Shown here: positions 1 to 64,000 of the stretch, in pieces
Position numbering within the stretch: position 1 is the first letter of the stretch
How the letters are laid out: each line of letters opens with the position of its first letter
Assembly (NCBI GenBank): GCA_012839295.1
Contig: DUNO01000033.1
Coordinates: 62,001-126,000, forward strand
DNA length: 64,000 bases
Direction: 5' to 3'
Origin: Clostridiales bacterium
GTDB lineage: Bacteria > Bacillota > Clostridia > Lachnospirales > Lachnospiraceae
Notes under the pieces: model-generated
The model's input: only the letters and a program-made list of their open reading frames with translations
The model's database searches: none
Told to the model about the DNA's origin: nothing
Made by a program: the position numbers and the translations under genes

Positions 1-972
1 AGGGAAGCGCTGCCTGCCTTCCATCGCTACCTTAAAGCGAAAGCAAGGCTGCTGGGACATGAGCATGGCCTTCCCTGGTTTGATTTATTTGCACCTCTGG
101 GCGAAAGCAGCAGGAGGTTTACGGTGGAGGAGGCAAAGGATTATTTGATCGGACATTTCCGTGGATTTACACAGGATCTGGCTGATATGGTGGAGGAAGC
201 CTTCGACCATGCCTGGATTGACTTCTACCCCAGAAAGGGTAAGGTTGGCGGAGCCTTTTGTGAGAATATGCCCTTTGTAAAGCAAAGCCTGATCTTAACG
301 AATTTTGAGGGCTCCTTAAGCGATGTGGTGACCCTTGCCCATGAGCTGGGGCATGCATACCACGGACTGAACATCCAGGAGCACCAGCCCCTCAATGTGG
401 ATTACAGCATGCCTGTTGCGGAGACGGCGTCTACCTTTAATGAAGCCTTGATTATGGAAGCAATCATTGGGGAAGCCAGGGGCAAGGAAAGGATGGCCCT
501 GATTGAAAGCCAGCTGCAGGACCTGACACAGATCATCTGCGATATCTATTCCAGATATTTGTTTGAAACCCAGGTTTTTGAGAAGGGCAAAACAGGCTTC
601 TTATTTGCCGATGAATTAAAGGAAATGATGCTCCAGGCGCAAAAGGAAGCTTACGGGGATGGACTGGACCAGGATTATCTGCACCCCTATATGTGGGTTG
701 TCAAGGGACACTATTACTCTGAAAGCCATAATTTTTATAATTTCCCATATGCCTTTGGCGGTTTGTTCGCCAGGGGGCTTTATGAAAAATACAAGGAAGA
801 GGGGGCAGAATTTGTTCCTAAATATAAGGCGCTGCTGAATGCAACTACGGTTATGAGTGTAGAGGATGCGGCACGCCAGGCGGAGATCGACATTGAGGAT
901 CCGCAGTTCTGGAGAAATAGCTTGAAGTCGGTTGAGAAAATGATTGATGAATTCATCGGCTTGGCAAAATAA
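1..972 (+). CDS. pepF: Oligoendopeptidase F-like M3 metallopeptidase (5' end outside window)
   Basis: The reading frame is open from base 1, so this is the last 323 residues of a protein that normally has about 600. It is a cytoplasmic zinc peptidase of family M3 that trims short oligopeptides. The zinc site is visible as HELGH at bases 340-354, inside LAHELGHAYHG, with the downstream acidic helix (VAETASTFNE) that supplies the third zinc ligand. The C-terminal part has the pepF-type features FFNFPYAFG-like and GLY. The upstream partner genes are not visible. The family is certain; the exact peptide specificity is not. Confidence 0.9.
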   Translation, partial: REALPAFHRYLKAKARLLGHEHGLPWFDLFAPLGESSRRFTVEEAKDYLIGHFRGFTQDLADMVEEAFDHAWIDFYPRKGKVGGAFCENMPFVKQSLILTNFEGSLSDVVTLAHELGHAYHGLNIQEHQPLNVDYSMPVAETASTFNEALIMEAIIGEARGKERMALIESQLQDLTQIICDIYSRYLFETQVFEKGKTGFLFADELKEMMLQAQKEAYGDGLDQDYLHPYMWVVKGHYYSESHNFYNFPYAFGGLFARGLYEKYKEEGAEFVPKYKALLNATTVMSVEDAARQAEIDIEDPQFWRNSLKSVEKMIDEFIGLAK

Positions 973-992
973 GGCAGAAGGTGCGAAAAGAA

Positions 993-1092
993 GGGCTGTT
1001 GCAAAATAAAAGGAACATACTGTATGTTGTAGGTGTTAGAATGCTGTTCTACGATATATAGCGTGGAAAAATTCTTTTGCAGCAGGCCTTTT
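993..1092 (+). terminator. Long-loop inverted repeat after pepF, likely terminator
   Basis: The arm at 994-1006 (GGCTGTTGCAAAA) pairs with 1075-1088 (TTTTGCAGCAGGCC) with one bulge, followed by TTTTCTGTTTT. The arms are separated by about 70 nt, so it may be a terminator, or a small structured element lying between pepF and trkA. The 11-mer GGGCTGTTGCA of the left arm recurs at 53017-53027 in another intergenic hairpin. Confidence 0.45.
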
Positions 1093-1173
1093 CTGTTTTA
1101 AATTGTAATGACGAGCCATCCGCGATAATTGTCGGAAAGGTCTAAAAAAACCAGTAGCATTTTTTAATTGGTG

Positions 1174-1182
1174 TGCTATAAT
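1174..1182 (+). promoter_or_regulatory. Extended -10 promoter for trkA-trkH, with hairpin leader
   Basis: TGCTATAAT at 1174-1182 is an extended -10 (TGnTATAAT); no clear -35 is seen. The leader of about 100 nt to the ATG carries two small hairpins, ATAGG/CCTAT at 1195-1209 and ACGGAA/TTCCGT at 1225-1241. It does not match the c-di-AMP (ydaO) riboswitch features I know. Confidence 0.45.
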
Positions 1183-1287
1183 GTTAGCTATCGGATAGGC
1201 AGCACCTATTCTACTTACCCGTGGACGGAACATGATTCCGTTCTATCAATAAGCTATCATATAATGCAAAGGAGTATTATAAGCACC

Positions 1288-2643
1288 ATGAAAATTATTA
1301 TTATAGGCTGCGGCAAGGTAGGATCTGCCTTGGCAGAGCAGCTTGACCGCGAGGGGCATGACATTGTTGCCGTTGATAACAAGCCCGCTGCAATCCATCA
1401 CGTTACAGACACCCTTGATGTTATGGGGGTTATTGGTAACGGTGCCAGCTATAAGGTACTATTAGAGGCTGGTATTGAAGAGACTGATATTTTAATTTCT
1501 GTAACAAATTCAGACGAATTAAACATACTGTGCTGCCTGATAGCCAAAAAAGCCGGCAAGTGCCATACCATCGCACGGGTCAGAAGCCCCCAGTATAATG
1601 ACGAGATTGATTTCATCAGGGAAGAGCTTGGAATTTCCATGACAATTAATCCGGAACTGGAATCTGCCTTGGAGCTGTCCCGTTTAATCCGCTTGCCTTC
1701 AGCAATTAAAATAGAAACATTTGCAAAGGGAAAGGTGGAATTGCTGAAATGCCAGATACCTGAGAATTCCATTCTGGACAATATGCAGATCAAGAATATT
1801 TCTGCGAAAACACACTGTAAGGTGCTGGTATGTGCGGTGGAGCGCAAAGAGGAGGTACATATCCCTTCCGGTGATTTTATACTCCGTTCCCAGGATAAGA
1901 TTTCAGTCATCATTCCGCAAAAGAACGGTCCTGAGTTTTTCTACAGGATCGGGCTTCCCACATCCCATATCAAGGATATTATGATTTTGGGCGGTGGCGT
2001 GATAGCCAGCTATATCGGCAGACGTTTTGCCGGAACCGATGTCAAGGTTAAAATTATTGAGCAAAGCCGGGAGCGCTGTGAAGAGCTCAGCGTCCAGCTG
2101 CCGGACAGCCTGATCATCCATGCAAATGGTGCCGACCAGAATGTATTAATCGAGGAGGGGCTGGAAACCACGGATGCCTTTGCTTCTTTAACGAACCTTG
2201 ATGAGGAGAATATCCTTTTGTCCCTTTATGCGCAAAAAAAATGCAAGGGGAAAATATTTACCAAAATCACCCGGCTTACCTTTGATGATATTATCCAGGA
2301 GATGAACCTGGGGGTTATCCTTAATCCAAAGCTGATAACCGCCGACCGTATTATCCAGTATGTCCGGGCAAAACAAAACTCTTTAGGCAGTAATGTGGAA
2401 ACCCTGTATAAGCTGGTGGGCGACAAGGTGGAGGCCATGGAATTCAGTGTTAAGAATAAGGCCTTCTATGTCGGAGTTGCGTTGGCGCAGTTGAATATAA
2501 AGGGGAATACCCTGGTTGGCTGTATTAACCGCAAGGGCAGAATCATCATACCCAATGGACAGGATACGATTCAATTAGGGGATACCGTAATTATAGTAAC
2601 TACCTCGTTTGCTCTGGATGATTTGAGCGAAATTTTCGAGTGA
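1288..2643 (+). CDS. trkA: TrkA, NAD-binding regulatory subunit of Trk potassium uptake
   Basis: The 451-residue peripheral membrane protein binds NAD(H) and gates the TrkH potassium channel-transporter. Two RCK repeats are present. The first opens at residue 1 with MKIIIIGCGKVGSALAEQL, the second near residue 230 with MILGGGVIASYIGRRF; each is a Rossmann nucleotide site followed by a TrkA_C-like domain. The size matches E. coli TrkA. The start is ATG 1288, with AAAGGAG at 1268-1274 upstream; an in-frame GTG at 1168 would add 40 residues overlapping the promoter and is unlikely. trkH follows after 10 bases, so the two are co-transcribed. Confidence 0.95.
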   Translation: MKIIIIGCGKVGSALAEQLDREGHDIVAVDNKPAAIHHVTDTLDVMGVIGNGASYKVLLEAGIEETDILISVTNSDELNILCCLIAKKAGKCHTIARVRSPQYNDEIDFIREELGISMTINPELESALELSRLIRLPSAIKIETFAKGKVELLKCQIPENSILDNMQIKNISAKTHCKVLVCAVERKEEVHIPSGDFILRSQDKISVIIPQKNGPEFFYRIGLPTSHIKDIMILGGGVIASYIGRRFAGTDVKVKIIEQSRERCEELSVQLPDSLIIHANGADQNVLIEEGLETTDAFASLTNLDEENILLSLYAQKKCKGKIFTKITRLTFDDIIQEMNLGVILNPKLITADRIIQYVRAKQNSLGSNVETLYKLVGDKVEAMEFSVKNKAFYVGVALAQLNIKGNTLVGCINRKGRIIIPNGQDTIQLGDTVIIVTTSFALDDLSEIFE

Positions 2644-2653
2644 AGGAGCCGTT

Positions 2654-4090
2654 ATGAATAAATCTATTATATTGTACGTAATCGGCTGGATACTAACCCT
2701 GGAAGCCATCCTCATGGTTCTTCCCTATATCGTTTCCCTGATTTACCGGGAGCAAAGCGGCATTGCGTTCCTGGTCACCCTGGTTCCCTGCCTCATCCTG
2801 GGGCTTTTCCTGGTTATGCGCAAGCCCAAAAGCCATGTGTTTTTTGCAAAGGAGGGCTTTATCAGTGTTGCGTTGGGCTGGCTTGTCCTCAGTATCACGG
2901 GTGCCATGCCCTTTTACATTAGTGGGGAGATCCCCAACTACATTGATGCATTGTTTGAAGTAATCTCCGGCTTTACAACCACAGGCTCAAGTATTTTAAG
3001 TGATGTGGAGGCGTTATCCTACTGTATGCTATTCTGGCGCAGCTTCACCCACTGGATTGGGGGGATGGGGATTCTGGTCTTTATCCTTGCCATTTTGCCC
3101 AGCTTTGGTGGAGAGGCTATCCACTTCATGCGTGCAGAAAGCCCGGGTCCCTCCGTCGAGAAATTTGCACCCCGGATGAGGGCAACCGCTGCCATGCTCT
3201 ACTTGATCTACTTTGTTATGACTGTCATCCAGGTGGTATTGCTGCTTCTGGGCGGCATGCCACTGTTCGATGCCCTGACCATCACCTTTGGCTCAGCCGG
3301 CACCGGAGGCTTTGCCATAAAGAACTCAAGCTGTGCCGATTATACCCCTTACCAGCAGAATGTGATCACTATTTTCATGTTTTTGTTCGGGGTTAATTTT
3401 AATATTTATTATTTGATCCTGCTTAAAAAGTTTAAGGCAGCCATAAAAAGTGAAGAAGTGCGGGCTTATGCCTTGATTGTTTTGGGGGCAATTGTCCTAA
3501 TTGCCTTTAATCTGGGAGGCTTTAAGAATTTCTTTTCTTCCATTCACCATGCAGCCTTCCAGGTATCCTCCATTATCACCACGACCGGATATGCCACCGT
3601 GGATTTCAACCATTGGCCGACCTTTTCCAAGACCATTCTTGTGTGGCTGATGTTCATCGGTGCCTGCGCCGGCAGCACGGGAGGGGGAATGAAGGTGTCG
3701 CGGATTGTCATCCTGTTTAAGACGATCCGCAAGGAGCTGTCCTTCCTGGTCCATAAGCGGAGTGTTAAGATCATCAAATTTGACGGTAAAATTATTGAGC
3801 ATGAGACCCTGCGCTCTATTAATGTATTTTTTATAACCTACATTATGATTTTTGCAGCCTCCGTTTTACTTGTGTCATTGGATGATTTTGATTTTACCAG
3901 CAGCTTTACCGCTGTGGCAGCAACACTCAATAATGTGGGGCCGGGACTGGAGGAGGTTGGGCCCATCGGGAATTTTGGGCGCTTTTCCTATCCATCCAAG
4001 CTGGTCATGATATTTGACATGCTGTGCGGACGCCTTGAGATCTTTCCCATGCTGCTGCTTTTTAGTCCAAAGAATTGGAGAAAACTATAA
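2654..4090 (+). CDS. trkH: TrkH family potassium uptake transmembrane subunit
   Basis: The 478-residue integral membrane protein forms the potassium pathway, driven by ion gradients and controlled by TrkA. Many hydrophobic segments are seen, with the four-fold repeated pore loops of the SKT superfamily: FTTTGSS, GSAGTGGFAI, STTTGYAT-like (SSIITTTGYATVDF) and NNVGPGLEEVG, each containing the filter glycine. The C-terminal GRLEIFPMLLLF is typical of TrkH. The start ATG 2654 has AAGGAG at 2643-2648, overlapping the trkA stop codon. It forms a transcription unit with trkA. Confidence 0.95.
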   Translation: MNKSIILYVIGWILTLEAILMVLPYIVSLIYREQSGIAFLVTLVPCLILGLFLVMRKPKSHVFFAKEGFISVALGWLVLSITGAMPFYISGEIPNYIDALFEVISGFTTTGSSILSDVEALSYCMLFWRSFTHWIGGMGILVFILAILPSFGGEAIHFMRAESPGPSVEKFAPRMRATAAMLYLIYFVMTVIQVVLLLLGGMPLFDALTITFGSAGTGGFAIKNSSCADYTPYQQNVITIFMFLFGVNFNIYYLILLKKFKAAIKSEEVRAYALIVLGAIVLIAFNLGGFKNFFSSIHHAAFQVSSIITTTGYATVDFNHWPTFSKTILVWLMFIGACAGSTGGGMKVSRIVILFKTIRKELSFLVHKRSVKIIKFDGKIIEHETLRSINVFFITYIMIFAASVLLVSLDDFDFTSSFTAVAATLNNVGPGLEEVGPIGNFGRFSYPSKLVMIFDMLCGRLEIFPMLLLFSPKNWRKL

Positions 4091-4105
4091 GAATAGCTGG
4101 ACTTG

Positions 4106-4134
4106 TTGGGCAGGGCAGATTATGCCCTGCCCAA
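4106..4134. terminator. 12-bp perfect hairpin between convergent trkH and araC-type gene
   Basis: TTGGGCAGGGCA at 4106-4117 pairs perfectly with 4123-4134 around a 5-nt loop. There is no U-tract on either strand, but its place between two convergent genes suggests a transcription end or mRNA 3'-end stabiliser for both. Confidence 0.6.
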
Positions 4135-4153
4135 TGGATGCTTACACTAATTA

Positions 4154-4978
4154 TTATTGGAAATGGATCATGTTTTTTCTGAATTGCCGTGGGGATACCC
4201 CCATATGCTTCATGAAAAGACGGGAAAAAGAAGAAAGCTCTTTAAATCCACAGGAGAGGGCTATCTCAGTGATTGTCAGTTTTGTATCATAAAGCATATT
4301 AACAGCCACATGCAGCCGGTATTGTATCAAATATTGCTGGGGAGAGATTTTTTCCTTTTCCATAAAAATCTTATATAAATAAGTCCGGTCTATTCCGATA
4401 AAATTAGCGACATCATTAATACGGATATCATAGCTGTAATTATGTTGGATATAGGAACAGGCTTCTTTATAAAATACTTCCCTAGGGATAAAATTTTCAG
4501 CAGCTTCCTTTTTTATCATATATGAAAAAATATTATAAAAAGAACCAAGCAAAGCAGCCTCATTATAATGGTTCTCATTAAATAAATCCACAAGTTCTAA
4601 AATTCTATGATTGCGCTCCTCTTCCCCGATACCATCCATAAATCTACTTTCCGCAATATATACCAAATTATTCTTATGCATATTACACATTTCTAACAGG
4701 GGATCAACCTCCGATCCGCCAACCGCCACCCAGGCATATTCCCACGGACACTTCTCATCAGCAATATAATAGGTAGACTCATTTGGGCAGATTAAAAAAG
4801 CGTCACCCCGCTTAAGATGGTATATCCTACCCCGCGCATGATACTGCCCCTTTCCATTTAAAATAAAATGAACCAAATAATGAGGACGTATCGCTGGCCC
4901 ATAGAAATGACCACTTTGACATTTCTCCTTCCCACAATAATAAATATTTATAGATTTTAAATTAAACCTACCTTCCAT
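4154..4978 (-). CDS. AraC-family transcriptional regulator of the adjacent alpha-galactosidase
   Basis: A 274-residue regulator with an N-terminal cupin-like sugar-binding domain (about residues 20-150, with HYLVHFILNGKGQYHARG) and a C-terminal double helix-turn-helix (about 175-270: INDVANFIGIDRTYLYKIF and ITEIALSCGFKELSSFSRLF). The layout is that of RafR/MsmR-type activators of galactoside genes. It is divergent from the GH4 gene and shares a short intergenic region with it, so it probably controls that gene. I chose ATG 4978, preceded by GAAGGG; in-frame upstream starts at 5017 (ATG) and 5044 (GTG) lack a good ribosome site. The ligand is not known from sequence. Confidence 0.85.
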   Translation of the reverse strand: MEGRFNLKSINIYYCGKEKCQSGHFYGPAIRPHYLVHFILNGKGQYHARGRIYHLKRGDAFLICPNESTYYIADEKCPWEYAWVAVGGSEVDPLLEMCNMHKNNLVYIAESRFMDGIGEEERNHRILELVDLFNENHYNEAALLGSFYNIFSYMIKKEAAENFIPREVFYKEACSYIQHNYSYDIRINDVANFIGIDRTYLYKIFMEKEKISPQQYLIQYRLHVAVNMLYDTKLTITEIALSCGFKELSSFSRLFMKHMGVSPRQFRKNMIHFQ

Positions 4979-5045
4979 AAACAGACCAAGCCCTTCAAAA
5001 AAATAAACCGTCAACATAATGTAAAATCCAAAGAAACAAATCACA

Positions 5046-5074
5046 TTGATATAACCTATACAGGATTATATAAT
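5046..5074 (+). promoter_or_regulatory. Consensus promoter for the GH4 gene
   Basis: TTGATA at 5046-5051 and TATAAT at 5069-5074 are separated by exactly 17 bases and lie 39 bases before the ATG. The surrounding 5045-5112 region is AT-rich and must also hold the regulator's own promoter and the AraC-type operator. Confidence 0.75.
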
Positions 5075-5112
5075 AAACTCAAAAACAAAACAATAACCAA
5101 GGAGGAGAAAAA

Positions 5113-6432
5113 ATGTTGAAAATAGCTTTTCTAGGAGCTGGAAGCACTATATTTGCAAGAAATGTACTTGGAGATTGTATGTGCACCCCAGCCTTATGTG
5201 AGAGTGAAATTGCGCTGTACGATATTGATAAGAAACGTCTGGAAGAATCCTATATTATCCTGGATGCAATCAATAAAAACACAAATTTGGGACGGGCTAA
5301 AATTAAGACTTTCTTAGGCGTGGAGAACAGGAAGGCTGCGCTCCGTGACGCTAATTTCGTAGTAAATGCAATTCAAGTCGGGGGATATGATCCTTGTACA
5401 ATTACAGATTTTGAGATCCCTAAAAAATACGGCCTGAAACAAACAATAGCTGATACAATGGGAATCGGAGGTATTATGAGGGCACTTCGTACTATTCCGG
5501 TTATGGCGGAGTTTGCGAAGGATATGGAGGAAGTGTGTCCAAATGCATGGTTTTTAAATTATACGAATCCTATGGCGATGTTAACAGGATATATGCAAAG
5601 ATATACAAAGGTTAAAACGGTTGGGCTTTGCCACAGTGTTCAGGTATGCTCTGAAGGCCTGTTAACAATGCTGGGCATGGAAGATAAATTGGAAGGAAGA
5701 CAAGAGCTTATTGCAGGCATCAACCATATGGCCTGGCTTTTGGAAATTAAAGACAAAGACGGCAATGATTTATATCCTGAAATCAAAAAACGTGCCTTGA
5801 TGAAAAATGAAACCCCCCATAAGGATATGGTCCGCTTGGAATACGTTAAGTATTTGGGATATTATTGTACGGAGTCCAGTGAACATAATGCGGAATACAA
5901 TCCATTCTTTATTAAAGCTAAGTATCCGGAATTGATTGAGCGGTTTCAGATTCCGTTAGATGAATATCCCCGGAGATGCATTAAACAAATTAAGGGTTGG
6001 GAGGAAGAAAAAGAGAGCATCCTTAGGGATGGGAAAATAACACATGAACGCTCCCATGAATATGCATCTTATATAATGGAAGCAATAGTTACGGGAAAAC
6101 CGTATAAAATCGGCGGCAATGTCTTGAATACAGGCTTGATCGAAAACCTTCCCAGTGATGCATGTGTTGAGGTTCCATGCCTGGTTGACAGAAGCGGTAT
6201 ACAGCCTTGCCATGTTGGTAAGCTTCCAATACAGCTGGCAGCTATGAACCAGTCAAACATTAGCACACAGCTTTTGACTATCGAAGCTGCCGTTACAAAG
6301 AATAGGGATTATATTTATCAGGCGGCCATGATGGATCCTCATACAGGAGCAGAATTATCCATTGATGATATTAAAGCGATGGTTGATGAGATGATTGAAG
6401 CCCATGGAGACTATATGAAGGATTTCCGCTAA
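5113..6432 (+). CDS. melA: Glycoside hydrolase family 4, alpha-galactosidase (MelA-like)
   Basis: The 439-residue cytoplasmic enzyme is an NAD- and Mn-dependent GH4 glycosidase that hydrolyses alpha-galactosides such as melibiose by an oxidation-elimination mechanism. The NAD site is at the N-terminus (KIAFLGAGSTIFARN). NYTNPMAM and the metal-site motif GLCHSVQ follow; CHS is the form typical of alpha-galactosidases, whereas alpha-glucosidases have CHD and 6-phospho-glycosidases CN(V/P). AAGGAGG precedes ATG 5113. No transporter gene is adjacent. The family is secure; substrate is inferred from the CHS motif and regulator type. Confidence 0.88.
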   Translation: MLKIAFLGAGSTIFARNVLGDCMCTPALCESEIALYDIDKKRLEESYIILDAINKNTNLGRAKIKTFLGVENRKAALRDANFVVNAIQVGGYDPCTITDFEIPKKYGLKQTIADTMGIGGIMRALRTIPVMAEFAKDMEEVCPNAWFLNYTNPMAMLTGYMQRYTKVKTVGLCHSVQVCSEGLLTMLGMEDKLEGRQELIAGINHMAWLLEIKDKDGNDLYPEIKKRALMKNETPHKDMVRLEYVKYLGYYCTESSEHNAEYNPFFIKAKYPELIERFQIPLDEYPRRCIKQIKGWEEEKESILRDGKITHERSHEYASYIMEAIVTGKPYKIGGNVLNTGLIENLPSDACVEVPCLVDRSGIQPCHVGKLPIQLAAMNQSNISTQLLTIEAAVTKNRDYIYQAAMMDPHTGAELSIDDIKAMVDEMIEAHGDYMKDFR

Positions 6433-6630
6433 TCCCCGGGTTTGCTCCAAAGTCATATTATGGCGAAATTTGAAAAATGAGGCAAGAAAAATCCACATAA
6501 ATTCAATAAACCGTGAGACACTAAAAACAAGCCTTATTAATAACATTAACAAATGAAAAGCAAAACATGCATTATAATATGGTTTGGGAACGTGTCTTAG
6601 CGATGCATTTTAAGAAAGGGTGTGGAGAGA

Positions 6631-6843
6631 ATGAGCTTAATAGATAATGAACACCAATTACCGGTAGGATTGGGAATGAAATTGGCACTGGATATGAGTG
6701 CAATGACGAATTTTGTAAGACTTTCGGATGATAAAAAGAAGCAATTAGTTGGTTATATTGAAGGTTCAACAACAGGGGATGAGGCTCGAAACCGCGTCAA
6801 TGAGGTGGTTTCCAATCTGCATAAGGGGGACACATACCGCTAA
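6631..6843 (+). CDS. Small soluble protein of unknown function (70 aa)
   Basis: I do not recognise this protein. It is soluble and mixed-charge, with MSLIDNEHQLPVGLG followed by a likely helix (KLALDMSAMTNFVRL) and a second helix ending in VSNLHKGDTYR. The start is ATG 6631, with AAAGGG and TGGAG just upstream; an in-frame GTG at 6622 is less likely because it overlaps the ribosome site. A strong terminator follows directly, supporting a real transcribed gene. It stands alone between the GH4 gene and degV. Confidence 0.65.
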   Translation: MSLIDNEHQLPVGLGMKLALDMSAMTNFVRLSDDKKKQLVGYIEGSTTGDEARNRVNEVVSNLHKGDTYR

Positions 6844-6890
6844 CCGGCAAGATGAATCTGCAGGCAGCTTCAGCTTCAATTGTCATAAAT

Positions 6891-6944
6891 AAAAGCTTGA
6901 TCACACTATGTATAGCAAAGATAACCTGGTGATCAAGCTTTTTT
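6891..6944. terminator. Bidirectional intrinsic terminator
   Basis: AAAAGCTTGATCAC (6891-6904) pairs with 6929-6942 and is followed by T residues; the left side starts with A residues. It can end both the small gene at 6631 and degV arriving from the other strand. Confidence 0.85.
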
Positions 6945-7006
6945 AATTATTCTTAATTTAATTCCCTTAATTTAATTCATAAGCAAATTCTTGATGAATC
7001 CGCTTA

Positions 7007-7876
7007 CTATCTTTTGCTTCCCATAAAGAATAACGCCACGGTACCGGGGCCGGAATGTGCTCCGATGGTTGGGCTTACATAATTAATTAAGAAGTTCTGG
7101 ATACCAAAGCGCTCCTTAACCTGGTCAGCGACATATTGGGCATCCTCGATACAGTCCCCATGGCTTATGAAAACAATATCATTGGTGCCGGAGTAATCCT
7201 TGATCCTCTCGCCCATGAGGTCAACCAGATTTAATAAGGCTTTTTTTCTGCCCCTGACATTGTTCAGGGGGATCAGGCGTCCTTCATTGTCAACATGGAG
7301 AACCGGCTTTACATTAATCAGGGTGCCGATAATGGCAGTGGCCTTGGAAACACGGCCGCCCCGGTGTAAATGATGTAAATCGTCAACCGTAAACATATGG
7401 CACAGGCTTAATTTGTTATTCTCAAGCCAGTCCGCAGTTTCCTCCATGCTCTTGCCGCCCTCCTTGAGCATAACGGCTTTATGCACCAAAAGTCCCTCGC
7501 CAAGGGAGGCACAAAGGGAATCAACTACGATGATTTTAGCATCCGGCCGTTCGTCACAAAGTTCCCTGGCAACAGTAGCAGCAACAGAGCAGCTTCCGCT
7601 TAATGCGGAGGAAAAACCGATATGCAGGATATCGTAGCCCTCATCAAGGAGGCCGGTAAATACCTTCCGCGCCAGGTCAGGATTTACAGCCATTGTTGTA
7701 GGCATTGCCCCTCCCCGCATGATATCATAAAAGTTCTTTGGAGCCAGTACATTCCCTTCCCCGTATACTGTCCCATTCATACTGTAATATAAGGGGAGGA
7801 TGCCGATATTGTGCTGTTTGATATAGTCCTCCGGTAAATCACTTGTCGTATCGGTAGTAATGATATATTTGTCCAT
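7007..7876 (-). CDS. DegV family fatty-acid-binding protein
   Basis: A 289-residue cytoplasmic protein of the DegV (FakB-like) family, which binds a fatty acid and in partnership with a FakA kinase presents it for phosphorylation. It starts MDKYIITTDTTSDLP, the typical first strand with the TTSDL motif, and has FSSALSGS with conserved serines, the D-S pair (VVDSLCASLGEG), HLHRGGRVSK and the C-terminal IGAHSGPGTVALFFMG. The length is normal. The ribosome site is AAAGGAT. No fakA-like gene is next to it here. Confidence 0.9.
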   Translation of the reverse strand: MDKYIITTDTTSDLPEDYIKQHNIGILPLYYSMNGTVYGEGNVLAPKNFYDIMRGGAMPTTMAVNPDLARKVFTGLLDEGYDILHIGFSSALSGSCSVAATVARELCDERPDAKIIVVDSLCASLGEGLLVHKAVMLKEGGKSMEETADWLENNKLSLCHMFTVDDLHHLHRGGRVSKATAIIGTLINVKPVLHVDNEGRLIPLNNVRGRKKALLNLVDLMGERIKDYSGTNDIVFISHGDCIEDAQYVADQVKERFGIQNFLINYVSPTIGAHSGPGTVALFFMGSKR

Positions 7877-8106
7877 TGCGATTACACCAATCCTTTCTTA
7901 TGGAAATTTGGGAAAAATGATCCCAGATAATAAATCAAGTAGTTTTCATTACGATATCATATATTATATCATACGATACATAGCTGTTACAATATTACTT
8001 TCTAAAAATATAATTTTGGTTAAGCTAATTTACTAAGTGAAGGATGCCTCAAATGCCAGGCATCCTCTATTTAGTTAGTTTGACACAAATTACGTGGCAT
8101 AAAAAG
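7877..8106. other. Intergenic region between divergent degV and GT2-GtrA genes
   Basis: The stretch is AT-rich near degV, with overlapping ATATC/GATAT palindromes at about 7952-7975. A 9-bp hairpin AGGATGCCT / AGGCATCCT lies at 8041-8066, followed by a T-rich run, and a TTGACA at 8080-8085 has no matching -10. No small gene is evident. Confidence 0.4.
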
Positions 8107-8135
8107 TTGAAAAACAGGGATTTATGTAGTATATT
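8107..8135 (+). promoter_or_regulatory. Promoter of the GT2-GtrA gene
   Basis: TTGAAA (8107-8112), a 17-base spacer and TATATT (8130-8135). The leader then carries the hairpin ATAGGAAG/CTTCCTAT at 8151-8175, which resembles elements at 45856-45884 and 46465. Confidence 0.6.
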
Positions 8136-8210
8136 ATAACTACTACGATGATAGGAAGTAGTAGTTGCTTCCTATATAAGGAACTCCCTAAAAAACAAGT
8201 AAGGATTATT

Positions 8211-9308
8211 ATGAATAAACGAAAAAGTGAAAACATTATCCTGATTCCATCCCTTGAGCCGGATTCCAGGCTTTTAACTTATGTGCAGGAGTTACAGGAG
8301 CATGGACTGACTGATATTATCATAGTGGATGACGGCTCCGGTGAGAAGTACCGGTGGATTTTCCAAAAGCTTGGAGAAAATGGCTGTGTGGTGCTGCGGC
8401 ATGAGGAGAATAAAGGGAAGGGCTGTGCGCTCAAGACCGGTTTTCAATATATACAGAGGAACTTTGATCATTTTACCTGTGTTGTGACTGCGGATTCGGA
8501 TGGACAGCATGCCTCGGAGGATGTATACCGGCTTGCAAAAGAAGCAGAAAAGCATCCCGGGGCACTGGTTCTCGGCGTCCGGGATTTTACGGCTCCGGGA
8601 ATTCCGCCCAAGTCCTTGTTTGGCAACCGGTTTTCCTCTCTTACCTTTGCCGCATTGTATGGCAAGCGCCTTCCTGATACGCAGACAGGGCTTCGCGCCT
8701 TTGGGCCGCAGCTGCTGGCATTCCTGCTGGAGGTTTCCGGCTCCAGGTTCGAGTATGAGCTTCAGATGCTGATTTCCTGTGTGCAGTCGGGCATCCCCAT
8801 TCTCACGCTGCCGATCAGGATTATCTATGAAAATGGAAATGCGGGAACGCATTTTAAGCCTATCCGGGACAGTATCCGGGTTATAAAAATACTAGTGTCC
8901 AACTTTATTAAGTTTTCCATCTCTTCGATTGCCAGTGCGGCAGTTGATCTGGGGATAGCTTGGTTTTTGCTGGATTTTTTCCGGTCCTTTCTGCCGCAGC
9001 AGGAATTTTTAAGGATCCTGTTGGCTACCGTTACCGCGCGGATTCTTTCGATTGCAGTCAATTATCTGTTGAATAAGCATTTTGTGTTCCGGGGGAAGGA
9101 AGCGGGCAGTCGGAGCCTGTGGCGCTACCTGCTGCTATGTATGGTGATTATACTGCTTTCCAGCACCGGAGTATATCTGCTCCACACGGTTCTCTTAATC
9201 AATGAGAAAAGTGGGAAGCTCATCTGTGACACCCTGCTCTTTTTGTTAAGCTATCAGGCGCAGCAGAGGTGGGTATTTAAAAAAGGAGGAGTGAATTCTG
9301 GTACATAA
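8211..9308 (+). CDS. Bifunctional glycosyltransferase family 2 / GtrA-like membrane protein
   Basis: A 365-residue fusion. Residues about 1-225 form a GT2 dolichol-phosphate-sugar-synthase-like glycosyltransferase, with IIIVDDGSGE, the metal-binding DSDGQH and the DTQTGLRAF motif. The C-terminal 120 residues are a GtrA domain with four membrane helices, the type that flips lipid-linked sugars or anchors the transferase in cell-envelope glycan modification. I start at ATG 8211 with AAGGATT upstream; an in-frame ATG at 8148 would add 21 residues without a ribosome site. The acceptor glycan is unknown. Confidence 0.88.
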   Translation: MNKRKSENIILIPSLEPDSRLLTYVQELQEHGLTDIIIVDDGSGEKYRWIFQKLGENGCVVLRHEENKGKGCALKTGFQYIQRNFDHFTCVVTADSDGQHASEDVYRLAKEAEKHPGALVLGVRDFTAPGIPPKSLFGNRFSSLTFAALYGKRLPDTQTGLRAFGPQLLAFLLEVSGSRFEYELQMLISCVQSGIPILTLPIRIIYENGNAGTHFKPIRDSIRVIKILVSNFIKFSISSIASAAVDLGIAWFLLDFFRSFLPQQEFLRILLATVTARILSIAVNYLLNKHFVFRGKEAGSRSLWRYLLLCMVIILLSSTGVYLLHTVLLINEKSGKLICDTLLFLLSYQAQQRWVFKKGGVNSGT

Positions 9309-9561
9309 TGAAAAACAGCGTAATTTTGTGTTTATTCTTACGATGATCCTGATGAGCATATACCTGCTTTGGCGAATAATCTTTACTTTACCATTTGGCC
9401 AGGGTATTTTAAATATAATTTTCGGAATCCTGCTGATTGCAGCAGAAACAGTGACGGTACTGACCACTTTTGAATTATTTATCCAGAAGATGCAGGAGGG
9501 CATATACCGAATTGTTCGCTCAGGGGAAAAGGTTAGCCTGGTTCCAATGCTTGAAAGATGA
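9298..9561 (+). pseudogene. Short membrane protein, probable N-terminal remnant of a BcsA-like glycosyltransferase
   Basis: The frame encodes about 87 residues with two hydrophobic helices. The pattern MSIYLLWRIIFTLPFGQG, then an LLIAAETVTVL helix, resembles the N-terminal membrane region of cellulose-synthase-type GT2 enzymes, but the frame ends before any catalytic domain. The ideal ribosome site AAAGGAGG (9282-9289) points to CTG 9298; no ATG, GTG or TTG lies there, and the first standard start is GTG 9328. It overlaps the end of the GT2-GtrA gene by 11 bases. It may be a decayed gene or a genuine small protein; I cannot decide from sequence. Confidence 0.45.
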
Positions 9562-9609
9562 TATCCTTCATTGTTTTAGTTGTAAAAAAGACAGGAAAAT
9601 GATATCATC
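9557..9609. repeat. 9-bp inverted repeat GATGATATC / GATATCATC
   Basis: The arms at 9557-9565 and 9601-9609 are perfect, with a 35-nt loop. The repeat sits between the remnant gene and the kinase gene and could be a weak transcript end or an operator for the following two-component pair. Confidence 0.35.
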
Positions 9610-9659
9610 TTCTTGCATCGTGTAACCTCCGCATCGATTTGAAAAAGGATGAGATAGAT

Positions 9660-10856
9660 ATGAACGCCAGACAAAAAATGCCCATAGATTCAATCAAATG
9701 GTGCCGTTATATCGTAAAAAGCAGTTATGTTTCTGTTGCCCTAATTACCTTCGCGCATATCGTTTGGTATCTTATGGCAAGAGATTACCTTAACAATCCT
9801 CCCGATATTTATTTGAAGTACTTTATCATTGTGCCCACGATAGGTCTTAGTATTTTGGCTTTATTAGCCGACTTATTGGTTCGCTCTGTGTGGGTTTCGA
9901 TTCAGGCAAAGGAGTATTTGTGCTGCTTTATTTTCGTAATCATTTCCTTCTATCTCATTATGACCCATAGCATCGCGGTCGTATTAATATGTACTTTTAT
10001 GCTTTCAATATTTGTTTCAGCAGTTTTTTCAAAAGTGATTATAACACGTTGGGTTTTCTTTGCGAGTATGCTTTCAGTTACGCTGTTCAGCGTTAAAATG
10101 TATGTTATGGGGAATATGGATAGCCGCATGATTATGCAGATATTCATCACATGCTTAATGTTTGTTGGAGCATATTTAATGGCGAAAATTTTGATACGGC
10201 ATTATCACGATAACCTCACGGCAATTATCAGTTCCCATGAAGAAGCAACTAGGAATGAGCTTGCTTTTCTGCAGGCGCAGATCAAGCCCCATTTTTTATA
10301 TAATGCAATCAACACGATGGTATCGTTTTGCTACACAGACAGCGAAAGTGCAGCGAGCTTGCTTGTGAATTTCAGTAAATATTTAAGGCTTGTTTTTGAC
10401 ATCGACCATAGATCAATGATGGTACCTTTAGAGAGAGAAATTGAATTGATTAACGCCTACGTTGAAATAGAAAAAGCCCGTTTTGGAGAGCAAATTAATG
10501 TTGAATATAATATTAAACCGGAGCTTCTAACTATGGAGATACCTTCGCTCTGCATCCAGCCCCTGGTGGAAAATGCGATAAAGCATGGGTTGTGTAAAAA
10601 AGACGGCGGCGGAACCGTCCATATATCAGCAGAAAAAAGCGGAGGATCTATTATCATAAAGGTCAGCGACACAGGCATAGGAATGTGTTTGGAACAGCTT
10701 AATAAATTAAAGAATGCCGAATCATCAAATGAGGGAGTAGGCTTATTCAGTGTAAGCAGGCGCATCAAAAGTTGGAAAGACGCACAGTTTGACATTCAGA
10801 GCACAGAGAGCGAAGGAACTACTGTAATAATAACAATATCAGAAGCTGTCGTATAA
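9660..10856 (+). CDS. LytS/YehU-type sensor histidine kinase
   Basis: A 398-residue membrane sensor. The N-terminal half (about residues 12-185) has six or so hydrophobic helices with no large outside loop. The His_kinase domain follows, with the phosphoacceptor histidine in AQIKPHFLYNAINTM, the ATPase N-box (QPLVENAIKHG) and the G box (VSDTGIGM). Start ATG 9660 has AAGGAT 10 bases upstream; an upstream TTG at 9639 is less likely. The partner response regulator starts 16 bases after the stop. The gene looks more AT-rich than its neighbours. Confidence 0.85.
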   Translation: MNARQKMPIDSIKWCRYIVKSSYVSVALITFAHIVWYLMARDYLNNPPDIYLKYFIIVPTIGLSILALLADLLVRSVWVSIQAKEYLCCFIFVIISFYLIMTHSIAVVLICTFMLSIFVSAVFSKVIITRWVFFASMLSVTLFSVKMYVMGNMDSRMIMQIFITCLMFVGAYLMAKILIRHYHDNLTAIISSHEEATRNELAFLQAQIKPHFLYNAINTMVSFCYTDSESAASLLVNFSKYLRLVFDIDHRSMMVPLEREIELINAYVEIEKARFGEQINVEYNIKPELLTMEIPSLCIQPLVENAIKHGLCKKDGGGTVHISAEKSGGSIIIKVSDTGIGMCLEQLNKLKNAESSNEGVGLFSVSRRIKSWKDAQFDIQSTESEGTTVIITISEAVV

Positions 10857-10872
10857 GGGGGTGCCACAACAT

Positions 10873-11997
10873 ATGTTCAACGCGATTATTGTTGACGACG
10901 AAAAACCTGCGCTTGACATTCTCAGGCCTTTACTCGAAAAAACCGGTCAGATATGTGTTGTCGGAGCTTTCCAGCGTGGGGCGGATGCCCTTGCCAAAAT
11001 ACAAAGCCTGAAGCCGGACGTCGTCTTTCTCGATATAGAAATGCCTGATATGTCCGGACTGGATCTTGCAGAAAAAATCATAGATACAGGCAGTGATATT
11101 GAGATCGTATTTGTGACCGCTTATGATAAATATGCCTTTGAAGCCTTTCGGGTAAATGCTATCGATTACATACTCAAACCGTTTTCTTCAGACGATATTG
11201 CACGGGCCATAGCAAGGCTGAAAAAAGTGAAGCCGCTTCCGGCTGTTTCTCAAATACCTGCGGACAAAGGCCGCATATATTGCTTTGGAAGATTAGCGGT
11301 ATACGGAGCGGGGTGCAGGGAAGCTGTCAAATGGCGCACCTCAAAGGCAGAGGAGCTTTTTGCCTTTATGCTGCAAAATTTGAACAGCAAGGTTGCTAAG
11401 TGGAAAATCACCCAGGTGCTTTGGCCTGAATATGAAACAGAAAGACAGCTCAATACGTATTTATATACGACTATCTATAAAGTGAAAAAAACGCTGTCAT
11501 CCGCAGATATCAAATTTGATTTCACTGTTATAAACGGCAGCTACAAAATGGAGCTGCCGGACGTATACATCGATGTCGTTGAATTTGAAGCAATTACAGA
11601 TGCCGAAATTACATTGCCGGCGGCATCTGTTGAAAGCTACAAAAAAGCGCTCAGCTTATACAAAGGGAATTACTTGGAAGAGAATGAATATCATTGGTCC
11701 CAAAGTAAAGCTGAGGAATATTCAAAAAGGTACTGCAATTTGGTTTCTGAGTTTGCCAAATACTACGCAACCAGAACAGATTATGCAAATGCTGAAAAAA
11801 TCCTTCGGGAAGCCCTGAGGAAAGCTCCACTGGACGACAATTTAAACGAAATGCTGTTGAAGCTTTTCCTTATGAAAAGAGATAAGGCATCCTTGGTCAT
11901 GAACTATAAAAAAATCAAAGAACTATATGAAGCTGAGCTTGGAATCGCACCAAACGCAGCCATGCAGGATTTGTTCGACAGGGCATTTGAATTATAA
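10873..11997 (+). CDS. Response regulator with BTAD (SARP-like) output domain
   Basis: A 374-residue regulator. Residues about 1-120 are a receiver domain (IIVDDEKPALD, phosphoacceptor in VVFLDIEMPDMSG, switch FVTAYDKYAFEAF, lysine in YILKPFS). A winged-helix-like DNA-binding region follows (about 150-225, AVKWRTSKAEELFAFML and KITQVLWPE), then a bacterial transcriptional activator domain of TPR-like helices. LytS-type kinases usually pair with LytTR regulators, so this output is less usual. Start ATG 10873 sits 11 bases after an AAGGGGG site; GTG 10861 overlaps that site. The target genes are unknown. Confidence 0.85.
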   Translation: MFNAIIVDDEKPALDILRPLLEKTGQICVVGAFQRGADALAKIQSLKPDVVFLDIEMPDMSGLDLAEKIIDTGSDIEIVFVTAYDKYAFEAFRVNAIDYILKPFSSDDIARAIARLKKVKPLPAVSQIPADKGRIYCFGRLAVYGAGCREAVKWRTSKAEELFAFMLQNLNSKVAKWKITQVLWPEYETERQLNTYLYTTIYKVKKTLSSADIKFDFTVINGSYKMELPDVYIDVVEFEAITDAEITLPAASVESYKKALSLYKGNYLEENEYHWSQSKAEEYSKRYCNLVSEFAKYYATRTDYANAEKILREALRKAPLDDNLNEMLLKLFLMKRDKASLVMNYKKIKELYEAELGIAPNAAMQDLFDRAFEL

Positions 11998-12036
11998 TAA
12001 GTATTGCAAAAAACTCTTTTCTTATGAAATGACTTA

Positions 12037-12045
12037 TGATATAAT
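12037..12045 (+). promoter_or_regulatory. Extended -10 promoter for the SCIFF peptide gene
   Basis: TGATATAAT at 12037-12045 is an extended -10 ending 36 bases before the ATG; the -35 region (TTTTCT) is weak. Confidence 0.55.
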
Positions 12046-12081
12046 TACGGGGAGTTAATCGATGCTAAGGAGGCTTATACA

Positions 12082-12222
12082 ATGAAACATATCAAGACTT
12101 TAAACACAAAAAACCTTAAGGATACCATGAAGAAAGGTGGCTGTGGAGAATGTCAGACATCCTGTCAGTCAGCTTGCAAGACATCCTGTACAGTTGGCAA
12201 TCAGAGCTGCGAGAACAAATAG
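12082..12222 (+). CDS. scfA: SCIFF six-cysteine ribosomal peptide precursor
   Basis: A 46-residue peptide with a leader (MKHIKTLNTKNLKDTMKKGG) and a C-terminal core holding six cysteines in C-x2-C-x3-C-x3-C-x3-C-x6-C spacing. This is the SCIFF family (six cysteines in forty-five residues), near universal in Clostridia, whose cysteines are joined to other residues by thioether bonds made by a dedicated radical-SAM enzyme. AAGGAGG at 12067-12073 gives ideal spacing. The maturase gene lies 214 bases downstream, separated by two hairpins. The biological role of the product is not established. Confidence 0.95.
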   Translation: MKHIKTLNTKNLKDTMKKGGCGECQTSCQSACKTSCTVGNQSCENK

Positions 12223-12245
12223 ATCGTTCGTATTCTTTTGTGAGT

Positions 12246-12269
12246 AAGGGATCAGCTTGCTGGTCCCTT
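12246..12269 (+). terminator. Hairpin between SCIFF peptide and maturase genes
   Basis: A 10-bp stem with one G-U pair at 12246-12255 / 12260-12269 closes a CTTG loop, followed by TGTTGG. It is probably a leaky terminator giving more precursor than maturase mRNA. Confidence 0.6.
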
Positions 12270-12283
12270 TGTTGGTAGTATGG

Positions 12284-12343
12284 GGCTGCCTTAAAATATT
12301 TTTCGGAGAGGGGTAAATTTCGGGAGATATTTTAAGACAGTCC
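12284..12343 (+). other. Second long hairpin and short direct repeat before the maturase gene
   Basis: CTGCCTTAAAATAT pairs with ATATTTTAAGACAG (one mismatch), flanked by GG/CC. After it, the 14-mer GAAGAGAGCGTTCA occurs twice, at 12353-12366 and 12401-12414, just before the maturase ribosome site. The region could be a second transcription stop plus a regulatory repeat. Confidence 0.45.
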
Positions 12344-12436
12344 TATTCGTTGTGAAGAGAGCGTTCAGGATATTCAAGGTACGAGGTATTCAAGATAATA
12401 GAAGAGAGCGTTCAAGATAATATTGGAGGTATAACT

Positions 12437-13858
12437 GTGGTTCATCAGTATAAAAGTAATGGATACAATATTGTATTAGATGTTAATAGTGGGATGGTCC
12501 ATGTGGTGGACGACCTGGCATATGACATTATTGAAATGTATGAAAATAACCCCCGCGAGGCTATAATGGCGGCAATGCTTGAGAAATACAGCCAGCCCGG
12601 GCTGCTGTCGCAGCTTCTTTCGCCGGAGGAGGCAGCAGGGCTGGACAAGGACGGTGAGACCCTGGCTAAGCTGGTCGGTGAGGTTCTTGATGATGTGGAA
12701 CAGCTGAAGCAGGACGGGGCTTTATTCACACCCGATATTTATGAGAATTATATTAAGGATTTCAAAGCACGGTCCACTGTTGTGAAAGCGCTTTGCCTAC
12801 ATATCGCCCATGATTGCAACCTGGCCTGCCGTTATTGCTTTGCGGAAGAGGGAGAATATAAGGGCCACCGGGAGCTGATGAGCTATGAGGTGGGGAAGCA
12901 GGCGCTGGATTTTCTGATTGCAAATTCGGGGAACCGGAGGAACCTGGAGGTGGATTTCTTTGGCGGGGAACCGTTGATGAATTTCCAGGTGGTTAAGGAT
13001 CTGGTCAAGTACGGCAGGGAGCAGGAGGCGCTTCATAATAAGAAGTTCCGCTTTACCCTGACCACCAACGGAATATTGCTAAATGATGACATCATGGAAT
13101 TTGCCAACCGGGAAATGAGCAATGTGGTGCTCAGCATTGACGGCCGTAAGGAGGTCAATGACAGGATGCGTCCCAGCAGGAACGGCAAGGGGAGCTATGA
13201 GCTCATTGTCCCCAAATTCAAGAAGCTGGCAGAGAGCAGGAACCAGACAAATTATTATGTCAGGGGTACCTTTACCCATAATAACCTGGACTTCAGTGAG
13301 GACGTGAAGCACCTTGCGGATATGGGCTTTAAGCAGATCTCCGTGGAGCCGGTGGTAGCACTGCCGGAGGAGCCCTATGCGATTAAGGAGGAGGATCTGC
13401 CGGGGCTGTTTGAGGAATATGATAAGCTGGCGAAGCTGATGCTGGAATATAAGAAGGAAGGGAAGGACTTTAATTTCTTCCATTTCATGATCGACCTGAC
13501 GGGAGGACCCTGTGTTGCAAAGCGCCTTTCCGGCTGCGGCTCGGGAACGGAATACCTGGCAGTAACTCCCTGGGGGGATCTCTATCCCTGCCATCAGTTT
13601 GTAGGGGAGGAGGAGTTCCTCATGGGAAATGTATTTGAAGGAGTGAAGACGCCGGAGCTGGTACAGGAATTTAAGCATTGCAATGTGTATTCCAAGGAAA
13701 AATGCAGGGACTGCTTTGCAAAATTCTATTGCAGCGGCGGATGTGCGGCGAATTCCTTTAAATTCCATGGGGATATCAATGACGCTTATGACATTGGCTG
13801 CGAGCTCCAGAGAAAACGTGTGGAATGTGCAATTATGCTGAAGGCGGCGCAAGAATAG
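12437..13858 (+). CDS. scfB: Thioether-forming SCIFF radical-SAM maturase
   Basis: A 473-residue radical-SAM/SPASM enzyme that installs a thioether link in the SCIFF peptide (CteB-type in C. thermocellum). The N-terminal 100 residues resemble a RiPP recognition element. The radical-SAM cluster motif is CNLACRYC, followed by FFGGEPL. The C-terminal SPASM/twitch region carries a cysteine series (GGPC, SGCGSGTEY, DLYPCHQF, then KCRDCFAKFYCSGGCAANS and a last GCELQ) that binds two auxiliary iron-sulfur clusters. The start is GTG 12437, 7 bases after GGAGG. The length is that of the family. Confidence 0.95.
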   Translation: MVHQYKSNGYNIVLDVNSGMVHVVDDLAYDIIEMYENNPREAIMAAMLEKYSQPGLLSQLLSPEEAAGLDKDGETLAKLVGEVLDDVEQLKQDGALFTPDIYENYIKDFKARSTVVKALCLHIAHDCNLACRYCFAEEGEYKGHRELMSYEVGKQALDFLIANSGNRRNLEVDFFGGEPLMNFQVVKDLVKYGREQEALHNKKFRFTLTTNGILLNDDIMEFANREMSNVVLSIDGRKEVNDRMRPSRNGKGSYELIVPKFKKLAESRNQTNYYVRGTFTHNNLDFSEDVKHLADMGFKQISVEPVVALPEEPYAIKEEDLPGLFEEYDKLAKLMLEYKKEGKDFNFFHFMIDLTGGPCVAKRLSGCGSGTEYLAVTPWGDLYPCHQFVGEEEFLMGNVFEGVKTPELVQEFKHCNVYSKEKCRDCFAKFYCSGGCAANSFKFHGDINDAYDIGCELQRKRVECAIMLKAAQE

Positions 13859-13865
13859 GTTGTGA

Positions 13866-13986
13866 GGTGAATGCGGGTGCCTCGATATTCATCTGACTGG
13901 CCTTTAACATTGCATGATTACCAAGTGCAGGCAATCATGCGATGCCCGGTCTGCGCCAGATGCATATAGAGGCACCCGCATTCACC
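13866..13986. repeat. Very long intergenic hairpin element
   Basis: The outer arms 13866-13883 and 13969-13986 are 18-bp perfect inverted repeats. The stem continues with only isolated mismatches to CATCTG/CAGATG (13890-13895 / 13957-13962), and a separate inner hairpin GCATGATT/AATCATGC (13912-13919 / 13933-13940) caps it. It lies between scfB and recJ and is not followed by a U-tract. It may be a structured RNA, a REP-like repeat or a MITE-like element. The 13-mer TGTGAGGTGAATG at its left edge recurs at 47244-47256. Confidence 0.75.
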
Positions 13987-14054
13987 GCGATAGTTATAGG
14001 GAGACTTTTGTCGCTCGAATTATGTATATAGTTTAAGATACAATTGGAGGCTGC

Positions 14055-15812
14055 ATGGAAAACTGGGTACTAAAGAATAGGAAAGCGGACTTTCAAATGA
14101 TTATGCAGCAGTGTGGTGTGAGTGAAGTGATTGCCCGCTGCCTTGTGAATAAAGGGTTTGAGAAGCCGGAGGAGATGGAGCGTTTCCTGCACCCCGGGCT
14201 GGAGCAGCTTAGGGAGCCCTTATTAATGAAGGATTTGCAGAAGGCCTGTGATATTCTTAAGGATAAGCTTGCTAAGGGCCGGAGGATCAGGATTATCGGT
14301 GACTATGATGTGGATGGCGTGGTAGCGACCTACGTATTATACCGTACCTTCACGGAGCTGGGAGCAAGGGTGGATTATGAGATCCCCGACCGTATCAAGG
14401 ATGGGTACGGGATTAACATGAATATGGTGGAAGCAGCCCATGAGGCCGGGATTGATACCATTGTCACCTGTGACAACGGAATTGCGGCTTTAGAGCAGGT
14501 TGAGAAGGCGAAGGCCTATGGCATGACAGTCATTGTCACGGATCATCACAGCCTGGTACAGTCGGAAGAGGGGGAAGCCCTTATACCGGCGGCAGATGCG
14601 GTGCTTAACCCTCAGCAGCCGGACTGCGGTTATCCATTTAAAGGGCTTTGCGGGGCAGCCGTTGCCTATAAATTATCGCAGGCACTCCTTGAGGATATTT
14701 GTCCGGACAAAAGCCAGGCATTTGCCGGGGAGCTGCTGTCCTATGTGGCAATCGCTACGGTCTGTGATGTGATGGAGCTGGTCGACGAGAACCGTGTCAT
14801 AGTAAGATACGGCTTGGAATTGTTGAAGAAAACGAAAAACCGTGGATTACTTGCCCTCATGGATGTCAGCTCTGTGGATAAGGAGCAGCTGAATGTTTTC
14901 CATCTGGGCTTTGTGATAGGTCCCTGCCTGAACGCTTCCGGCAGGCTTGATACCGCGAAAAAAGGGCTGGAGCTGCTGCTTTCCGACGATGAGGAAAGGG
15001 CAGTCCGCCTCGCAGATGAAGTAAAAAGCTTGAACGAGCTGCGAAAAAGCATGACGGCGGAAAATGTGGAAAAGGCTATTGCGATCATTGAAGGAAGCGA
15101 TATCAAGGACCATAAGGTATTAGTGGTGCATTTGCCTGACTGCCACGAAAGCATTGCCGGAATTATTGCCGGGCGGCTCCGTGAAAGATATCATAAACCT
15201 GCCATTGTCCTAACGGATGCCGAGAGCGGTGTCAAAGGCTCCGGGCGGTCTATTGAGGCCTACAATATGTATGAGGAATTATCGAAATGCCGTGGGCTGT
15301 GCCTAAAAATGGGAGGTCATCCCATGGCAGCCGGGCTTTCCTTAATTCCTGAAAATGTGGATGCTTTACGGACAGCCTTGAACCAAAATACATCCCTGAC
15401 GGAGGAAATGCTGGTTCCGAAGGTGACGATTGACATTCTTTTGCCCCTGGGCTATATCACCGAAGAGCTTGTAAATGAATTAAAGCTCCTGGAGCCTTTC
15501 GGAAAGGGCAATGAAAAGCCTCTTTTCGCGGAAAAGGACTTAAGTATCCGATCCGCCTTCGTGATAGGGAAGAACGGAAATGGCTTACGCCTGCGGGTAA
15601 AGAACCGGTATGGCAGGGAAATGGACGCCATCTATTTTGGTGACGTAAATGAATTTTTTGCATATATTGGTAAAATCCATGGAGAAGAGGAAGCAAGGAG
15701 GATGAAAACCGGCAGGGGGACAAAGGCTACAATCTCGGTTACCTATTTTCCGAAAATCAATGAATACAATGGTTTTAAGAACCTTCAGCTAATGATCCAG
15801 AATTACCGTTAA
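14055..15812 (+). CDS. recJ: Single-stranded-DNA-specific exonuclease RecJ
   Basis: A 585-residue DHH-family 5'-3' exonuclease acting in recombination and mismatch or base-excision repair. The catalytic motifs are visible: GDYDVDGV (near residue 85), the CDNG aspartate, and DHH (near residue 162). The DHHA1 region follows with GRLDTAKKG-like, AGIIAGRL and MGGHPMAAGLS, then the C-terminal OB-fold. Start ATG 14055 follows TTGGAGG. The length matches Gram-positive RecJ. It lies upstream of apt and relA, a common Firmicute order. Confidence 0.95.
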   Translation: MENWVLKNRKADFQMIMQQCGVSEVIARCLVNKGFEKPEEMERFLHPGLEQLREPLLMKDLQKACDILKDKLAKGRRIRIIGDYDVDGVVATYVLYRTFTELGARVDYEIPDRIKDGYGINMNMVEAAHEAGIDTIVTCDNGIAALEQVEKAKAYGMTVIVTDHHSLVQSEEGEALIPAADAVLNPQQPDCGYPFKGLCGAAVAYKLSQALLEDICPDKSQAFAGELLSYVAIATVCDVMELVDENRVIVRYGLELLKKTKNRGLLALMDVSSVDKEQLNVFHLGFVIGPCLNASGRLDTAKKGLELLLSDDEERAVRLADEVKSLNELRKSMTAENVEKAIAIIEGSDIKDHKVLVVHLPDCHESIAGIIAGRLRERYHKPAIVLTDAESGVKGSGRSIEAYNMYEELSKCRGLCLKMGGHPMAAGLSLIPENVDALRTALNQNTSLTEEMLVPKVTIDILLPLGYITEELVNELKLLEPFGKGNEKPLFAEKDLSIRSAFVIGKNGNGLRLRVKNRYGREMDAIYFGDVNEFFAYIGKIHGEEEARRMKTGRGTKATISVTYFPKINEYNGFKNLQLMIQNYR

Positions 15813-15942
15813 AGGGAACAGAAAAATCCGCTAATAGGCGGATTAGTTACCAGTATTTGGGTACATAATTCTATAAAGGGGTAGTTTAAAAAGGAAAAGG
15901 CCTATTTTGTCTAAATTTTGTATGATTCTCCTCAAATATTCT

Positions 15943-15971
15943 TTACGAAATTAAGGTTATGGTGATATAAT
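15943..15971 (+). promoter_or_regulatory. Promoter of apt-relA
   Basis: TTACGA (15943-15948), 17 bases, then TATAAT (15966-15971) with a preceding TGA making it an extended -10. Upstream, a weak 7-bp hairpin AATCCGC/GCGGATT at 15825-15844 may mark the end of recJ transcription. Confidence 0.55.
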
Positions 15972-16047
15972 AAATCATCTAAAGCACGAGTTTTTATTTT
16001 TTAAGCATATAGTACAGAGTTAAATTAGGAAAGGCATGGTTCATAGA

Positions 16048-16572
16048 ATGAAAAAATTAGAAGAGTATGTAAGAAGTATACCGGATTTTCCAGAGCCGGG
16101 CATTGTATTCCGGGATGTTACAAGTATTTTGCAGGATAAGGACGGCTTAAAAATGGCAATTGACCAGCTGCAGGCGCTTCTGGAGGGCTTGGACTTTGAT
16201 ATTATTGTCGGACCGGAATCCCGGGGCTTTATCTTTGGTGTACCGATTGCATACAATTTAAATAAAGCCTTTATACCGATCCGTAAGAAGGGTAAATTGC
16301 CCTGTGAGACCATTTCTATGGACTATGACCTGGAATATGGGAAGGCTACAATAGAAGTGCACAAGGATGCCATTAAGCCGGGCCAGAGGGTGGTTATTAT
16401 CGATGACCTGATTGCTACAGGCGGAACAATTGAAGCCATCACGAAGCTGGTGAAGGAGCTTGGCGGGGAAGTAGTGAAGATTATTTTCCTGATGGAATTA
16501 AAGGGTCTGGAAGGACGTAAGAGGCTGCAGGGCTTTGATGTGGAAGCAGTCCTCCGGTACGAAGGTAAGTAA
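16048..16572 (+). CDS. apt: Adenine phosphoribosyltransferase
   Basis: A 174-residue salvage enzyme that makes AMP from adenine and PRPP. It opens MKKLEEYVRSIPDFPEPGI, the classic APRT N-terminus, and has the PRPP-binding loop VVIIDDLIATGGT. I prefer ATG 16048 because AGGAAAGG at 16027-16034 is too close to the upstream in-frame ATG 16036. relA follows after 47 bases; the pairing of apt with relA is common in Firmicutes. Confidence 0.95.
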   Translation: MKKLEEYVRSIPDFPEPGIVFRDVTSILQDKDGLKMAIDQLQALLEGLDFDIIVGPESRGFIFGVPIAYNLNKAFIPIRKKGKLPCETISMDYDLEYGKATIEVHKDAIKPGQRVVIIDDLIATGGTIEAITKLVKELGGEVVKIIFLMELKGLEGRKRLQGFDVEAVLRYEGK

Positions 16573-16619
16573 CCGGATTTTATGTTAAGATAATTTTTTA
16601 TGCAAGGGGTGGTAATATC

Positions 16620-18926
16620 ATGGAGGAAAAGAAAGAGTTATCTGGAAAAAGGGAGGAAATACAGCTTTGCCAGACAATCCTGATGGAGGCCAGCAATGCG
16701 CCTGCTGATTTTACTGCGCCCGAAATTCTATATAAGGAATTAATTGATAAGATACGCAGCTATCACCCTTCCGCAGATATTTCCCTGGTGGAGAAGGCCT
16801 ATAATATTGCAAATGATGCGCATAAGGACCAGCTCCGGAAGTCAGGGGAGCCTTATATCATCCATCCGCTTTGCGTAGCCAATATACTGGCTGAATTAGA
16901 GCTGGACAAGGAGAGTATCATTGCGGGCATCCTTCATGACGTAGTGGAGGACACGGTTCTGACCACGGACCAGATTGCCACCATGTTTTCCGAGGAAATT
17001 GCACTGCTGGTTGACGGCGTGACCAAGCTGACCCAGTTAAACATGGATAAGATTGAGCAGCAGGCGGAGAACCTGCGCAAGATGTTCCTTGCCATGGCAA
17101 AGGACATCCGCGTCATTCTGATTAAGCTGGCGGACCGGCTGCATAATATGAGAACCCTAAAATACATGACCCCCGACAAGCAAAAGGAAAAAGCCCGGGA
17201 GACCATGGACATTTATGCCCCTATTGCCCAGAGGCTTGGTATCAGCAAGATTAAAATCGAGCTGGATGATTTATGCCTGAAATATCTGGAGCCGGAGGTA
17301 TATAAGGACTTATCCGAAAAGATAGCGACAAAGAAAAGCGAACGCCAGGAATATATTGATGATATTGTAATAGAAGTGAAGAAGCACATTGATGAGGCGG
17401 GGATACCGGCTAAAATTGACGGGCGTATAAAGCATTTCTTTAGCATTTATAAGAAGATGGTGAACCAGAATAAAACCCTGGACCAGATCTATGATCTATT
17501 TGCAGTCCGGATCGTCGTAGATTCGGTGAAGGACTGCTATGCGGCCCTGGGTGTCATCCATGAGATGTATAAGCCGATTCCCGGACGCTTCAAGGATTAT
17601 ATCGCAATGCCAAAGCCGAATATGTACCAGTCCCTCCATACTACCCTGATCGGGCCTTCGGGCACGCCCTTTGAGATACAGATCCGTACCTATGACATGC
17701 ACCGCACGGCGGAATATGGTATTGCGGCCCACTGGAAGTATAAGGAAGGGCAGGATGGTAAGAGCGGCACGGCAAATTCCGAGGAAGAGAAATTAACCTG
17801 GCTGCGGCAGGTGCTGGAATGGCAGAGGGACATGTCCGATAACAGGGAATTCCTCAGCCTGATTAAGAATGATTTTGATTTATTCTCTGACAGCGTGTAC
17901 GCCTTTACACCTACGGGGGATGTCAAAACCTTGCCCGCCGGGTCAAATCCCATTGATTTTGCCTACAGTATCCATAGTGCCGTTGGCAATAAGATGGTCG
18001 GTGCCAGGGTAAACGGCAAATTAGTTCCCATCGATTATGTGATCCAGATCGGTGACCGTATAGAAATCCTAACTTCGCAGAACTCAAAGGGGCCAAGCCG
18101 TGACTGGCTCGGTATTGTAAAGAGCACCCAGGCGAAGAACAAGATTAACCAATGGTTTAAGACGGAATTAAAGGATGAGAATATCATAAGGGGCAAGGAG
18201 CTAATCCTTTCCTATTGTAAGGCCAAGAGTATCGTCGCAAGCGATATCCTGAAGCCGGAATACACGGGTATCGTAATGACGAAATATGGCTTCCGGGATT
18301 GGGAATCCGTATTGGCAGCCGTGGGTCACGGCGGCTTAAAGGAAGGCCAGATTGTAAATAAGCTTCTGGAGGAATACAAGAAGAAGCATAAGAAGGAAAT
18401 CACGGATGCAAATGTGCTGGAAACCATCTCCGAGATTAAGGAGAAGCTTCCCCAGAAGAAATCAAAGAGCGGTATTGTTGTTGAAGGAATCCATGATGTG
18501 GCGGTACGCTTTTCCAAATGCTGCAGCCCTGTTCCAGGTGATGAGATCGTCGGCTTTGTCACAAGGGGAAGGGGAGTATCCATCCACCGGACGGATTGCA
18601 TCAACGTCATGAATTTGCCGGAGGAAGACCGTGCCAGGTTAATTACGGCGGAATGGAATGTGGCCGATGGTAAGGTCTCCCAAGGTGTATACAGCGCGGA
18701 GATTACCATCTATGCCAACAACCGGACCGGTGTCCTGGTCGATATATCCAAGGTGCTGACGGAGAATAAGATTGACGTTACCTCCATGAATGTAAGGACC
18801 AGCAAGCAGGGGACGGCGACCATCAGCATCGGCTTTGAAATTAACAGCAAGGATCAGCTCAATGAAATTATTGCAAAAATCCGTAATGTGGAAAGTATTC
18901 TTGATATAGAGCGGACTGCGGGATAG
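16620..18926 (+). CDS. relA: Bifunctional (p)ppGpp synthetase/hydrolase Rel
   Basis: A 768-residue long RSH enzyme governing the stringent response. The N-terminal HD hydrolase domain carries ILHDVVEDT (about residue 106). The synthetase domain has GRFKDYIAMPKPNMYQSLHT (about 320-340). The TGS domain follows (FTPTGDVKTLPAGSNPIDFAYSIHS-like, about 426-490), then a zinc-finger/helical part with CCSPVPGDEIVGFVTRGRGVSIHR, and a C-terminal ACT domain. Both catalytic halves look intact. The ribosome site is AAGGGGTGG. The gene's stop codon lies inside the first unit of a tandem repeat that fills the following gap. Confidence 0.96.
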   Translation: MEEKKELSGKREEIQLCQTILMEASNAPADFTAPEILYKELIDKIRSYHPSADISLVEKAYNIANDAHKDQLRKSGEPYIIHPLCVANILAELELDKESIIAGILHDVVEDTVLTTDQIATMFSEEIALLVDGVTKLTQLNMDKIEQQAENLRKMFLAMAKDIRVILIKLADRLHNMRTLKYMTPDKQKEKARETMDIYAPIAQRLGISKIKIELDDLCLKYLEPEVYKDLSEKIATKKSERQEYIDDIVIEVKKHIDEAGIPAKIDGRIKHFFSIYKKMVNQNKTLDQIYDLFAVRIVVDSVKDCYAALGVIHEMYKPIPGRFKDYIAMPKPNMYQSLHTTLIGPSGTPFEIQIRTYDMHRTAEYGIAAHWKYKEGQDGKSGTANSEEEKLTWLRQVLEWQRDMSDNREFLSLIKNDFDLFSDSVYAFTPTGDVKTLPAGSNPIDFAYSIHSAVGNKMVGARVNGKLVPIDYVIQIGDRIEILTSQNSKGPSRDWLGIVKSTQAKNKINQWFKTELKDENIIRGKELILSYCKAKSIVASDILKPEYTGIVMTKYGFRDWESVLAAVGHGGLKEGQIVNKLLEEYKKKHKKEITDANVLETISEIKEKLPQKKSKSGIVVEGIHDVAVRFSKCCSPVPGDEIVGFVTRGRGVSIHRTDCINVMNLPEEDRARLITAEWNVADGKVSQGVYSAEITIYANNRTGVLVDISKVLTENKIDVTSMNVRTSKQGTATISIGFEINSKDQLNEIIAKIRNVESILDIERTAG

Positions 18927-19052
18927 AGGCTGTAAATATAGAGGCTGTAAACATAAAAACCGTAAATATAGAAACCATAATATAGAAACCATAAATATGG
19001 AAACCATAAATATAGAAGCTAAATATAGAAACTATAAATAGAAGCCATAAAT
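18923..19052. repeat. Nine degenerate 15-bp tandem repeats, starting at the relA stop codon
   Basis: The unit is close to ATAGAAACCATAAAT. Copies: 18923-18937, 18938-18952, 18953-18967, 18968-18981, 18982-18996, 18997-19011, 19012-19024, 19025-19039 and 19040-19052; three have lost one or two bases. The first copy contains the TAG stop of relA. The array contains no gene; frames within it are repeat-generated. Confidence 0.9.
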
Positions 19053-19107
19053 ATGAGTTGATTCATCAATTAGTATCCGGCTTTTTGTACATGAAATAAA
19101 GATAGGA

Positions 19108-19749
19108 GTGAGCAGCATAAAAATAAAAACATTAGTTCTCGGCATGGTTCAAACAAATTGTTATATTGTCAGCAACGAAGAAACAAAGGAAGCGATTGTG
19201 GTTGACCCGGCAGACCAGGCAGATAAAATTGAACAATATTTAAAGGCAAATGACCTCGTGTGCAAGGGAATCCTTCTCACGCACGGTCATTTTGACCATA
19301 TTATGGCGGCAGCCCAGCTGGCAGCCTCCACAGGGGCGAAGATCCACGCCCAGGAGGAAGAAGCGGGGCTTTTAGAGGATCCCATGCTGAACGCCTCCAT
19401 CCAATTCCGGCAGGAATGCAGCCTGGTTCCGGAGGTTCTGTTAAAGGACCAGGAGGTTTTGCAGCTGGCGGGCTTTACGGTTAAGGTGATCCATACACCG
19501 GGACATACGGCTGGCGGAGCCTGTTATTATTTTGTAGGACATGGTGTCTTGTTCAGCGGTGACACCCTTTTTCGGGAGGATATTGGCAGGTATGACCTGC
19601 CTACCGGTGACGGAAAGGTGTTAGTGGAGTCCATTAATAGCAAGCTAATGCTGTTGGAAGACCAGGTAGTTGTATATCCGGGACATGGCGCACCGACTAC
19701 GATAGGTCACGAAAGGGATAATAATAGATACATCAACAAAGGCTGGTGA
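19108..19749 (+). CDS. MBL-fold metallo-hydrolase (glyoxalase II-like)
   Basis: A 213-residue metallo-beta-lactamase-fold hydrolase of the YcbL/GloB-like group. The metal motif is THGHFDH, with later ligands in HTPGHTAGG, FSGDTLF and YPGHGAPTT. Substrates of this group are small thioesters, not established here. The only standard start is GTG 19108, but its G lies inside the ribosome site TAGGAG. Homologues usually begin at the MKIKTLVLG position, which here is ATA 19117, 8 bases after the site. hemZ overlaps its 3' region. Confidence 0.88.
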   Translation: MSSIKIKTLVLGMVQTNCYIVSNEETKEAIVVDPADQADKIEQYLKANDLVCKGILLTHGHFDHIMAAAQLAASTGAKIHAQEEEAGLLEDPMLNASIQFRQECSLVPEVLLKDQEVLQLAGFTVKVIHTPGHTAGGACYYFVGHGVLFSGDTLFREDIGRYDLPTGDGKVLVESINSKLMLLEDQVVVYPGHGAPTTIGHERDNNRYINKGW

Positions 19750-19769
19750 ATTTGGGAACGGAGATCACA

Positions 19770-21368
19770 ATGATAGATATTGTTTTATCGGATAAGGCCT
19801 ATGAGAATGATTTTTACCCTCTGGTGAAGGCTTTTTATCCCGAAGAGACGGTAAAGGTGTATTCCATGGAGGAATTTGCCGGGCATCAAAAGGACCGGCA
19901 TAAGACCTACGGGACTTGGGAAAAATCCCTTCCTGAGAAGGGGTTTTTGCTTCCTGGGCAGGAAAAGACAGAAGGACAGCCTGACCGCGGGATGAGGATC
20001 GAGGTGGAGTTACAGAGAGAATTCTTTCTTATTAGAATTATTGGGATTAATAAGGTAGTAAGGCAGGATGAGGATAAGGAAGGAAGTGCAGCTTCCCGTG
20101 AAAAACGGGTGCCCTGTCTTTCGGAAGCTTTAACAAAGGCGCAGTATAAGAATACATTAAAGCGCGCCCTATACCAGCTGCTGTCGCAGGAGGTAAAACG
20201 GGAGCTTCCCTGGGGGATCCTTACGGGAATCCGCCCCACAAAGCTGGTCTATGAGCTGCTGGAGCAGGGAACCCCGGAGGATGGGATCAAGGCCCGGATG
20301 CATGAGGAATATCTTTGCTCCGGGGAGAAGGTGGATATGAGCATACAGATTGCCAGGCGGGAGCTCCAGCTGCTGAGTGAGATGGATTACAGGAAGGGCT
20401 ATAGCCTCTATATCGGAATCCCCTTCTGCCCTACAACCTGTCTCTATTGCTCCTTCACCTCATATTCGATTGCTAAGTTCGCAGGCCTGGTGGAGGATTA
20501 TTTGGTGGCCTTGGAGAAGGAGCTGGAATATGCAGCGACCTGCTTTCCTGATAAGAAGCTGACAACAGTCTATCTTGGCGGCGGAACACCGACAACGCTG
20601 GCAGCAGGACAGCTGGACCGGCTGCTTGGTAGGGTGAGGCAGCTTTTTGACTTTTCCAATGTAAAGGAATTCTGCGTTGAGGCAGGAAGGCCCGACAGCA
20701 TCACCCCGGAAAAGCTCCAGGTATTGAAAAAATGGGGCGTCAGCCGTATCAGCATTAATCCCCAGAGCATGCAGCAGGGAACCCTGGACCTGATCGGAAG
20801 ACAGCATTCCGTGGAGGAGGTTAAGGAAGCCTTCCATATGGCGAGGGAAGCCGGACACAATAATATTAATATGGATATTATTATCGGCTTACCGGGAGAA
20901 AGGCCGGAGGACGTGGCAGATACCCTAAGGCAGATCCGGGAACTGGAGCCTGAGAGCCTTACAGTCCATACCCTGGCAATTAAGCGGGCAGCAAGGCTGA
21001 ATCTGGAAAGGGATAATTATGCCCGGCTAAAAGCATCGGAGGTACCTCGGATGCTGGAGGAAACTGTCCGGTTTGCGAAGGAGAACAGCTATCTCCCCTA
21101 CTACCTCTACCGGCAGAAGAATATGGCGGATAACCTTGAGAACATCGGATATTCCCGGTATGGAAAAGAGGGGCTGTATAACATATTAATTATGGAGGAG
21201 AAGCAGACTATATTAGCGCTGGGTGCGGGCGGTATGTCCAAATTTGTATTTCATAAGGAAAACCGGCTTGAGCGGGTAGACAATGTAAAAAGTGTTACGG
21301 ATTACATTAACCGTATTGATGAGATGATAGGGAGAAAGCGGGATTTTATAGCCCGGAATGATATATAG
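19770..21368 (+). CDS. hemZ: HemZ-type coproporphyrinogen dehydrogenase (radical SAM)
   Basis: A 532-residue radical-SAM protein of the HemN superfamily, HemZ branch, annotated as oxygen-independent coproporphyrinogen III oxidase; in many Clostridia its true substrate is uncertain. The N-terminal 170 residues are the HemZ-specific extension. The cluster motif is FCPTTCLYCSF, followed by YLGGGTPTTL and the SAM-binding RISINPQSM and MDIIIGLPGE. I chose ATG 19770 with CGGAG 6 bases upstream rather than GTG 19746, which overlaps the previous stop. It is likely co-transcribed with the MBL gene. Confidence 0.88.
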   Translation: MIDIVLSDKAYENDFYPLVKAFYPEETVKVYSMEEFAGHQKDRHKTYGTWEKSLPEKGFLLPGQEKTEGQPDRGMRIEVELQREFFLIRIIGINKVVRQDEDKEGSAASREKRVPCLSEALTKAQYKNTLKRALYQLLSQEVKRELPWGILTGIRPTKLVYELLEQGTPEDGIKARMHEEYLCSGEKVDMSIQIARRELQLLSEMDYRKGYSLYIGIPFCPTTCLYCSFTSYSIAKFAGLVEDYLVALEKELEYAATCFPDKKLTTVYLGGGTPTTLAAGQLDRLLGRVRQLFDFSNVKEFCVEAGRPDSITPEKLQVLKKWGVSRISINPQSMQQGTLDLIGRQHSVEEVKEAFHMAREAGHNNINMDIIIGLPGERPEDVADTLRQIRELEPESLTVHTLAIKRAARLNLERDNYARLKASEVPRMLEETVRFAKENSYLPYYLYRQKNMADNLENIGYSRYGKEGLYNILIMEEKQTILALGAGGMSKFVFHKENRLERVDNVKSVTDYINRIDEMIGRKRDFIARNDI

Positions 21369-21418
21369 GGATATAATAGATAGATCAAGAAAAGAATGTT
21401 TCATGAAGAAAAGTATAG

Positions 21419-21499
21419 ATTTAAATGATCCGGGAATCAAATGGGCAAATCATTTAAATATAACGTAGGACGGAGGAGAAATCCTCCGGAAGGAGGATT
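21419..21499 (+). promoter_or_regulatory. hisS leader with alternative hairpins covering the ribosome site
   Basis: An 11-bp perfect inverted repeat ATTTAAATGAT / ATCATTTAAAT lies at 21419-21429 / 21449-21459. Then GGAGGA (21472-21477) can pair with TCCTCC (21482-21487), or AATCCTCC (21480-21487) can pair with GGAGGATT (21492-21499), which is the hisS ribosome site, closing a GGAA tetraloop. The two pairings exclude each other. No T-box sequence is present. Confidence 0.55.
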
Positions 21500-21501
21500 A
21501 G

Positions 21502-22752
21502 ATGATTACACAAAGACCGAAGGGAACCCAGGACTGGTATGGTTCCAGTATGCACAAGCGGACAATCATTGAGGGCATTGCGCGTAAGATATGCAAGGCT
21601 TATAACATAAAGGAGATTATTACTCCTGCCTTTGAGCATACGGTGCTTTTCCAAAGGGGCGTGGGAGAGACTACGGATGTTGTCCAGAAGGAGATGTACA
21701 CCTTTGACGATAAGGGTAACCGTAGCATTACCTTAAAGCCGGAGGGAACAGCCGGTGCGGTGAGGGCCTTCCTGGAAAATGGATTGTTTGCAGAAAGCCA
21801 GCCGACAAAGCTGTTTTATTTTACCCAGGCCTTCCGCTATGAGAACCCCCAGAGCGGGCGGTTGCGCCAGCATCATCAATTTGGCATTGAGTTTTTTGGT
21901 TCCGCAAGTCCTCTGGCCGAGGTCGAGCTGATTACCCTGCTGACTGAATTCATGAAGGAATTAGGGATGAAGGGTGCAAGGCTCCACATCAACAGCATCG
22001 GCTGCGGCAACTGCCGTAAGACCTATAATGAAGCGCTGCTGGACTATTTAAAGCAGCATGAGACAGAGCTTTGCCCGACCTGTAGGGAAAGGATGAAAAA
22101 GAACCCCCTCCGTGTCATCGACTGTAAGGTACCTTCCTGCAAGGTGGTTATAAAGGATGCGCCCAGAACGATCCAGTATCTGGATGAGGAATGCAGCAAG
22201 CATTTTGAGGAGCTGAAGGGGCTGTTGACAGAGCTTGGGATCCACTATGAGGTGGATACGGGAATTGTGAGGGGGCTTGATTATTATACGAAGACCGTAT
22301 TTGAATTCGTGAATGCGGAAGGCTTTACCCTCTGCGGCGGCGGAAGATATGATAACCTGGTCCATGAAATTGATGAAAAGCAGGATATTCCTGCCGTAGG
22401 CTTTGGTTTTGGGATCGAACGGATTATCAATGAGCTGGCGGCAGAAGGTGTCGAACTGGCGGCGGAGCCCCCTGTGGAGCTTTATGTCGGTATCCTGGGA
22501 CAGGACGCAAAAGCAGAAGCCTACAAGCTGGTACAGAAGCTCCGCAGTGCCGGAGTAGTCGTAGAAACGGACTATATGGACCGGAGTGTAAAGGCTCAGA
22601 TGAAGTATGCAAATAAAATTGGAGCCAAAAATACGGTCATTATTGGGGCGGATGAGCTGAGCAATAACAAGGCCAACATCAAAAACATGGAAAACGGCGA
22701 ACAGACCGAGGTGGCATTGGATAAAATAGCGGAATTTTTCTGTTTTAAATAA
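21502..22752 (+). CDS. hisS: Histidyl-tRNA synthetase
   Basis: A 416-residue class II aminoacyl-tRNA synthetase. Motif 2 is seen as [23 protein letters not shown], split by the usual loop, and the histidine-specific signature as [13 protein letters not shown]; motif 3 is GFGFGIERI. The C-terminal anticodon-binding domain ends near KIAEFF. The ribosome site AGGAGG is 5 bases before ATG 21502 and can be hidden in a hairpin. The next gene starts 13 bases after the stop. Confidence 0.97.
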
Positions 22753-22765
22753 GGAGGGTTAGTCA

Positions 22766-23068
22766 ATGGTAAAACATTTTGTGGCATGGAATTTTGCTGA
22801 ACATCTTTCCGAGGAGGAAAGGGTGGTAAAGGCGGCTCAGATGAAAAAGGAGCTGGAGGGCTTAAAGGATTTGATTCCTGGCGTCGTGTCAATTAACGTG
22901 TATCTGGACCAGCTGTCAACTTCAGATTCTGATCTGGTATTGGACAGCGTATTTGTAGATGAGGAAGCTTTGAAGGCATATATCGTACATCCGGAGCATG
23001 TCAGGGTTGGTACGAATTACGTAAGGCCAATCACCTGCAACCGTAAATGCGTTGATTTTGTTTTATAG
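22766..23068 (+). CDS. Dabb-family (stress-responsive alpha/beta barrel) protein
   Basis: A 100-residue dimeric ferredoxin-like-fold protein of the Dabb family. It shows MVKHFVAWNF at the N-terminus, an LEGLKDLIPGVVSINV segment and SDLVLDSVFVDEEALKAY before the HPEHVRV motif. Functions in the family vary and none is assigned here. AAGGAGGG precedes the ATG. It sits between hisS and aspS and is probably co-transcribed. Confidence 0.85.
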   Translation: MVKHFVAWNFAEHLSEEERVVKAAQMKKELEGLKDLIPGVVSINVYLDQLSTSDSDLVLDSVFVDEEALKAYIVHPEHVRVGTNYVRPITCNRKCVDFVL

Positions 23069-23106
23069 ACGGGAGCCTCACAAAAAGAAGGCGAAAACTT
23101 TCTAAA

Positions 23107-23122
23107 GGAGGGCAAAACCTCC
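23107..23122 (+). other. GGAGG/CCTCC hairpin in the aspS leader
   Basis: GGAGG (23107-23111) pairs with CCTCC (23118-23122) around GCAAAA. It resembles hairpins in the leaders of hisS and of the main BMC-H gene. Confidence 0.4.
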
Positions 23123-23160
23123 AAAAAGGAAGCTTAAATGAGATGAAGGAGATTGAAAAA

Positions 23161-24966
23161 ATGGCAGAAGCAATGAAAGGCTTGCACAGAAGCCACAGAT
23201 GTACGGAGGTTACCAGTAAAAATATTGGCGAGACCGTAACCGTAATGGGATGGGTACAGAAATACAGGAATAAGGGTGGAATTATCTTTGTTGATTTAAG
23301 GGACCGCTCCGGCCTTTTGCAGATAATATTTGAGGAGGGTGACTGCGGGGCGGACAATTTTGCCAAGGCAGAAAAGCTCAGGAGTGAATTTGTAATTGCA
23401 GTGGTTGGCAGGGTGGAAGCCCGTGCCGGTGCGGTAAATGAGAATTTAACTACCGGTGATATTGAAATCAGGGCGGCGCAGCTGCGCATACTGTCTGAGG
23501 CTGAGACACCTCCCTTCCCTATTGAAGAAGAATCAAAGACGAAGGAAGATTTGAGGTTAAAATACCGTTATCTGGACTTGAGGAGACCGGATATCCAAAA
23601 GAACATGATACTGCGCAGCAAGGTGGCGATGGTAACCCGCCAGTTTCTCGCAGAGGAAGGCTTCCTCGAGATTGAAACACCGGTTTTAACCAAGAGTACT
23701 CCGGAGGGAGCCAGGGACTACCTGGTGCCCAGCCGTGTCCATCCGGGAAATTTCTATGCGTTGCCCCAATCACCCCAGATCTTTAAGCAGCTTTTGATGG
23801 TATCCGGCTATGACCGTTATTTCCAGATCGTAAAATGCTTCCGTGACGAGGACCTGCGTGCCGACAGGCAGCCGGAGTTTACCCAGATCGATATGGAGCT
23901 TTCCTTTGTGGATGTGGAAGATGTATTGGATGTGAATGAGCGACTGCTTAAAAAGATGTTTCAGGAAGCCATCGGAATCGATATTCCCCTGCCGATCCAA
24001 AGGATGACCTATGCAGAGGCCATGGACCGCTTCGGCTCAGATAAGCCGGATATCCGTTTTGGCCTGGAATTAAAAAATGTGTCTGAGGTAGTAAAGGGCT
24101 GTGGCTTTGGCGTATTTACGGCCGCCCTTGACAAGGGCGGTTCTGTCCGGGGAATTAATGCCAAGGGGCAGGCGGACATGCCCCGTAAGAAGATCGATGC
24201 GCTGGTTGACTTTGTAAAGGATTACGGTGCAAAGGGTCTGGCATATCTGGCTGTGGAAGCAGAAGGCTCCTATAAATCCTCCTTTGCGAAGTTCCTGACA
24301 GAAGAGGAATTAAAGGCCCTGGTGGCAGCTATGGACGGCGAGCCCGGAGACCTGCTGTTATTTGCGGCAGATGAGGATGACGTAGTATTTGCAGCCCTTG
24401 GAGCCCTTCGCGTGGAGATCGCCAAGAACCTGGGACTCCTCCATAAGGATGAATATAAATTCCTCTGGATCACAGAATTCCCCCTCCTTGAGTATTCCAA
24501 GGAAGAGGGCAGGTATAGCGCAAAGCACCATCCCTTCACCATGCCGATGGATGAGGATCTCCATCTGCTTGATACGGAGCCGGGCAAGGTAAGGGCAAAG
24601 GCCTATGACATAACCTTAAACGGCACGGAGATCGGTGGCGGTTCCGTGAGAATTTACCAGAATGATGTCCAGGAGAAGATGTTTGAGGTGCTGGGCTTTA
24701 CGAAGGAAAGAGCCTATGAGCAATTCGGCTTTCTGTTAAATGCCTTCAAATATGGTGTTCCTCCCCATGCAGGCCTCGCTTACGGACTGGACCGTCTGGT
24801 CATGCTTATGACAAAGGAGGACAGTATCCGTGACGTAATCGCTTTCCCGAAGGTAAAGGACGCTTCCTGCCTGATGTCAGAGGCTCCCGGCCTTGTTGAA
24901 GATAAGCAGCTGCAGGAGCTGGGAATTGGAATAACCGCCGGACAGAACCAGACATGGAAGGAATAA
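23161..24966 (+). CDS. aspS: Aspartyl-tRNA synthetase
   Basis: A 601-residue bacterial-type class II synthetase with the N-terminal OB-fold anticodon domain (TVMGWVQKYRNKGGIIFVDLRD), motif 1 and 2 (FLEIETPVL, CFRDEDLRADRQPEFTQID), the large GAD insertion, and motif 3 GLAYGLDRLVML. I start at ATG 23161 with AAGGAG (23146-23151) 9 bases ahead; an in-frame ATG at 23143 is possible but its ribosome site is too far. Its stop codon shares one base with the start of the next gene. Confidence 0.97.
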   Translation: MAEAMKGLHRSHRCTEVTSKNIGETVTVMGWVQKYRNKGGIIFVDLRDRSGLLQIIFEEGDCGADNFAKAEKLRSEFVIAVVGRVEARAGAVNENLTTGDIEIRAAQLRILSEAETPPFPIEEESKTKEDLRLKYRYLDLRRPDIQKNMILRSKVAMVTRQFLAEEGFLEIETPVLTKSTPEGARDYLVPSRVHPGNFYALPQSPQIFKQLLMVSGYDRYFQIVKCFRDEDLRADRQPEFTQIDMELSFVDVEDVLDVNERLLKKMFQEAIGIDIPLPIQRMTYAEAMDRFGSDKPDIRFGLELKNVSEVVKGCGFGVFTAALDKGGSVRGINAKGQADMPRKKIDALVDFVKDYGAKGLAYLAVEAEGSYKSSFAKFLTEEELKALVAAMDGEPGDLLLFAADEDDVVFAALGALRVEIAKNLGLLHKDEYKFLWITEFPLLEYSKEEGRYSAKHHPFTMPMDEDLHLLDTEPGKVRAKAYDITLNGTEIGGGSVRIYQNDVQEKMFEVLGFTKERAYEQFGFLLNAFKYGVPPHAGLAYGLDRLVMLMTKEDSIRDVIAFPKVKDASCLMSEAPGLVEDKQLQELGIGITAGQNQTWKE

Positions 24967-25238
24967 TGGTATATATGGCCTTGGGCTATCTTGCCTTTAT
25001 GAGCAGCCTGGGCTTTGCAGCCATGGGTATCGATAAATGGAAGGCCAGGCGCAGGAGCTGGCGGATCCAGGAGAGAACCCTGTTTGCCCTTGCATTTTTG
25101 GGAGGGGGAATCGGTTCGCTGCTTGGAATGTATGCCTTCCACCATAAGACGAAGCATAAAAAGTTTGTGTTTTTGCTTCCCCTGGCGGCATTTTTGTACG
25201 CTGTTATTGTCTACCGGCTGATTATTTTAATTTTATGA
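24966..25238 (+). CDS. DUF1294 small membrane protein
   Basis: A 90-residue protein with three hydrophobic helices and the DUF1294 signature between the first two: GIDKWKARRRSWRIQERTL, followed by a glycine-rich FLGGGIGSLLGM and HHKTKHKKF. The function of the family is unknown. The start ATG overlaps the aspS stop (TAATG), with GAAGGA just upstream, so the two are translationally coupled. Confidence 0.85.
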   Translation: MVYMALGYLAFMSSLGFAAMGIDKWKARRRSWRIQERTLFALAFLGGGIGSLLGMYAFHHKTKHKKFVFLLPLAAFLYAVIVYRLIILIL

Positions 25239-25301
25239 TAAATGTACAAAGAGAATGAAAAAAAACCACTGCCGGTATAGCATTATGTCGACAAATAGTA
25301 T

Positions 25302-25330
25302 TTGACATAACGGAAGATAAGTGTTAAAAT
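25302..25330 (+). promoter_or_regulatory. Strong promoter of the cold-shock gene
   Basis: TTGACA (25302-25307), 17 bases, TAAAAT (25325-25330) preceded by TGT. The transcript would begin almost at the hairpin GTTGGTG-AGAA-CACCAAC (25337-25354), which can protect the 5' end of the mRNA. Confidence 0.8.
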
Positions 25331-25387
25331 TAGGATGTTGGTGAGAACACCAACGAGATAATATTTATATTTTGGAGGAATTTTTAC

Positions 25388-25585
25388 ATGAAGGGTACAG
25401 TAAAGTGGTTCAACAATCAAAAAGGATTCGGTTTTATCTCTGATGAGCAGGGTAACGATGTATTCGTACATTACAGCGGTCTTAACATGGATGGTTTCAA
25501 GTCCTTGGAAGAGGGGCAGCCTGTTGAGTTCGAAGTAATTCAGGGAGCAAAAGGTCCTCAGGCAACTAACGTAACAAAATTATAA
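25388..25585 (+). CDS. Cold-shock protein, CspA family
   Basis: A 65-residue single OB-fold RNA chaperone ([17 protein letters not shown]). RNP1 is KGFGFI and RNP2 is VFVHYS, where VFVHFS is more usual. It binds single-stranded RNA in the cytoplasm. TTGGAGGA precedes the ATG. The leader hairpin and strong terminator suggest a short, abundant monocistronic mRNA. Confidence 0.95.
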
Positions 25586-25688
25586 TCAATGTTGGGATTA
25601 CAGTGTACCTTTTCTATACTATAAATTTTGTTTTCGGTAGAAATGAGTTTATAAAGAAATAGTGCTGTATTATGTAGAACAGTTGATT

Positions 25689-25732
25689 AAAGGTTATCCT
25701 TAATGAGCAATCATTGAGGATAACCTTTTTTT
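25689..25732 (+). terminator. Intrinsic terminator of the cold-shock gene
   Basis: An 18-bp stem (25689-25706 / 25711-25728) with a GCAA loop and seven T residues. A second 15-bp inverted repeat (25737-25751 / 25765-25779) follows and faces the end of the convergent regulator gene. Confidence 0.92.
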
Positions 25733-25791
25733 GATGCAGTATTAATGAAAGTATGCGGGTCTTCCTTTCATTAATACTGTATCGCAGGATA

Positions 25792-27351
25792 TTAGGGCTC
25801 ACGGTGGTTAGCGAGCAGGGAATAATCCTTTGGCGAATAGCCATACAGCTTTTTGAAGGACTTGCTGTAATAAAAGGCATCCAAATAGCCGACCATATCA
25901 GAGATTTCAGATATTTTGTAATTCCCGGAGCCAAGGAGGGTCTTTGATGCCTCCATCCGGACCCGGGTGATGTATTGCAGTATGGATTGGTTGCTGACCC
26001 TCTTAAATACGCTGCCCATATAGCAGGGATTCAGCTGGAATACCTCAGCCAGTCCTGCGACAGATAACTCTGCCTCGGAATAATGGGAGTTGATATAGCT
26101 GGTAATCCGTTTGCACAGGATGATATCGGAGGGAACCGCTTCAGTTTTATTGATGATTTGGAGGCCGTAGTCTTTGATGCTGTCCTTTATGTCGGCTAAC
26201 AGATATTCCTCCTCCAGCATCCGGTCCACGGAGGGTACCACATTATCATTCAGATTTTCCATGTCATAATAGCTTATCTTATAGGTCATGAAAAATTCCG
26301 TAACAATCAGGCGGAGATATTCAGGGCCGGCCAGCTGCAGGATGCCGTCAAAGGTTTGATCGACATAGTCGCCAAAGCCCTTGCTGTCCTTGCTGTTCAG
26401 AAAGTAAATAATGTTCTGCCGGATCTTTGAAAGCTGAAGGGCAGCGGTATGCTGCTCCGGTAAATCAGAGAGCTGATAAACCTGGGAATGTGGGAAGAAA
26501 AAACGGTAATCCAGCCGCTGGTATATTTTTTTGTGGTGCTTTTTCCAGCTCTCCATAACAGGGAAGGCCTCACCGGCCAGGATAAAATGATAGACCCCTT
26601 CCTTTTCCAAAGAATCCGATGGCTCTTTGGGATCCAAGGCTTTCATGTAGGCCAGGGAGTCCCTTAGGATATTAAGGACCGCAGAGGAGTCCGGCAGCGT
26701 CAAAAATACCTGGACCGTATAGATATAATCCGTTTCCTTCATATATTCACAATCAAAGCCCCGGTCACGAAGTGCGGATATGATCCTGGTAATGGATACG
26801 GAGGTCTCATCATTCATAAATAAGCAGATATAAAGGGTATAGGGATACTGCCTCAGCTCAGTGTATGTCAAGTACAGGCTCTGGAGCTGCAGGCTGCCGG
26901 CCAGCACATTGGAAAGCTGCATACAGCGCTCATAATGGTAATACTGTTGGATTTGATGCTGGTGGCTTTCCTGGAGCTGGATTTTTTTGATACAGTCCTC
27001 CAGGGTGGTATTTAAGCTGGAGGCCTCCACCGGCTTTAGCAGATAATCCACTACACCGTATTTAATTGCAACCTGGGCATAGCTAAAATCATTATATCCT
27101 GATAAAATGATGATTTTTGTCATAGGATAATGGGTATGGACATATTCTGCCACCTCAAGCCCGTTCATCTGGGGCATTTTGATGTCCAGCAGAAGGATGT
27201 GGGCGGGATGCTCCTGTAATAGCTTTATGGCTTCGGCGCCATTTTGCGCTTCTCCCGCAAGTACCAGGTTAAGCTCTTCCCAGGGAATTATCTTTTTAAT
27301 ACGCTGCAGGATGAAATATTCATCATCTGCGATGATTACATTATAGGACAT
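25792..27351 (-). CDS. YesN-type response regulator (receiver plus AraC DNA-binding)
   Basis: A 519-residue regulator: receiver domain at residues 1-120 (IIADDEYFILQ, phosphoacceptor in ILLLDIKMPQMNG, IILSGYNDF, YLLKPVE), a long central region without recognised motifs, and a C-terminal AraC double helix-turn-helix (ELSVAGLAEVFQLNPCYMGSVFK, then KISEISDMVGYLDAFYYSKSFKK). GGAGG precedes the ATG. It overlaps the kinase gene by 11 bases. It most likely controls the divergent ABC-transporter operon starting at 29336. Confidence 0.93.
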   Translation of the reverse strand: MSYNVIIADDEYFILQRIKKIIPWEELNLVLAGEAQNGAEAIKLLQEHPAHILLLDIKMPQMNGLEVAEYVHTHYPMTKIIILSGYNDFSYAQVAIKYGVVDYLLKPVEASSLNTTLEDCIKKIQLQESHQHQIQQYYHYERCMQLSNVLAGSLQLQSLYLTYTELRQYPYTLYICLFMNDETSVSITRIISALRDRGFDCEYMKETDYIYTVQVFLTLPDSSAVLNILRDSLAYMKALDPKEPSDSLEKEGVYHFILAGEAFPVMESWKKHHKKIYQRLDYRFFFPHSQVYQLSDLPEQHTAALQLSKIRQNIIYFLNSKDSKGFGDYVDQTFDGILQLAGPEYLRLIVTEFFMTYKISYYDMENLNDNVVPSVDRMLEEEYLLADIKDSIKDYGLQIINKTEAVPSDIILCKRITSYINSHYSEAELSVAGLAEVFQLNPCYMGSVFKRVSNQSILQYITRVRMEASKTLLGSGNYKISEISDMVGYLDAFYYSKSFKKLYGYSPKDYSLLANHREP

Positions 27352-29065
27352 TGCTCCCGACCTCCTGTTTCTTGATGGTGATGGTTACCAGGCACCCGAT
27401 ATCAGGCGCATTTTTGATTTCAAGACCGTAGTCACTTCCATAATAAAGCTGGATTCTCTGGTGTATATTTTTGATCCCAAAATGGCTGTTCTCCGAATTC
27501 AGGATCTGGGATTCCTTTTCCGGCGGAATTCCAATTCCGTTATCATAGATGGTAAAGATGATCCGCTCCTGTGCCTCCTGCACCCGGATCTCCAGATAGC
27601 CCTTCCGGCCCGTCAATTCCTTGATTCCATGATAAATGCTATTTTCCACGACGGGCTGCAGCAGGAATTTCAGGCAGGAGCAGGAAAGCAGGGTTTCCTC
27701 ACAGAGGATATGATAGTCGAATAAATTAAAGTAACGTATTTTCAATATATTCAGATAGGATTTCGTAATCTCCAGTTCCTCCCGCACCGTGATTTGGAAT
27801 TCTCCGTTGCTCAGGCCCTGCCTGTAAAAGGCGGAGAGGTTCATGACGAGGTCAAGGAGGGTTTCCTTTTCATCAATTTCTGCAAGGGAGCAGATATTAT
27901 CCAGGGAATTATAAAGAAAATGGGGATTTACCTGCTGCTGCAACAGGTCCAGGGAAAGCTGGGCCTTTAGCTTTTGGGCAGCCAGCAAATCATTTTTTAG
28001 CTTCTCCTGGGCGGCAATCATACTGTTGAATTCTTCAAAAAGTAATCCGATATCGCTGTCACTGTAGGCTTCCTGCACCGGGGACCAATTTCCTTCCTTG
28101 ATTTTCTGCGTGTGGGAAACCAGGCGGTAAATGGGGGAGGTTATCGTTTTAGAAACCCGGTGCGATAAGGATAAGCTGGCGATGATACATAAAAATACGA
28201 TCAGGATTGATATAATAAAGGTGGTAAAGGTAGGCTTCAGGAAATTATATAAATTGATCTCATAGATGATATACCAGTCAAGAGCCGGGATATACTGGGA
28301 TAGCACGATGCTGCTGTGACCCAGCTTGCGGCCGCTCTGGTGGAACTGTATGATTCCCGGAAAGTCCCGGTAGCTCTCCGCCAATTTGATGGAGCCATCA
28401 GAGCTTTGTACCGTGCCCGTATTGTCAACGATGAATAATTTGCTGAAGCTGTTTGACTTATCCTTATAGATCGCTGAGATTGCTTCCTCGGGGATGGCAA
28501 TCTCCATATAGCCTAGCAGGGCTCCGGTGGAATAGTTGTAAAATGGGCGGATTAAGGATAGGGCATGTACCTTCTGGCGGTGGCTGTGCTTTGAATACTT
28601 TAAGCGGGGAACCCACATTTCATCTTCAACGACGGGAACCTGGCCAAGCCCTCCCGGATAAGGATAGATCTCTGTTGTAACAATCAGGGAAAGATCCGTG
28701 GAGTACAGGGAAACAGAATGGACAAAGGGGGTTGACTGGATGACATGGTTGATTTCGTTCTTGATATTTAACTGGGAAACAGCATCAAATTTTTGTCTGT
28801 TGGAGTTATATTTTCTGACGTAAGACTGGATACGGCTGTCACTGATAATGGTTTTGGAGTAATTGTCTACGGATTCCAGGAAATAACCGAGCTGTTCCGA
28901 GATATAATTTAGCTGGCTGGTGGAGGAGTCGGACTCCAGGCTGAAAATATGCCTGTAAAATATGGAAGAGCTTGCAAGAAACAAAATTAATACAAAGGTG
29001 ATGGTTACCAAAGACATGGATTTAAAAAATCTTTTATTGATTGACTCTATTCCTCGTTTCTTCAT
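27341..29065 (-). CDS. YesM-type sensor histidine kinase
   Basis: A 574-residue membrane sensor with a helix near residues 15-35, a large extracytoplasmic sensor domain (about 40-275), a second helix (FIISILIVFLCIIASLSL), a HAMP linker, and the His_kinase/HATPase pair (QQQVNPHFLYNSLDNI, QPVVENSIYHG, YDNGIGIP). I chose ATG 29065 with GGAGAGG upstream; TTG 29077 overlaps that site. It probably senses a carbohydrate or its binding protein and pairs with the overlapping YesN-type gene. Confidence 0.92.
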   Translation of the reverse strand: MKKRGIESINKRFFKSMSLVTITFVLILFLASSSIFYRHIFSLESDSSTSQLNYISEQLGYFLESVDNYSKTIISDSRIQSYVRKYNSNRQKFDAVSQLNIKNEINHVIQSTPFVHSVSLYSTDLSLIVTTEIYPYPGGLGQVPVVEDEMWVPRLKYSKHSHRQKVHALSLIRPFYNYSTGALLGYMEIAIPEEAISAIYKDKSNSFSKLFIVDNTGTVQSSDGSIKLAESYRDFPGIIQFHQSGRKLGHSSIVLSQYIPALDWYIIYEINLYNFLKPTFTTFIISILIVFLCIIASLSLSHRVSKTITSPIYRLVSHTQKIKEGNWSPVQEAYSDSDIGLLFEEFNSMIAAQEKLKNDLLAAQKLKAQLSLDLLQQQVNPHFLYNSLDNICSLAEIDEKETLLDLVMNLSAFYRQGLSNGEFQITVREELEITKSYLNILKIRYFNLFDYHILCEETLLSCSCLKFLLQPVVENSIYHGIKELTGRKGYLEIRVQEAQERIIFTIYDNGIGIPPEKESQILNSENSHFGIKNIHQRIQLYYGSDYGLEIKNAPDIGCLVTITIKKQEVGSNVL

Positions 29066-29114
29066 GGCCCTCTCCAATACATGATAAGATAAACCGGTAG
29101 ATGCAAAACCGGTT

Positions 29115-29148
29115 GGTTATCAGAAGTAAAGGACAACTTCTGATAACC
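29115..29148. other. 13-bp hairpin in the 29.07-29.33 kb intergenic region
   Basis: GGTTATCAGAAGT (29115-29127) pairs perfectly with 29136-29148. Just before it, ACCGGT occurs twice (about 29093 and 29108). A short GTCCA/TGGAC inverted repeat is near 29177-29192. The region separates the divergent kinase and transporter genes, so it should hold both promoters and operators, but I see no clear -35/-10 pair. Confidence 0.5.
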
Positions 29149-29335
29149 TGTATTATAACACTCTGGCAGGAAAAGTCCACATGAATGGACGGATTATCAC
29201 CCATGGAACACACCTGAGTTGTAAAATTTACATATAAGCTAAGAAAAATCCATGTAATGTTATGTGAAAAGTAGCTATGATAATCTTGTCAGACAAGAGA
29301 AAACTAGTAAAAATATAAAAAGTGGAGGAAAAATT

Positions 29336-30715
29336 ATGAAGATGAAAAAGCTAATGGCAGTACTGATGGTATTTATCCTGGCAGTAACCATATTTACCGG
29401 CTGCAGCTCCAAACCAACGGACCAGGGAAGTACAGGAACCGATTCCGGCACGGGTACCCAGGGGGATGCCACTTCCGGCAATACGGATTCGGACAGCGAA
29501 AAGGGGATTACAATAAGATTGCTGACAAGAATGGCCGGCACCTCAACCCAGGTTACAATCTATAACGATATCCTTAACGAATTTAAGAGTAAGCACCCGG
29601 ATGTTACCATTATTGATGATTCCCAGGGTGATGAATCAGCCTTCAATAATATCCTGACTACGGACATTGCTTCCGGCAATATGGCAAATATTTTCCGTAT
29701 CCAGGGCGTATCCAACCTGGCAAATTATATCGATAACGGCCTGCTTTTGAATCTGCAGCCTTACCTGGATGAGGATCCTACCTGGGGCGGCGGCTTTACG
29801 GAAGGCTCCCTGGCTTATTACCAGGTACCTGGATACGAGGGCACCTATGCTATTCCGATGGAATCCGGGTTAATCGGCGTTTACTATAACAAAGACCTTT
29901 TCCAGAAGGCAGGAATTGCCTCCTTCCCGGCAAACTGGACAGAGCTTTTGGAGGCAGTTAAAAAGCTCCAGGCAATCGATGTTATTCCAATTGCAATGGG
30001 CGCCCAGTCAACCTATATGGCAGGACATTTGCATGACCAGATCTTCTATAAATGGGCAGGCACGGAAGCAGCCAAGCTGTTAGGCAACAGGGAAATGAAA
30101 TGGACGGATCCTGAGGTTGTAAAGACCCTGCAGTTTGTAAAGGATTTAATTGATGCGGGAGCCTTTGATGCAAGTGCGGCAGGAATTACGGATGATGTTG
30201 CCCTGACACAATTCCAGCAGGGTGAGGCAGGCATGATTATTACCGGACCTTGGAATATCAGCACCTTTAGTGATAAGGAGGCAACTCCGATCGCTGACTC
30301 CATTGATGTTGCAAAATTCCCTTACTTTACGGAAAAGCCGGAGTACCAGAACGATGACATGCAGATCCTGAGCCCCTATATGGTCAGCGGAAAGCTGCAG
30401 GGCAAGGAGTTAGAGCTGACCCTTGAGCTTTTAAAGATGCTGACCAATGCAGAAGCAGCCAAGAGGTTTGCAGAGGAATCAGCCTTCTTAATTCCAAGAA
30501 CGGACATTAACCTGGATGAATCAAAATGCAGCAGGCTGTTTATCAGGAATGTTGAGCTTGGCGGAACTTCAACGGGTATCGGCGTTGACGTATTCGACTT
30601 TGATCCCCTGGCTTCCATGCAGGATAGGACCAGGAATTCTATCGTAAGCATGTTTACCGGTGCAACGCCGGAGGCTGCGGCAGCGGAGATTCAGGCAGAG
30701 ATTGACAGTAACTAA
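29336..30715 (+). CDS. Sugar ABC transporter substrate-binding lipoprotein (CUT1)
   Basis: A 459-residue family 1 extracellular solute-binding protein. A lipoprotein signal peptide ends at ILAVTIFTGC, with Cys23 as the lipidation site, followed by a Ser/Thr/Gly-rich linker (about residues 24-60). The mature domain begins GITIRLLTRM and contains YAIPMESGLIGVYYNKDLF and GEAGMIITGPWNIS, typical of CUT1 oligosaccharide binders. GTGGAGG precedes ATG 29336; an in-frame ATG at 29264 would spoil the signal peptide. The permease genes follow; no ATPase gene is present, as is usual where a shared MsmK-type ATPase serves many systems. Confidence 0.93.
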   Translation: MKMKKLMAVLMVFILAVTIFTGCSSKPTDQGSTGTDSGTGTQGDATSGNTDSDSEKGITIRLLTRMAGTSTQVTIYNDILNEFKSKHPDVTIIDDSQGDESAFNNILTTDIASGNMANIFRIQGVSNLANYIDNGLLLNLQPYLDEDPTWGGGFTEGSLAYYQVPGYEGTYAIPMESGLIGVYYNKDLFQKAGIASFPANWTELLEAVKKLQAIDVIPIAMGAQSTYMAGHLHDQIFYKWAGTEAAKLLGNREMKWTDPEVVKTLQFVKDLIDAGAFDASAAGITDDVALTQFQQGEAGMIITGPWNISTFSDKEATPIADSIDVAKFPYFTEKPEYQNDDMQILSPYMVSGKLQGKELELTLELLKMLTNAEAAKRFAEESAFLIPRTDINLDESKCSRLFIRNVELGGTSTGIGVDVFDFDPLASMQDRTRNSIVSMFTGATPEAAAAEIQAEIDSN

Positions 30716-30736
30716 TTAACAGGATGTTCCAATATT

Positions 30737-30803
30737 GGGGTGTTGATAAACTTTCTCTATTACTTCTGTCCCAGATAGTAGAATACAGTTTTTTCAACAC
30801 CCC
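30737..30803 (+). other. Inverted repeat between binding-protein and permease genes
   Basis: GGGGTGTTGA (30737-30746) pairs with TCAACACCCC (30794-30803) over a 47-nt loop; a second AT-rich repeat (TCAATTTT / AAAATTGA) brackets about 30837-30892. Such structures commonly limit permease expression relative to the binding protein. No gene is seen in 30716-30930. Confidence 0.5.
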
Positions 30804-30930
30804 TCTATCTGAGCGAAGCTCCCTTATGGTCATAACTCAATTTTGGGTATATAAAGGCCCGCAAGGGAAATGCAGAATGTATTTAAAATTGAATTATGAA
30901 GCCGTTTTAGAATAAAGGAGGACATTTCAA

Positions 30931-31827
30931 GTGATTAAATTGAAAAATGGAAGGGCAAAAGCTTACATAGCCATGTTTCTGTTACCGGCCGTCCTGGTAT
31001 ATTTATTATTCCAAATAGTACCGCTGGTAGCGGCAGTATACTTTTCCTTTATGGATTGGAATGGGATCGGGGGCTCAGCGCTAACCTTTGTGGGGGTGAA
31101 AAATTATATCAATGCTTTTCATGATGCGGATTTTCTGCTCTCCCTGCAGAATATGCTGAAAATGGTTTTCTTCAGCGTCTTATTCCATACACCGGTCGCT
31201 CTGCTGCTTGCCGTCGCAATCAACACAAGGTGTAAGGGCTACCGGGCATTTAAGACCCTGTTCTTTGTACCGACTGTATTTCCCCTGACCTCCGTCGGTC
31301 TTATGTGGTATTTTGTATTTATGCCTACGGGCTTTTTCAATGCCCTGTTAAAAAATATGGGCCTGGATAACCTGGCAGGCCCATGGCTGGTAAACCAGTC
31401 CACGGCAATTAATACTATTATTTTTGTAAACATCTGGGCTGGTATCGGTTACTATATGGTAATTCTGCTGGCAGGCTTAACCACCATCCCGGATGAGCTG
31501 TATGAGGCGGCATCCATTGACGGGGCAACCTCTGTCAGCAAATTCTTCCATATCACGATACCAATGCTGAAATCAACAATTTCCATGTGTATCCTGATGG
31601 ACATTATCGGTTCTGTTAAAGTATTTGACCTGGTGTTTGCCATGACGGGGGGAGGACCCAACGGGCTGACCAACCTGCCGACAACCTTAATGTATAATGA
31701 AGCCTTTAAATACAGCCACTATGGGCTTGGCAGTGCAATCGGCATCATCATACTGGTCATCTGCCTGGCGGCGACCCTGGGAAGCAACCTGATTATGAGC
31801 CGGAAGGGTGATCCGCAGGAAGGATAA
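30931..31827 (+). CDS. Sugar ABC transporter permease 1 (CUT1, MalF-like)
   Basis: A 298-residue membrane protein with six hydrophobic helices and the EAA loop DELYEAASIDGATSVSKFFHITIP that docks the ATPase. The N-terminus (AYIAMFLLPAVLVYLLFQIVP) is typical of UgpA/LacF-type permeases. The start is GTG 30931 with AAAGGAGGA upstream. It lies between the binding protein and the second permease in one operon. Confidence 0.93.
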   Translation: MIKLKNGRAKAYIAMFLLPAVLVYLLFQIVPLVAAVYFSFMDWNGIGGSALTFVGVKNYINAFHDADFLLSLQNMLKMVFFSVLFHTPVALLLAVAINTRCKGYRAFKTLFFVPTVFPLTSVGLMWYFVFMPTGFFNALLKNMGLDNLAGPWLVNQSTAINTIIFVNIWAGIGYYMVILLAGLTTIPDELYEAASIDGATSVSKFFHITIPMLKSTISMCILMDIIGSVKVFDLVFAMTGGGPNGLTNLPTTLMYNEAFKYSHYGLGSAIGIIILVICLAATLGSNLIMSRKGDPQEG

Positions 31828-31996
31828 AAGGGATGAGACCTGTTTGGCCTTACTGGTCCAAAAATTGAAAGGCAGGGGTGTAAGTTGAAAGAAATGAAAT
31901 TAATCAATGAAGGGGGGACCGGGTCCATGCCGGCACTTTCATGGCGATTTGTGCAGTAAAGGGGCAATGCCCATAGTGATGGGCATGGACATAAGA

Positions 31997-32845
31997 ATGA
32001 AGAAATCAATGGAAAAGAAAAAGAGAATAAATGCAAGAACCATAGTAATGTATGTGTTCCTCGTGGTAATGGGGCTTATTTTTGCCATGCCAATGGCTTT
32101 TACGCTGTTATCCTCCGTAAAAACGAAGGCGCAGATCTTTGCGAATCCCTTCTCACTTCCCGAGGTACCGAAATTTTCGAACTATATCGTAGCCTGGGTG
32201 GAAGCCAATATGAGCAGATATTTTATCAACAGTATCCTTCAGGCCGGAGCCACCGTAATTATCCTGGCGGTTGCCGCAACAATGGCGGCCTATGTGCTGT
32301 CGAGGTTTGATTTTAAGGGGAGTAAATTTTTACTGCTATTTTTTACGATAGGAATGATGATACCGATGCATACGGTCCTGGTGCCGATTTCCTATCTGAT
32401 CGGGGCTATGAATTTAAAAAACAATATCGGGGCCTTGGTACTGATCTATGTGGCCTTTAGCCTTCCCTTCAGCATCCTGGTCATGACTAATTTTATGAAA
32501 GGGATTAACCAGTCCCTGGAGGAGGCGGCCGTAATTGACGGGGCATCCTATTTTCAGATTTACCGGAAGGTCATGATCCCGCTATCCGTTCCCGCAATAT
32601 CAACCATATCGATCTTTAACTTTTTGTCGGCCTGGAATAATATCCTATTCCCATTGCTGTTTATCAACAACAAGAATTTAAAGCCGATCTCCCTGGGGCT
32701 TTTGAATTTTAACGGGGAGAGGGGCAGTGATTATGGCCCCTTGATGGCGGCAATTGTAATCACAGTATTTTTACCCCTGGTGCTCTACCTGTTGTTCCAG
32801 GAAAAGGTGGAAGGGGGTCTGACCGCAGGTGCGGTTAAGGGATAA
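31997..32845 (+). CDS. Sugar ABC transporter permease 2 (CUT1, MalG-like)
   Basis: A 282-residue six-helix permease with EAA loop EEAAVIDGASYFQIYRKVMIP and the MalG-type N-terminal PMAFTLLSSVKTKAQIFANPF. The start is uncertain: ATG 31997 gives a normal length (MKKSMEKKKRIN) but lacks a clear ribosome site; in-frame ATGs at 31985 and 31907 are alternatives. The 170 bases between the permeases show no other gene. Confidence 0.9.
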   Translation: MKKSMEKKKRINARTIVMYVFLVVMGLIFAMPMAFTLLSSVKTKAQIFANPFSLPEVPKFSNYIVAWVEANMSRYFINSILQAGATVIILAVAATMAAYVLSRFDFKGSKFLLLFFTIGMMIPMHTVLVPISYLIGAMNLKNNIGALVLIYVAFSLPFSILVMTNFMKGINQSLEEAAVIDGASYFQIYRKVMIPLSVPAISTISIFNFLSAWNNILFPLLFINNKNLKPISLGLLNFNGERGSDYGPLMAAIVITVFLPLVLYLLFQEKVEGGLTAGAVKG

Positions 32846-32910
32846 GTGCACCTGGAAAAGCTGGTTATTTGTAATAACAAAGGCGCTGGAAGCAGTGCAG
32901 AAATGAGGAA

Positions 32911-34914
32911 ATGATGGACGAGATGAGATTTCGCCAGGTACACCTGGATTTTCACACCAGTGAATATATCCCTGAGGTAGGGAAGGATTTTAACGGGGAG
33001 GAGTTTGCCGAAAGGCTTAAGAGGGCAGGGGTAGATTCCATCACCTGCTTTGCCAGGTGCCACCATGGATGGCTTTACTATCCTTCAGAAAAATATGCGG
33101 ATCTGATTCATCCGAATCTGATGAACCGGAATTTACTTCTGGAACAGATCAAGGCCTGTCATGCAAAGGGGATCAAGGTGCCGGTCTATACCACGGTGCA
33201 GTGGGATGGGCGCATCATGAGGGAACACCCGGAATGGCTGGCAGTTGACGGGCAGGGGAAATATATTAATACACAGAATGTGCCGGAGCCCCATTTTTAC
33301 AACACGATCTGCTTAAACAGCGGCTACCGGGAATATTTTAAGGATTTGCTCCAGGATCTTATGGGGGTTATCGGGACGGAGAACCTGGATGGGCTGTTTA
33401 TGGACATTCTTTTTCCGGTCGATTGCAATTGCGGGCATTGTAAAGCGAAAATGGAGGAGCTTTCCATGGACAGCAGCAGTATGGCGGAGAGGATGCGTTA
33501 TTCCCAGCACATGCTGGAGGAGTTTAAGGCTGAGATCACGGCATTTATCAGGGACAGGGCGCCTGAAACCAGCATCTTTTATAATAGCTCCCATGTAGGG
33601 CCTGCCTCCAGGGATAGCTTTAAGGATTACAGCCATTTGGAGCTGGAGTCCCTGCCAAGCGGAGGATGGGGCTATGACCATTTCCCGGCGACCAGCAGGT
33701 ATGCCAGGACCTTAGGGAAAGCGATGATCGGTATGACGGGCAAGTTCCATACCTACTGGGGAGATTTCCATTCCCTGAAGAACCGGGCGGCTCTTGAATT
33801 TGAATGCTTTCATATGCTGGCGGTGGGAGCCGGCTGTTCTATCGGGGACCAGCTCCACCCAGGGGGCAGGTTATCCGGGGCTACCTATGACCTGATTGGA
33901 AAGGTGTATGGAAGTGTAAAGGAAAAGGAGCCTTATTGCAGGGGAGCCGGGGCGGTAAATGAAATTGCAGTGCTGACACCGGAGGAGTTCTACCCGGAGG
34001 TGGAATACAATCTGGGGATTTCACCCTCCTTAATCGGAACCGTACGCATCCTGCAGGAATTGGCCTACCAGTTTGATATTGTGGACAGCAGGACGCCCCT
34101 GGAGCGCTATAAGCTTGTGGTATTGCCGGACTGCATTTATTATAATGAAGGGTTGGAAAAGGTAATTAAGGATTATATCAGAAAGGGCGGTAAGGTAATT
34201 GGCTCCTATGATTCCTGCCTGGATAAGGAAAGGACGGATAATATCTATGGCATCCGGTATCTGGGGGAATCAGAATATTACAGGGAGTTTGTGATGCCGA
34301 ACGATGTCATTGGCAGGGAGCTGCCGAAGGAAGAGTTTGTCATGTACCTGAGGGGTTATGATGTGGAGGCGGAGGTTGAGGAGGCGGAGGTGCTGATGCA
34401 CAAGGTAAGCCCCTATTTTGACCGCAGCGGTAAGACCTTCTGTTCCCATCAGCATGCTCCTTCCTCAGGTAAGGCCGGCCACCCGGAGGTGGTTCAGAAG
34501 GGTAATGTCATCTATTTTTCCCACCCGGTTTTCCGGCTGTACCGGAAAAATGCCGCAAAATGGTGCAAGCTGATGGTAAAGGATGCAATAGAACGGCTGC
34601 TGCCGGATAAATTGGTCAGCCATAACGGACCGTCCACCCTCATAACGGCGCTTAATGTCCAAAGGGAGGAGAAGAGGGAAATCCTTCATCTGCTGCATTA
34701 CATAACGGAAAAGCGTTCGGAGGATATCTATACTATTGAAGATACCATACCCTTGTATTTTCTGAAGCTTAAGCTGCATACGGGAGGAAGATGCCCTGCA
34801 AGCGTAAGGCTGGTTCCGGAAGGAGTGGAGCTTGACTTTACAAGGGAGGGTGACTATATCCTGTTTGAGCTCAATAAGATGGAAGGCCATTGTATGGTGG
34901 GCATCCAGTACTAA
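32911..34914 (+). CDS. GHL6 / beta-galactosidase-trimerisation glycoside hydrolase, possible GH151 alpha-L-fucosidase
   Basis: A 667-residue cytoplasmic protein without a signal peptide. The first 340 residues form a TIM-barrel glycosidase of the 'hypothetical glycosyl hydrolase 6' type (VHLDFHTSEYIP, CFARCHHGWLYYPS, LDGLFMDILFPVDCNCGHCK). The middle (about 350-500) is a beta-galactosidase trimerisation-like domain (VLPDCIYYNEG, IRKGGKVIGSYDS). This order is that of GH151, some members of which are alpha-L-fucosidases; that activity is inferred. Three in-frame ATGs (32911, 32914, 32923) lie after GAGGA. As the last gene of the ABC operon it probably cleaves the imported oligosaccharide. Confidence 0.7.
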   Translation: MMDEMRFRQVHLDFHTSEYIPEVGKDFNGEEFAERLKRAGVDSITCFARCHHGWLYYPSEKYADLIHPNLMNRNLLLEQIKACHAKGIKVPVYTTVQWDGRIMREHPEWLAVDGQGKYINTQNVPEPHFYNTICLNSGYREYFKDLLQDLMGVIGTENLDGLFMDILFPVDCNCGHCKAKMEELSMDSSSMAERMRYSQHMLEEFKAEITAFIRDRAPETSIFYNSSHVGPASRDSFKDYSHLELESLPSGGWGYDHFPATSRYARTLGKAMIGMTGKFHTYWGDFHSLKNRAALEFECFHMLAVGAGCSIGDQLHPGGRLSGATYDLIGKVYGSVKEKEPYCRGAGAVNEIAVLTPEEFYPEVEYNLGISPSLIGTVRILQELAYQFDIVDSRTPLERYKLVVLPDCIYYNEGLEKVIKDYIRKGGKVIGSYDSCLDKERTDNIYGIRYLGESEYYREFVMPNDVIGRELPKEEFVMYLRGYDVEAEVEEAEVLMHKVSPYFDRSGKTFCSHQHAPSSGKAGHPEVVQKGNVIYFSHPVFRLYRKNAAKWCKLMVKDAIERLLPDKLVSHNGPSTLITALNVQREEKREILHLLHYITEKRSEDIYTIEDTIPLYFLKLKLHTGGRCPASVRLVPEGVELDFTREGDYILFELNKMEGHCMVGIQY

Positions 34915-34969
34915 TTCGGGATATTCAATATAAAACAATAATAAACAATAGTAAAAACAATAAGAATAA

Positions 34970-34998
34970 TTGACAACAATAATAAACAGTGATAAAAT
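34970..34998 (+). promoter_or_regulatory. Strong promoter upstream of the deoR-type gene
   Basis: TTGACA (34970-34975), 17 bases, TAAAAT (34993-34998) with a preceding TGA. The spacing and hexamers are the same as in the cold-shock promoter. The region before it (34915-34969) is a run of AACAAT/AATAAACA-type repeats. Confidence 0.75.
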
Positions 34999-35014
34999 CA
35001 AATCACTTGACAGG

Positions 35015-35095
35015 AAAAGCATTTAAAAGAGTATGCGATGTAGCATAAACAAAAATTAGTTTGTTGTTACCGGCGGAAATTCTAAATGCTTTTTT
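35015..35095 (+). terminator. Attenuator-like terminator in the deoR leader
   Basis: AAAAGCATTTA (35015-35025) pairs with TAAATGCTTTT (35083-35093), followed by more T residues. The enclosed 57 bases can form two smaller hairpins (TATGC/GCATA and AACAAA/TTTGTT). It starts 17 bases after the -10 and lies before the gene, so transcription is probably gated here. Confidence 0.6.
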
Positions 35096-35172
35096 GGATT
35101 AAAATAAGTGGAAAAGGAAATGCCCCAGCCGGTCTTGGTTAAGGAAGCATATCGAAAGGAAGGGATTTTATC

Positions 35173-35934
35173 ATGTTTACGGAAGAACGTTTAGATTCAA
35201 TTGTCCAAATGCTCCGGCAGGATGGCAGGGTGAAGGTACGGGATTTAAGTGAGTTTTTTCAGGTGACGGAAGATTGCATCCGAAAAGACTTGAAGGTCCT
35301 GGAGAATGCCGGAAAGCTTAAGAGAACCTATGGAGGCGCTATTCTTTCACAGGACTATCCTCTGCAAAGGGATGTCATTGACCGCAGGCTGGTCCATGTG
35401 GAGGAGAAGAATGTGATTGCCCGGAAAGCCCTGGAGCTGATTCGTGAGAATGAAACCATATTTTTGGATATTTCAACCAGTAATATTAAGCTTGCAGAAT
35501 TGTTGGTGGAATCCAGGAAGCACCTGGTGGTTGTCAGCAATATGATTGACATATTGCAGGTGTTGGCGAAAACAGCCTCTATTACCGCCATCGGTACCGG
35601 CGGTACCATGCACCGTACCGTGAACGGATTTATGGGTATCGCTACTGTGGAATTTATCAAGCAGTACAGCTTTGACAGGGCCTTTATCGGCAGCTGCGGC
35701 GTGGATATGACGGATTCCTCCATTACAACCTTGGGGGCGGAGGATGGCTTGACTAAGAGGGCAGCTGTTATGAGCAGCCGCCACAAATATATTGTTATGG
35801 AACGGGATAAATTTTATTATAACGATTCCTATAAATTTGCCCATTTCGACGATATTGACGGAATTATTACGGATTCTTTGCCGGATCCGGAAACTTTGAA
35901 AAGCCTGGAGGCTGCAGGAGTATGTATCTATTAA
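35173..35934 (+). CDS. DeoR-family sugar-phosphate-responsive repressor
   Basis: A 253-residue regulator with the DeoR N-terminal winged helix (ERLDSIVQMLRQDGRVKVRDLSEFF, then KDLKVLENAGKLKRTYGGAI) and the C-terminal phosphosugar-binding DeoRC domain. In the recognition helix the usual ET-IR-RD motif reads EDCIRKDL. The ribosome site is AAAGGAAGG. It heads the M17-CutC-transglutaminase-AspA cluster and follows the GHL6 operon; either could be its target. Confidence 0.9.
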   Translation: MFTEERLDSIVQMLRQDGRVKVRDLSEFFQVTEDCIRKDLKVLENAGKLKRTYGGAILSQDYPLQRDVIDRRLVHVEEKNVIARKALELIRENETIFLDISTSNIKLAELLVESRKHLVVVSNMIDILQVLAKTASITAIGTGGTMHRTVNGFMGIATVEFIKQYSFDRAFIGSCGVDMTDSSITTLGAEDGLTKRAAVMSSRHKYIVMERDKFYYNDSYKFAHFDDIDGIITDSLPDPETLKSLEAAGVCIY

Positions 35935-36048
35935 ACGGGCACTGCCGAAAGCTTTTTGTACGCCTTTGACGGAAAATCACCTCACAAAGCTGCATACAGG
36001 AAGGTTGCGGGAGTGCGCTGACTTGAATACAGAAGGGGAGACAATCAG

Positions 36049-37395
36049 ATGATCCGGATTGTAAAGGAGAGTAAGAAACAGTGTAAGGTGAGCTTTTACG
36101 AAGGAGAGCTGCACAGCTACTTTGACAATCAGCTGCGAATCGGCATGGGCACCTTCCCATTGACTAAAATAAGAGTGAAGGAAATCATGGCCGCTGTGGT
36201 AAAAGAACTAAAAAAGCATAAGCTGCAGGAGGCCCAGATTGATGTTTCTCCAATTCTAGGAGCAGGCACCATAGAAAGTATGAGGGATATTACCGAAGGG
36301 CTTATTCTTGGAGGATATGAACTGCCAAGATATCCGGCAAGGAAAGAGGCTCCCCTGGGACTTGATTTGACAGGAGTTTTGCAGGAAGACTTGCAGGAAG
36401 GACAGGAGCTGCTCCAGGAAACCATTCCTATCCTTAGGGGCGTGCTGTTTGCCAGGGATATGGTTAACCTGCCGGGAAATAAGCTGCGGCCCCTTGATTT
36501 TGCGGAGAATATAGAAAAGCTCATGGAGGGTCTGCCTGTAGAGGTGGAGGTTATGAAGCGGGAAACCCTTCATGGGCTTGGGATGAATGGTCTGCTGGCC
36601 GTAGGAGAAAGCAGTGATTATGAACCCTGCTTTCTGGTTATGAAATATCTGCCCCTTGGCAGGGAAGAGGAAAAGATCGGGCTGGTAGGCAAGGGGGTCA
36701 CCTGTGATACAGGAGGGTACTGCCTTAAATCCAGGGATTCCATGTTGGGAATCAAAGGAGATATGGCCGGCGGGGCAGCGGTTGCAGGAGCGGTTTACGC
36801 ACTGGCAAAGAATCAGGTAAAAAAGAATGTCCTGGGCTTTATCCCCATGTGTGAGAATCGGATATCACCGGGGAGCCTTCTGCCGGGAGATGTTTATACG
36901 ACCTTTGACAAAACAACGGTGGAGGTTGTGGATACGGATGCGGAAGGACGTCTCATTCTTGCTGACGCAGTTTCTTATGCCGTTAATGTGGAAAAGGTGG
37001 GGAAGATATTGGATATCGCTACCTTGACGGGAGCTGTTGTAAATCTTCTGGGCTTTACCATAGCAGGTGCTATATGTGATAATGACTCCCTTTATGGGGA
37101 ATTCGAAAAAGCCTATGGGATATCCGGCGAGCAGTACTTAAGAATTCCCTTCCTCAGGGAACATGAGAAAATGCTGGAAAGCAGGGTGGCAGACATTAAA
37201 AATAGGGGAGAAAATTACTGCGGTACCATTACAGCAGGACTGTTTATCCGCCGGTTTGCGAAAAAAACACCCTGGATTCATCTGGATATTGCCGGTACGG
37301 CCTGGGTGGATACACCGGTTTTTGAGTTTCAGTCCCCGGGGGCAACAGGAGCAGCCGTAACTACCTTATATTATTTATGCAATCAGAAAGGATGA
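36049..37395 (+). CDS. Leucyl aminopeptidase family M17
   Basis: A 448-residue cytoplasmic dimetal aminopeptidase. The C-terminal catalytic domain shows the metal-lysine motif VGKGVTCDTGGYCLK and the signature VDTDAEGRLILADAV, where NTDAEGRL is canonical. The N-terminal macro-like domain is shorter and more divergent than in PepA. The ribosome site GAAGGGGAG precedes ATG 36049. cutC starts 4 bases after its stop, so they are co-transcribed. It releases N-terminal residues from short peptides; its specificity is not predicted. Confidence 0.9.
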   Translation: MIRIVKESKKQCKVSFYEGELHSYFDNQLRIGMGTFPLTKIRVKEIMAAVVKELKKHKLQEAQIDVSPILGAGTIESMRDITEGLILGGYELPRYPARKEAPLGLDLTGVLQEDLQEGQELLQETIPILRGVLFARDMVNLPGNKLRPLDFAENIEKLMEGLPVEVEVMKRETLHGLGMNGLLAVGESSDYEPCFLVMKYLPLGREEEKIGLVGKGVTCDTGGYCLKSRDSMLGIKGDMAGGAAVAGAVYALAKNQVKKNVLGFIPMCENRISPGSLLPGDVYTTFDKTTVEVVDTDAEGRLILADAVSYAVNVEKVGKILDIATLTGAVVNLLGFTIAGAICDNDSLYGEFEKAYGISGEQYLRIPFLREHEKMLESRVADIKNRGENYCGTITAGLFIRRFAKKTPWIHLDIAGTAWVDTPVFEFQSPGATGAAVTTLYYLCNQKG

Positions 37396-37399
37396 AGAG

Positions 37400-38164
37400 A
37401 TGGAGCATATTTTATTGGAAGCCTGTGTAGACGGTGTGGATTCCGCCCTGGCAGCAGCCAGAGGAGGGGCGAACCGGATGGAGCTGTGCGGCAATTTGAT
37501 TATTGGGGGAACCACACCGAGTCCCTTATTATATAAAGAGATCAGAAAATACACGGATATACCCATACATATTTTAATCCGCCCCCGATTCGGCGATTTC
37601 TGCTATTCCGATTATGAATATAGCATAATGAAGGAAGAGGTCAAAATGTTTTGTGAGCTGGGGGCGGATGGAATCGTAATTGGTGTGCTGCTTCCGGACG
37701 GTACCCTGGATATGGAACGGATGGGAGAGCTAATAGCCCTGTCCGGCGGTATGTCAGTAACCTTAAGCAGGGCCTTTGACGTATGCCGGGATCCCTATGA
37801 AGCGTTAGACCGGGCAAAGGAGCTGGAGATCCACACCATACTTACCTCCGGACAGGCAGAGCACTGTCTTAAGGGGAAGCGATTAATCCGGGACCTGGTG
37901 CAGAGGTCGGAAGGCAAAATTGATATTTTGGTAGGGGGAGGTGTAGATGCGGGGGCTATTCAGGAGCTCTACCCTGCAACCCTGGCAACCTCCTATCATA
38001 TGTCAGGCAAAGTAGTAAAGGACAGCAGGATGGTTTTCCGCAAGGAAGGCGTTAACATGGGGCTGCCGTTCATGAGTGAATATGAAATCTGGCAGACGGA
38101 CGGGGATAAAATAAGGCTGGCAAAGGAAGTTTTAGGGAATTTATCAGGAAAGATGAGGAAGTAA
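37400..38164 (+). CDS. cutC: CutC-family protein
   Basis: A 254-residue TIM-barrel protein of the CutC family, with the hallmark LLEACVDGVDSALAAARGGANRMELCGNL split between strand and helix, and HILIRPRFGDFCYSDYE. The family was named for copper homeostasis, but its biochemical activity is unsettled. The gene is tightly packed between the M17 peptidase and the transglutaminase-like gene (1-4 bases apart), suggesting a role tied to that cluster rather than to copper. Confidence 0.92.
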   Translation: MEHILLEACVDGVDSALAAARGGANRMELCGNLIIGGTTPSPLLYKEIRKYTDIPIHILIRPRFGDFCYSDYEYSIMKEEVKMFCELGADGIVIGVLLPDGTLDMERMGELIALSGGMSVTLSRAFDVCRDPYEALDRAKELEIHTILTSGQAEHCLKGKRLIRDLVQRSEGKIDILVGGGVDAGAIQELYPATLATSYHMSGKVVKDSRMVFRKEGVNMGLPFMSEYEIWQTDGDKIRLAKEVLGNLSGKMRK

Positions 38165-38165
38165 G

Positions 38166-40706
38166 ATGTTTTCATTTGAAATGGAGCAACAGATAGAAGG
38201 GGAGTTTGAAAGACTTCTTCCACTTGTGGGGAACCGGAGGGAGGCTATCCTTTGCGGCCTTGGGGAGCTGCCGGCCCAGGAAGCCATCGTAATGAAATTT
38301 TTATATACGAAGATGACCCTCAGCGATGCCGGCAACTATTCCTTTGACATCTTCCTGGATTATGCGAGGCATGGGATCTTTTTATGGAACCGGGGGAATT
38401 ACAAAGATAAGCTTCCCCTGGAGCTGTTTTTGAATTATGTGCTGTACCACAGGGTGAATGAAGAGGAGATTACGCAGTGCAGGAGCTTTTTCTACCAGCA
38501 GCTTTCCGGGCGCGTGGAGGGTCTGGGAATGAAGGAGGCCGTACTGGAGGTCAATTACTGGTGTGCGGAAGAAGTAACCTACCATTCCACCGACGAAAGA
38601 ACCATGGCTCCAATGGCGGTATATAAAACAGGCTATGGAAGATGCGGGGAGGAATCTGCTTTCACGGTTTCGGCACTCCGCAGCATAGGGATTCCTGCCA
38701 GGCAGGTATATGTTCCAAGATGGTCCCACTGTGACGATAACCACGCCTGGGTGGAGGCATGGTGTGACGGAACCTGGTATTTTATCGGGGCTTGTGAGCC
38801 GGAGCCGGTATTGAACCGGGGCTGGTTTACCAATGCTTCCTCAAGGGCCATGCTGGCCCATTCCAGATGGTTTGGCGGTATTCCTTCCGGTGAGGAGATA
38901 ACCGAAAGGGATGGGATGGCTGCCGTATTTAATACCCTGTCCCATTATGGGCGCACGAGGGAGGTTGAGGTCCAGATCATTGATAAAGCCGGAAAGCCGG
39001 TGGAGGCCGCAGAGGTAGAATTTGAGGTCTTGAATTATGCTGAGTTTTTTCCGGTTGCAGCCCTGCTTACGGATCCAGCCGGAAAGGTGCGGATTACCCT
39101 TGGATTGGGAAGCATCCACCTCCATGCCCATAAGGACGGGCAGCTGGCAGACAGGACCATTGATACAAGGGAGAAGGGAGATTTCATAATTTGTCTGGGG
39201 GAGGACAGGCGGGAAAATGCCTGGATCGATTTTGATATCATAGCCCCGGAAGAGCAGCCGGTAAATATATCTGCCTTGACGAAGGAGCAGGAGCTCTCAG
39301 GGGTAAGAAGGATGAGGGAAGCAATCGGGAAGCGCCTGGCTAAGATGGAGGCGGCCTGTGCCGGCACCAGGGCAAAGGAACGGATTTTGAAGGATCAGGC
39401 AGGTAAAGGGCTGGAGGAAATTCTTAAGAAAAGTATAAGTAATTATGGAGAGCTTGGGAAGTTTCTCCTTGAGGAACCGGAAGGGGCAAGGCAGGATAAG
39501 GAGGCCTTACTGGGGGTACTGAGTGAAAAGGATTACAGGGATTGTAAGGGCAGCGTCCTTTGGGAGCATTTCAGGGACGCAATAAAGTATGCAGGTCAAT
39601 TGGAGCGTGGGATATTTATTCATTATGTACTGAATCCCAGGATTTATTTTGAACCCTTAACACAGTACCGGGAATTTATCAATGGATTTTATACGGAAGG
39701 GCAAAAACAGTTATTCCGTGAGAAACCGGCCCTGATCTGGGAGGATATCCATGGAAAGATCAAGGAGTACCCGGAGCGGGAATACAGCCATTTGGTCACG
39801 ACACCAGCGGCATGCTTAAGCATGGGGGCAGGGAGCCTTCTGTCAAAGAAGATATTATTTGTGGCTGTCTGCAGGACCCTCGGGATACCGGCCCGGATAA
39901 AGGATGAGGATCTTTCCATTGAATATTACGGGGAAGGACAGTTCAAGCCGGTGGGGAATCCGGACACGGCCACTGCGGCTCTGAAGCTCCAGCCGGCAAA
40001 GGAAGGGGAAAGCTGGATTTATTTTACGAATTGGTCCCTTGCAGTCCTGGAAGGGGAAAGCTACAGATCCCTGAAGCTTGCCAAAGAGGAATGGGAGCAG
40101 GAGGGCATGGAGCTCCGGCTGATGCCGGGCAATTACCGTATCATAACCACGAAACGGCTGCTGAACGGAAACCTGTTTGCGAAGGAATACTATTTCACAT
40201 TGCAGGAGGGGGAACGCAAGGAGGTTTGCTTGCAGTCCAGGGATATTAAATTGAGGGATATGCTGACCCGCTATCCATTGCCTGATTTTGAAGTGACGGG
40301 AGAGGAAGGAGAGGCCATAGGGGCCAGGGACCTGGTCAGGAGCCGGATGAACCTGTTTATCTGGCTGGAGGAAGGGAAGGAGCCGACGGAGCACATCTTA
40401 AATGAGCTGTATGAGCACAAGGAAGCCTTCCAGGAGCTGGACGGCGGTATTTTCTTTATGGTAAGGGACAGGGCCGCCCCGGAAAACCCGACAATCAAAA
40501 GAACCTTGTCTGCAATTCCAGGGATACGGACCTGCTATGATGCCACGGATGAAAATGCGGAAAGAATCAGCAGGAGGATGTATGTGGAGCCGGGAAAATT
40601 GCCCCTTATCCTGGTAACCGACCAGCTGTCGGGAATCTATGCGGTGAACGGATATAATGTGGGAACTGCAGACCTGCTGCTGCGCATTTTTGCGGAGCAC
40701 CGGTAG
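38166..40706 (+). CDS. Large cytoplasmic transglutaminase-like multidomain protein
   Basis: An 846-residue protein with no signal peptide. Residues about 90-220 form a transglutaminase-like core with Cys160 (GRCGEES) and His193 (DDNHAWVEAW); where the third catalytic Asp is expected the sequence reads WYFIGACEPEP, a form known in this subgroup. A carboxypeptidase-regulatory or Ig-like domain follows (about 255-345). Residues 530-660 look like a second, degenerate transglutaminase core (LFVAVCRTLGIPARI) without the catalytic set. The last 110 residues resemble a thioredoxin fold (MNLFIWLEEGKEPTEHIL). It probably cleaves or rearranges amide bonds rather than cross-linking; the substrate is unknown. 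Confidence 0.8.
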   Translation: MFSFEMEQQIEGEFERLLPLVGNRREAILCGLGELPAQEAIVMKFLYTKMTLSDAGNYSFDIFLDYARHGIFLWNRGNYKDKLPLELFLNYVLYHRVNEEEITQCRSFFYQQLSGRVEGLGMKEAVLEVNYWCAEEVTYHSTDERTMAPMAVYKTGYGRCGEESAFTVSALRSIGIPARQVYVPRWSHCDDNHAWVEAWCDGTWYFIGACEPEPVLNRGWFTNASSRAMLAHSRWFGGIPSGEEITERDGMAAVFNTLSHYGRTREVEVQIIDKAGKPVEAAEVEFEVLNYAEFFPVAALLTDPAGKVRITLGLGSIHLHAHKDGQLADRTIDTREKGDFIICLGEDRRENAWIDFDIIAPEEQPVNISALTKEQELSGVRRMREAIGKRLAKMEAACAGTRAKERILKDQAGKGLEEILKKSISNYGELGKFLLEEPEGARQDKEALLGVLSEKDYRDCKGSVLWEHFRDAIKYAGQLERGIFIHYVLNPRIYFEPLTQYREFINGFYTEGQKQLFREKPALIWEDIHGKIKEYPEREYSHLVTTPAACLSMGAGSLLSKKILFVAVCRTLGIPARIKDEDLSIEYYGEGQFKPVGNPDTATAALKLQPAKEGESWIYFTNWSLAVLEGESYRSLKLAKEEWEQEGMELRLMPGNYRIITTKRLLNGNLFAKEYYFTLQEGERKEVCLQSRDIKLRDMLTRYPLPDFEVTGEEGEAIGARDLVRSRMNLFIWLEEGKEPTEHILNELYEHKEAFQELDGGIFFMVRDRAAPENPTIKRTLSAIPGIRTCYDATDENAERISRRMYVEPGKLPLILVTDQLSGIYAVNGYNVGTADLLLRIFAEHR

Positions 40707-40856
40707 GGGGTGAAGCCGGGCGGTTGAAAGCAGATTGCAGAAATCAGAATATGGGAGGCAAAAAGCAATAAGTAGAATGGATAGCAGGGGGTAGAACAAT
40801 GGGGCAGGAGACGGATGGCGGTCATAATAAGGGCAAGAAAAAAGGAGAGATCCATC

Positions 40857-42284
40857 ATGGTAAGAGAAGAAAAAGTAAGAATGGAGCATGATTCCATAGG
40901 AAGCAAAGAGGTTCCCGTGGATGTATACTATGGAGTACAGACGTTACGGGCGGCGGAAAATTTTTATATTACGGGCATGAGCATGCACCCGGAGCTGATT
41001 AAAAGCGTTGCCCAGATAAAGAAGGGGGCAGCGATTACAAATTATGAGGTCGGACACCTGGACAAGAGGAGGACTGACGCGATTGTGAAAGCCTGTGATG
41101 AGATTATCAGCGGAAAGATGCATGACCAGTTCATTGTCGACCCCATCCAGGGCGGCGCAGGAACCTCCCTGAACATGAATGCCAACGAAGTAATTGCCAA
41201 CCGTGCCATTGAAATCCTTGGCGGGGAAAAGGGGAATTACTCCATTGTTAATCCCAACGACCATGTCAATTATGGGCAATCTACAAATGACGTGTTTCCC
41301 TCCTGTGGCAGGATGACTGCCTTAAAGCTGTTAAACAGGGCAGGGAGACAGCTGGAACGCCTTTATGATGCACTGGTAAGAAAGGCGGAGGAGTTTGATG
41401 GTGTAATCAAAATGGGAAGGACCCAGCTGCAGGATGCGGTTCCCATCCGGCTCGGCCAGGAATTCAAGGCCTATAGTGCGGCGATTAGAAGGGACATGTC
41501 GAGGTTTGAAAATGCGAAGCAGGAGATGGGGCACTTAAACCTTGGAGGAACGGCAATTGGCACCGGATTAAATGCAGATGTCCAGTATCTGCAGAAGGTT
41601 GTTAAAAATACGGCCTTGATCTCCGGGCTGCCCTTGGTCCAGGCTTATGACCTGATCGATGCAACCCAGAACCTGGACGGCTACTCCTTTGTCTCCGGCG
41701 TGGTAAAGGCCTGCGCGGTAAACCTGTCCAAGATGTCCAACGATCTTAGGCTCATGTCCTCAGGACCCAGGACCGGCTTTGGTGAGATCAATCTCCCGGA
41801 GAAGCAGAACGGATCCTCCATTATGCCGGGAAAAATAAATCCCGTCATTCCTGAGGTAGTGAACCAGGTGGCCTTTAATATCATTGGAAATGACATGACA
41901 ATTACGATGGCAACAGAGGCAGGGCAGCTGGAGCTTAATGCATTTGAGCCGATCATATTCTATAACCTGTTCCAATCCATAGAAACCCTTGCCTATGCGG
42001 TAAGCACCCTGGTAGATAATTGTGTCACAGGAATTACGGCAAATGAAGAACGGTGCAGGACCATGGTGGAAAACAGTGTAGGCATTATTACGGCTATCTG
42101 CCCCCATGTGGGCTATGAAAAGGCTGCAGTTTTAGCCAAGGAAGCAATAAAGACAGGAGCCTCTGTCAGGGAGCTTATCCTGAGGGAGGACTTACTGAAG
42201 GCGGACGAGCTTGAGGTCATATTGAATCCTTATTCCATGACGGAGCCTGGCATTTCAGGGAGGGAACTGCTGGGAATATTGTAG
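40857..42284 (+). CDS. aspA: Aspartate ammonia-lyase
   Basis: A 475-residue fumarase/aspartase-superfamily enzyme that converts aspartate to fumarate and ammonia. It starts VRMEHDSIGSKEVPVDVYYG, with TGMSMHPEL, and the superfamily signature GSSIMPGKINPV is intact. I chose ATG 40857, 7 bases after AAAGGAGAG; an in-frame ATG at 40815 would add 14 residues. It is separated from the transglutaminase-like gene by 150 bases and closed by a strong terminator. Confidence 0.95.
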   Translation: MVREEKVRMEHDSIGSKEVPVDVYYGVQTLRAAENFYITGMSMHPELIKSVAQIKKGAAITNYEVGHLDKRRTDAIVKACDEIISGKMHDQFIVDPIQGGAGTSLNMNANEVIANRAIEILGGEKGNYSIVNPNDHVNYGQSTNDVFPSCGRMTALKLLNRAGRQLERLYDALVRKAEEFDGVIKMGRTQLQDAVPIRLGQEFKAYSAAIRRDMSRFENAKQEMGHLNLGGTAIGTGLNADVQYLQKVVKNTALISGLPLVQAYDLIDATQNLDGYSFVSGVVKACAVNLSKMSNDLRLMSSGPRTGFGEINLPEKQNGSSIMPGKINPVIPEVVNQVAFNIIGNDMTITMATEAGQLELNAFEPIIFYNLFQSIETLAYAVSTLVDNCVTGITANEERCRTMVENSVGIITAICPHVGYEKAAVLAKEAIKTGASVRELILREDLLKADELEVILNPYSMTEPGISGRELLGIL

Positions 42285-42293
42285 AAATGTAAA

Positions 42294-42337
42294 AAGAAGC
42301 TCTGAGGCACCAAAAAAACGGTGGCTTAGAGCTTCTT
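42294..42337. terminator. Bidirectional terminator between aspA and the ECF gene
   Basis: An 18-bp stem with a few mismatches (42294-42311 / 42320-42337) has an A-rich left flank and TTCTTCC to the right. It is placed between convergent genes. Confidence 0.85.
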
Positions 42338-42364
42338 CCTATATGGAAATACAAATATCCCTGG

Positions 42365-42859
42365 CTAGTCTTCCAGTTGGAGCTTCAGCTTATTTAAGAT
42401 GAAATAAAGTGGCTTAAATAAGATAAGGGTAACAGCAAAATTACCGGCACAATGGGCGATGTCAAATGGGATGCCCTGCACCCAGCTGGCCAGGCCGCCC
42501 TGGATTCCGCTTGTAATGATGACTACGATGGAATATAGGGCGCCAAAGCTTAATCCGTAGGCGCCCGAGATGATGGCCCAGTGCAGGGGAGACCTGGCCT
42601 TATGAAACAGCCTGGTTATAATATATAATATTAACCAGATATACAGGTATGAGAACCACCATAGCCCGAAGCCATAAATAAGGCCTTCTATGATTACAAA
42701 GACATAGATGATGTAAAGTGCCCTCCAGCCAAAGACCAGGGTATACATTATGATTAATAAGGATACCAGCTCAATATTGGGAAGAAAGCTTAAACTAAAC
42801 TGGGCTGCGACCATAATGGCGCTCAGCATTCCAATAATAGCGATATCCTTAACCTTCAT
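42365..42859 (-). CDS. ECF transporter S component, probably for cobalamin
   Basis: A 164-residue membrane protein with five or six helices, in the ECF S-component style (DIAIIGMLSAIMVAAQFSLSFLPNIELVSLL, split over two helices). It would bind a vitamin and dock on a shared energy-coupling module (EcfA, A', T) encoded elsewhere. It is the second gene behind a cobalamin riboswitch, so B12 or a corrinoid is the likely substrate. AGGAGG precedes the ATG. The S-component fold is sound; the ligand is inferred from the riboswitch. Confidence 0.82.
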   Translation of the reverse strand: MKVKDIAIIGMLSAIMVAAQFSLSFLPNIELVSLLIIMYTLVFGWRALYIIYVFVIIEGLIYGFGLWWFSYLYIWLILYIITRLFHKARSPLHWAIISGAYGLSFGALYSIVVIITSGIQGGLASWVQGIPFDIAHCAGNFAVTLILFKPLYFILNKLKLQLED

Positions 42860-42889
42860 CTGAAAACCTCCTGCCGGATCTTCTTTCTT

Positions 42890-43291
42890 CTAGTAACCAA
42901 CGGTAAGCGTGATTTCATAATGATCCCCGTCTGCAATTGGTGTTAAATCAACTCCGGTGTAAACATCCTCACCGCCCTTGGTAATACACCACCATTCCTG
43001 TTTGGCCTCATCAGCAACACGGCCGTTGACCTCCGTAATGAATAAGCCGTAATCTTCCACGGAGCCTTTGACCAGACTTGCTTCTTCCAACGCCTGGCTT
43101 AAGAATTCGGCATCTGTGTGCAGCGTAAATTCCTTAGATTCTTCCTCGGGAATAACCACCTCTACAACGATTTCCTTAGAGCCCTTTGAAGTCCCAGGCT
43201 TGAATTGGTTGTAGACCAGGGACATTATTACTACTAAAAGTGCTAATACGATAACCGCAAGCACCGGTTTAAAATATTTGTTGCTTTTCAT
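42890..43291 (-). CDS. Membrane-anchored DUF4430 protein, probable corrinoid binder
   Basis: A 133-residue protein with an N-terminal membrane anchor (VLAVIVLALLVVIMSLVY) and an extracytoplasmic DUF4430 domain (FLSQALEEASLVKGSVEDYG, then EWWCITKGGEDVYTGVDLTPIADGDHYEITL). DUF4430 resembles the C-terminal domain of transcobalamin/intrinsic factor. With the riboswitch and S component it likely captures cobalamin at the cell surface. AGGAGGAG precedes the ATG. Confidence 0.85.
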   Translation of the reverse strand: MKSNKYFKPVLAVIVLALLVVIMSLVYNQFKPGTSKGSKEIVVEVVIPEEESKEFTLHTDAEFLSQALEEASLVKGSVEDYGLFITEVNGRVADEAKQEWWCITKGGEDVYTGVDLTPIADGDHYEITLTVGY

Positions 43292-43313
43292 ACTCTCCTC
43301 CTAAAAATGTAAT

Positions 43314-43351
43314 AAAAAAATCCTTTACCCATGAAAGAACCGGGAAAAGGA
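43314..43351 (-). terminator. Expression-platform terminator of the cobalamin riboswitch
   Basis: On the minus strand a 10-bp stem with one mismatch (43351-43342 / 43330-43321) is followed by seven U residues (43320-43314), just before the DUF4430 ribosome site. Confidence 0.8.
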
Positions 43352-43469
43352 CAATAAAGCCATACTGCATATGCAGCTAACAAATCAATTGCGGCCAGTT
43401 GGAGAACCGTTAGCAATTGACGGTGCCTATTGTACCCATGCCCAAATCCTCGTGGAATGATTGGTACCA

Positions 43470-43717
43470 GTAATAAGCAGGTATTCTGACTCTTGGATCA
43501 CAACTCATTTCGCATCTTCCCAGTATTATCCCAAAACTGCCGATAATCAGTCCTTTAAGAACTAAAACGGCTCCTTTCTCTTGGAATAATATCCAGTGAC
43601 TGGTACAAGGTATTCCTTGCCTCCATGAATTCCCCAAATACAGCGGCGAGACCGTACAGGCATTTAACCTGTTTCCCTATTACGTTAGTCCGGCACTTCA
43701 GGTAGGAATAGAAGTGC
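43470..43717 (-). promoter_or_regulatory. Cobalamin riboswitch aptamer
   Basis: On the minus strand the order of conserved blocks matches the cobalamin class: GGGAAACAGG...AAATGCCTGTACGG (about 43677-43652), TCGCCGCTGTA, then CCAGTCACTGG, GGGAAGATGCGAAATGAG, and the B12-box-like GTCAGAATACCTGC (43490-43477). A peripheral hairpin GCACTTC/GAAGTGC lies at the 5' side. Binding of a cobalamin would favour the terminator at 43314-43351 and shut off the uptake genes. Confidence 0.85.
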
Positions 43718-43748
43718 AAAGGCTTAACCACTTATTCTGACGTGTTTT

Positions 43749-43777
43749 AGTATAGCATTGATGTTTTTTGATGTCAA
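43749..43777 (-). promoter_or_regulatory. Promoter of the cobalamin-riboswitch operon
   Basis: On the minus strand TTGACA (43777-43772), 17 bases, TATACT (43754-43749). The transcript start would be about 25 bases before the aptamer. Confidence 0.8.
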
Positions 43778-43826
43778 TCAAAGAAGGAGAATCCGCCAAT
43801 AAACCATTTGCTATTTTTAGCCAGTA

Positions 43827-43835
43827 TGTTATAAT
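43827..43835 (+). promoter_or_regulatory. Extended -10 promoter of galM
   Basis: TGTTATAAT at 43827-43835, with a weak TTTGCT 17 bases upstream, 44 bases before the ATG. Confidence 0.55.
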
Positions 43836-43879
43836 TATAACTTAAGAATGTTTATATTTTTAGGACGAGGAGTAGGAAA

Positions 43880-44938
43880 ATGAAGATTACGCAAAAATCA
43901 TTTGGTAAAACAGCAAAGGGTGAGGAAGTAACCTCATACACCTTGACGAATAAGAATGGTATGGAGGTTTCCTTAATTAATTATGGCGCCAATATTACCA
44001 GTATCCTGGTTCCGGATGCAAAGGGAAACCTGGCAGATGTTAATTTAGGCTATGAGAAGGTTGCCGGCTATGAAAAAAATGCCCCGGGCTTTGGTTCTTT
44101 TATCGGCAGGCATGCAAACAGAATTGGCGGTGCGAAATTTGAAATCAATGGGAAGGTATATGAGCTGGACAAGAATGACGGAGAAAATAACCTGCATGGC
44201 GGGTTTACCGGATATAATAAATTTATATATGAGGCGGAATGCTACGAGGATGAAGATATGGCAAGCGTTGAATTTTCAAGGCTGAGCCCCCATATGGAAC
44301 AGGGCTTCCCCGGCAATCTGGATGTTGCGGTTACCTATAGCCTGACGGAAGCGAATGAATTGGTCATTGAGTATCTGGCAGTGTCCGACCGTGATACGAT
44401 TGTGAATTTGACGAACCATTCTTACTTTAATCTCTCGGGACATAATGCGGGCTCCGTACTTGACCACAAGGTCTGGATTAAGGCGAATAAGTTTACTCCG
44501 ACGGACAAGCAGCTGATCCCTACCGGTGAGCTTAGGGATGTAACCGGTACACCAATGGATTTCAGGGTTGCCAAGAAACTGGGACAGGACATTAATTCTG
44601 ATTATGAGCCTCTGGTTTTTGCCGGTGGATATGACCATAACTATGTACTTGACATCAGCGGCACCGACGTAGAGAAGGTGGCGGAATTAATTGATGAGAA
44701 GAGCGGAAGGAAGATGGAGGTGTTTACGGATATGCCCGGCATACAGCTGTATACGGGGAACTTCCTGACACCGGAAGAGGGCTGCAAGGCAGGGGCGGTA
44801 TACAATAAAAGGGCCGGCGTATGCTTTGAGACACAGTATTTCCCGAATTCCTGCAATATCAGCGGCTTTCCCTCCTGCCTGCTAAAGGCGGGAAAGGAAT
44901 ATGACACCGTAACGATTTATAAGTTTTCCGTAATCTAA
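43880..44938 (+). CDS. galM: Aldose 1-epimerase (mutarotase)
   Basis: A 352-residue cytoplasmic enzyme interconverting alpha and beta anomers of aldoses such as galactose. The family features are GRHANRIGGAKF, the catalytic His region NLTNHSYFNLSGH, GGYDHNYVLD and the catalytic Glu in CFETQYFPNS. The gene is monocistronic, with its own promoter and terminator. It may serve galactose released by the GH4 enzyme, though it is not linked to it. Confidence 0.95.
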   Translation: MKITQKSFGKTAKGEEVTSYTLTNKNGMEVSLINYGANITSILVPDAKGNLADVNLGYEKVAGYEKNAPGFGSFIGRHANRIGGAKFEINGKVYELDKNDGENNLHGGFTGYNKFIYEAECYEDEDMASVEFSRLSPHMEQGFPGNLDVAVTYSLTEANELVIEYLAVSDRDTIVNLTNHSYFNLSGHNAGSVLDHKVWIKANKFTPTDKQLIPTGELRDVTGTPMDFRVAKKLGQDINSDYEPLVFAGGYDHNYVLDISGTDVEKVAELIDEKSGRKMEVFTDMPGIQLYTGNFLTPEEGCKAGAVYNKRAGVCFETQYFPNSCNISGFPSCLLKAGKEYDTVTIYKFSVI

Positions 44939-44959
44939 ACTTATTTCATGGAAACAGAG

Positions 44960-45015
44960 AACCCCCCGGGCCGTTGGTTTGATTGGATATCAAGCCCGCT
45001 GCCCGGGGGTTTTTT
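44960..45015 (+). terminator. Intrinsic terminator of galM
   Basis: ACCCCCCGGGC (44961-44971) pairs with GCCCGGGGGT (45001-45010), followed by TTTTT. It also stands at the end of the convergent upp gene. Confidence 0.9.
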
Positions 45016-45040
45016 AAGTATAATGGGATTTACCTTATTT

Positions 45041-45670
45041 TTATTTTGTTCCGTAGATCCTGTCACCGGCATCACCAAGACCCGGAAGGATATAGCCTTT
45101 TTCATTCAGCCTTTCGTCAAGGCTTCCGATATAAATTTCAACATCAGGATGGATTTTTGTCAAACGTTCCACACCCTCCGGTGCGGCAATCAGACAGAGA
45201 AAATGAATTTTACCGATGCCCCTTTTCTTGAGAAGATCAATGGCTGCTACGGCAGAGCCTCCGGTTGCAAGCATCGGATCAACAACAAAGATCTCACGCT
45301 CGTCTGCATCCGAGGGGAGTTTGCAGAAATACTCAACAGGCTCTAAGGTCTCCTCATTGCGGTACAGACCGATATGCCCAACCTTTGCACTTGGTATCAG
45401 GTTTAAGATGCCGTCGGCCATATGAAGGCCTGCACGAAGAATAGGAACGATACAAAGCTTCTTACCGGCAATTTCTTTTGCAATTGTTTTTACTAAGGGT
45501 GTTTCTATTTCAATGTCAGCAAGGGGAAGTTTTCTGGTAGCCTCATAGCAGATGAGCATTGCAACTTCTGAAACCAGGTCACGAAACTCCTTTGTTGTCG
45601 TGGTTTTGCGTCTCATAATTCCGAGCTTGTGTTGGATTAGTGGATGATCCATAATTATTACATTTGACAT
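45041..45670 (-). CDS. upp: Uracil phosphoribosyltransferase
   Basis: A 209-residue pyrimidine-salvage enzyme making UMP from uracil and PRPP. It starts [21 protein letters not shown], with the PRPP loop [12 protein letters not shown] and the uracil-binding C-terminus [20 protein letters not shown] precedes the ATG. A TATAAT on the minus strand at 45737-45732 may be its -10. Confidence 0.97.
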
Positions 45671-45855
45671 TGTTCTACCTCCTGAATTTATTTTCTACAT
45701 GGCAATTTTATTTTCGCCAAATTATCCAACGATTATAATAACATATATTAATACCTAAGAAAAGAAAAAAATACTTATTTTATTTGTTATTCTGCGGGAT
45801 TTATTTCCAGGGGGCCTGTGAGGGGCTGAGAACATATTTGTACTGAAAGAACATA

Positions 45856-45945
45856 TTATAGGAAGCAGATACGGCTTCCTATAATCGCGATGCACGGCGC
45901 AAGTACAGCGCCTTTTATGAGAAGTCAAAATACAACTTCTCATAA
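45856..45945. other. Three consecutive hairpins in the upp upstream region
   Basis: Hairpin 1: TTATAGGAAGC / GCTTCCTATAA (45856-45866 / 45874-45884). Hairpin 2: GGCGC / GCGCC (45896-45900 / 45908-45912). Hairpin 3: TTATGAGAAGT / ACTTCTCATAA (45915-45925 / 45935-45945). All are perfect. There is no gene here. Similar GGAAG/CTTCC and AGAAGT/ACTTCT hairpins are at 8151-8175 and 29115-29148. Confidence 0.7.
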
Positions 45946-46039
45946 CTTATATTTCGGGAAGACGCATTTAATTACGAAAGAATGTATTTCGTTCCATAGA
46001 TGCGAACAAAGAAATGAAAGAAACCATATATTATAGTAA

Positions 46040-46255
46040 GATCTCCTGATGGATTTATCAATGGAGTTGATGCCGGTGTATTTACGGACATTTAAGCATG
46101 TTATAAAAGCTATCCCCAAAGCAGGGCAAAAAAATAAGACAGGAATGAACTGTCTTGGCTATGCTTTACCCTGCAAAGGAACTCCTACCGGAACGGGCGT
46201 TATAAAAGAGGAGAAGCCCGGTAGAGGGGGGAGGGTAGCTGCCGGGCTTATTTTA
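46040..46255 (+). ncRNA. Candidate structured RNA with its own terminator
   Basis: The stretch holds nested pairings (GCAGGG with CCCTGC enclosing AAGACAG / CTGTCTT, about 46122-46179) and ends in a terminator: AAGCCCGG (46214-46221) with CCGGGCTT (46242-46249), then ATTTTA. A 69-codon frame crosses it, but it has no good ribosome site and runs through the terminator stem, so I favour RNA. I cannot name a family. Confidence 0.35.
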
Positions 46256-46259
46256 TGAA

Positions 46260-46717
46260 AAAAATTATCTTGTAAGCAATATTAAGTTGTGGTACTTTCA
46301 TCAGTTAATTGATGTAGCTTCTTAACTTATTTTTGATTATAAAGTACATATATGATGATTGTATGGATATATTATGAACAATTTGTTAATAAATCACCGG
46401 GTATTAAATTCATGTTTTGGCGTACAAAGGACATTATATTGAAATAAATTTGTCGTTTTATTCGTTATAGGAAGTAACCTTATAAGGTTAATAAAAATTT
46501 ACGTTGGTATTGGTAATAGAAACAATATTTGCTGAGGTTTATTTTAAGCTGAATGAGAATAATAGTATTATGAAATGTAATAGGAAAGCAGAGTGCGTCT
46601 GAAGACACGCATTTCATAGGATAAGAAACTGGACAAAAAGAAAGTATTGTGGTATAAAAGTCAAATAAAAGGATTGCTTGCTAGATTTAGTTCATTGCTG
46701 TATAATGGAGGAATTTT
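46260..46717. other. AT-rich intergenic region without a recognisable gene
   Basis: It contains TTATAGGAAGT (46465-46475) directly followed by a perfect 14-bp palindrome AACCTTATAAGGTT (46476-46489), and a TTGCTA-N17-TATAAT match (46678-46706) that runs straight into the next gene's ribosome site. I see no coding frame. Confidence 0.5.
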
Positions 46718-47176
46718 ATGTCAAACGTATTTAAAAAGTTAATTAGAAAAGAGCTTGGGGAAGCTGAATATCGCCGGTATTCTTCTTATGTAAAACAGAA
46801 TATGGAAACAAAAATAAGCGACAGTAAGACCATATATGAAGATATGTATGAGAAGTTAAAATATAGAGATATCAAATCCATTGCAAGGATGCATAACAGG
46901 TTAAATGATACGATGCTGCTGGCCTTCCGTATCAGCAAAAATTTCTTTTTAGCTTTTCTGTTTTATTTATCTGCCTCCATTTTTCTGATTGCGAAGGATC
47001 TGCAGCCCATGCTTACCGTGGCCGCCTTAATTATGATAAGTATTTGCTTCGTATATAAAGCCTACGAATATATAACGAACAAATTCTGCTATATTGATGC
47101 ACAGATCATCCTGGTATATAAAGCGGTGCTCGATAAAATCATCCTAAATGAACGCAAGGGTGCCAGTGAAAAGTAA
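46718..47176 (+). CDS. Unknown two-helix membrane protein (152 aa)
   Basis: I do not recognise the family. The N-terminal 65 residues are charged and helical (KKLIRKELGEAEYRRYSSYV). Two membrane helices follow (about 70-90, FLAFLFYLSASIFLI; and about 98-118, VAALIMISICFVY), then a short basic tail. TGGAGG lies 6 bases before the ATG. A clear terminator follows at 47277. It stands alone between upp and the BMC operon, with no functional hint. Confidence 0.65.
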   Translation: MSNVFKKLIRKELGEAEYRRYSSYVKQNMETKISDSKTIYEDMYEKLKYRDIKSIARMHNRLNDTMLLAFRISKNFFLAFLFYLSASIFLIAKDLQPMLTVAALIMISICFVYKAYEYITNKFCYIDAQIILVYKAVLDKIILNERKGASEK

Positions 47177-47276
47177 AAGGCACTGCCTTTGCGCCTTACA
47201 TCCTAAATATATGATTAGGGCGGCAAATGAGTGAGATTTAGGCTGTGAGGTGAATGTGAATTAAATAAGGAAAGAA

Positions 47277-47320
47277 AAGAAGGTATTTTGGAACGCAATG
47301 TCTGAGATACCTTCTTTTTC
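47277..47320 (+). terminator. Terminator before the BMC operon
   Basis: AAGAAGGTAT (47277-47286) pairs with ATACCTTCTT (47307-47316), followed by TTTC. It insulates the BMC promoter from the upstream gene. A fragment of the 13.9-kb hairpin element (TGTGAGGTGAATG) lies just upstream at 47244-47256. Confidence 0.75.
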
Positions 47321-47346
47321 TTGCATTGCAATTAATTTACATCTAA

Positions 47347-47373
47347 AACCAAAAGAAAACAAACAAAAACAAC
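47347..47373 (+). promoter_or_regulatory. Operator repeat 1 of the BMC operon
   Basis: The first copy of a 27-bp direct repeat (AACCAAAAGAAA... CAAC). It ends 21 bases before the -35. It matches the copy at 47430-47456 in 25 of 27 positions. Confidence 0.65.
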
Positions 47374-47393
47374 ATAAAAACAACGAATACATG

Positions 47394-47422
47394 TTGACAA
47401 AAGAGTGTAAAGAGGTTAGAAT
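47394..47422 (+). promoter_or_regulatory. Main BMC operon promoter
   Basis: TTGACA (47394-47399), 17 bases, TAGAAT (47417-47422). The start of transcription is predicted at or just before the second operator repeat, 60 bases ahead of the first ATG. Confidence 0.85.
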
Positions 47423-47429
47423 AAAGACA

Positions 47430-47456
47430 AACCAAAAGAAATCAAACCAAAACAAC
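47430..47456 (+). promoter_or_regulatory. Operator repeat 2 of the BMC operon
   Basis: The second copy of the 27-bp direct repeat, over the predicted transcription start. The start-to-start distance to copy 1 is 83 bp, close to eight helical turns, which suits a repressor binding both sites. Repeated A/C-rich AAAGAAA-like units are the usual form of DeoR-family operators. Confidence 0.65.
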
Positions 47457-47490
47457 AAATTTTTAAGTAACACCTAATAGGAGGACATGT

Positions 47491-48288
47491 ATGAAGTCAG
47501 AGTACGAAATCAAAAAAGAAATTTGCGAGATAGGTAAAAGAATTTATAATAAGGGAATGGTTGCTTCTAACGACGGTAACATTTCCGTTAAGCTGAATGA
47601 TAATGAATTCTTATGTACACCTACTGGCGTAAGCAAAGGTTTTATGACACCGGAGTATATCTGCAAGGTTGACAAGGACGGTAAAGTTCTTCAGGCAAAC
47701 GGTAACTTCAAGCCTTCTTCAGAAATCAAGATGCATATGCGCGTTTACAAAGAAAGACCGGACGTCCAGTCTGTAGTACATGCCCATCCGATGTATGCAA
47801 CAAGCTTTGCTATTGCGGGTATCCCCTTGACACAGCCCATCATGCCGGAAGCAGTTATCTCCCTTGGCTGCGTACCGATCGCTGAGTATGGCACACCTTC
47901 TACAGAAGAGATTCCTGATGCAGTGTCCAAGTACCTTCAGTACTATGATGCAGTATTGTTAGAGAACCATGGTGCGTTAACCTTCTCTGATTCCCTGCTG
48001 TCAGCTTATCATAAGATGGAATCCGTAGAATTCTATGCGCAATTATTATATCTTTCCAAGCAGCTGGGCGGTCCCAAGGAATTATCCGATGCCCAGGTAC
48101 AGAGATTGTACGAGATCCGCAGACAGTTCGGTATGACTGGAAAGCATCCTGCCGATCTTTGCGCTAAAGTAAATAAGGGTGGTACAAGCTGCCATAACTG
48201 TGGTGGTCATGGAGCAACAGAAGCAAAGACCGACGACATTGTTTCCGAAATTGCTAAGAAAGTAATTGAGCAGTTAGGTTTAAAATAA
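47491..48288 (+). CDS. BMC class II aldolase (L-fuculose-phosphate aldolase type) with C-terminal targeting peptide
   Basis: A 265-residue zinc aldolase that would split L-fuculose-1-phosphate into DHAP and L-lactaldehyde inside the compartment. It shows SNDGNISVKL, the zinc ligands HAHPMYAT and LENHGALT, and the tyrosine region SAYHKMES. Beyond the catalytic domain, a linker with a CHNC pair leads to a C-terminal amphipathic helix DDIVSEIAKKVIEQLGLK, a typical encapsulation peptide. AGGAGG precedes ATG 47491. It is the first gene of the operon. Confidence 0.9.
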   Translation: MKSEYEIKKEICEIGKRIYNKGMVASNDGNISVKLNDNEFLCTPTGVSKGFMTPEYICKVDKDGKVLQANGNFKPSSEIKMHMRVYKERPDVQSVVHAHPMYATSFAIAGIPLTQPIMPEAVISLGCVPIAEYGTPSTEEIPDAVSKYLQYYDAVLLENHGALTFSDSLLSAYHKMESVEFYAQLLYLSKQLGGPKELSDAQVQRLYEIRRQFGMTGKHPADLCAKVNKGGTSCHNCGGHGATEAKTDDIVSEIAKKVIEQLGLK

Positions 48289-48339
48289 TCCATCTTCTCA
48301 CAAGGTTTGAAGAAGACATCAATGAGGAGGTAAAAAGTG

Positions 48340-49734
48340 ATGGAGAATGAAGCACTACTCCAGGATATTGTAAAGCAAGTAGTGAAAAAGCTGCAGGCAG
48401 AGACAGCGGGCGCCCCATCCGGCAGTAACGAGCTGGGCATCTTCGAGGATATGACGGAGGCCATTGAGGCTTCAATCAAGGCTCAGAAGGTTATGCAGAA
48501 GCTGACAATGGATGCAAGGGAAAGAATTATCAGCAATATCCGCAAGAAGACCATCGAGAATGCTGAAATACTTGCTAAGATGGCAGTAGAAGAGACAGGC
48601 ATGGGCAATGTCGGGGATAAGATCCTAAAGCACCAGCTTGCAGCAAATAAAACTCCGGGAACCGAGGATATTACGACAACAGCCTGGTCCGGAGACAGGG
48701 GTCTGACCCTGGTTGAGATGGGACCCTTTGGTGTAATCGGGGCAATCACCCCATGCACTAACCCGAGTGAGACCATCATCTGCAACACCATTGGTATGAT
48801 TGCCGGAGGTAATACGGTAGTATTTAATCCCCATCCGGCAGCAATCAGGACTTCCAAATATGCAGTAAGCATGTTGAATGAAGCATCCCTTGAGGTTGGC
48901 GGCCCTGCTAACATCGCAGTAACCGTCCAGAAGCCTACCATGGAAACCAGCAACATCATGTTAAAACATAAGGCAATCCAGTTAATCGCAGCAACAGGCG
49001 GCCCTGGCGTTGTAACGACAGTCCTCTCTTCCGGCAAGCGTGGAATCGGTGCCGGTGCCGGTAATCCTCCGGTACTTGTGGATGACACGGCGGATATCCA
49101 GAAGGCAGCAGCTGATATCGTAAACGGATGTACCTTTGACAACAATCTTCCCTGTATTGCAGAAAAAGAAATTGTAGCCGTTGAAACCATTGTGGATGAA
49201 TTAATTTACTTCTTAAAAGAGAACGGCTGCTACATGATTAATAAGGAAGAGCAGGAAAAGCTTACAGCTACAGTAATGATAAAAGGTGCGTTAAACAGAA
49301 AATGCGTCGGCAAGGATGCAATCACCCTGCTTTCCATGATTGGCATTGATGCACCAAAGGGAACACGCTGCATCATCTTTGAAGGAGAAAAGGAGCATCC
49401 TTTGATTGCAGAAGAGCTGATGATGCCGATCCTTGGTATTGTGAGGGCAAAGGATATTGACGATGCAATTGAGAAAGCAGTATGGCTTGAGCATGGCAAC
49501 CGCCATTCAGCCCACATGCATTCCAAGAATGTGGAAAACCTGACCAAGTTCGGCAAAGCAATCGACACGGCAATCTTTGTAAAGAATGCCCCATCCTATG
49601 CAGCCTTAGGCTTTGGCGGGGAAGGCTTCTGTACCTTCACGATTGCCAGCAGGACGGGTGAAGGACTTACTTCCGCAAGGACCTTTACAAAGGCGAGAAG
49701 ATGTGTAATGTCAGACAGCTTATGCATTCGTTAG
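48340..49734 (+). CDS. pduP: CoA-acylating propionaldehyde dehydrogenase (PduP-like)
   Basis: A 464-residue enzyme that oxidises propionaldehyde to propionyl-CoA with NAD. The N-terminal helix (ALLQDIVKQVVKKLQAE) is an encapsulation peptide followed by a linker. The dehydrogenase shows TPCTNPSETIICN and the catalytic cysteine, Cys272, in NNLPCIAEKE. Start ATG 48340 has GAGGAGG nine bases ahead. NADH made here can be used by the adjacent alcohol dehydrogenase, keeping cofactor recycling inside the shell. Confidence 0.93.
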   Translation: MENEALLQDIVKQVVKKLQAETAGAPSGSNELGIFEDMTEAIEASIKAQKVMQKLTMDARERIISNIRKKTIENAEILAKMAVEETGMGNVGDKILKHQLAANKTPGTEDITTTAWSGDRGLTLVEMGPFGVIGAITPCTNPSETIICNTIGMIAGGNTVVFNPHPAAIRTSKYAVSMLNEASLEVGGPANIAVTVQKPTMETSNIMLKHKAIQLIAATGGPGVVTTVLSSGKRGIGAGAGNPPVLVDDTADIQKAAADIVNGCTFDNNLPCIAEKEIVAVETIVDELIYFLKENGCYMINKEEQEKLTATVMIKGALNRKCVGKDAITLLSMIGIDAPKGTRCIIFEGEKEHPLIAEELMMPILGIVRAKDIDDAIEKAVWLEHGNRHSAHMHSKNVENLTKFGKAIDTAIFVKNAPSYAALGFGGEGFCTFTIASRTGEGLTSARTFTKARRCVMSDSLCIR

Positions 49735-49761
49735 ATTCGAAGCATTAAGAAGGAGGTAATG

Positions 49762-50985
49762 ATGGACATTAATTCAGAAAAGATAGAAGATATAGTAAAG
49801 CAAGTACTCCAGGAGCTGGGACAGACGCCTGCTGGGAAAGAGGGCTGTAGCGGTAACTGCTCCCACAAATCAAATGGTGGGATTCCAAAGACAAGCCGGG
49901 TGGCAATGTTAACGGGACTGGAGAAAATCGAGCTTCAGGAATATCCGATTCCAGAGCTTGGTGATGACGATATCCTGGTTAAGGTAGAAGGCTGCGGTGT
50001 ATGCGGTACGGATGCACATGAGTACAAAAGAGATCCCTTCGGTTTAATTCCTGTTGTATTAGGACATGAAGGTACCGGCGAGATCGTTAAGATGGGCAAG
50101 AACGTAAAGAAGGACAGTGCAGGCAAAGACCTTAAGGTTGGCGACAAAGTAGTTTCCTGTATGATCTTTAAGGATAACCCGGACATTACGATGTTCGACT
50201 TGAATAAGCAGAACGTTGGCGGCGCAGATGTATACGGACTTTTGCCGGATGACAGCACACATTTAAATGGCTGGTTTGCCGATTATATCGTAATCCGCGG
50301 CGGATCAACAATTTTCAATGTCAGCGACCTGGATCTTGAGTCAAGAATCCTCATCGAGCCATGCGCAGTGTTGATCCATGCAGTGGAAAGGGCAAAAACC
50401 ACTAACATCTTACGTTTCAACAGCAGAGTAGTAGTTCAGGGCTGTGGACCAATCGGTTTAATCTGTATTGCAGTTCTCCGCACCATGGGTATTGAGAATA
50501 TCGTAGCGGTGGACGGCGAAGAGAAGAGACTTGACTTTGCAAAAGAGATGGGCGCAACAAAAACAGTAAACTTCAAGGAACACAAGGGAATTGAAGCTCT
50601 GGCAGCAGCAATTGAAACAGCCTTTGGCGGTAAGCTTGCTGATTTCGCGTTCCAGTGTACAGGATCTCCGGCAGCACATTCCAATATCTATAAATTCATC
50701 CGCAGCGGCGGCGGTTTATGTGAACTTGGATTCTTCATCAATGGCGGGGATGCGACGATTAATCCCCACTTTGATATCTGTGCAAAAGAGATTACAACCG
50801 TTGGCTCATGGGTATATACCTTAAGGGATTATGCCACAACCTTTGATTTCTTAAAGAGGGCAAAGGGAATCGGATTACCGATGAACAAATTAATTACCCA
50901 TAAATATCCCTTAGATAAGATCAATGATGCATACGTAACAAACCTGAAGATGGAAGGCTTGAAAGTAACAGTTATAAATGAATGA
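49762..50985 (+). CDS. BMC zinc-dependent alcohol dehydrogenase (lactaldehyde reductase type)
   Basis: A 407-residue medium-chain dehydrogenase with an N-terminal encapsulation peptide (SEKIEDIVKQVLQELG) and a linker containing GCSGNCSHKS. The catalytic zinc site is GCGVCGTDAHEYK with LGHEGTG, and the NAD fold VVVQGCGPIGLICI. In this type of compartment it is expected to reduce L-lactaldehyde to 1,2-propanediol, or propionaldehyde to propanol. Most BMC alcohol dehydrogenases are iron-type (PduQ), so the zinc-type enzyme fits the fucose/rhamnose class. ATG 49759 and 49762 are adjacent; spacing favours 49762. Confidence 0.88.
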   Translation: MDINSEKIEDIVKQVLQELGQTPAGKEGCSGNCSHKSNGGIPKTSRVAMLTGLEKIELQEYPIPELGDDDILVKVEGCGVCGTDAHEYKRDPFGLIPVVLGHEGTGEIVKMGKNVKKDSAGKDLKVGDKVVSCMIFKDNPDITMFDLNKQNVGGADVYGLLPDDSTHLNGWFADYIVIRGGSTIFNVSDLDLESRILIEPCAVLIHAVERAKTTNILRFNSRVVVQGCGPIGLICIAVLRTMGIENIVAVDGEEKRLDFAKEMGATKTVNFKEHKGIEALAAAIETAFGGKLADFAFQCTGSPAAHSNIYKFIRSGGGLCELGFFINGGDATINPHFDICAKEITTVGSWVYTLRDYATTFDFLKRAKGIGLPMNKLITHKYPLDKINDAYVTNLKMEGLKVTVINE

Positions 50986-51072
50986 ACCAATTAATTCGAA
51001 AATGAATTAGCTTGTTAACTCATTTGGAATAAGGAAAGCAAAACGAAAGTTAATGCTAGAATGGAGTAAATA

Positions 51073-51387
51073 ATGGGAAATGCAGTTGGCATAATTGAAG
51101 TTTTCGGACTTGTTACAGCTTTCGTGGCTTGTGATGCCGGATGCAAAGCGGCTAACGTAACGGTGGAAGCCTTTGACCGTAATAAGCCTGCGAATGCTGA
51201 CAGTCTTCCGGTTCCACTCATTGTTACTGTAAAATTCCGCGGAAGCGTTGTTGATGTAAGGGCAGCAGTTGAAGCAGCACAGGAGGCGGCAAACCAATTG
51301 TCCGGAGTTATAACGACCCATGTTATCGCAGCGCCGGATCCGGCAATTGAGAAAATGCTTGCATTAAGTGGACTGGATAAAAGCTAA
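51073..51387 (+). CDS. BMC-H shell protein with enlarged pore-side loop
   Basis: A 104-residue hexameric shell protein. The BMC fold is clear (AVGIIEVFGLVTAFVACDAGCKAANV at the start, split in two elements, and THVIAAPDPAIEKML at the end). Where PduA-type proteins have the pore loop [10 protein letters not shown], this one has RNKPANADSLPVPLIVTV, about eight to nine residues longer, so the central pore is altered. TGGAGT precedes the ATG. It is the first of four ordinary-topology BMC-H genes in a row. Confidence 0.9.
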   Translation: MGNAVGIIEVFGLVTAFVACDAGCKAANVTVEAFDRNKPANADSLPVPLIVTVKFRGSVVDVRAAVEAAQEAANQLSGVITTHVIAAPDPAIEKMLALSGLDKS

Positions 51388-51420
51388 AAAATAGATTATA
51401 ATGGATAAATACAAAAACTA

Positions 51421-51549
51421 GGGGAAAACCCCTTAAGGAAACCCCATCAGGGCGGCAAGGGTCACTTGATGGAAAACATGATCAGGAGGAGAAATCCTCC
51501 AAAAAATCAGGAGGAGAAATCCTCCCCCAAAATCAGGAGGATTAGTAAA
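51421..51549 (+). repeat. Hairpin-rich leader with tandem AGGAGG...CCTCC units before the main BMC-H gene
   Basis: A 25-26-bp unit beginning ATCAGGAGGAGAAATCCTCC is present at 51481-51505 and 51506-51531, and a third partial copy (51532-51544) provides the gene's own ribosome site GGAGGATT. Each full unit is a hairpin, and each AATCCTCC can pair with the final ribosome site. GGGGAAAACCCC (51421-51432) is a further hairpin. Confidence 0.8.
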
Positions 51550-51825
51550 ATGGCTCAGGAAGCATTAGGAATGGTTGAAACTAGAGGTCTTACAGCAGCG
51601 ATTGAAGCAGCTGATGCAATGGTTAAGGCAGCAGAGGTAACTATGGTAGGAACAGAGAAGATCGGATCAGGCCTCGTAACAGTATTGGTTCGCGGAGATG
51701 TAGGTGCGGTTAAGGCAGCTACTGAGGTAGGGGCAGCGGCAGCTTCCAGATTAGGCGAGTTGGTTGCAACACATGTCATTCCCAGACCTCACTCAGATGT
51801 TGAGAAAATTCTTCCGAAATTTTAA
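51550..51825 (+). CDS. pduA: Major BMC-H shell protein (PduA-like)
   Basis: A 91-residue canonical hexamer: [20 protein letters not shown]-type start, the pore loop [10 protein letters not shown], and [14 protein letters not shown] at the end, nearly a PduA consensus. Start ATG 51550, 5 bases after GGAGGATT is not matched exactly but spacing is within range (GGAGG to ATG 9 bases). It is almost identical in sequence to the C-terminal domain encoded at 52652-52930. Confidence 0.95.
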
Positions 51826-51935
51826 GTTTCATAAGAACCCAGTTAACAAGTTGAAGGATAGGTAATTCGCTTGTAGAAACAAAGAATTTCCAGAAAACCT
51901 GTTAAGGTATATAAATCGAAAGGTATGGGTTACAG

Positions 51936-52247
51936 ATGAAATCATTAGGATTTATTGAAATTCCAAGTGTAACAGCCGCGGTAGATGCACTTGACATCAT
52001 GTGCAAGACAGCGGATGTGGAATTCGTTACCTGGGAAAGGAAATTAGGCGGACGTCTCGTTACCATCATTATACAAGGAGACGTAGCAGCTGTAAAAGAA
52101 GCAGTGGAAGTGGCTGCCAGTAAAGCGATGAAGCCTTGTGTACATGCAGTAATTCCAAATCCCCATGAAGAAACCATGAGAATAGTAAAGCTTAGTGCCA
52201 GCAGAATTCATGGGAAAGAATCAACGGATGACCTGATGGAGGTCTAG
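51936..52247 (+). CDS. BMC-H shell protein
   Basis: A 103-residue hexamer-type shell protein (MKSLGFIEIPSVTAAVDALDI) with pore-side loop ERKLGGRLVTI and end motif AVIPNPHEETMRIV, then a short polar tail (ASRIHGKESTDDLMEV). The pore sequence LGG differs from the PduA type IGSG, so it may pass another substrate. It has no strong AGGAGG; AAGGTATG lies upstream. Confidence 0.92.
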   Translation: MKSLGFIEIPSVTAAVDALDIMCKTADVEFVTWERKLGGRLVTIIIQGDVAAVKEAVEVAASKAMKPCVHAVIPNPHEETMRIVKLSASRIHGKESTDDLMEV

Positions 52248-52324
52248 GATCACGGATATCCGAAGGCACTATAAAATGTCATGGTAATTTGTGCCGCCCT
52301 TGGTAGCGGCGGAATGGAGATAAT

Positions 52325-52930
52325 ATGGCAGATTCAAGAAAGCGTGGTGCAAAGAATAATTCTGGAACACCTGCAGCAGTATCAGCAAATGAAGCTACAA
52401 AAGAGGCAGTACAGGAAGTTAATAATGAAGTAAAAACCAATATAAGCAATGAAGTAAAAACCGACGTAAGTAATGAAGTAAAAACCAGTGTAAGTAAGAA
52501 AGCAAAAACCAAAGAAGCGACTAAAAAAGCTACAAAAGAGCAAAGACAGGAAACAAAGGACAGCATAGACGAAGCAAAAAGTGAAGCAGTAACAACTACA
52601 AACAAAACCAATAACAAAGAAATAGCAAACGCTATCAAGGAGGAAAAGAAAATGGCTCAGGAAGCATTAGGAATGGTTGAAACAAGAGGTTTAGTAGCAG
52701 CAATCGAAGCAGCAGATGCTATGTTAAAGGCTGCAAACGTTACTTTGGTAGGAACAGAGAAAATCGGTTCCGGTCTCGTATCTGTTATGGTCAGAGGAGA
52801 TGTAGGTGCAGTTAAGGCAGCGGTTGAATCAGGTGCAAACTCCGCATCCAAGCTTGGTGAATTAGTAGCTACACACGTAATCCCAAGACCTCATACTGAT
52901 GTTGAGAAGATTCTTCCAGCTTTAAAATAA
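52325..52930 (+). CDS. BMC-H shell protein with 109-residue repetitive N-terminal extension and internal start
   Basis: A 201-residue protein. Residues 1-109 are hydrophilic, rich in K, E, T, N and A, with eight-residue repeats N-E-V-K-T-x-(I/V)-S at about residues 34-60 encoded by 24-bp units. Residues 110-201 are a complete PduA-like BMC-H domain ([14 protein letters not shown] to ILPALK). There are two good starts: ATG 52325 with GGAG five bases ahead, and ATG 52652 with a perfect AAGGAGG (52637-52643) eight bases ahead. Both a long and a short hexamer subunit are therefore likely, as with PduB/PduB'. The extension lacks a typical encapsulation helix; its job is unknown. Confidence 0.88.
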
Positions 52931-53007
52931 TTTAAACGTAGAATCAAATCAAGTGAGTCAACATATTGATTCATCTTGTATACACTAATCGCTATTATAA
53001 TAGTTAT

Positions 53008-53106
53008 CTTTTATCAGGGCTGTTGCATGATTATCCTTTCCTAACAAGGCAGAGATGGTTGCGTAACAGCCTGAGATAAAAGGTTGAAGGAAAAACACTT
53101 TCAACC
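53008..53106 (+). other. Two hairpins between shell gene and pduL
   Basis: A long stem pairs CTTTTATC and GGCTGTT (53008-53024) with AACAGCC and GATAAAAG (53065-53082). A second, GGTTGAA/TTCAACC, spans 53082-53106. There is no U-tract, so an mRNA-processing or stability role is more likely than termination. Confidence 0.6.
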
Positions 53107-53148
53107 TACTTATTCAGGTCTGTTCAATTTTTGGATAAGGATCAAAAA

Positions 53149-53868
53149 TTGAAAGACATGGGTATAAAATCTGAAAGAGTGCAGGTGAATCCCTTGGAAG
53201 AAAAAACAATAGAAATGGTTACGAAATTAGTTATGGAAGCGATGAAACAGAATGATTCCGTAAAAAAAGAAGGAAGGGCGTCTTCCCTAGAAAAAAAAGA
53301 AGGATATGTGGTTCCCATCGGCGTATCAGCAAGACATGTACATGTATCCCAGGCAGATCTTGAGACACTTTTTGGCAGGGGATATACACTCACAAAGAAA
53401 AAAGAGCTGATGGGTGGACAATATGCGGCCGAAGAACAGGTTACGATTGTAGGTATTAAACTTAGGGCAATTGAGAATGTCAGAATATTAGGTCCCGTAC
53501 GTAAGGAAACCCAGGTTGAGATTTCCGCTACGGATGCACTTAAATTAGGAGTAAAAGCGCCGATCAGAGATTCGGGCGATACCAAGGGTTCTGCACCGAT
53601 TGCTATTGTTGGACCAAAGGGCGCCTTATATTTGAACGAAGGTTGTATTATCGCAAAAAGACACATCCATATGTCTCCGGAAGATGCGAAGGCAGCAGGA
53701 GTGAAAAATGGAGATGTAGTTTCCGTAAAAGCAGAAAATGCCAGAGGGACTATCTTCAATCATGTGACAATCCGTGTAGATGAAAGCTTTACAACGGAGA
53801 TGCATATTGATACGGATGAGGCGAATGCAGCGAGCATAATTACAGGTAATACTGTAACGATTATATAG
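53149..53868 (+). CDS. pduL: PduL phosphotransacylase
   Basis: A 239-residue BMC phosphotransacylase converting propionyl-CoA to propionyl-phosphate and recycling CoA inside the shell. An N-terminal amphipathic helix (LEEKTIEMVTKLVMEAMKQ) serves as encapsulation peptide. Two PduL domains carry zinc-binding histidines (VSARHVHVSQADL and AKRHIHMSPEDA). I propose TTG 53149 as start because AAGGA (53137-53141) is seven bases upstream; ATG 53158 and TTG 53131 are alternatives with worse spacing. Confidence 0.93.
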   Translation: MKDMGIKSERVQVNPLEEKTIEMVTKLVMEAMKQNDSVKKEGRASSLEKKEGYVVPIGVSARHVHVSQADLETLFGRGYTLTKKKELMGGQYAAEEQVTIVGIKLRAIENVRILGPVRKETQVEISATDALKLGVKAPIRDSGDTKGSAPIAIVGPKGALYLNEGCIIAKRHIHMSPEDAKAAGVKNGDVVSVKAENARGTIFNHVTIRVDESFTTEMHIDTDEANAASIITGNTVTII

Positions 53869-53876
53869 AAAAATGA

Positions 53877-53919
53877 GCTGCAGCAAAGGAAGCCTCAGGG
53901 CTTTTACCTTTGCTGCAGC
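53877..53919 (+). other. Perfect 13-bp hairpin between pduL and pduN
   Basis: GCTGCAGCAAAGG (53877-53889) pairs with 53907-53919, with an inner AAGCC/GGCTT stem. It lies directly after the pduL stop and has no U-tract. Confidence 0.65.
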
Positions 53920-53955
53920 CTCACATAGATTCTGTTATACATTGGGAGGTAGAGT

Positions 53956-54225
53956 ATGATTATTGGTAAGGTCGTGGGGACTGTTGTTGCAACAAGGAAA
54001 AATGATAAGCTTGTCGGCAGCAAATTGTTGATTGTTGAACCCTTTGACAATATGGATAAGGGAAAAACATCAGGAAGATTTATCGCAATTGATAATGTCG
54101 GCGCAGGCGTAGGTGAAAATGTCCTGGTGGTATTAGGCAGCGGTGCCAGAGTCGGCTGCAATATGAAAGACTCGCCCATCGATGCGGCAATTGTAGGAAT
54201 TGTTGATACAATTACAGAAATGTAG
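53956..54225 (+). CDS. pduN: BMC-P pentameric vertex protein (PduN/EutN/CcmL)
   Basis: An 89-residue pentamer that caps the shell vertices. It begins MIIGKVVGTVVATRKNDKL and contains LLIVEPFD, FIAIDNVGAGVGENVLVVLGSGAR, split over strands, and ends PIDAAIVGIVDTI, all standard for the family. GGGAGGT precedes the ATG. It is the only vertex protein in the locus. Confidence 0.95.
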   Translation: MIIGKVVGTVVATRKNDKLVGSKLLIVEPFDNMDKGKTSGRFIAIDNVGAGVGENVLVVLGSGARVGCNMKDSPIDAAIVGIVDTITEM

Positions 54226-54239
54226 AAAAATACGGAAAA

Positions 54240-54308
54240 AGTCCGAGCGAAAGCTTACAAAGGCTGGGAGCTTGACAGCCTTTGAAAACTTAAGCGGATG
54301 ACCGGACT
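54240..54308 (+). other. Nested hairpins between pduN and the PduS-like gene
   Basis: AGTCCG / CGGACT (54240-54245 / 54303-54308) encloses AAAGGCT / AGCCTTT (54259-54265 / 54276-54282). Confidence 0.55.
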
Positions 54309-54335
54309 CAAAGTGTTATTAAATTGGAGACTTAC

Positions 54336-55667
54336 ATGGATATTCAGGAATTAAGAGATATTGTTAGAGAATGTGGTATCGCAGGTGCAGGCGGGGCGGG
54401 TTTTCCAAGCTACGCCAAGCTGGATCAAAAGGCAGATACAATTCTGTTAAACTGTGCAGAGTGTGAGCCGCTGTTAAAAGTTCATAGACAATTACTGCAA
54501 AAGTATCCATATGAAATAATGTCTACTTTACAATTGATTGCAGATGTTCTTGAGGTGAAGGAAGTAATCATCGGAGTAAAGGAAGCCTATGAAAAGACAG
54601 TAAACGCAGCCAGGACCTATTTATCCTTCTTTTCCAAGCTTAGTTTAAGCCTGCTGAAGGAAATATATCCGATGGGTGATGAAGTCCAGCTGATTTACGA
54701 GACCCTGGGAAAAGTGGTGCCACCCGGAAGTATTCCCCTTGAGGTAGGGGTAGTGGTATTTAATGTAGAGACCATTTACAATATTTATTGTGCTGTCAAC
54801 CAGAAAGCGCCGGTGTCTGCAAAATATCTTACCATAGCAGGAGCGGTAAAGAACCCAATTACTGTTTTGGCTCCAATCGGAATGGCAGTGGAGGATCTGG
54901 TGGAGCTTGCCGGCGGGGCAACAGCCGGGGAGCCGGCCTATATCATGGGAGGGCCAATGACCGGTGAAGTTGTTGCGCCTTATGACACGGTTACAAAGAC
55001 AACGAATGCCATCCTTGTATTTCCAAAGAACCATCCGGTGGTATTGCAGAAGCAGGGAAGCACCTCCATCGATATGAAGAAGGCAATGGCTTCCTGTTGC
55101 CAGTGTGAAATGTGTACGGATTTATGTCCAAGAAATCAATTGGGCCATCCGATTACACCACACCTGTTTATGCGGGCGGCAACCAGCGGAACCACCCAGA
55201 AACTGGATCCGTTTTTGAGCACAATGTTTTGCTGCTCCTGCGGCCTTTGTGAAATGTATGCCTGTCCCCAGGGTCTGGCACCAAGAAAGCTGATTACGGA
55301 ATATAAGAATGGTTTACGCAGGAAGGGGATACCGATCCCTAAGGGAGTGCCCCTAAAGCCGGTGAACCAGATGAGGGAATACAGGACAGTTCCGATGGAA
55401 CGTCTGATTTCCAGATTGGGACTATCAGAGTACAATGTGGATGCGCCATTGACAGAGGAAACAATTCCTGCGAAGCAGGTTCGGATAAAATTAAATATGC
55501 ACATCGGAGCGGGGGCAGTTCCGGTTGTCCATAAGGGTGATATTGTTCAGCCTGGCGATCTGATTGCCAAGGCCGAGGAGGGAAAGCTGTCTCTTCCGGT
55601 TCATGCATCAATCGCTGGTGAAGTTCTTGAGATAAATGACATGGAGATCCTTGTCAGGGCAAGATAA
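54336..55667 (+). CDS. pduS: PduS/RnfC-like iron-sulfur flavoprotein
   Basis: A 443-residue electron carrier. The RnfC/NuoF-type fold is seen at GIAGAGGAGFPSYAK and NCAECEPLL; a SLBB region follows; two [4Fe-4S] motifs are CCQCEMCTDLCPRNQ and CCSCGLCEMYACPQG. In the B12-dependent Pdu system PduS reduces cobalamin. Here the dehydratase is a glycyl-radical enzyme, so it more likely moves electrons through the shell to reoxidise NADH or feed the activase. Start ATG 54336 has TTGGAGA ahead. It pairs with the downstream BMC-T. Confidence 0.9.
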   Translation: MDIQELRDIVRECGIAGAGGAGFPSYAKLDQKADTILLNCAECEPLLKVHRQLLQKYPYEIMSTLQLIADVLEVKEVIIGVKEAYEKTVNAARTYLSFFSKLSLSLLKEIYPMGDEVQLIYETLGKVVPPGSIPLEVGVVVFNVETIYNIYCAVNQKAPVSAKYLTIAGAVKNPITVLAPIGMAVEDLVELAGGATAGEPAYIMGGPMTGEVVAPYDTVTKTTNAILVFPKNHPVVLQKQGSTSIDMKKAMASCCQCEMCTDLCPRNQLGHPITPHLFMRAATSGTTQKLDPFLSTMFCCSCGLCEMYACPQGLAPRKLITEYKNGLRRKGIPIPKGVPLKPVNQMREYRTVPMERLISRLGLSEYNVDAPLTEETIPAKQVRIKLNMHIGAGAVPVVHKGDIVQPGDLIAKAEEGKLSLPVHASIAGEVLEINDMEILVRAR

Positions 55668-55775
55668 ATAAATAGTTTCAGGTAATTGCGCCTATTGTAT
55701 AACAGGTTTCACTGGCTACTTAAGTTTCTCAATTGCCTAAAGCGACAGTTTAAATGAGAGGATGTTAATTAGGAT

Positions 55776-56324
55776 ATGGGTAAAGCAATCGGAATGGTTG
55801 AATATAAAACAGTATCTGCCGGAATTCATGCAGCGGATTTGATGGTGAAGACAGCCGACATCGAAATTATCGAAGCGCAGACCGTCTGTCCGGGAAAGTA
55901 TATCGCTATTTTCTGCGGAGATTTGAGCGCGGTAAATGCCAGTGTAGAGGCTGCACGCAGTACCTGTGGGCAACATCTGATCGATAGCTTTGTTCTTGGC
56001 AATCCTCATGAGGGGATCTTTCCGGCGATCTATGGGACCTCTAAGGTAGAAAAGATTAATGCGCTGGGAATCCTCGAAACCTTCTCAGCTCCCTCCATTA
56101 TTGTTGCGGCTGATGAAGCGGCTAAGTCCTCCCAGGTTGAGCTGATTGAGCTGCGTATGGCCAGGGGAATGTGCGGGAAGTCCTACATGTTCCTGACTGG
56201 TGAAATTGCGGCGGTAGAAGCAGCAATTGACAAGGCGAAGAAGGCCGTAGGTGAAAATGCCATGCTGCTGGATTCAACAGTGATTGCAAACCCGGATGAT
56301 AAATTGTGTAAATGTATTTTATGA
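55776..56324 (+). CDS. pduT: BMC-T tandem-domain shell protein (PduT type)
   Basis: A 182-residue pseudohexamer-forming trimer of two BMC domains (MGKAIGMVEYKTVSAGI and ALGILETFSAPSIIVA). Cys38, in QTVCPGKY, is at the same position as the cysteine that binds a [4Fe-4S] cluster in the pore of Citrobacter PduT, so this shell tile probably passes electrons, fitting the preceding PduS-like gene. A 9-bp imperfect inverted repeat (55680-55688 / 55730-55738) fills the gap upstream. AGAGGATG with ATTAGG precedes the ATG. Confidence 0.92.
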   Translation: MGKAIGMVEYKTVSAGIHAADLMVKTADIEIIEAQTVCPGKYIAIFCGDLSAVNASVEAARSTCGQHLIDSFVLGNPHEGIFPAIYGTSKVEKINALGILETFSAPSIIVAADEAAKSSQVELIELRMARGMCGKSYMFLTGEIAAVEAAIDKAKKAVGENAMLLDSTVIANPDDKLCKCIL

Positions 56325-56422
56325 TTTGCGGGTAAATAGAAAAACTTTTGTTGGGTGAATTGTTTTATGATGAGTTGAATAAAAAAGAATCCTTTGATGT
56401 AGGGATTGGGCAGGGGGTCAAT

Positions 56423-57193
56423 ATGCTGGCAATTGAAAGAAGAAACAAAATACTGGCAATTTTACAAAAGGAAAACAGAGTACTGGTTAGTGATTTGAGT
56501 AAGGCCTTTGATGTTACGGAGGAGACGATCCGACGTGACCTGGAAAAGCTGGAGCAGGAGGGTTTGGCGAAGAAAACCTATGGCGGGGCCATTGCGACGG
56601 AGAATGCCTATGCAGACCAGCCCTTTACTGTAAGAAAAACCTCCAACGTATTAAAAAAGCAGGCAATTGCTGAAATTGTGGCTTCCATTATACAGGATGG
56701 CGACCATATTATGCTTGATTCAAGCTCCACCTGCGGATATATTGCAAAGCAGCTAAAGAATAAAAAGAACCTGACTATTATTACGAATTCCGTAGAGATT
56801 TTAGTAGATGCGACTGAGACTTCCGGTTGGAAGGTTATTTCAACAGGAGGCTTATTACGTGAGGGATCCCTGTCCCTGCTCGGCCATCAGGCGGAACAGG
56901 TGGTAAGCAATTACCATGTGGATAAGGCAATTATCTCCTGCAAGGGAGTGGATTTAGAGAGAGGGATTTCGGATTCGACGGAATTGGAAGCGTATATCAA
57001 ACAGCAGATGATGTCATCGGCTAACACGACCATCCTGGCAGTTGACAGCTCCAAGCTGGAGAAGACGTCCTTTATTAAGATATGCGACCTTAATAAGGTA
57101 GATGTTATCGTTACGGACGAGGTTCCGGACGAAAGCTGGAACGAGGTTATGGCCTCAAAGAATGTGGAATTGATTACAAAGGTGAATGCCTAG
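56423..57193 (+). CDS. DeoR-family regulator of the BMC operon
   Basis: A 256-residue repressor: DeoR winged helix (MLAIERRNKILAILQKENR, then EETIRRDLEKLEQEGLAKKTYGG) and a DeoRC phosphosugar domain (LDSSSTCGYIAKQL, SCKGVDLERGISDSTELEA). Fuculose-1-P or rhamnulose-1-P would be natural inducers; this is inferred. I start at ATG 56423, with AGGGGG upstream, rather than an in-frame start at 56348. It lies between pduT and the dehydratase, and its likely operators are the 27-bp repeats at 47347 and 47430. Confidence 0.9.
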   Translation: MLAIERRNKILAILQKENRVLVSDLSKAFDVTEETIRRDLEKLEQEGLAKKTYGGAIATENAYADQPFTVRKTSNVLKKQAIAEIVASIIQDGDHIMLDSSSTCGYIAKQLKNKKNLTIITNSVEILVDATETSGWKVISTGGLLREGSLSLLGHQAEQVVSNYHVDKAIISCKGVDLERGISDSTELEAYIKQQMMSSANTTILAVDSSKLEKTSFIKICDLNKVDVIVTDEVPDESWNEVMASKNVELITKVNA

Positions 57194-57275
57194 AACTAAT
57201 TTATAAACTTAAGCTGATTACCCAGGTTTTTTCAAATCGGTTCCGTGGGTTGAAAAGGAATAAATGGAGGTTGTT

Positions 57276-59798
57276 ATGAACAAGTATTATGATGCTGATA
57301 TAGTAAAGAGCCCCAGGATAACGAAATTAGTTGATAGTTTGTTTGCAGGCAAGCCCCGTATTGAGGCCGACCGTGCCGTCTTGCTCACCGAAAGCTATAT
57401 GCAGACGGAGAAGGAGCCGATTATTACAAGACGTGCGAAGGCTTTTGAGCATATTTTAAAGTATATCCCTATTGTGATCCGTGAGGATGAATTGATTGTG
57501 GGCAGTTCGACGATTGCACCCAGAAGCTGTCAGGTATTCCCCGAGTATTCCTATGCCTGGCTGGAGCAGGAATTTGAAACGGTTGCAACCCGCAGTGCGG
57601 ATCCCTTCGAGATTTCTGAGGAAGCCAAGGAGACCTTACATAAGGTATACCGCTATTGGAACGGCAAGACGACAAGTGAATTAGCCTCCTCCTACATGGC
57701 TCCGGAAGCGAAGCAGGCGATTGACCATAATATCTTTACCCCGGGTAACTATTTTTATAATGGAATCGGGCATGTAACTGTTAATTATGGCAAGGTGCTT
57801 GCCATTGGCTATGAAGGTATTATTAAGGAGGCCCAGGAGGCCTTGGATCAGCTGAAGGTTTCAGATATGGATTACAATAAGCGCAGCAGGTTCCTGGAGG
57901 CTGTCATCCTAAGCTGCCAGGCAGTGGTTACTTATGCCCAGCGCTATGCCCAGCTGGCATTGGAAGAGGCAAAGAGGTGTTCTGATCCTGTCCGTAGGGA
58001 AGAGCTGGCACAGATTGCAAAGAATTGTGCGAGAGTGCCAAGGTACGGCGCAACCTCCTTTTATGAGGCCTGCCAGTCCTTTTGGTTTATCCAGATGCTT
58101 CTCCAGGTAGAATCCAGCGGACATTCCATTTCTCCGGGACGTTTTGACCAGTATATGTATCCTTATTATGCGGCAGATCTGAAGTCAGGGAAGATTACCC
58201 GGGAATTTGCCCAGGAATTAATCGATTGCATCTGGATAAAATTAAATGACTTAAATAAGGTCCGTGATGCGGCTTCTGCAGAAGGCTTTGCAGGCTACAG
58301 CTTATTCCAGAACCTGATCGTTGGCGGACAGAATGCCCAGGGCATGGACGTGACCAATGACCTGTCCTTTATGTGCATTGAAGCCTCCATGCATGTCATG
58401 CTGCCCCAGCCCTCCTTATCGATCCGTATTTGGAACGGGACACCCCATGAATTATTTGTGAAAGCCGCAAAGCTGACACGTACCGGTATTGGCTTACCGG
58501 CATACTATAATGACGAAGTAATCATCCCTTCCCTGCAAAACAGGGGCTTATCCTTAGAGGATGCAAGGGATTATAATATTATCGGCTGTGTGGAGCCCCA
58601 GAAATCCGGTAAAACCGATGGATGGCATGATGCTGCCTTTTTCAACATGTGCCGGCCATTGGAGCTGGTATTTAGTAACGGCATGGATAAGGGCGTGCAG
58701 GTTGGTGCAAAGACCGGGGAGGTAGAGCAGATGGAGAGCTTTGAAGAATTCTTCGGGGCTTACCAAAAGCAGATGAATTACCTGATTGGCTTAATGGTAA
58801 ATGCCATTAATGCAATCGATGTAGCCCATGGTGAGAGGTGCCCCCTTCCCTTCCAGTCCAGTATGGTTGAAGAATGTATTGGCAGAGGAAAAAGCATGCA
58901 GGAGGGCGGTGCCCTATATAATTTCACCGGTCCCCAGGGCTTTGGTATTGCGAACATGGCGGATTCCTTATATGCAATTAAAAAGTTAGTATTTGAAGAA
59001 AAAAAGATTACTTTAGCCGAGTTCAAGAAAGCTCTCGAGATGAACTATGGCAAGGGTGTTGATACAGCCCTGGCAGAAAGGATTACAAAGGAAGTGGTCC
59101 GCAGCCTTATTGAAGCAGGGCGTAAGGTCACGGAAGATGAAATTGCCGAGGTTTATAAAATAGCATTAGAAAGCGGAGTTTCAGAAGCAGACCGGAAGAA
59201 GTATGACGATTTACTTGAGGCCATTAATGAGCTTCCCAAGTTTGGCAATGACATTCCCGAGGTGGATTTATTTGCAAGGGAGGTTGCATACACATATACG
59301 AAACCGCTGGAGACCTTTAAAAATCCCCGCGGGGGACGGTATCAGGCCGGGCTGTACCCGGTATCGGCAAATGTGCCCCTGGGCGCTCAGACCGGGGCAA
59401 CTCCCGATGGCAGGCTGGCGTATAGGCCGGTGGCTGACGGTGTATCCCCTTCCTCAGGAAAGGATACCCACGGACCCACTGCCGCAGCAAATTCCGTTGC
59501 TAAGCTGGATCATTACATTGCATCAAATGGAACCTTATTCAATCAGAAGTTCCATCCTTCCGCTCTAAGCGGCGTGAAGGGGCTTGAAAACTTTGTGGCT
59601 TTAATCAGAAGCTATTTCGACCAGAAGGGCAGCCATATGCAGTTTAATGTAATCAGCAGGGACACCCTGCTGGATGCCCAGAAGAATCCTGAGAAATATA
59701 AGAACCTGGTGGTTCGGGTAGCGGGTTATAGTGCATTATTTACGTCCTTATCAAGATCCTTGCAGGAGGATATTATTGCCAGGACGGAGCAGCATTAA
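57276..59798 (+). CDS. Glycyl-radical 1,2-propanediol dehydratase
   Basis: An 840-residue B12-independent diol dehydratase that turns (S)-1,2-propanediol into propionaldehyde. The active-site cysteine is Cys438 in NIIGCVEPQ, and the glycyl radical is Gly817 in VVRVAGYSA. CVEP rather than CVEL/CxxS contexts groups it with propanediol and glycerol dehydratases. The N-terminus (KYYDADIVKSPRITKLVDSL) resembles the Roseburia enzyme and shows no separate encapsulation helix. TGGAGG precedes ATG 57276. The stop codon is inside the first unit of a tandem repeat. The activase is downstream. Confidence 0.93.
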   Translation: MNKYYDADIVKSPRITKLVDSLFAGKPRIEADRAVLLTESYMQTEKEPIITRRAKAFEHILKYIPIVIREDELIVGSSTIAPRSCQVFPEYSYAWLEQEFETVATRSADPFEISEEAKETLHKVYRYWNGKTTSELASSYMAPEAKQAIDHNIFTPGNYFYNGIGHVTVNYGKVLAIGYEGIIKEAQEALDQLKVSDMDYNKRSRFLEAVILSCQAVVTYAQRYAQLALEEAKRCSDPVRREELAQIAKNCARVPRYGATSFYEACQSFWFIQMLLQVESSGHSISPGRFDQYMYPYYAADLKSGKITREFAQELIDCIWIKLNDLNKVRDAASAEGFAGYSLFQNLIVGGQNAQGMDVTNDLSFMCIEASMHVMLPQPSLSIRIWNGTPHELFVKAAKLTRTGIGLPAYYNDEVIIPSLQNRGLSLEDARDYNIIGCVEPQKSGKTDGWHDAAFFNMCRPLELVFSNGMDKGVQVGAKTGEVEQMESFEEFFGAYQKQMNYLIGLMVNAINAIDVAHGERCPLPFQSSMVEECIGRGKSMQEGGALYNFTGPQGFGIANMADSLYAIKKLVFEEKKITLAEFKKALEMNYGKGVDTALAERITKEVVRSLIEAGRKVTEDEIAEVYKIALESGVSEADRKKYDDLLEAINELPKFGNDIPEVDLFAREVAYTYTKPLETFKNPRGGRYQAGLYPVSANVPLGAQTGATPDGRLAYRPVADGVSPSSGKDTHGPTAAANSVAKLDHYIASNGTLFNQKFHPSALSGVKGLENFVALIRSYFDQKGSHMQFNVISRDTLLDAQKNPEKYKNLVVRVAGYSALFTSLSRSLQEDIIARTEQH

Positions 59799-59925
59799 GA
59801 GTAACGCAGAACAGCATTAGGGGCTGTGCGGAATAGCATTAGGAATAGCACAGAACAGCATTAGGAAGCAGTACAGAACAGCATTAGGAACAGTACGGAA
59901 TCAGCATTAGAGGCAGCACAGGCAG
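59790..59925. repeat. Six degenerate 22-23-bp tandem repeats starting at the dehydratase stop codon
   Basis: Units begin CAGCATTA(A/G) and end near CAGAA: 59790-59811, 59812-59833, 59834-59855, 59856-59878, 59879-59901 and 59902-59925. The TAA stop of the dehydratase is inside the first unit. The array ends just before the activase ribosome site, separating it from the dehydratase by about 150 bases. Confidence 0.9.
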
Positions 59926-59947
59926 GTGGAAAAGGAGAATGACAGAG

Positions 59948-60739
59948 ATGAATATGGAGAAAAAAGCCGTAACAGGCCGCATATTTGACATACAGAGGTT
60001 TTCCATCCACGACGGCCCGGGAATCAGGACAATCATTTTCCTAAAGGGCTGTGGGCTAAGATGTAAATGGTGCTGTAACCCGGAATCCCAGAGACCTGAA
60101 ATACAGAGCATGAAGGTGCAGGGAAAAGAGAAGATCATCGGCCGGGATGTTACGGTCCAGGAAGTGATGGAAGAGATCAAGAAGGATTATAATTATTACC
60201 GCAGATCAGGAGGCGGGGTTACCTTATCCGGTGGAGAAGCCTTGTTACAACCGGATTTCGCAGTGGAGCTGCTGAAGGCCTGCCAGGATTTTGGAATAAG
60301 TACGGCAATAGAGACAGCGGGCTTTGCCAGCTTTGACGTAATCGGGAGGTATCTGCCCTATGTTGATGTCTTTCTGATGGATATAAAGCATATGGACTGC
60401 AAAAAGCATGAGCAGTTTACAGGGCGGCCTAATGAATTGATTTTAGAGAATGCCCGTAAGATAGCGGAGGCTGGTGCGGATCTGATCATAAGGGTGCCGG
60501 TTGTTCCCACCTTTAATGAAACCAGGGAAGAAATTATGGATATTGCTAATTTTGCCAAAACCCTTCCGGGAGTAAAGGAGCTTCATCTATTGCCATATCA
60601 CCGGTTGGGTCAGGATAAATATGAAGGACTTGGAAGAACCTATGATTTAGCGGAGCTTGTACCTCCGGACAACGTGCATATGAGTATGTTGGCAGAAGCA
60701 GCAGGCAGGTCAGGCTTGCAATGCCAAATTGGAGGATGA
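59948..60739 (+). CDS. Glycyl-radical enzyme activase (radical SAM)
   Basis: A 263-residue activating enzyme that abstracts hydrogen from Gly817 of the dehydratase. It shows FDIQRFSIHDGPGIRT, the cluster motif CGLRCKWC and GGVTLSGGEALLQ. Between the cluster and GGG motifs there is only a short linker without the eight cysteines of the ferredoxin-like insert found in many diol-dehydratase activases, so it is PFL-activase-like in build. Starts ATG 59939, 59948 and 59954 are in frame; AAAGGAG at 59931-59937 fits 59948 best. Confidence 0.92.
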   Translation: MNMEKKAVTGRIFDIQRFSIHDGPGIRTIIFLKGCGLRCKWCCNPESQRPEIQSMKVQGKEKIIGRDVTVQEVMEEIKKDYNYYRRSGGGVTLSGGEALLQPDFAVELLKACQDFGISTAIETAGFASFDVIGRYLPYVDVFLMDIKHMDCKKHEQFTGRPNELILENARKIAEAGADLIIRVPVVPTFNETREEIMDIANFAKTLPGVKELHLLPYHRLGQDKYEGLGRTYDLAELVPPDNVHMSMLAEAAGRSGLQCQIGG

Positions 60740-60783
60740 TAAATTAATACATTTCTAAAAAATTAAAAATGGAGGTTTTGGCT

Positions 60784-61611
60784 ATGACGATTCTGGATAC
60801 CAAAATTGTAAAAGATTTTATTCGAATGGCTGATGATGGATTTGCGCAGGGGTGGCATGAGAGGAACGGCGGAAATTTATCCTACCGTATCAAGCCGGAG
60901 GAAGTAGAAGCTGTAAGATCCAGGTTGAACTGTCCTGGTGATTGGACTCCGATCGGCACCAGTGTGCCGGGACTTGCAGGTGAATTTTTCCTGGTTACCG
61001 GTGGCGGGAAATATTTTAGAAATATTGCAATTGACCCTGAGACCTGTATTACGATTATTGAAATTGACGAATCCGGTGATAATTACAGAATCCGTTGGGG
61101 ACTTGTGGAGGGAGGAAGGCCTACCAGCGAGCTTCCCACCCATTTAATGAACCATGAGGTGAAAAAACGGGTGTCAAACGGTGTGCACCGGGTCATTTAT
61201 CATGCCCACACTACCAATGTGATAGCCCTTACCTTCGTGCTCCCCCTCTCGGATGAGGTGTTTACAAGGGAATTATGGGAGATGGCTACGGAATGTCCGG
61301 TAGTATTTCCCGCCGGCGTAGGTGTAATCGGCTGGATGGTTCCCGGTGGCAGGGATATTGCGATTGAGACCAGCAAGCTGATGGAGAAATACGATGTTGC
61401 CATCTGGGCACATCATGGAATGTTCTGCTCCGGTGCAGATTTTGACCTGACCTTTGGTCTGATGCATACCGTTGAGAAGTCGGCGGAGATTCTGATTAAG
61501 GTATTGTCCATGAGACATGGCAAGGAACAGACGATTTCGGATAATAATTTTAGAAGTCTTGCGAAGGATTTCAAATTGACCCTGGATGAAAAGTTCCTTT
61601 ATACAAAATAG
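60784..61611 (+). CDS. rhaD: L-rhamnulose-1-phosphate aldolase
   Basis: A 275-residue class II aldolase splitting rhamnulose-1-P into DHAP and L-lactaldehyde. RhaD features: WHERNGGNLSYR, FLVTGGGKYFRN, the zinc motif YHAHTTN and the second histidine IWAHHGMFCSG. The C-terminus ends LDEKFLYTK without a targeting helix, unlike the first aldolase of the operon, so it may act outside the shell or enter by another route. TGGAGG precedes ATG 60784. With both aldolases, the locus handles fucose and rhamnose. Confidence 0.93.
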   Translation: MTILDTKIVKDFIRMADDGFAQGWHERNGGNLSYRIKPEEVEAVRSRLNCPGDWTPIGTSVPGLAGEFFLVTGGGKYFRNIAIDPETCITIIEIDESGDNYRIRWGLVEGGRPTSELPTHLMNHEVKKRVSNGVHRVIYHAHTTNVIALTFVLPLSDEVFTRELWEMATECPVVFPAGVGVIGWMVPGGRDIAIETSKLMEKYDVAIWAHHGMFCSGADFDLTFGLMHTVEKSAEILIKVLSMRHGKEQTISDNNFRSLAKDFKLTLDEKFLYTK

Positions 61612-61720
61612 AAATTGATATCAGAAATAAGTGATGAAAATAAATACTCAGCAACAGATATGCTGCAAAGAATAAGAAGGCAGCAAGGCAGAAGGGTTGC
61701 CCAGTACAAGGAGTGGTATC

Positions 61721-62098
61721 GTGGATTTAGAGAAATTGCTACAGAATGAAGGCAAGATGAGAATCATCCAGGAATTGGTTCCTGGTAAACAGGTTACTTT
61801 GGCACATGTCATTGCGAACCCGGATCAAATATTATACAAAAAATTAGGACTGAATCCGGAACTGGACTATCATAGTGCGGCAATCGGAATCCTGACCATA
61901 TCCCCCAGTGAAACTGCTATTATTGCCAGCGACATTGCCATAAAGTCTGCAGGCGTAGATCTTGGGTTCGTTGACCGCTTCAGCGGAACCGTAATTATAA
62001 CCGGAACCGTGTCCCAGGTAGAAACAGCGCTTTTGGCCATTGTGGAATATGTAGAAGAAAAGCTAGGCTTTGTGGTATGCAGCATTACGAAAACCTGA
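61721..62098 (+). CDS. pduU: Circularly permuted BMC-H shell protein (PduU/EutS type)
   Basis: A 125-residue permuted BMC-H. The short N-terminal strand before MRIIQELVPGKQVTLAHVIANPD forms the beta-barrel cap that closes the pore in PduU and EutS. AAIGILTISPSETAIIASDIA, VDLGFVDRFSGTVIITG-like and the end VVCSITKT match EutS closely. The start is GTG 61721 with AAGGAG (61708-61713) seven bases ahead; TTG 61697 lacks such a site. It is the last shell gene before the terminator pair. Confidence 0.92.
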   Translation: MDLEKLLQNEGKMRIIQELVPGKQVTLAHVIANPDQILYKKLGLNPELDYHSAAIGILTISPSETAIIASDIAIKSAGVDLGFVDRFSGTVIITGTVSQVETALLAIVEYVEEKLGFVVCSITKT

Positions 62099-62132
62099 TG
62101 TTCTTAAAACCTTTGTTAAATAGTTTAAATAT

Positions 62133-62160
62133 CGAGAAAATCTGCCTTCTGATTTTCTCG
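62133..62160 (+). terminator. Hairpin after pduU
   Basis: CGAGAAAATC (62133-62142) pairs perfectly with GATTTTCTCG (62151-62160). There is no U-tract; it is followed by a second, stronger hairpin. Confidence 0.5.
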
Positions 62161-62183
62161 GCATAAGCCACATAATAAGCTAT

Positions 62184-62228
62184 ATATATGAAAAAGAGCG
62201 CGGGTATACTGCGCCCTTTTTCATATAT
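62184..62228. terminator. Strong hairpin between pduU and the GTPase gene
   Basis: ATATATGAAAAAG-A-GCGC pairs with GCGC-C-CTTTTTCATATAT, with one mismatch and a 9-nt loop. The A/T runs in the stem make it a bidirectional terminator candidate that would reduce transcription into the GTPase gene. Confidence 0.65.
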
Positions 62229-62332
62229 GGATATTCATTTTATTGCATATGGGATGACGGAGATTGGGATGAAGAAAGGCCTGTTTAATTTTCTGGATAG
62301 GTCATTGAAAATAGAAAGTCAGGGGTATTAGG

Positions 62333-62785
62333 ATGAAACGAATTATATTGATGGGGCGGACTGGCGCAGGAAAGACAACTTTGACACAGGCTCTGAAAGG
62401 GGAAAAAATAAAGTATCATAAGACACAATATACGAACTTTTATAATTCCATTATTGACACACCCGGGGAATATGCGGAGAGCAAGCATCTTGGCAGGGCA
62501 CTTGCCTTATATTCTTATGAGGCAGATATCGTAGGCTTATTAATCAGCGCTACGGATAATTATTCCCTGATACCTCCGAATGTCACTTGCATGGCTAACA
62601 GGGAGGTCATCGGAATTGTCACCCAGATGGAGCATCCGGAGGCAGTACCGAAAAGGGCGGAAGCCTGGCTGCGTCTGGCAGGCTGCGAAAAGATATTCTT
62701 TGTAGATTCAAAGTCCGGCGAAGGAGTTGATGAGCTGCTGGATTACCTGCAATATGACAGGAATGAGATTGATAGTAGGGTTTAG
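62333..62785 (+). CDS. pduV: PduV/EutP-family small GTPase-like protein
   Basis: A 150-residue P-loop protein (Walker A GRTGAGKTT; switch region IIDTPGEYAESKHLGRAL; later FVDSKSGEGVDELLDYL). It belongs to the EutP/PduV family found in many BMC loci; roles proposed are compartment positioning or, for some EutP, acetate kinase-like activity. It follows a strong hairpin and may be expressed at a lower level than the shell genes. AGGGGT precedes the ATG. Confidence 0.92.
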   Translation: MKRIILMGRTGAGKTTLTQALKGEKIKYHKTQYTNFYNSIIDTPGEYAESKHLGRALALYSYEADIVGLLISATDNYSLIPPNVTCMANREVIGIVTQMEHPEAVPKRAEAWLRLAGCEKIFFVDSKSGEGVDELLDYLQYDRNEIDSRV

Positions 62786-62857
62786 GGTTTTATCTGGGGG
62801 ATAAAGATTTTTTTGTTTTACTATTTCAGATGTTCAAGGACAAAAGAAGGTAGTCAT

Positions 62858-63823
62858 TTAGGAATATTTCTTGCGGTACTCAGCAGGGCTCATAAGATAT
62901 TCCTTTTTAAACAGGCTATAGAAGCTGCTTTTATCCTTGTAGCCGACCAAATCTACAATTTGCTCGATGCTGTAATCCGTATAGAGCAGATAATTCAAAG
63001 CGTTCTGCAGCCTGATGTTTACAATCAGGCTGCGGAAGGTCTGGCCGGTCTGTTTGTGGATCAGGGAGGACAGATATTTTGGATGGTAATTAAAATGCTC
63101 TGCTACAAGCTCCAGCGTTACAGAGTGGTAATTCATATAAATGTAGTCGAGGATTTCAGCCATGGCATTGCTGCCATGGCTGGATTTTGCTTTATAATTT
63201 CTTAACAAAAGGGAAAAAATCAGTGTCAGTAAGGACTCTATGATTACCTTGCTGTACAGCCGCCGGTCAAGGTATTCCTTCAGCAATAGCTCAATGAGGC
63301 GGTCAATATCCTCCAGATGCCCAAAATGCATGAAGGAGGGCTGGTCTTCATTTTCAAGACGGTAGCGGATGAAAAAAGCATTGAGGACATGGTCCCCCAG
63401 TAGAATGCGGAAAATTGACTTCTGGAACAGATCCTTCGGCAGCACAATGTTAAGAATGAGATCCTCTGCCTCAAAGTAGCGTTTAAAATAATGCTCCGCA
63501 TTAGGATTCATAATGCATAAATGACCCTCCTTCAGATCAATCTCCTGATGGTTGATTACTCCGATGGGATGACCCTTACAGACATAGATCAGCTCAAAAA
63601 AATCATGGGCATGCAGGTTTTTGTTTGCTTCCTCGTGATGAAATGACATGAAGATGGGCGAGGTGGCATCAGAAAGGAATAATTCTGCCGGTAAAAGGGG
63701 TGTGGATTGTTCCCTTAATTTGCGCAGATGCTCCTCTGAATAGGAATCTCTATGATTCCAGGCATTTTTTTCATCTATTTCATCCGTATGCTTCCATAAG
63801 CGTTCAATTAAATCTTGCTCCAT
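62858..63823 (-). CDS. AraC-family regulator (cupin sensor), probable BMC/rhamnose regulator
   Basis: A 321-residue regulator with an N-terminal cupin (MSFHHEEANKNLHAHDFFELIYVCKG, split over two strands) and a C-terminal AraC domain (VTLELVAEHFNYHPKYLSSLIHK and IEQIVDLVGYKDKSSFYSLFKKEYLMSPAEYRK, split over helices). The build resembles RhaS/RhaR-type sugar regulators. It faces the end of the BMC operon. AGGTAAGG precedes the ATG. Its target is not shown by sequence; the BMC operon or an adjacent sugar operon beyond the window are both possible. Confidence 0.9.
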   Translation of the reverse strand: MEQDLIERLWKHTDEIDEKNAWNHRDSYSEEHLRKLREQSTPLLPAELFLSDATSPIFMSFHHEEANKNLHAHDFFELIYVCKGHPIGVINHQEIDLKEGHLCIMNPNAEHYFKRYFEAEDLILNIVLPKDLFQKSIFRILLGDHVLNAFFIRYRLENEDQPSFMHFGHLEDIDRLIELLLKEYLDRRLYSKVIIESLLTLIFSLLLRNYKAKSSHGSNAMAEILDYIYMNYHSVTLELVAEHFNYHPKYLSSLIHKQTGQTFRSLIVNIRLQNALNYLLYTDYSIEQIVDLVGYKDKSSFYSLFKKEYLMSPAEYRKKYS

Positions 63824-63979
63824 AATACCTTACCTCACAACACCTTATTTGTTACCTTTGAATATTTCCGGCAACTCAATAATATTATATAATTTATATG
63901 GGAAAATAGCTAGTACCTGGAGTGTAGGAAATTCAATGGATCCGGTATTGCTGATTATCGCTGGTTAAGTGAAATTCTG

Positions 63980-63988
63980 TGCTATAAT
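63980..63988 (+). promoter_or_regulatory. Extended -10 promoter at the window end
   Basis: TGCTATAAT, the same nine bases as in the trkA promoter, sits just before the edge, so a plus-strand gene probably begins beyond base 64000. Confidence 0.4.
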
Positions 63989-64000
63989 GTCGTCCCAGAG

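Follow-up and report, generated by a model that had tools for sequence, protein, structure and literature searches.

The locus described here raises the question of whether one reading frame can supply a BMC shell with two versions of the same tile, a short one and a long one that carries an N-terminal arm, and of what such an arm might do. Our study covers a stretch of 64,000 nucleotides (hereafter, the window), which is part of contig C36 (G000:C36) of a 6.36 Mb genome, and it centers on the gene that we call B (52325-52930, forward strand), which opens at ATG 52325, runs for 201 codons and stops at 52928-52930. The best explanation as a whole, to which we assign a probability of roughly 0.55, is that two subunits are made from this frame, that a minority of the tiles are armed and that the arms point outward.

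The B protein contains a single PF00936 stretch at residues 114-189 (Pfam, E 8.8e-30), and its residues 111-198 align without permutation to residues 10-97 of PduA (3ngk; 88 residues, E 8.7e-37), which classifies it, at the level of sequence, as a PduA-type BMC-H shell protein with one non-permuted domain. The original prediction had described a repeat-bearing arm of 109 residues in one frame with a PduA-like BMC-H domain, an ATG at 52652 behind AAGGAGG, and eight-residue repeats derived from 24-bp DNA units, and our analyses confirmed each of these features (Table 1). On the gene tree, the B of the window has a Herbinix MAG and Anaerocolumna (Lachnospiraceae) as its nearest rows.

The first half of the surrounding locus comprises an aldolase, AldDH, ADH, the BMC-H genes H1, A, Hk and B, PduL and PduN; the second half comprises a PduS-like gene, a PduT-like gene, DeoR, a glycyl radical enzyme with its activase, a second aldolase, a PduU-like gene and a PduV-like gene (62333-62785). 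Judged by its gene content, the locus is of the GRM5 type, for fucose/rhamnose: a glycyl radical enzyme, a class II aldolase, PduS, PduT and DeoR were identified and no GrpU was recognised, the features of the type being taken from a GRM review (PMC6325248) and a BMC taxonomy (PMC4207490). The glycyl radical enzyme and the BMC genes were assigned by Pfam, while the aldolases, PduS and DeoR were named from their translations; the PduT-like protein matches its NCBIfam model with a score below the cut-off of that model. No GxCPQ motif was seen by eye in the BMC-H proteins of the window. The two aldolase-like genes (47491-48288 and 60769-61611) possibly serve different sugar phosphates.

Table 1. 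Coordinates in the window of the locus, of the two genes preceding B and of the elements of B.
Feature	Position	Strand	Basis or remark
GRM5-type locus	47491..62785	+	Pfam, ten genes; NCBIfam, six; remainder named by translation
Paralogue A, PduA-like BMC-H	51550..51825	+	Pfam; armless in most other loci; internal control
Hk, BMC-H between A and B	51936..52247	+	Pfam; counterpart of Cphy_1181 by gene order
Weak Shine-Dalgarno-like GGAG of the arm start	52316..52319	+	5-nt spacing; pairing -6.4 kcal/mol
N-terminal arm, 109 codons, K/E/T/N/A-rich, predicted disordered	52325..52651	+	Composition, pLDDT
24-bp tandem repeat, 3.8 copies, NEVKTxxS octads	52423..52512	+	TRF, 81% matches
Internal Shine-Dalgarno AAGGAGG, in frame as Lys-Glu-Glu	52637..52643	+	8-nt spacing to ATG 52652; pairing -11.4 kcal/mol
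Short form, complete PduA-like BMC-H with its own ATG 52652	52652..52930	+	PF00936 match; ATG conserved

The arm was followed through the best 80 of 488 confirmed relatives, which together with the window provide 81 B genes; since these loci came from a contig scan whose query contained the arm, the frequency of arms among them is inflated. The genes H1, A, Hk, B, PduL and PduN are consecutive in 66 of these 80 loci. The exceptions are seven loci in which Hk is missing between A and B (L065, L066, L068, L077, L092, L097 and L101), one without A (L062), two without PduL (L111 and L125) and four with a partial gene order (L071, L087, L104 and L120), which is at least partly due to records that are short on one side. 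In the seven rearranged loci, A adjoins B, and B keeps an in-frame extension of 28-54 codons. The other GRM5 genes found near B are PduS (76 of the 80 loci), PduT (72), AldDH (71), DeoR (62) and aldolase (41). The glycyl radical enzyme appears in none of the 80, its gene sitting past the 4-kb flanks, which usually end before the aldolase as well, so the tentative GRM5 label of these loci rests on PduS, PduT, AldDH and aldolase.

Within this set, an open in-frame extension of at least 20 codons precedes the domain in 67 of the 81 B genes against seven of the 77 A paralogues (eight of 78 if L064, omitted for a run of N, is counted), and the median open extension is 55 codons over all 81 B genes against 6 over the 77 A genes. 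The A of the window is one of the seven extended ones, with 47 open codons and no clear second start site. A strict count, which drops L054, L077, L101 and L116 because their called arm start lies more than 30 nt inside the Hk match, leaves 63 of the 81 B genes with arms of 20-114 residues (median 56). In L116, the extension looks like Hk translated in a different frame; in L077 and L101, A and B are not separated by Hk, so the Hk match is probably misassigned in both and their removal is conservative. From the stop of the Hk match to the arm start, the distance, measurable in 61 of the 67 arms, has a median of 12 nt and is negative, that is, an overlap, in 10 of the 61; in the window it is 77 nt.

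A chance open frame was considered as the origin of the arm and ruled out, both by the A paralogues and by the stops in the other frames: the 63 strict arms contain no stop in the 3733 codons of the coding frame, against 200 and 257 stops in the other two, which are stop-free in only 3 and 8 of the 63 arms. The mode of change was read from 16 disjoint close pairs, 14 of which, with an arm identity of at least 0.6, were pooled (L047/L051 and L048/L049, below that value, were left out of the codon counts). Gap runs in the arms are multiples of three in 21 of 21 cases in the pooled pairs and in 26 of 26 over all 16; in the pooled arms, the first, second and third codon positions differ 133, 128 and 242 times; and the pooled codon differences are 140 synonymous and 233 nonsynonymous in the arms, compared with 233 and 7 in the domains. 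These comparisons of sequences demonstrate that the arm is coding and indicate that translation runs through arm and domain in one frame, while the arm sequence drifts fast. The expected variation in arm length was borne out between species, with gap runs in multiples of three: the arm has 92 residues in L046, the nearest relative, and 109 in the window, whose 24-bp units belong to a segment that L046 has in a shorter version.

The remaining 14 of the 81 B genes are armless, with an extension of fewer than 20 codons (2-16 open codons), and on a tree of the 81 B domains (77 rows counted) 10 changes are required to explain which genes have an arm. Arms have thus been gained or lost repeatedly while the internal start persisted, and the arm is dispensable. 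Upstream of six of the 14 armless genes, no obvious remnants of lost arms were seen by eye. Such turnover, like the excess of nonsynonymous changes in the arms, would suit a reading in which only the short form matters and the arm is a tolerated leader, derived from the 5' untranslated region, that aids coupling to Hk; an arm start weaker than the internal one, as described below, would suit it as well. We consider this reading unlikely, because the composition, the frame, the length of tens of residues and a start of the MAEEKK/MADEKK type recur across genera, because the arms have a third-position excess, and because translation coupling needs no 20-114 open codons. In addition, the frame of the arm contains no stop ahead of the internal ATG, which means that every arm that is made is fused to the domain.

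Special attention was given to the internal start. Its codon is ATG in all 67 extended B genes of the best-80 set and the window. Among their last six arm codons, AAGGAGG occurs in 61 of the 67 genes and GGAGG in 66, whereas 9.1 and 9.8 genes are expected when synonymous codons are redrawn by each gene's own usage; out of 20000 simulations, the highest totals reached 20 and 22, a tail that is not a strict probability since the rows are related. The redraw, like the site energies given below, was computed on the 67 arms and not on the strict 63. When the arms are collapsed to 35 dissimilar ones, AAGGAGG is found in 31 and GGAGG in 34. At codon -5, all 61 Lys are encoded by AAG, and at codon -4 all 64 Glu are encoded by GAG, against AAA:AAG of 423:175 and GAA:GAG of 287:106 in the rest of the arms. 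Codon choice at this place is therefore fixed far beyond the genes' own usage, which demonstrates selection on a nucleotide signal and is what a ribosome site in use would be expected to leave behind. With the ATG and AAGGAGG so widely kept, and with arms in 63 of the 81 genes by the strict count, the alignment of orthologues showed both starts to be present and conserved, as had been anticipated.

It is important to note that the same codons could be viewed otherwise: if only the long form were made, the internal AAGGAGG-ATG might be an unused ancestral relic or merely the codons of a Lys-Glu-Glu-Lys motif. The KEEK residues are indeed conserved themselves, and the A paralogues and armless B genes have their start codon at this very position, preceded by a similar site, which would fit a relic. 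Two observations, together with the fixed synonymous choice, make this view highly improbable. First, GGAGG persists where the residues differ (L050, L052, L055, L101 and L121; L087 is the one gene of the 67 that lacks it). Second, the predicted fold of the window leaves AAGGAGG and the internal AUG largely unpaired, and RNA structure at the site is no more stable there than in shuffled sequences (z 0.03).

A survey of the order with the domain alone gave matches in 59 of 245 genomes at E <= 1e-25, and the surrounding locus was retrieved for 30 of the best matches. Of these 30 loci, 17 (window included; L128 is doubtful) have arms that reach 20 codons or more, and L149 has 66 open codons, yet only 7 from a usual start codon. 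GGAGG is kept in 14 of the 17 arms and missing in L144, L147 and L155. In L144, L147 and L149 (lineage f2), the internal site reads GAGAGGAGAAAA, without GGAGG, so the internal start of this lineage may be weaker. The B genes of L134, L138, L139, L142 and L143 (family code f22) have very Lys/Glu-rich arms of 61-123 codons and a domain start MEALGM, and AAGGAGG precedes the internal ATG in them as well.

The two starts differ in strength. Pairing with the anti-Shine-Dalgarno sequence is stronger at the internal site in 63 of the 67 genes, with one tie, and amounts in the window to -11.4 kcal/mol against -6.4 kcal/mol at the arm start. The description of two strong start codons thus stood for the internal one, behind its AAGGAGG, and failed for the arm start, which depends on a GGAG at a spacing of 5 nt. 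In the window, the arm-start AUG lies in a predicted stem, in a fold no stronger than those of shuffled sequences (z -0.28). Since the internal site is the stronger one, a major short form and a minor long form of B are predicted from the sequence.

The model that we prefer, with armed and unarmed tiles, can be stated as follows. Ribosomes would start mainly at ATG 52652 and produce an ordinary PduA-type hexamer subunit, and a less frequent start at ATG 52325 would produce the same subunit with a disordered arm of 109 residues. Long and short chains may share hexamers, which would leave a minority of tiles with one or few arms. We infer such a ratio of long to short chains, such mixed hexamers, a cytosolic side for the arms, which would most likely project into the cytosol, and a role in spacing or positioning.

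A compartment protein in two forms has a counterpart in the beta-carboxysomes, where CcmM, a Rubisco scaffold, occurs as a long and a short form by internal initiation; B shares the two forms of one protein, but CcmM is not a shell hexamer. PduB is a two-domain BMC-T protein, and B, with its one PF00936 stretch, does not have two BMC domains; no PduB model is among the five NCBIfam matches of protein P0001. B does have two starts in the same frame, as judged from its sequence, and resembles the Salmonella pair PduB/PduB', a long and a short shell protein that differ by an N-terminal extension (PMC9132943). The PduB extension has 37 residues and links the core and the shell (PMC9132943), whereas the B arm has 109 and its terminus is expected on the other face.

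The composition of the 67 arms is rich in K (19.5%), A (14.7%), E (13.4%) and T (12.6%), with almost no aromatics. In a charge-hydropathy plot, the 63 strict arms are without exception on the disordered side, where the domain is not, and an AlphaFold2 monomer model built on 40 aligned B proteins gives a pLDDT of about 42-53 for residues 1-100 and 82-90 for residues 121-190, the start of the domain being doubtful (57-58 at residues 101-120). Across the same 40 proteins, conservation within the arm is confined to its two ends. The net charge is positive in 56 of the 63 strict arms and negative in 7, and it is just +5 over the 109 residues of the window arm, which makes simple nucleic-acid binding doubtful. 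Two other identities were tried and rejected. As a known domain, the arm of the window and seven other arms gave only weak Pfam matches at E <= 1 (best E 0.084, all below the cut-off). As an encapsulation peptide, the arms find no support, being comparatively poor in hydrophobic residues by the measure used: the maximum of ILVMF per 15-mer has a median of 4 over the 63 arms, compared with 6-7 for four putative peptides picked by eye from the window locus. The window arm reaches 4 ILVMF with a moment of 0.44. Four arms reach 6 (moment 0.10-0.28), and L048 and L051, with 5 ILVMF and moments of 0.64-0.65 in one amphipathic stretch each, are partial exceptions.

The side of the shell on which the arm lies depends on the orientation of the tile. 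PduA has its N-terminus on the concave face, the side turned toward the cytosol in recombinant shells (Lee et al., PMC6109187), and since B is of the PduA type and non-permuted, its arm is expected outside; the same paper also notes opposing evidence in native systems, so that a concave-out arrangement is unproven for native organelles. Given this orientation, and with no helix resembling an encapsulation peptide by the measure used, the suggested roles in tethering cargo or shaping the inside of the compartment find little support. We propose instead a disordered, mostly basic, cytosol-facing arm that may space or position the organelle.

The luminal alternative deserves attention in its PduB-like version, in which the arm would replace the N-terminus of PduB and link the enzyme core to the shell. 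Loss of the 37-residue extension of PduB, which PduB' lacks, separates the shell from its cargo (PMC9132943), and some concave-in evidence is cited in PMC6109187. PduB was not recognised on contig C36, where the PduT-like protein is the sole two-domain BMC protein and scores far under the cut-off of the PduB model; two more two-domain BMC proteins are encoded in the genome, on contigs C4 and C33, so a PduB may be present away from this contig. The lack of a PduB on the contig and the unsettled orientation are the reasons for which we retain this alternative as a rival. We nevertheless think it has a rather small chance of being right, given the outward N-termini of PduA-type proteins in recombinant shells, the scarcity of hydrophobic residues in the arms, the lack of a conserved motif besides the arm ends in the 40 aligned proteins, and the 14 of 81 B genes that manage without an arm.

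For the outward arm, the closest parallel is PduK of the Salmonella Pdu system, a PduA-like BMC-H protein with a flexible extension and a proposed positioning role on the outside (PMC9132943). This extension was proposed to act on the concave, outward side, and Pdu organelles remain polar without PduK (PMC9132943). In PduK, however, the extension is C-terminal and has a Cys-rich motif (PMC12058022), whereas B has no C-terminal extension with a Cys motif; its arm is N-terminal, free of Cys in the window and optional through the second start. The B arm would then be an N-terminal counterpart of the PduK extension, dosed by two start sites. Against this explanation, a role in placing Pdu organelles had been suggested before for PduV (PMC8262871), and with a PduV-like gene in the window locus a second positioning device may be unnecessary.

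A related gene has been described in Clostridium (Lachnoclostridium) phytofermentans, where Cphy_1182 occupies the same position in the same type of locus (GRM5). Its similarity to PduA was reported over residues 73-161 only (Petit 2013, PMC3557285), so its extension of 72 residues was visible already in 2013, and its expression relative to glucose rose 73.7-fold on fucose and 47.4-fold on rhamnose (PMC3557285). The excerpts of that paper contain no discussion that we could find of the 72 N-terminal residues, of an additional start codon or of conservation. L062, from strain KNHs2131 of Clostridium phytofermentans, has an arm of 72 residues and AAGGAGG and, unlike the window, no A paralogue; the N-termini predicted for its long and short forms read MDDK... 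and MAQEALG.... We also found no discussion of a B-type arm in excerpts of the GRM review (PMC6325248), the BMC catalog (PMC8217296), the BMC taxonomy (PMC4207490), a survey of gut BMCs (PMC6620236) and a study of rhamnose in C. beijerinckii (PMC6384099). According to the catalog, BMC-H extensions reach 200 residues and are mostly C-terminal (PMC8217296). As for a two-start BMC-H gene, no report was found among the open-access papers covered by our searches, mostly judged by titles and the beginnings of abstracts.

The spacing and partitioning of catabolic compartments were called unclear in 2021 (PMC8262871), and PduK has since been implicated for Pdu (PMC9132943). A wider hypothesis, which we offer as tentative and rather doubtful, is that GRM5 organelles carry a spacing or positioning device in a shell tile, with the strength of the ribosome site setting the fraction of hexamer subunits that bear a disordered, usually basic arm on the cytosolic face, and with gain and loss of in-frame repeats tuning its length in each species, so that dispersal of the organelles may do without a separate McdAB-like adaptor. 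One codon change at either start would split the long tile from the short one in a cultivable soil clostridium, which makes the role of a shell-borne disordered arm directly testable. B also suggests a natural route to arms of variable length displayed on part of a shell, and it provides a case of codon-level conservation of an internal ribosome site within a shell gene across many genera.

Finally, a different arrangement was observed upstream of the paralogue A, where a 25-bp unit is repeated 2.4 times (51481-51541). Two copies of it fold as GGAGGA-GAAA-UCCUCC hairpins, hiding Shine-Dalgarno-like sequences just 5' of the real site, and the whole fold of this region has a z of -1.29. Among 78 A loci, the hairpin pattern is present in the window, with two copies, and in L046, with one copy, only.
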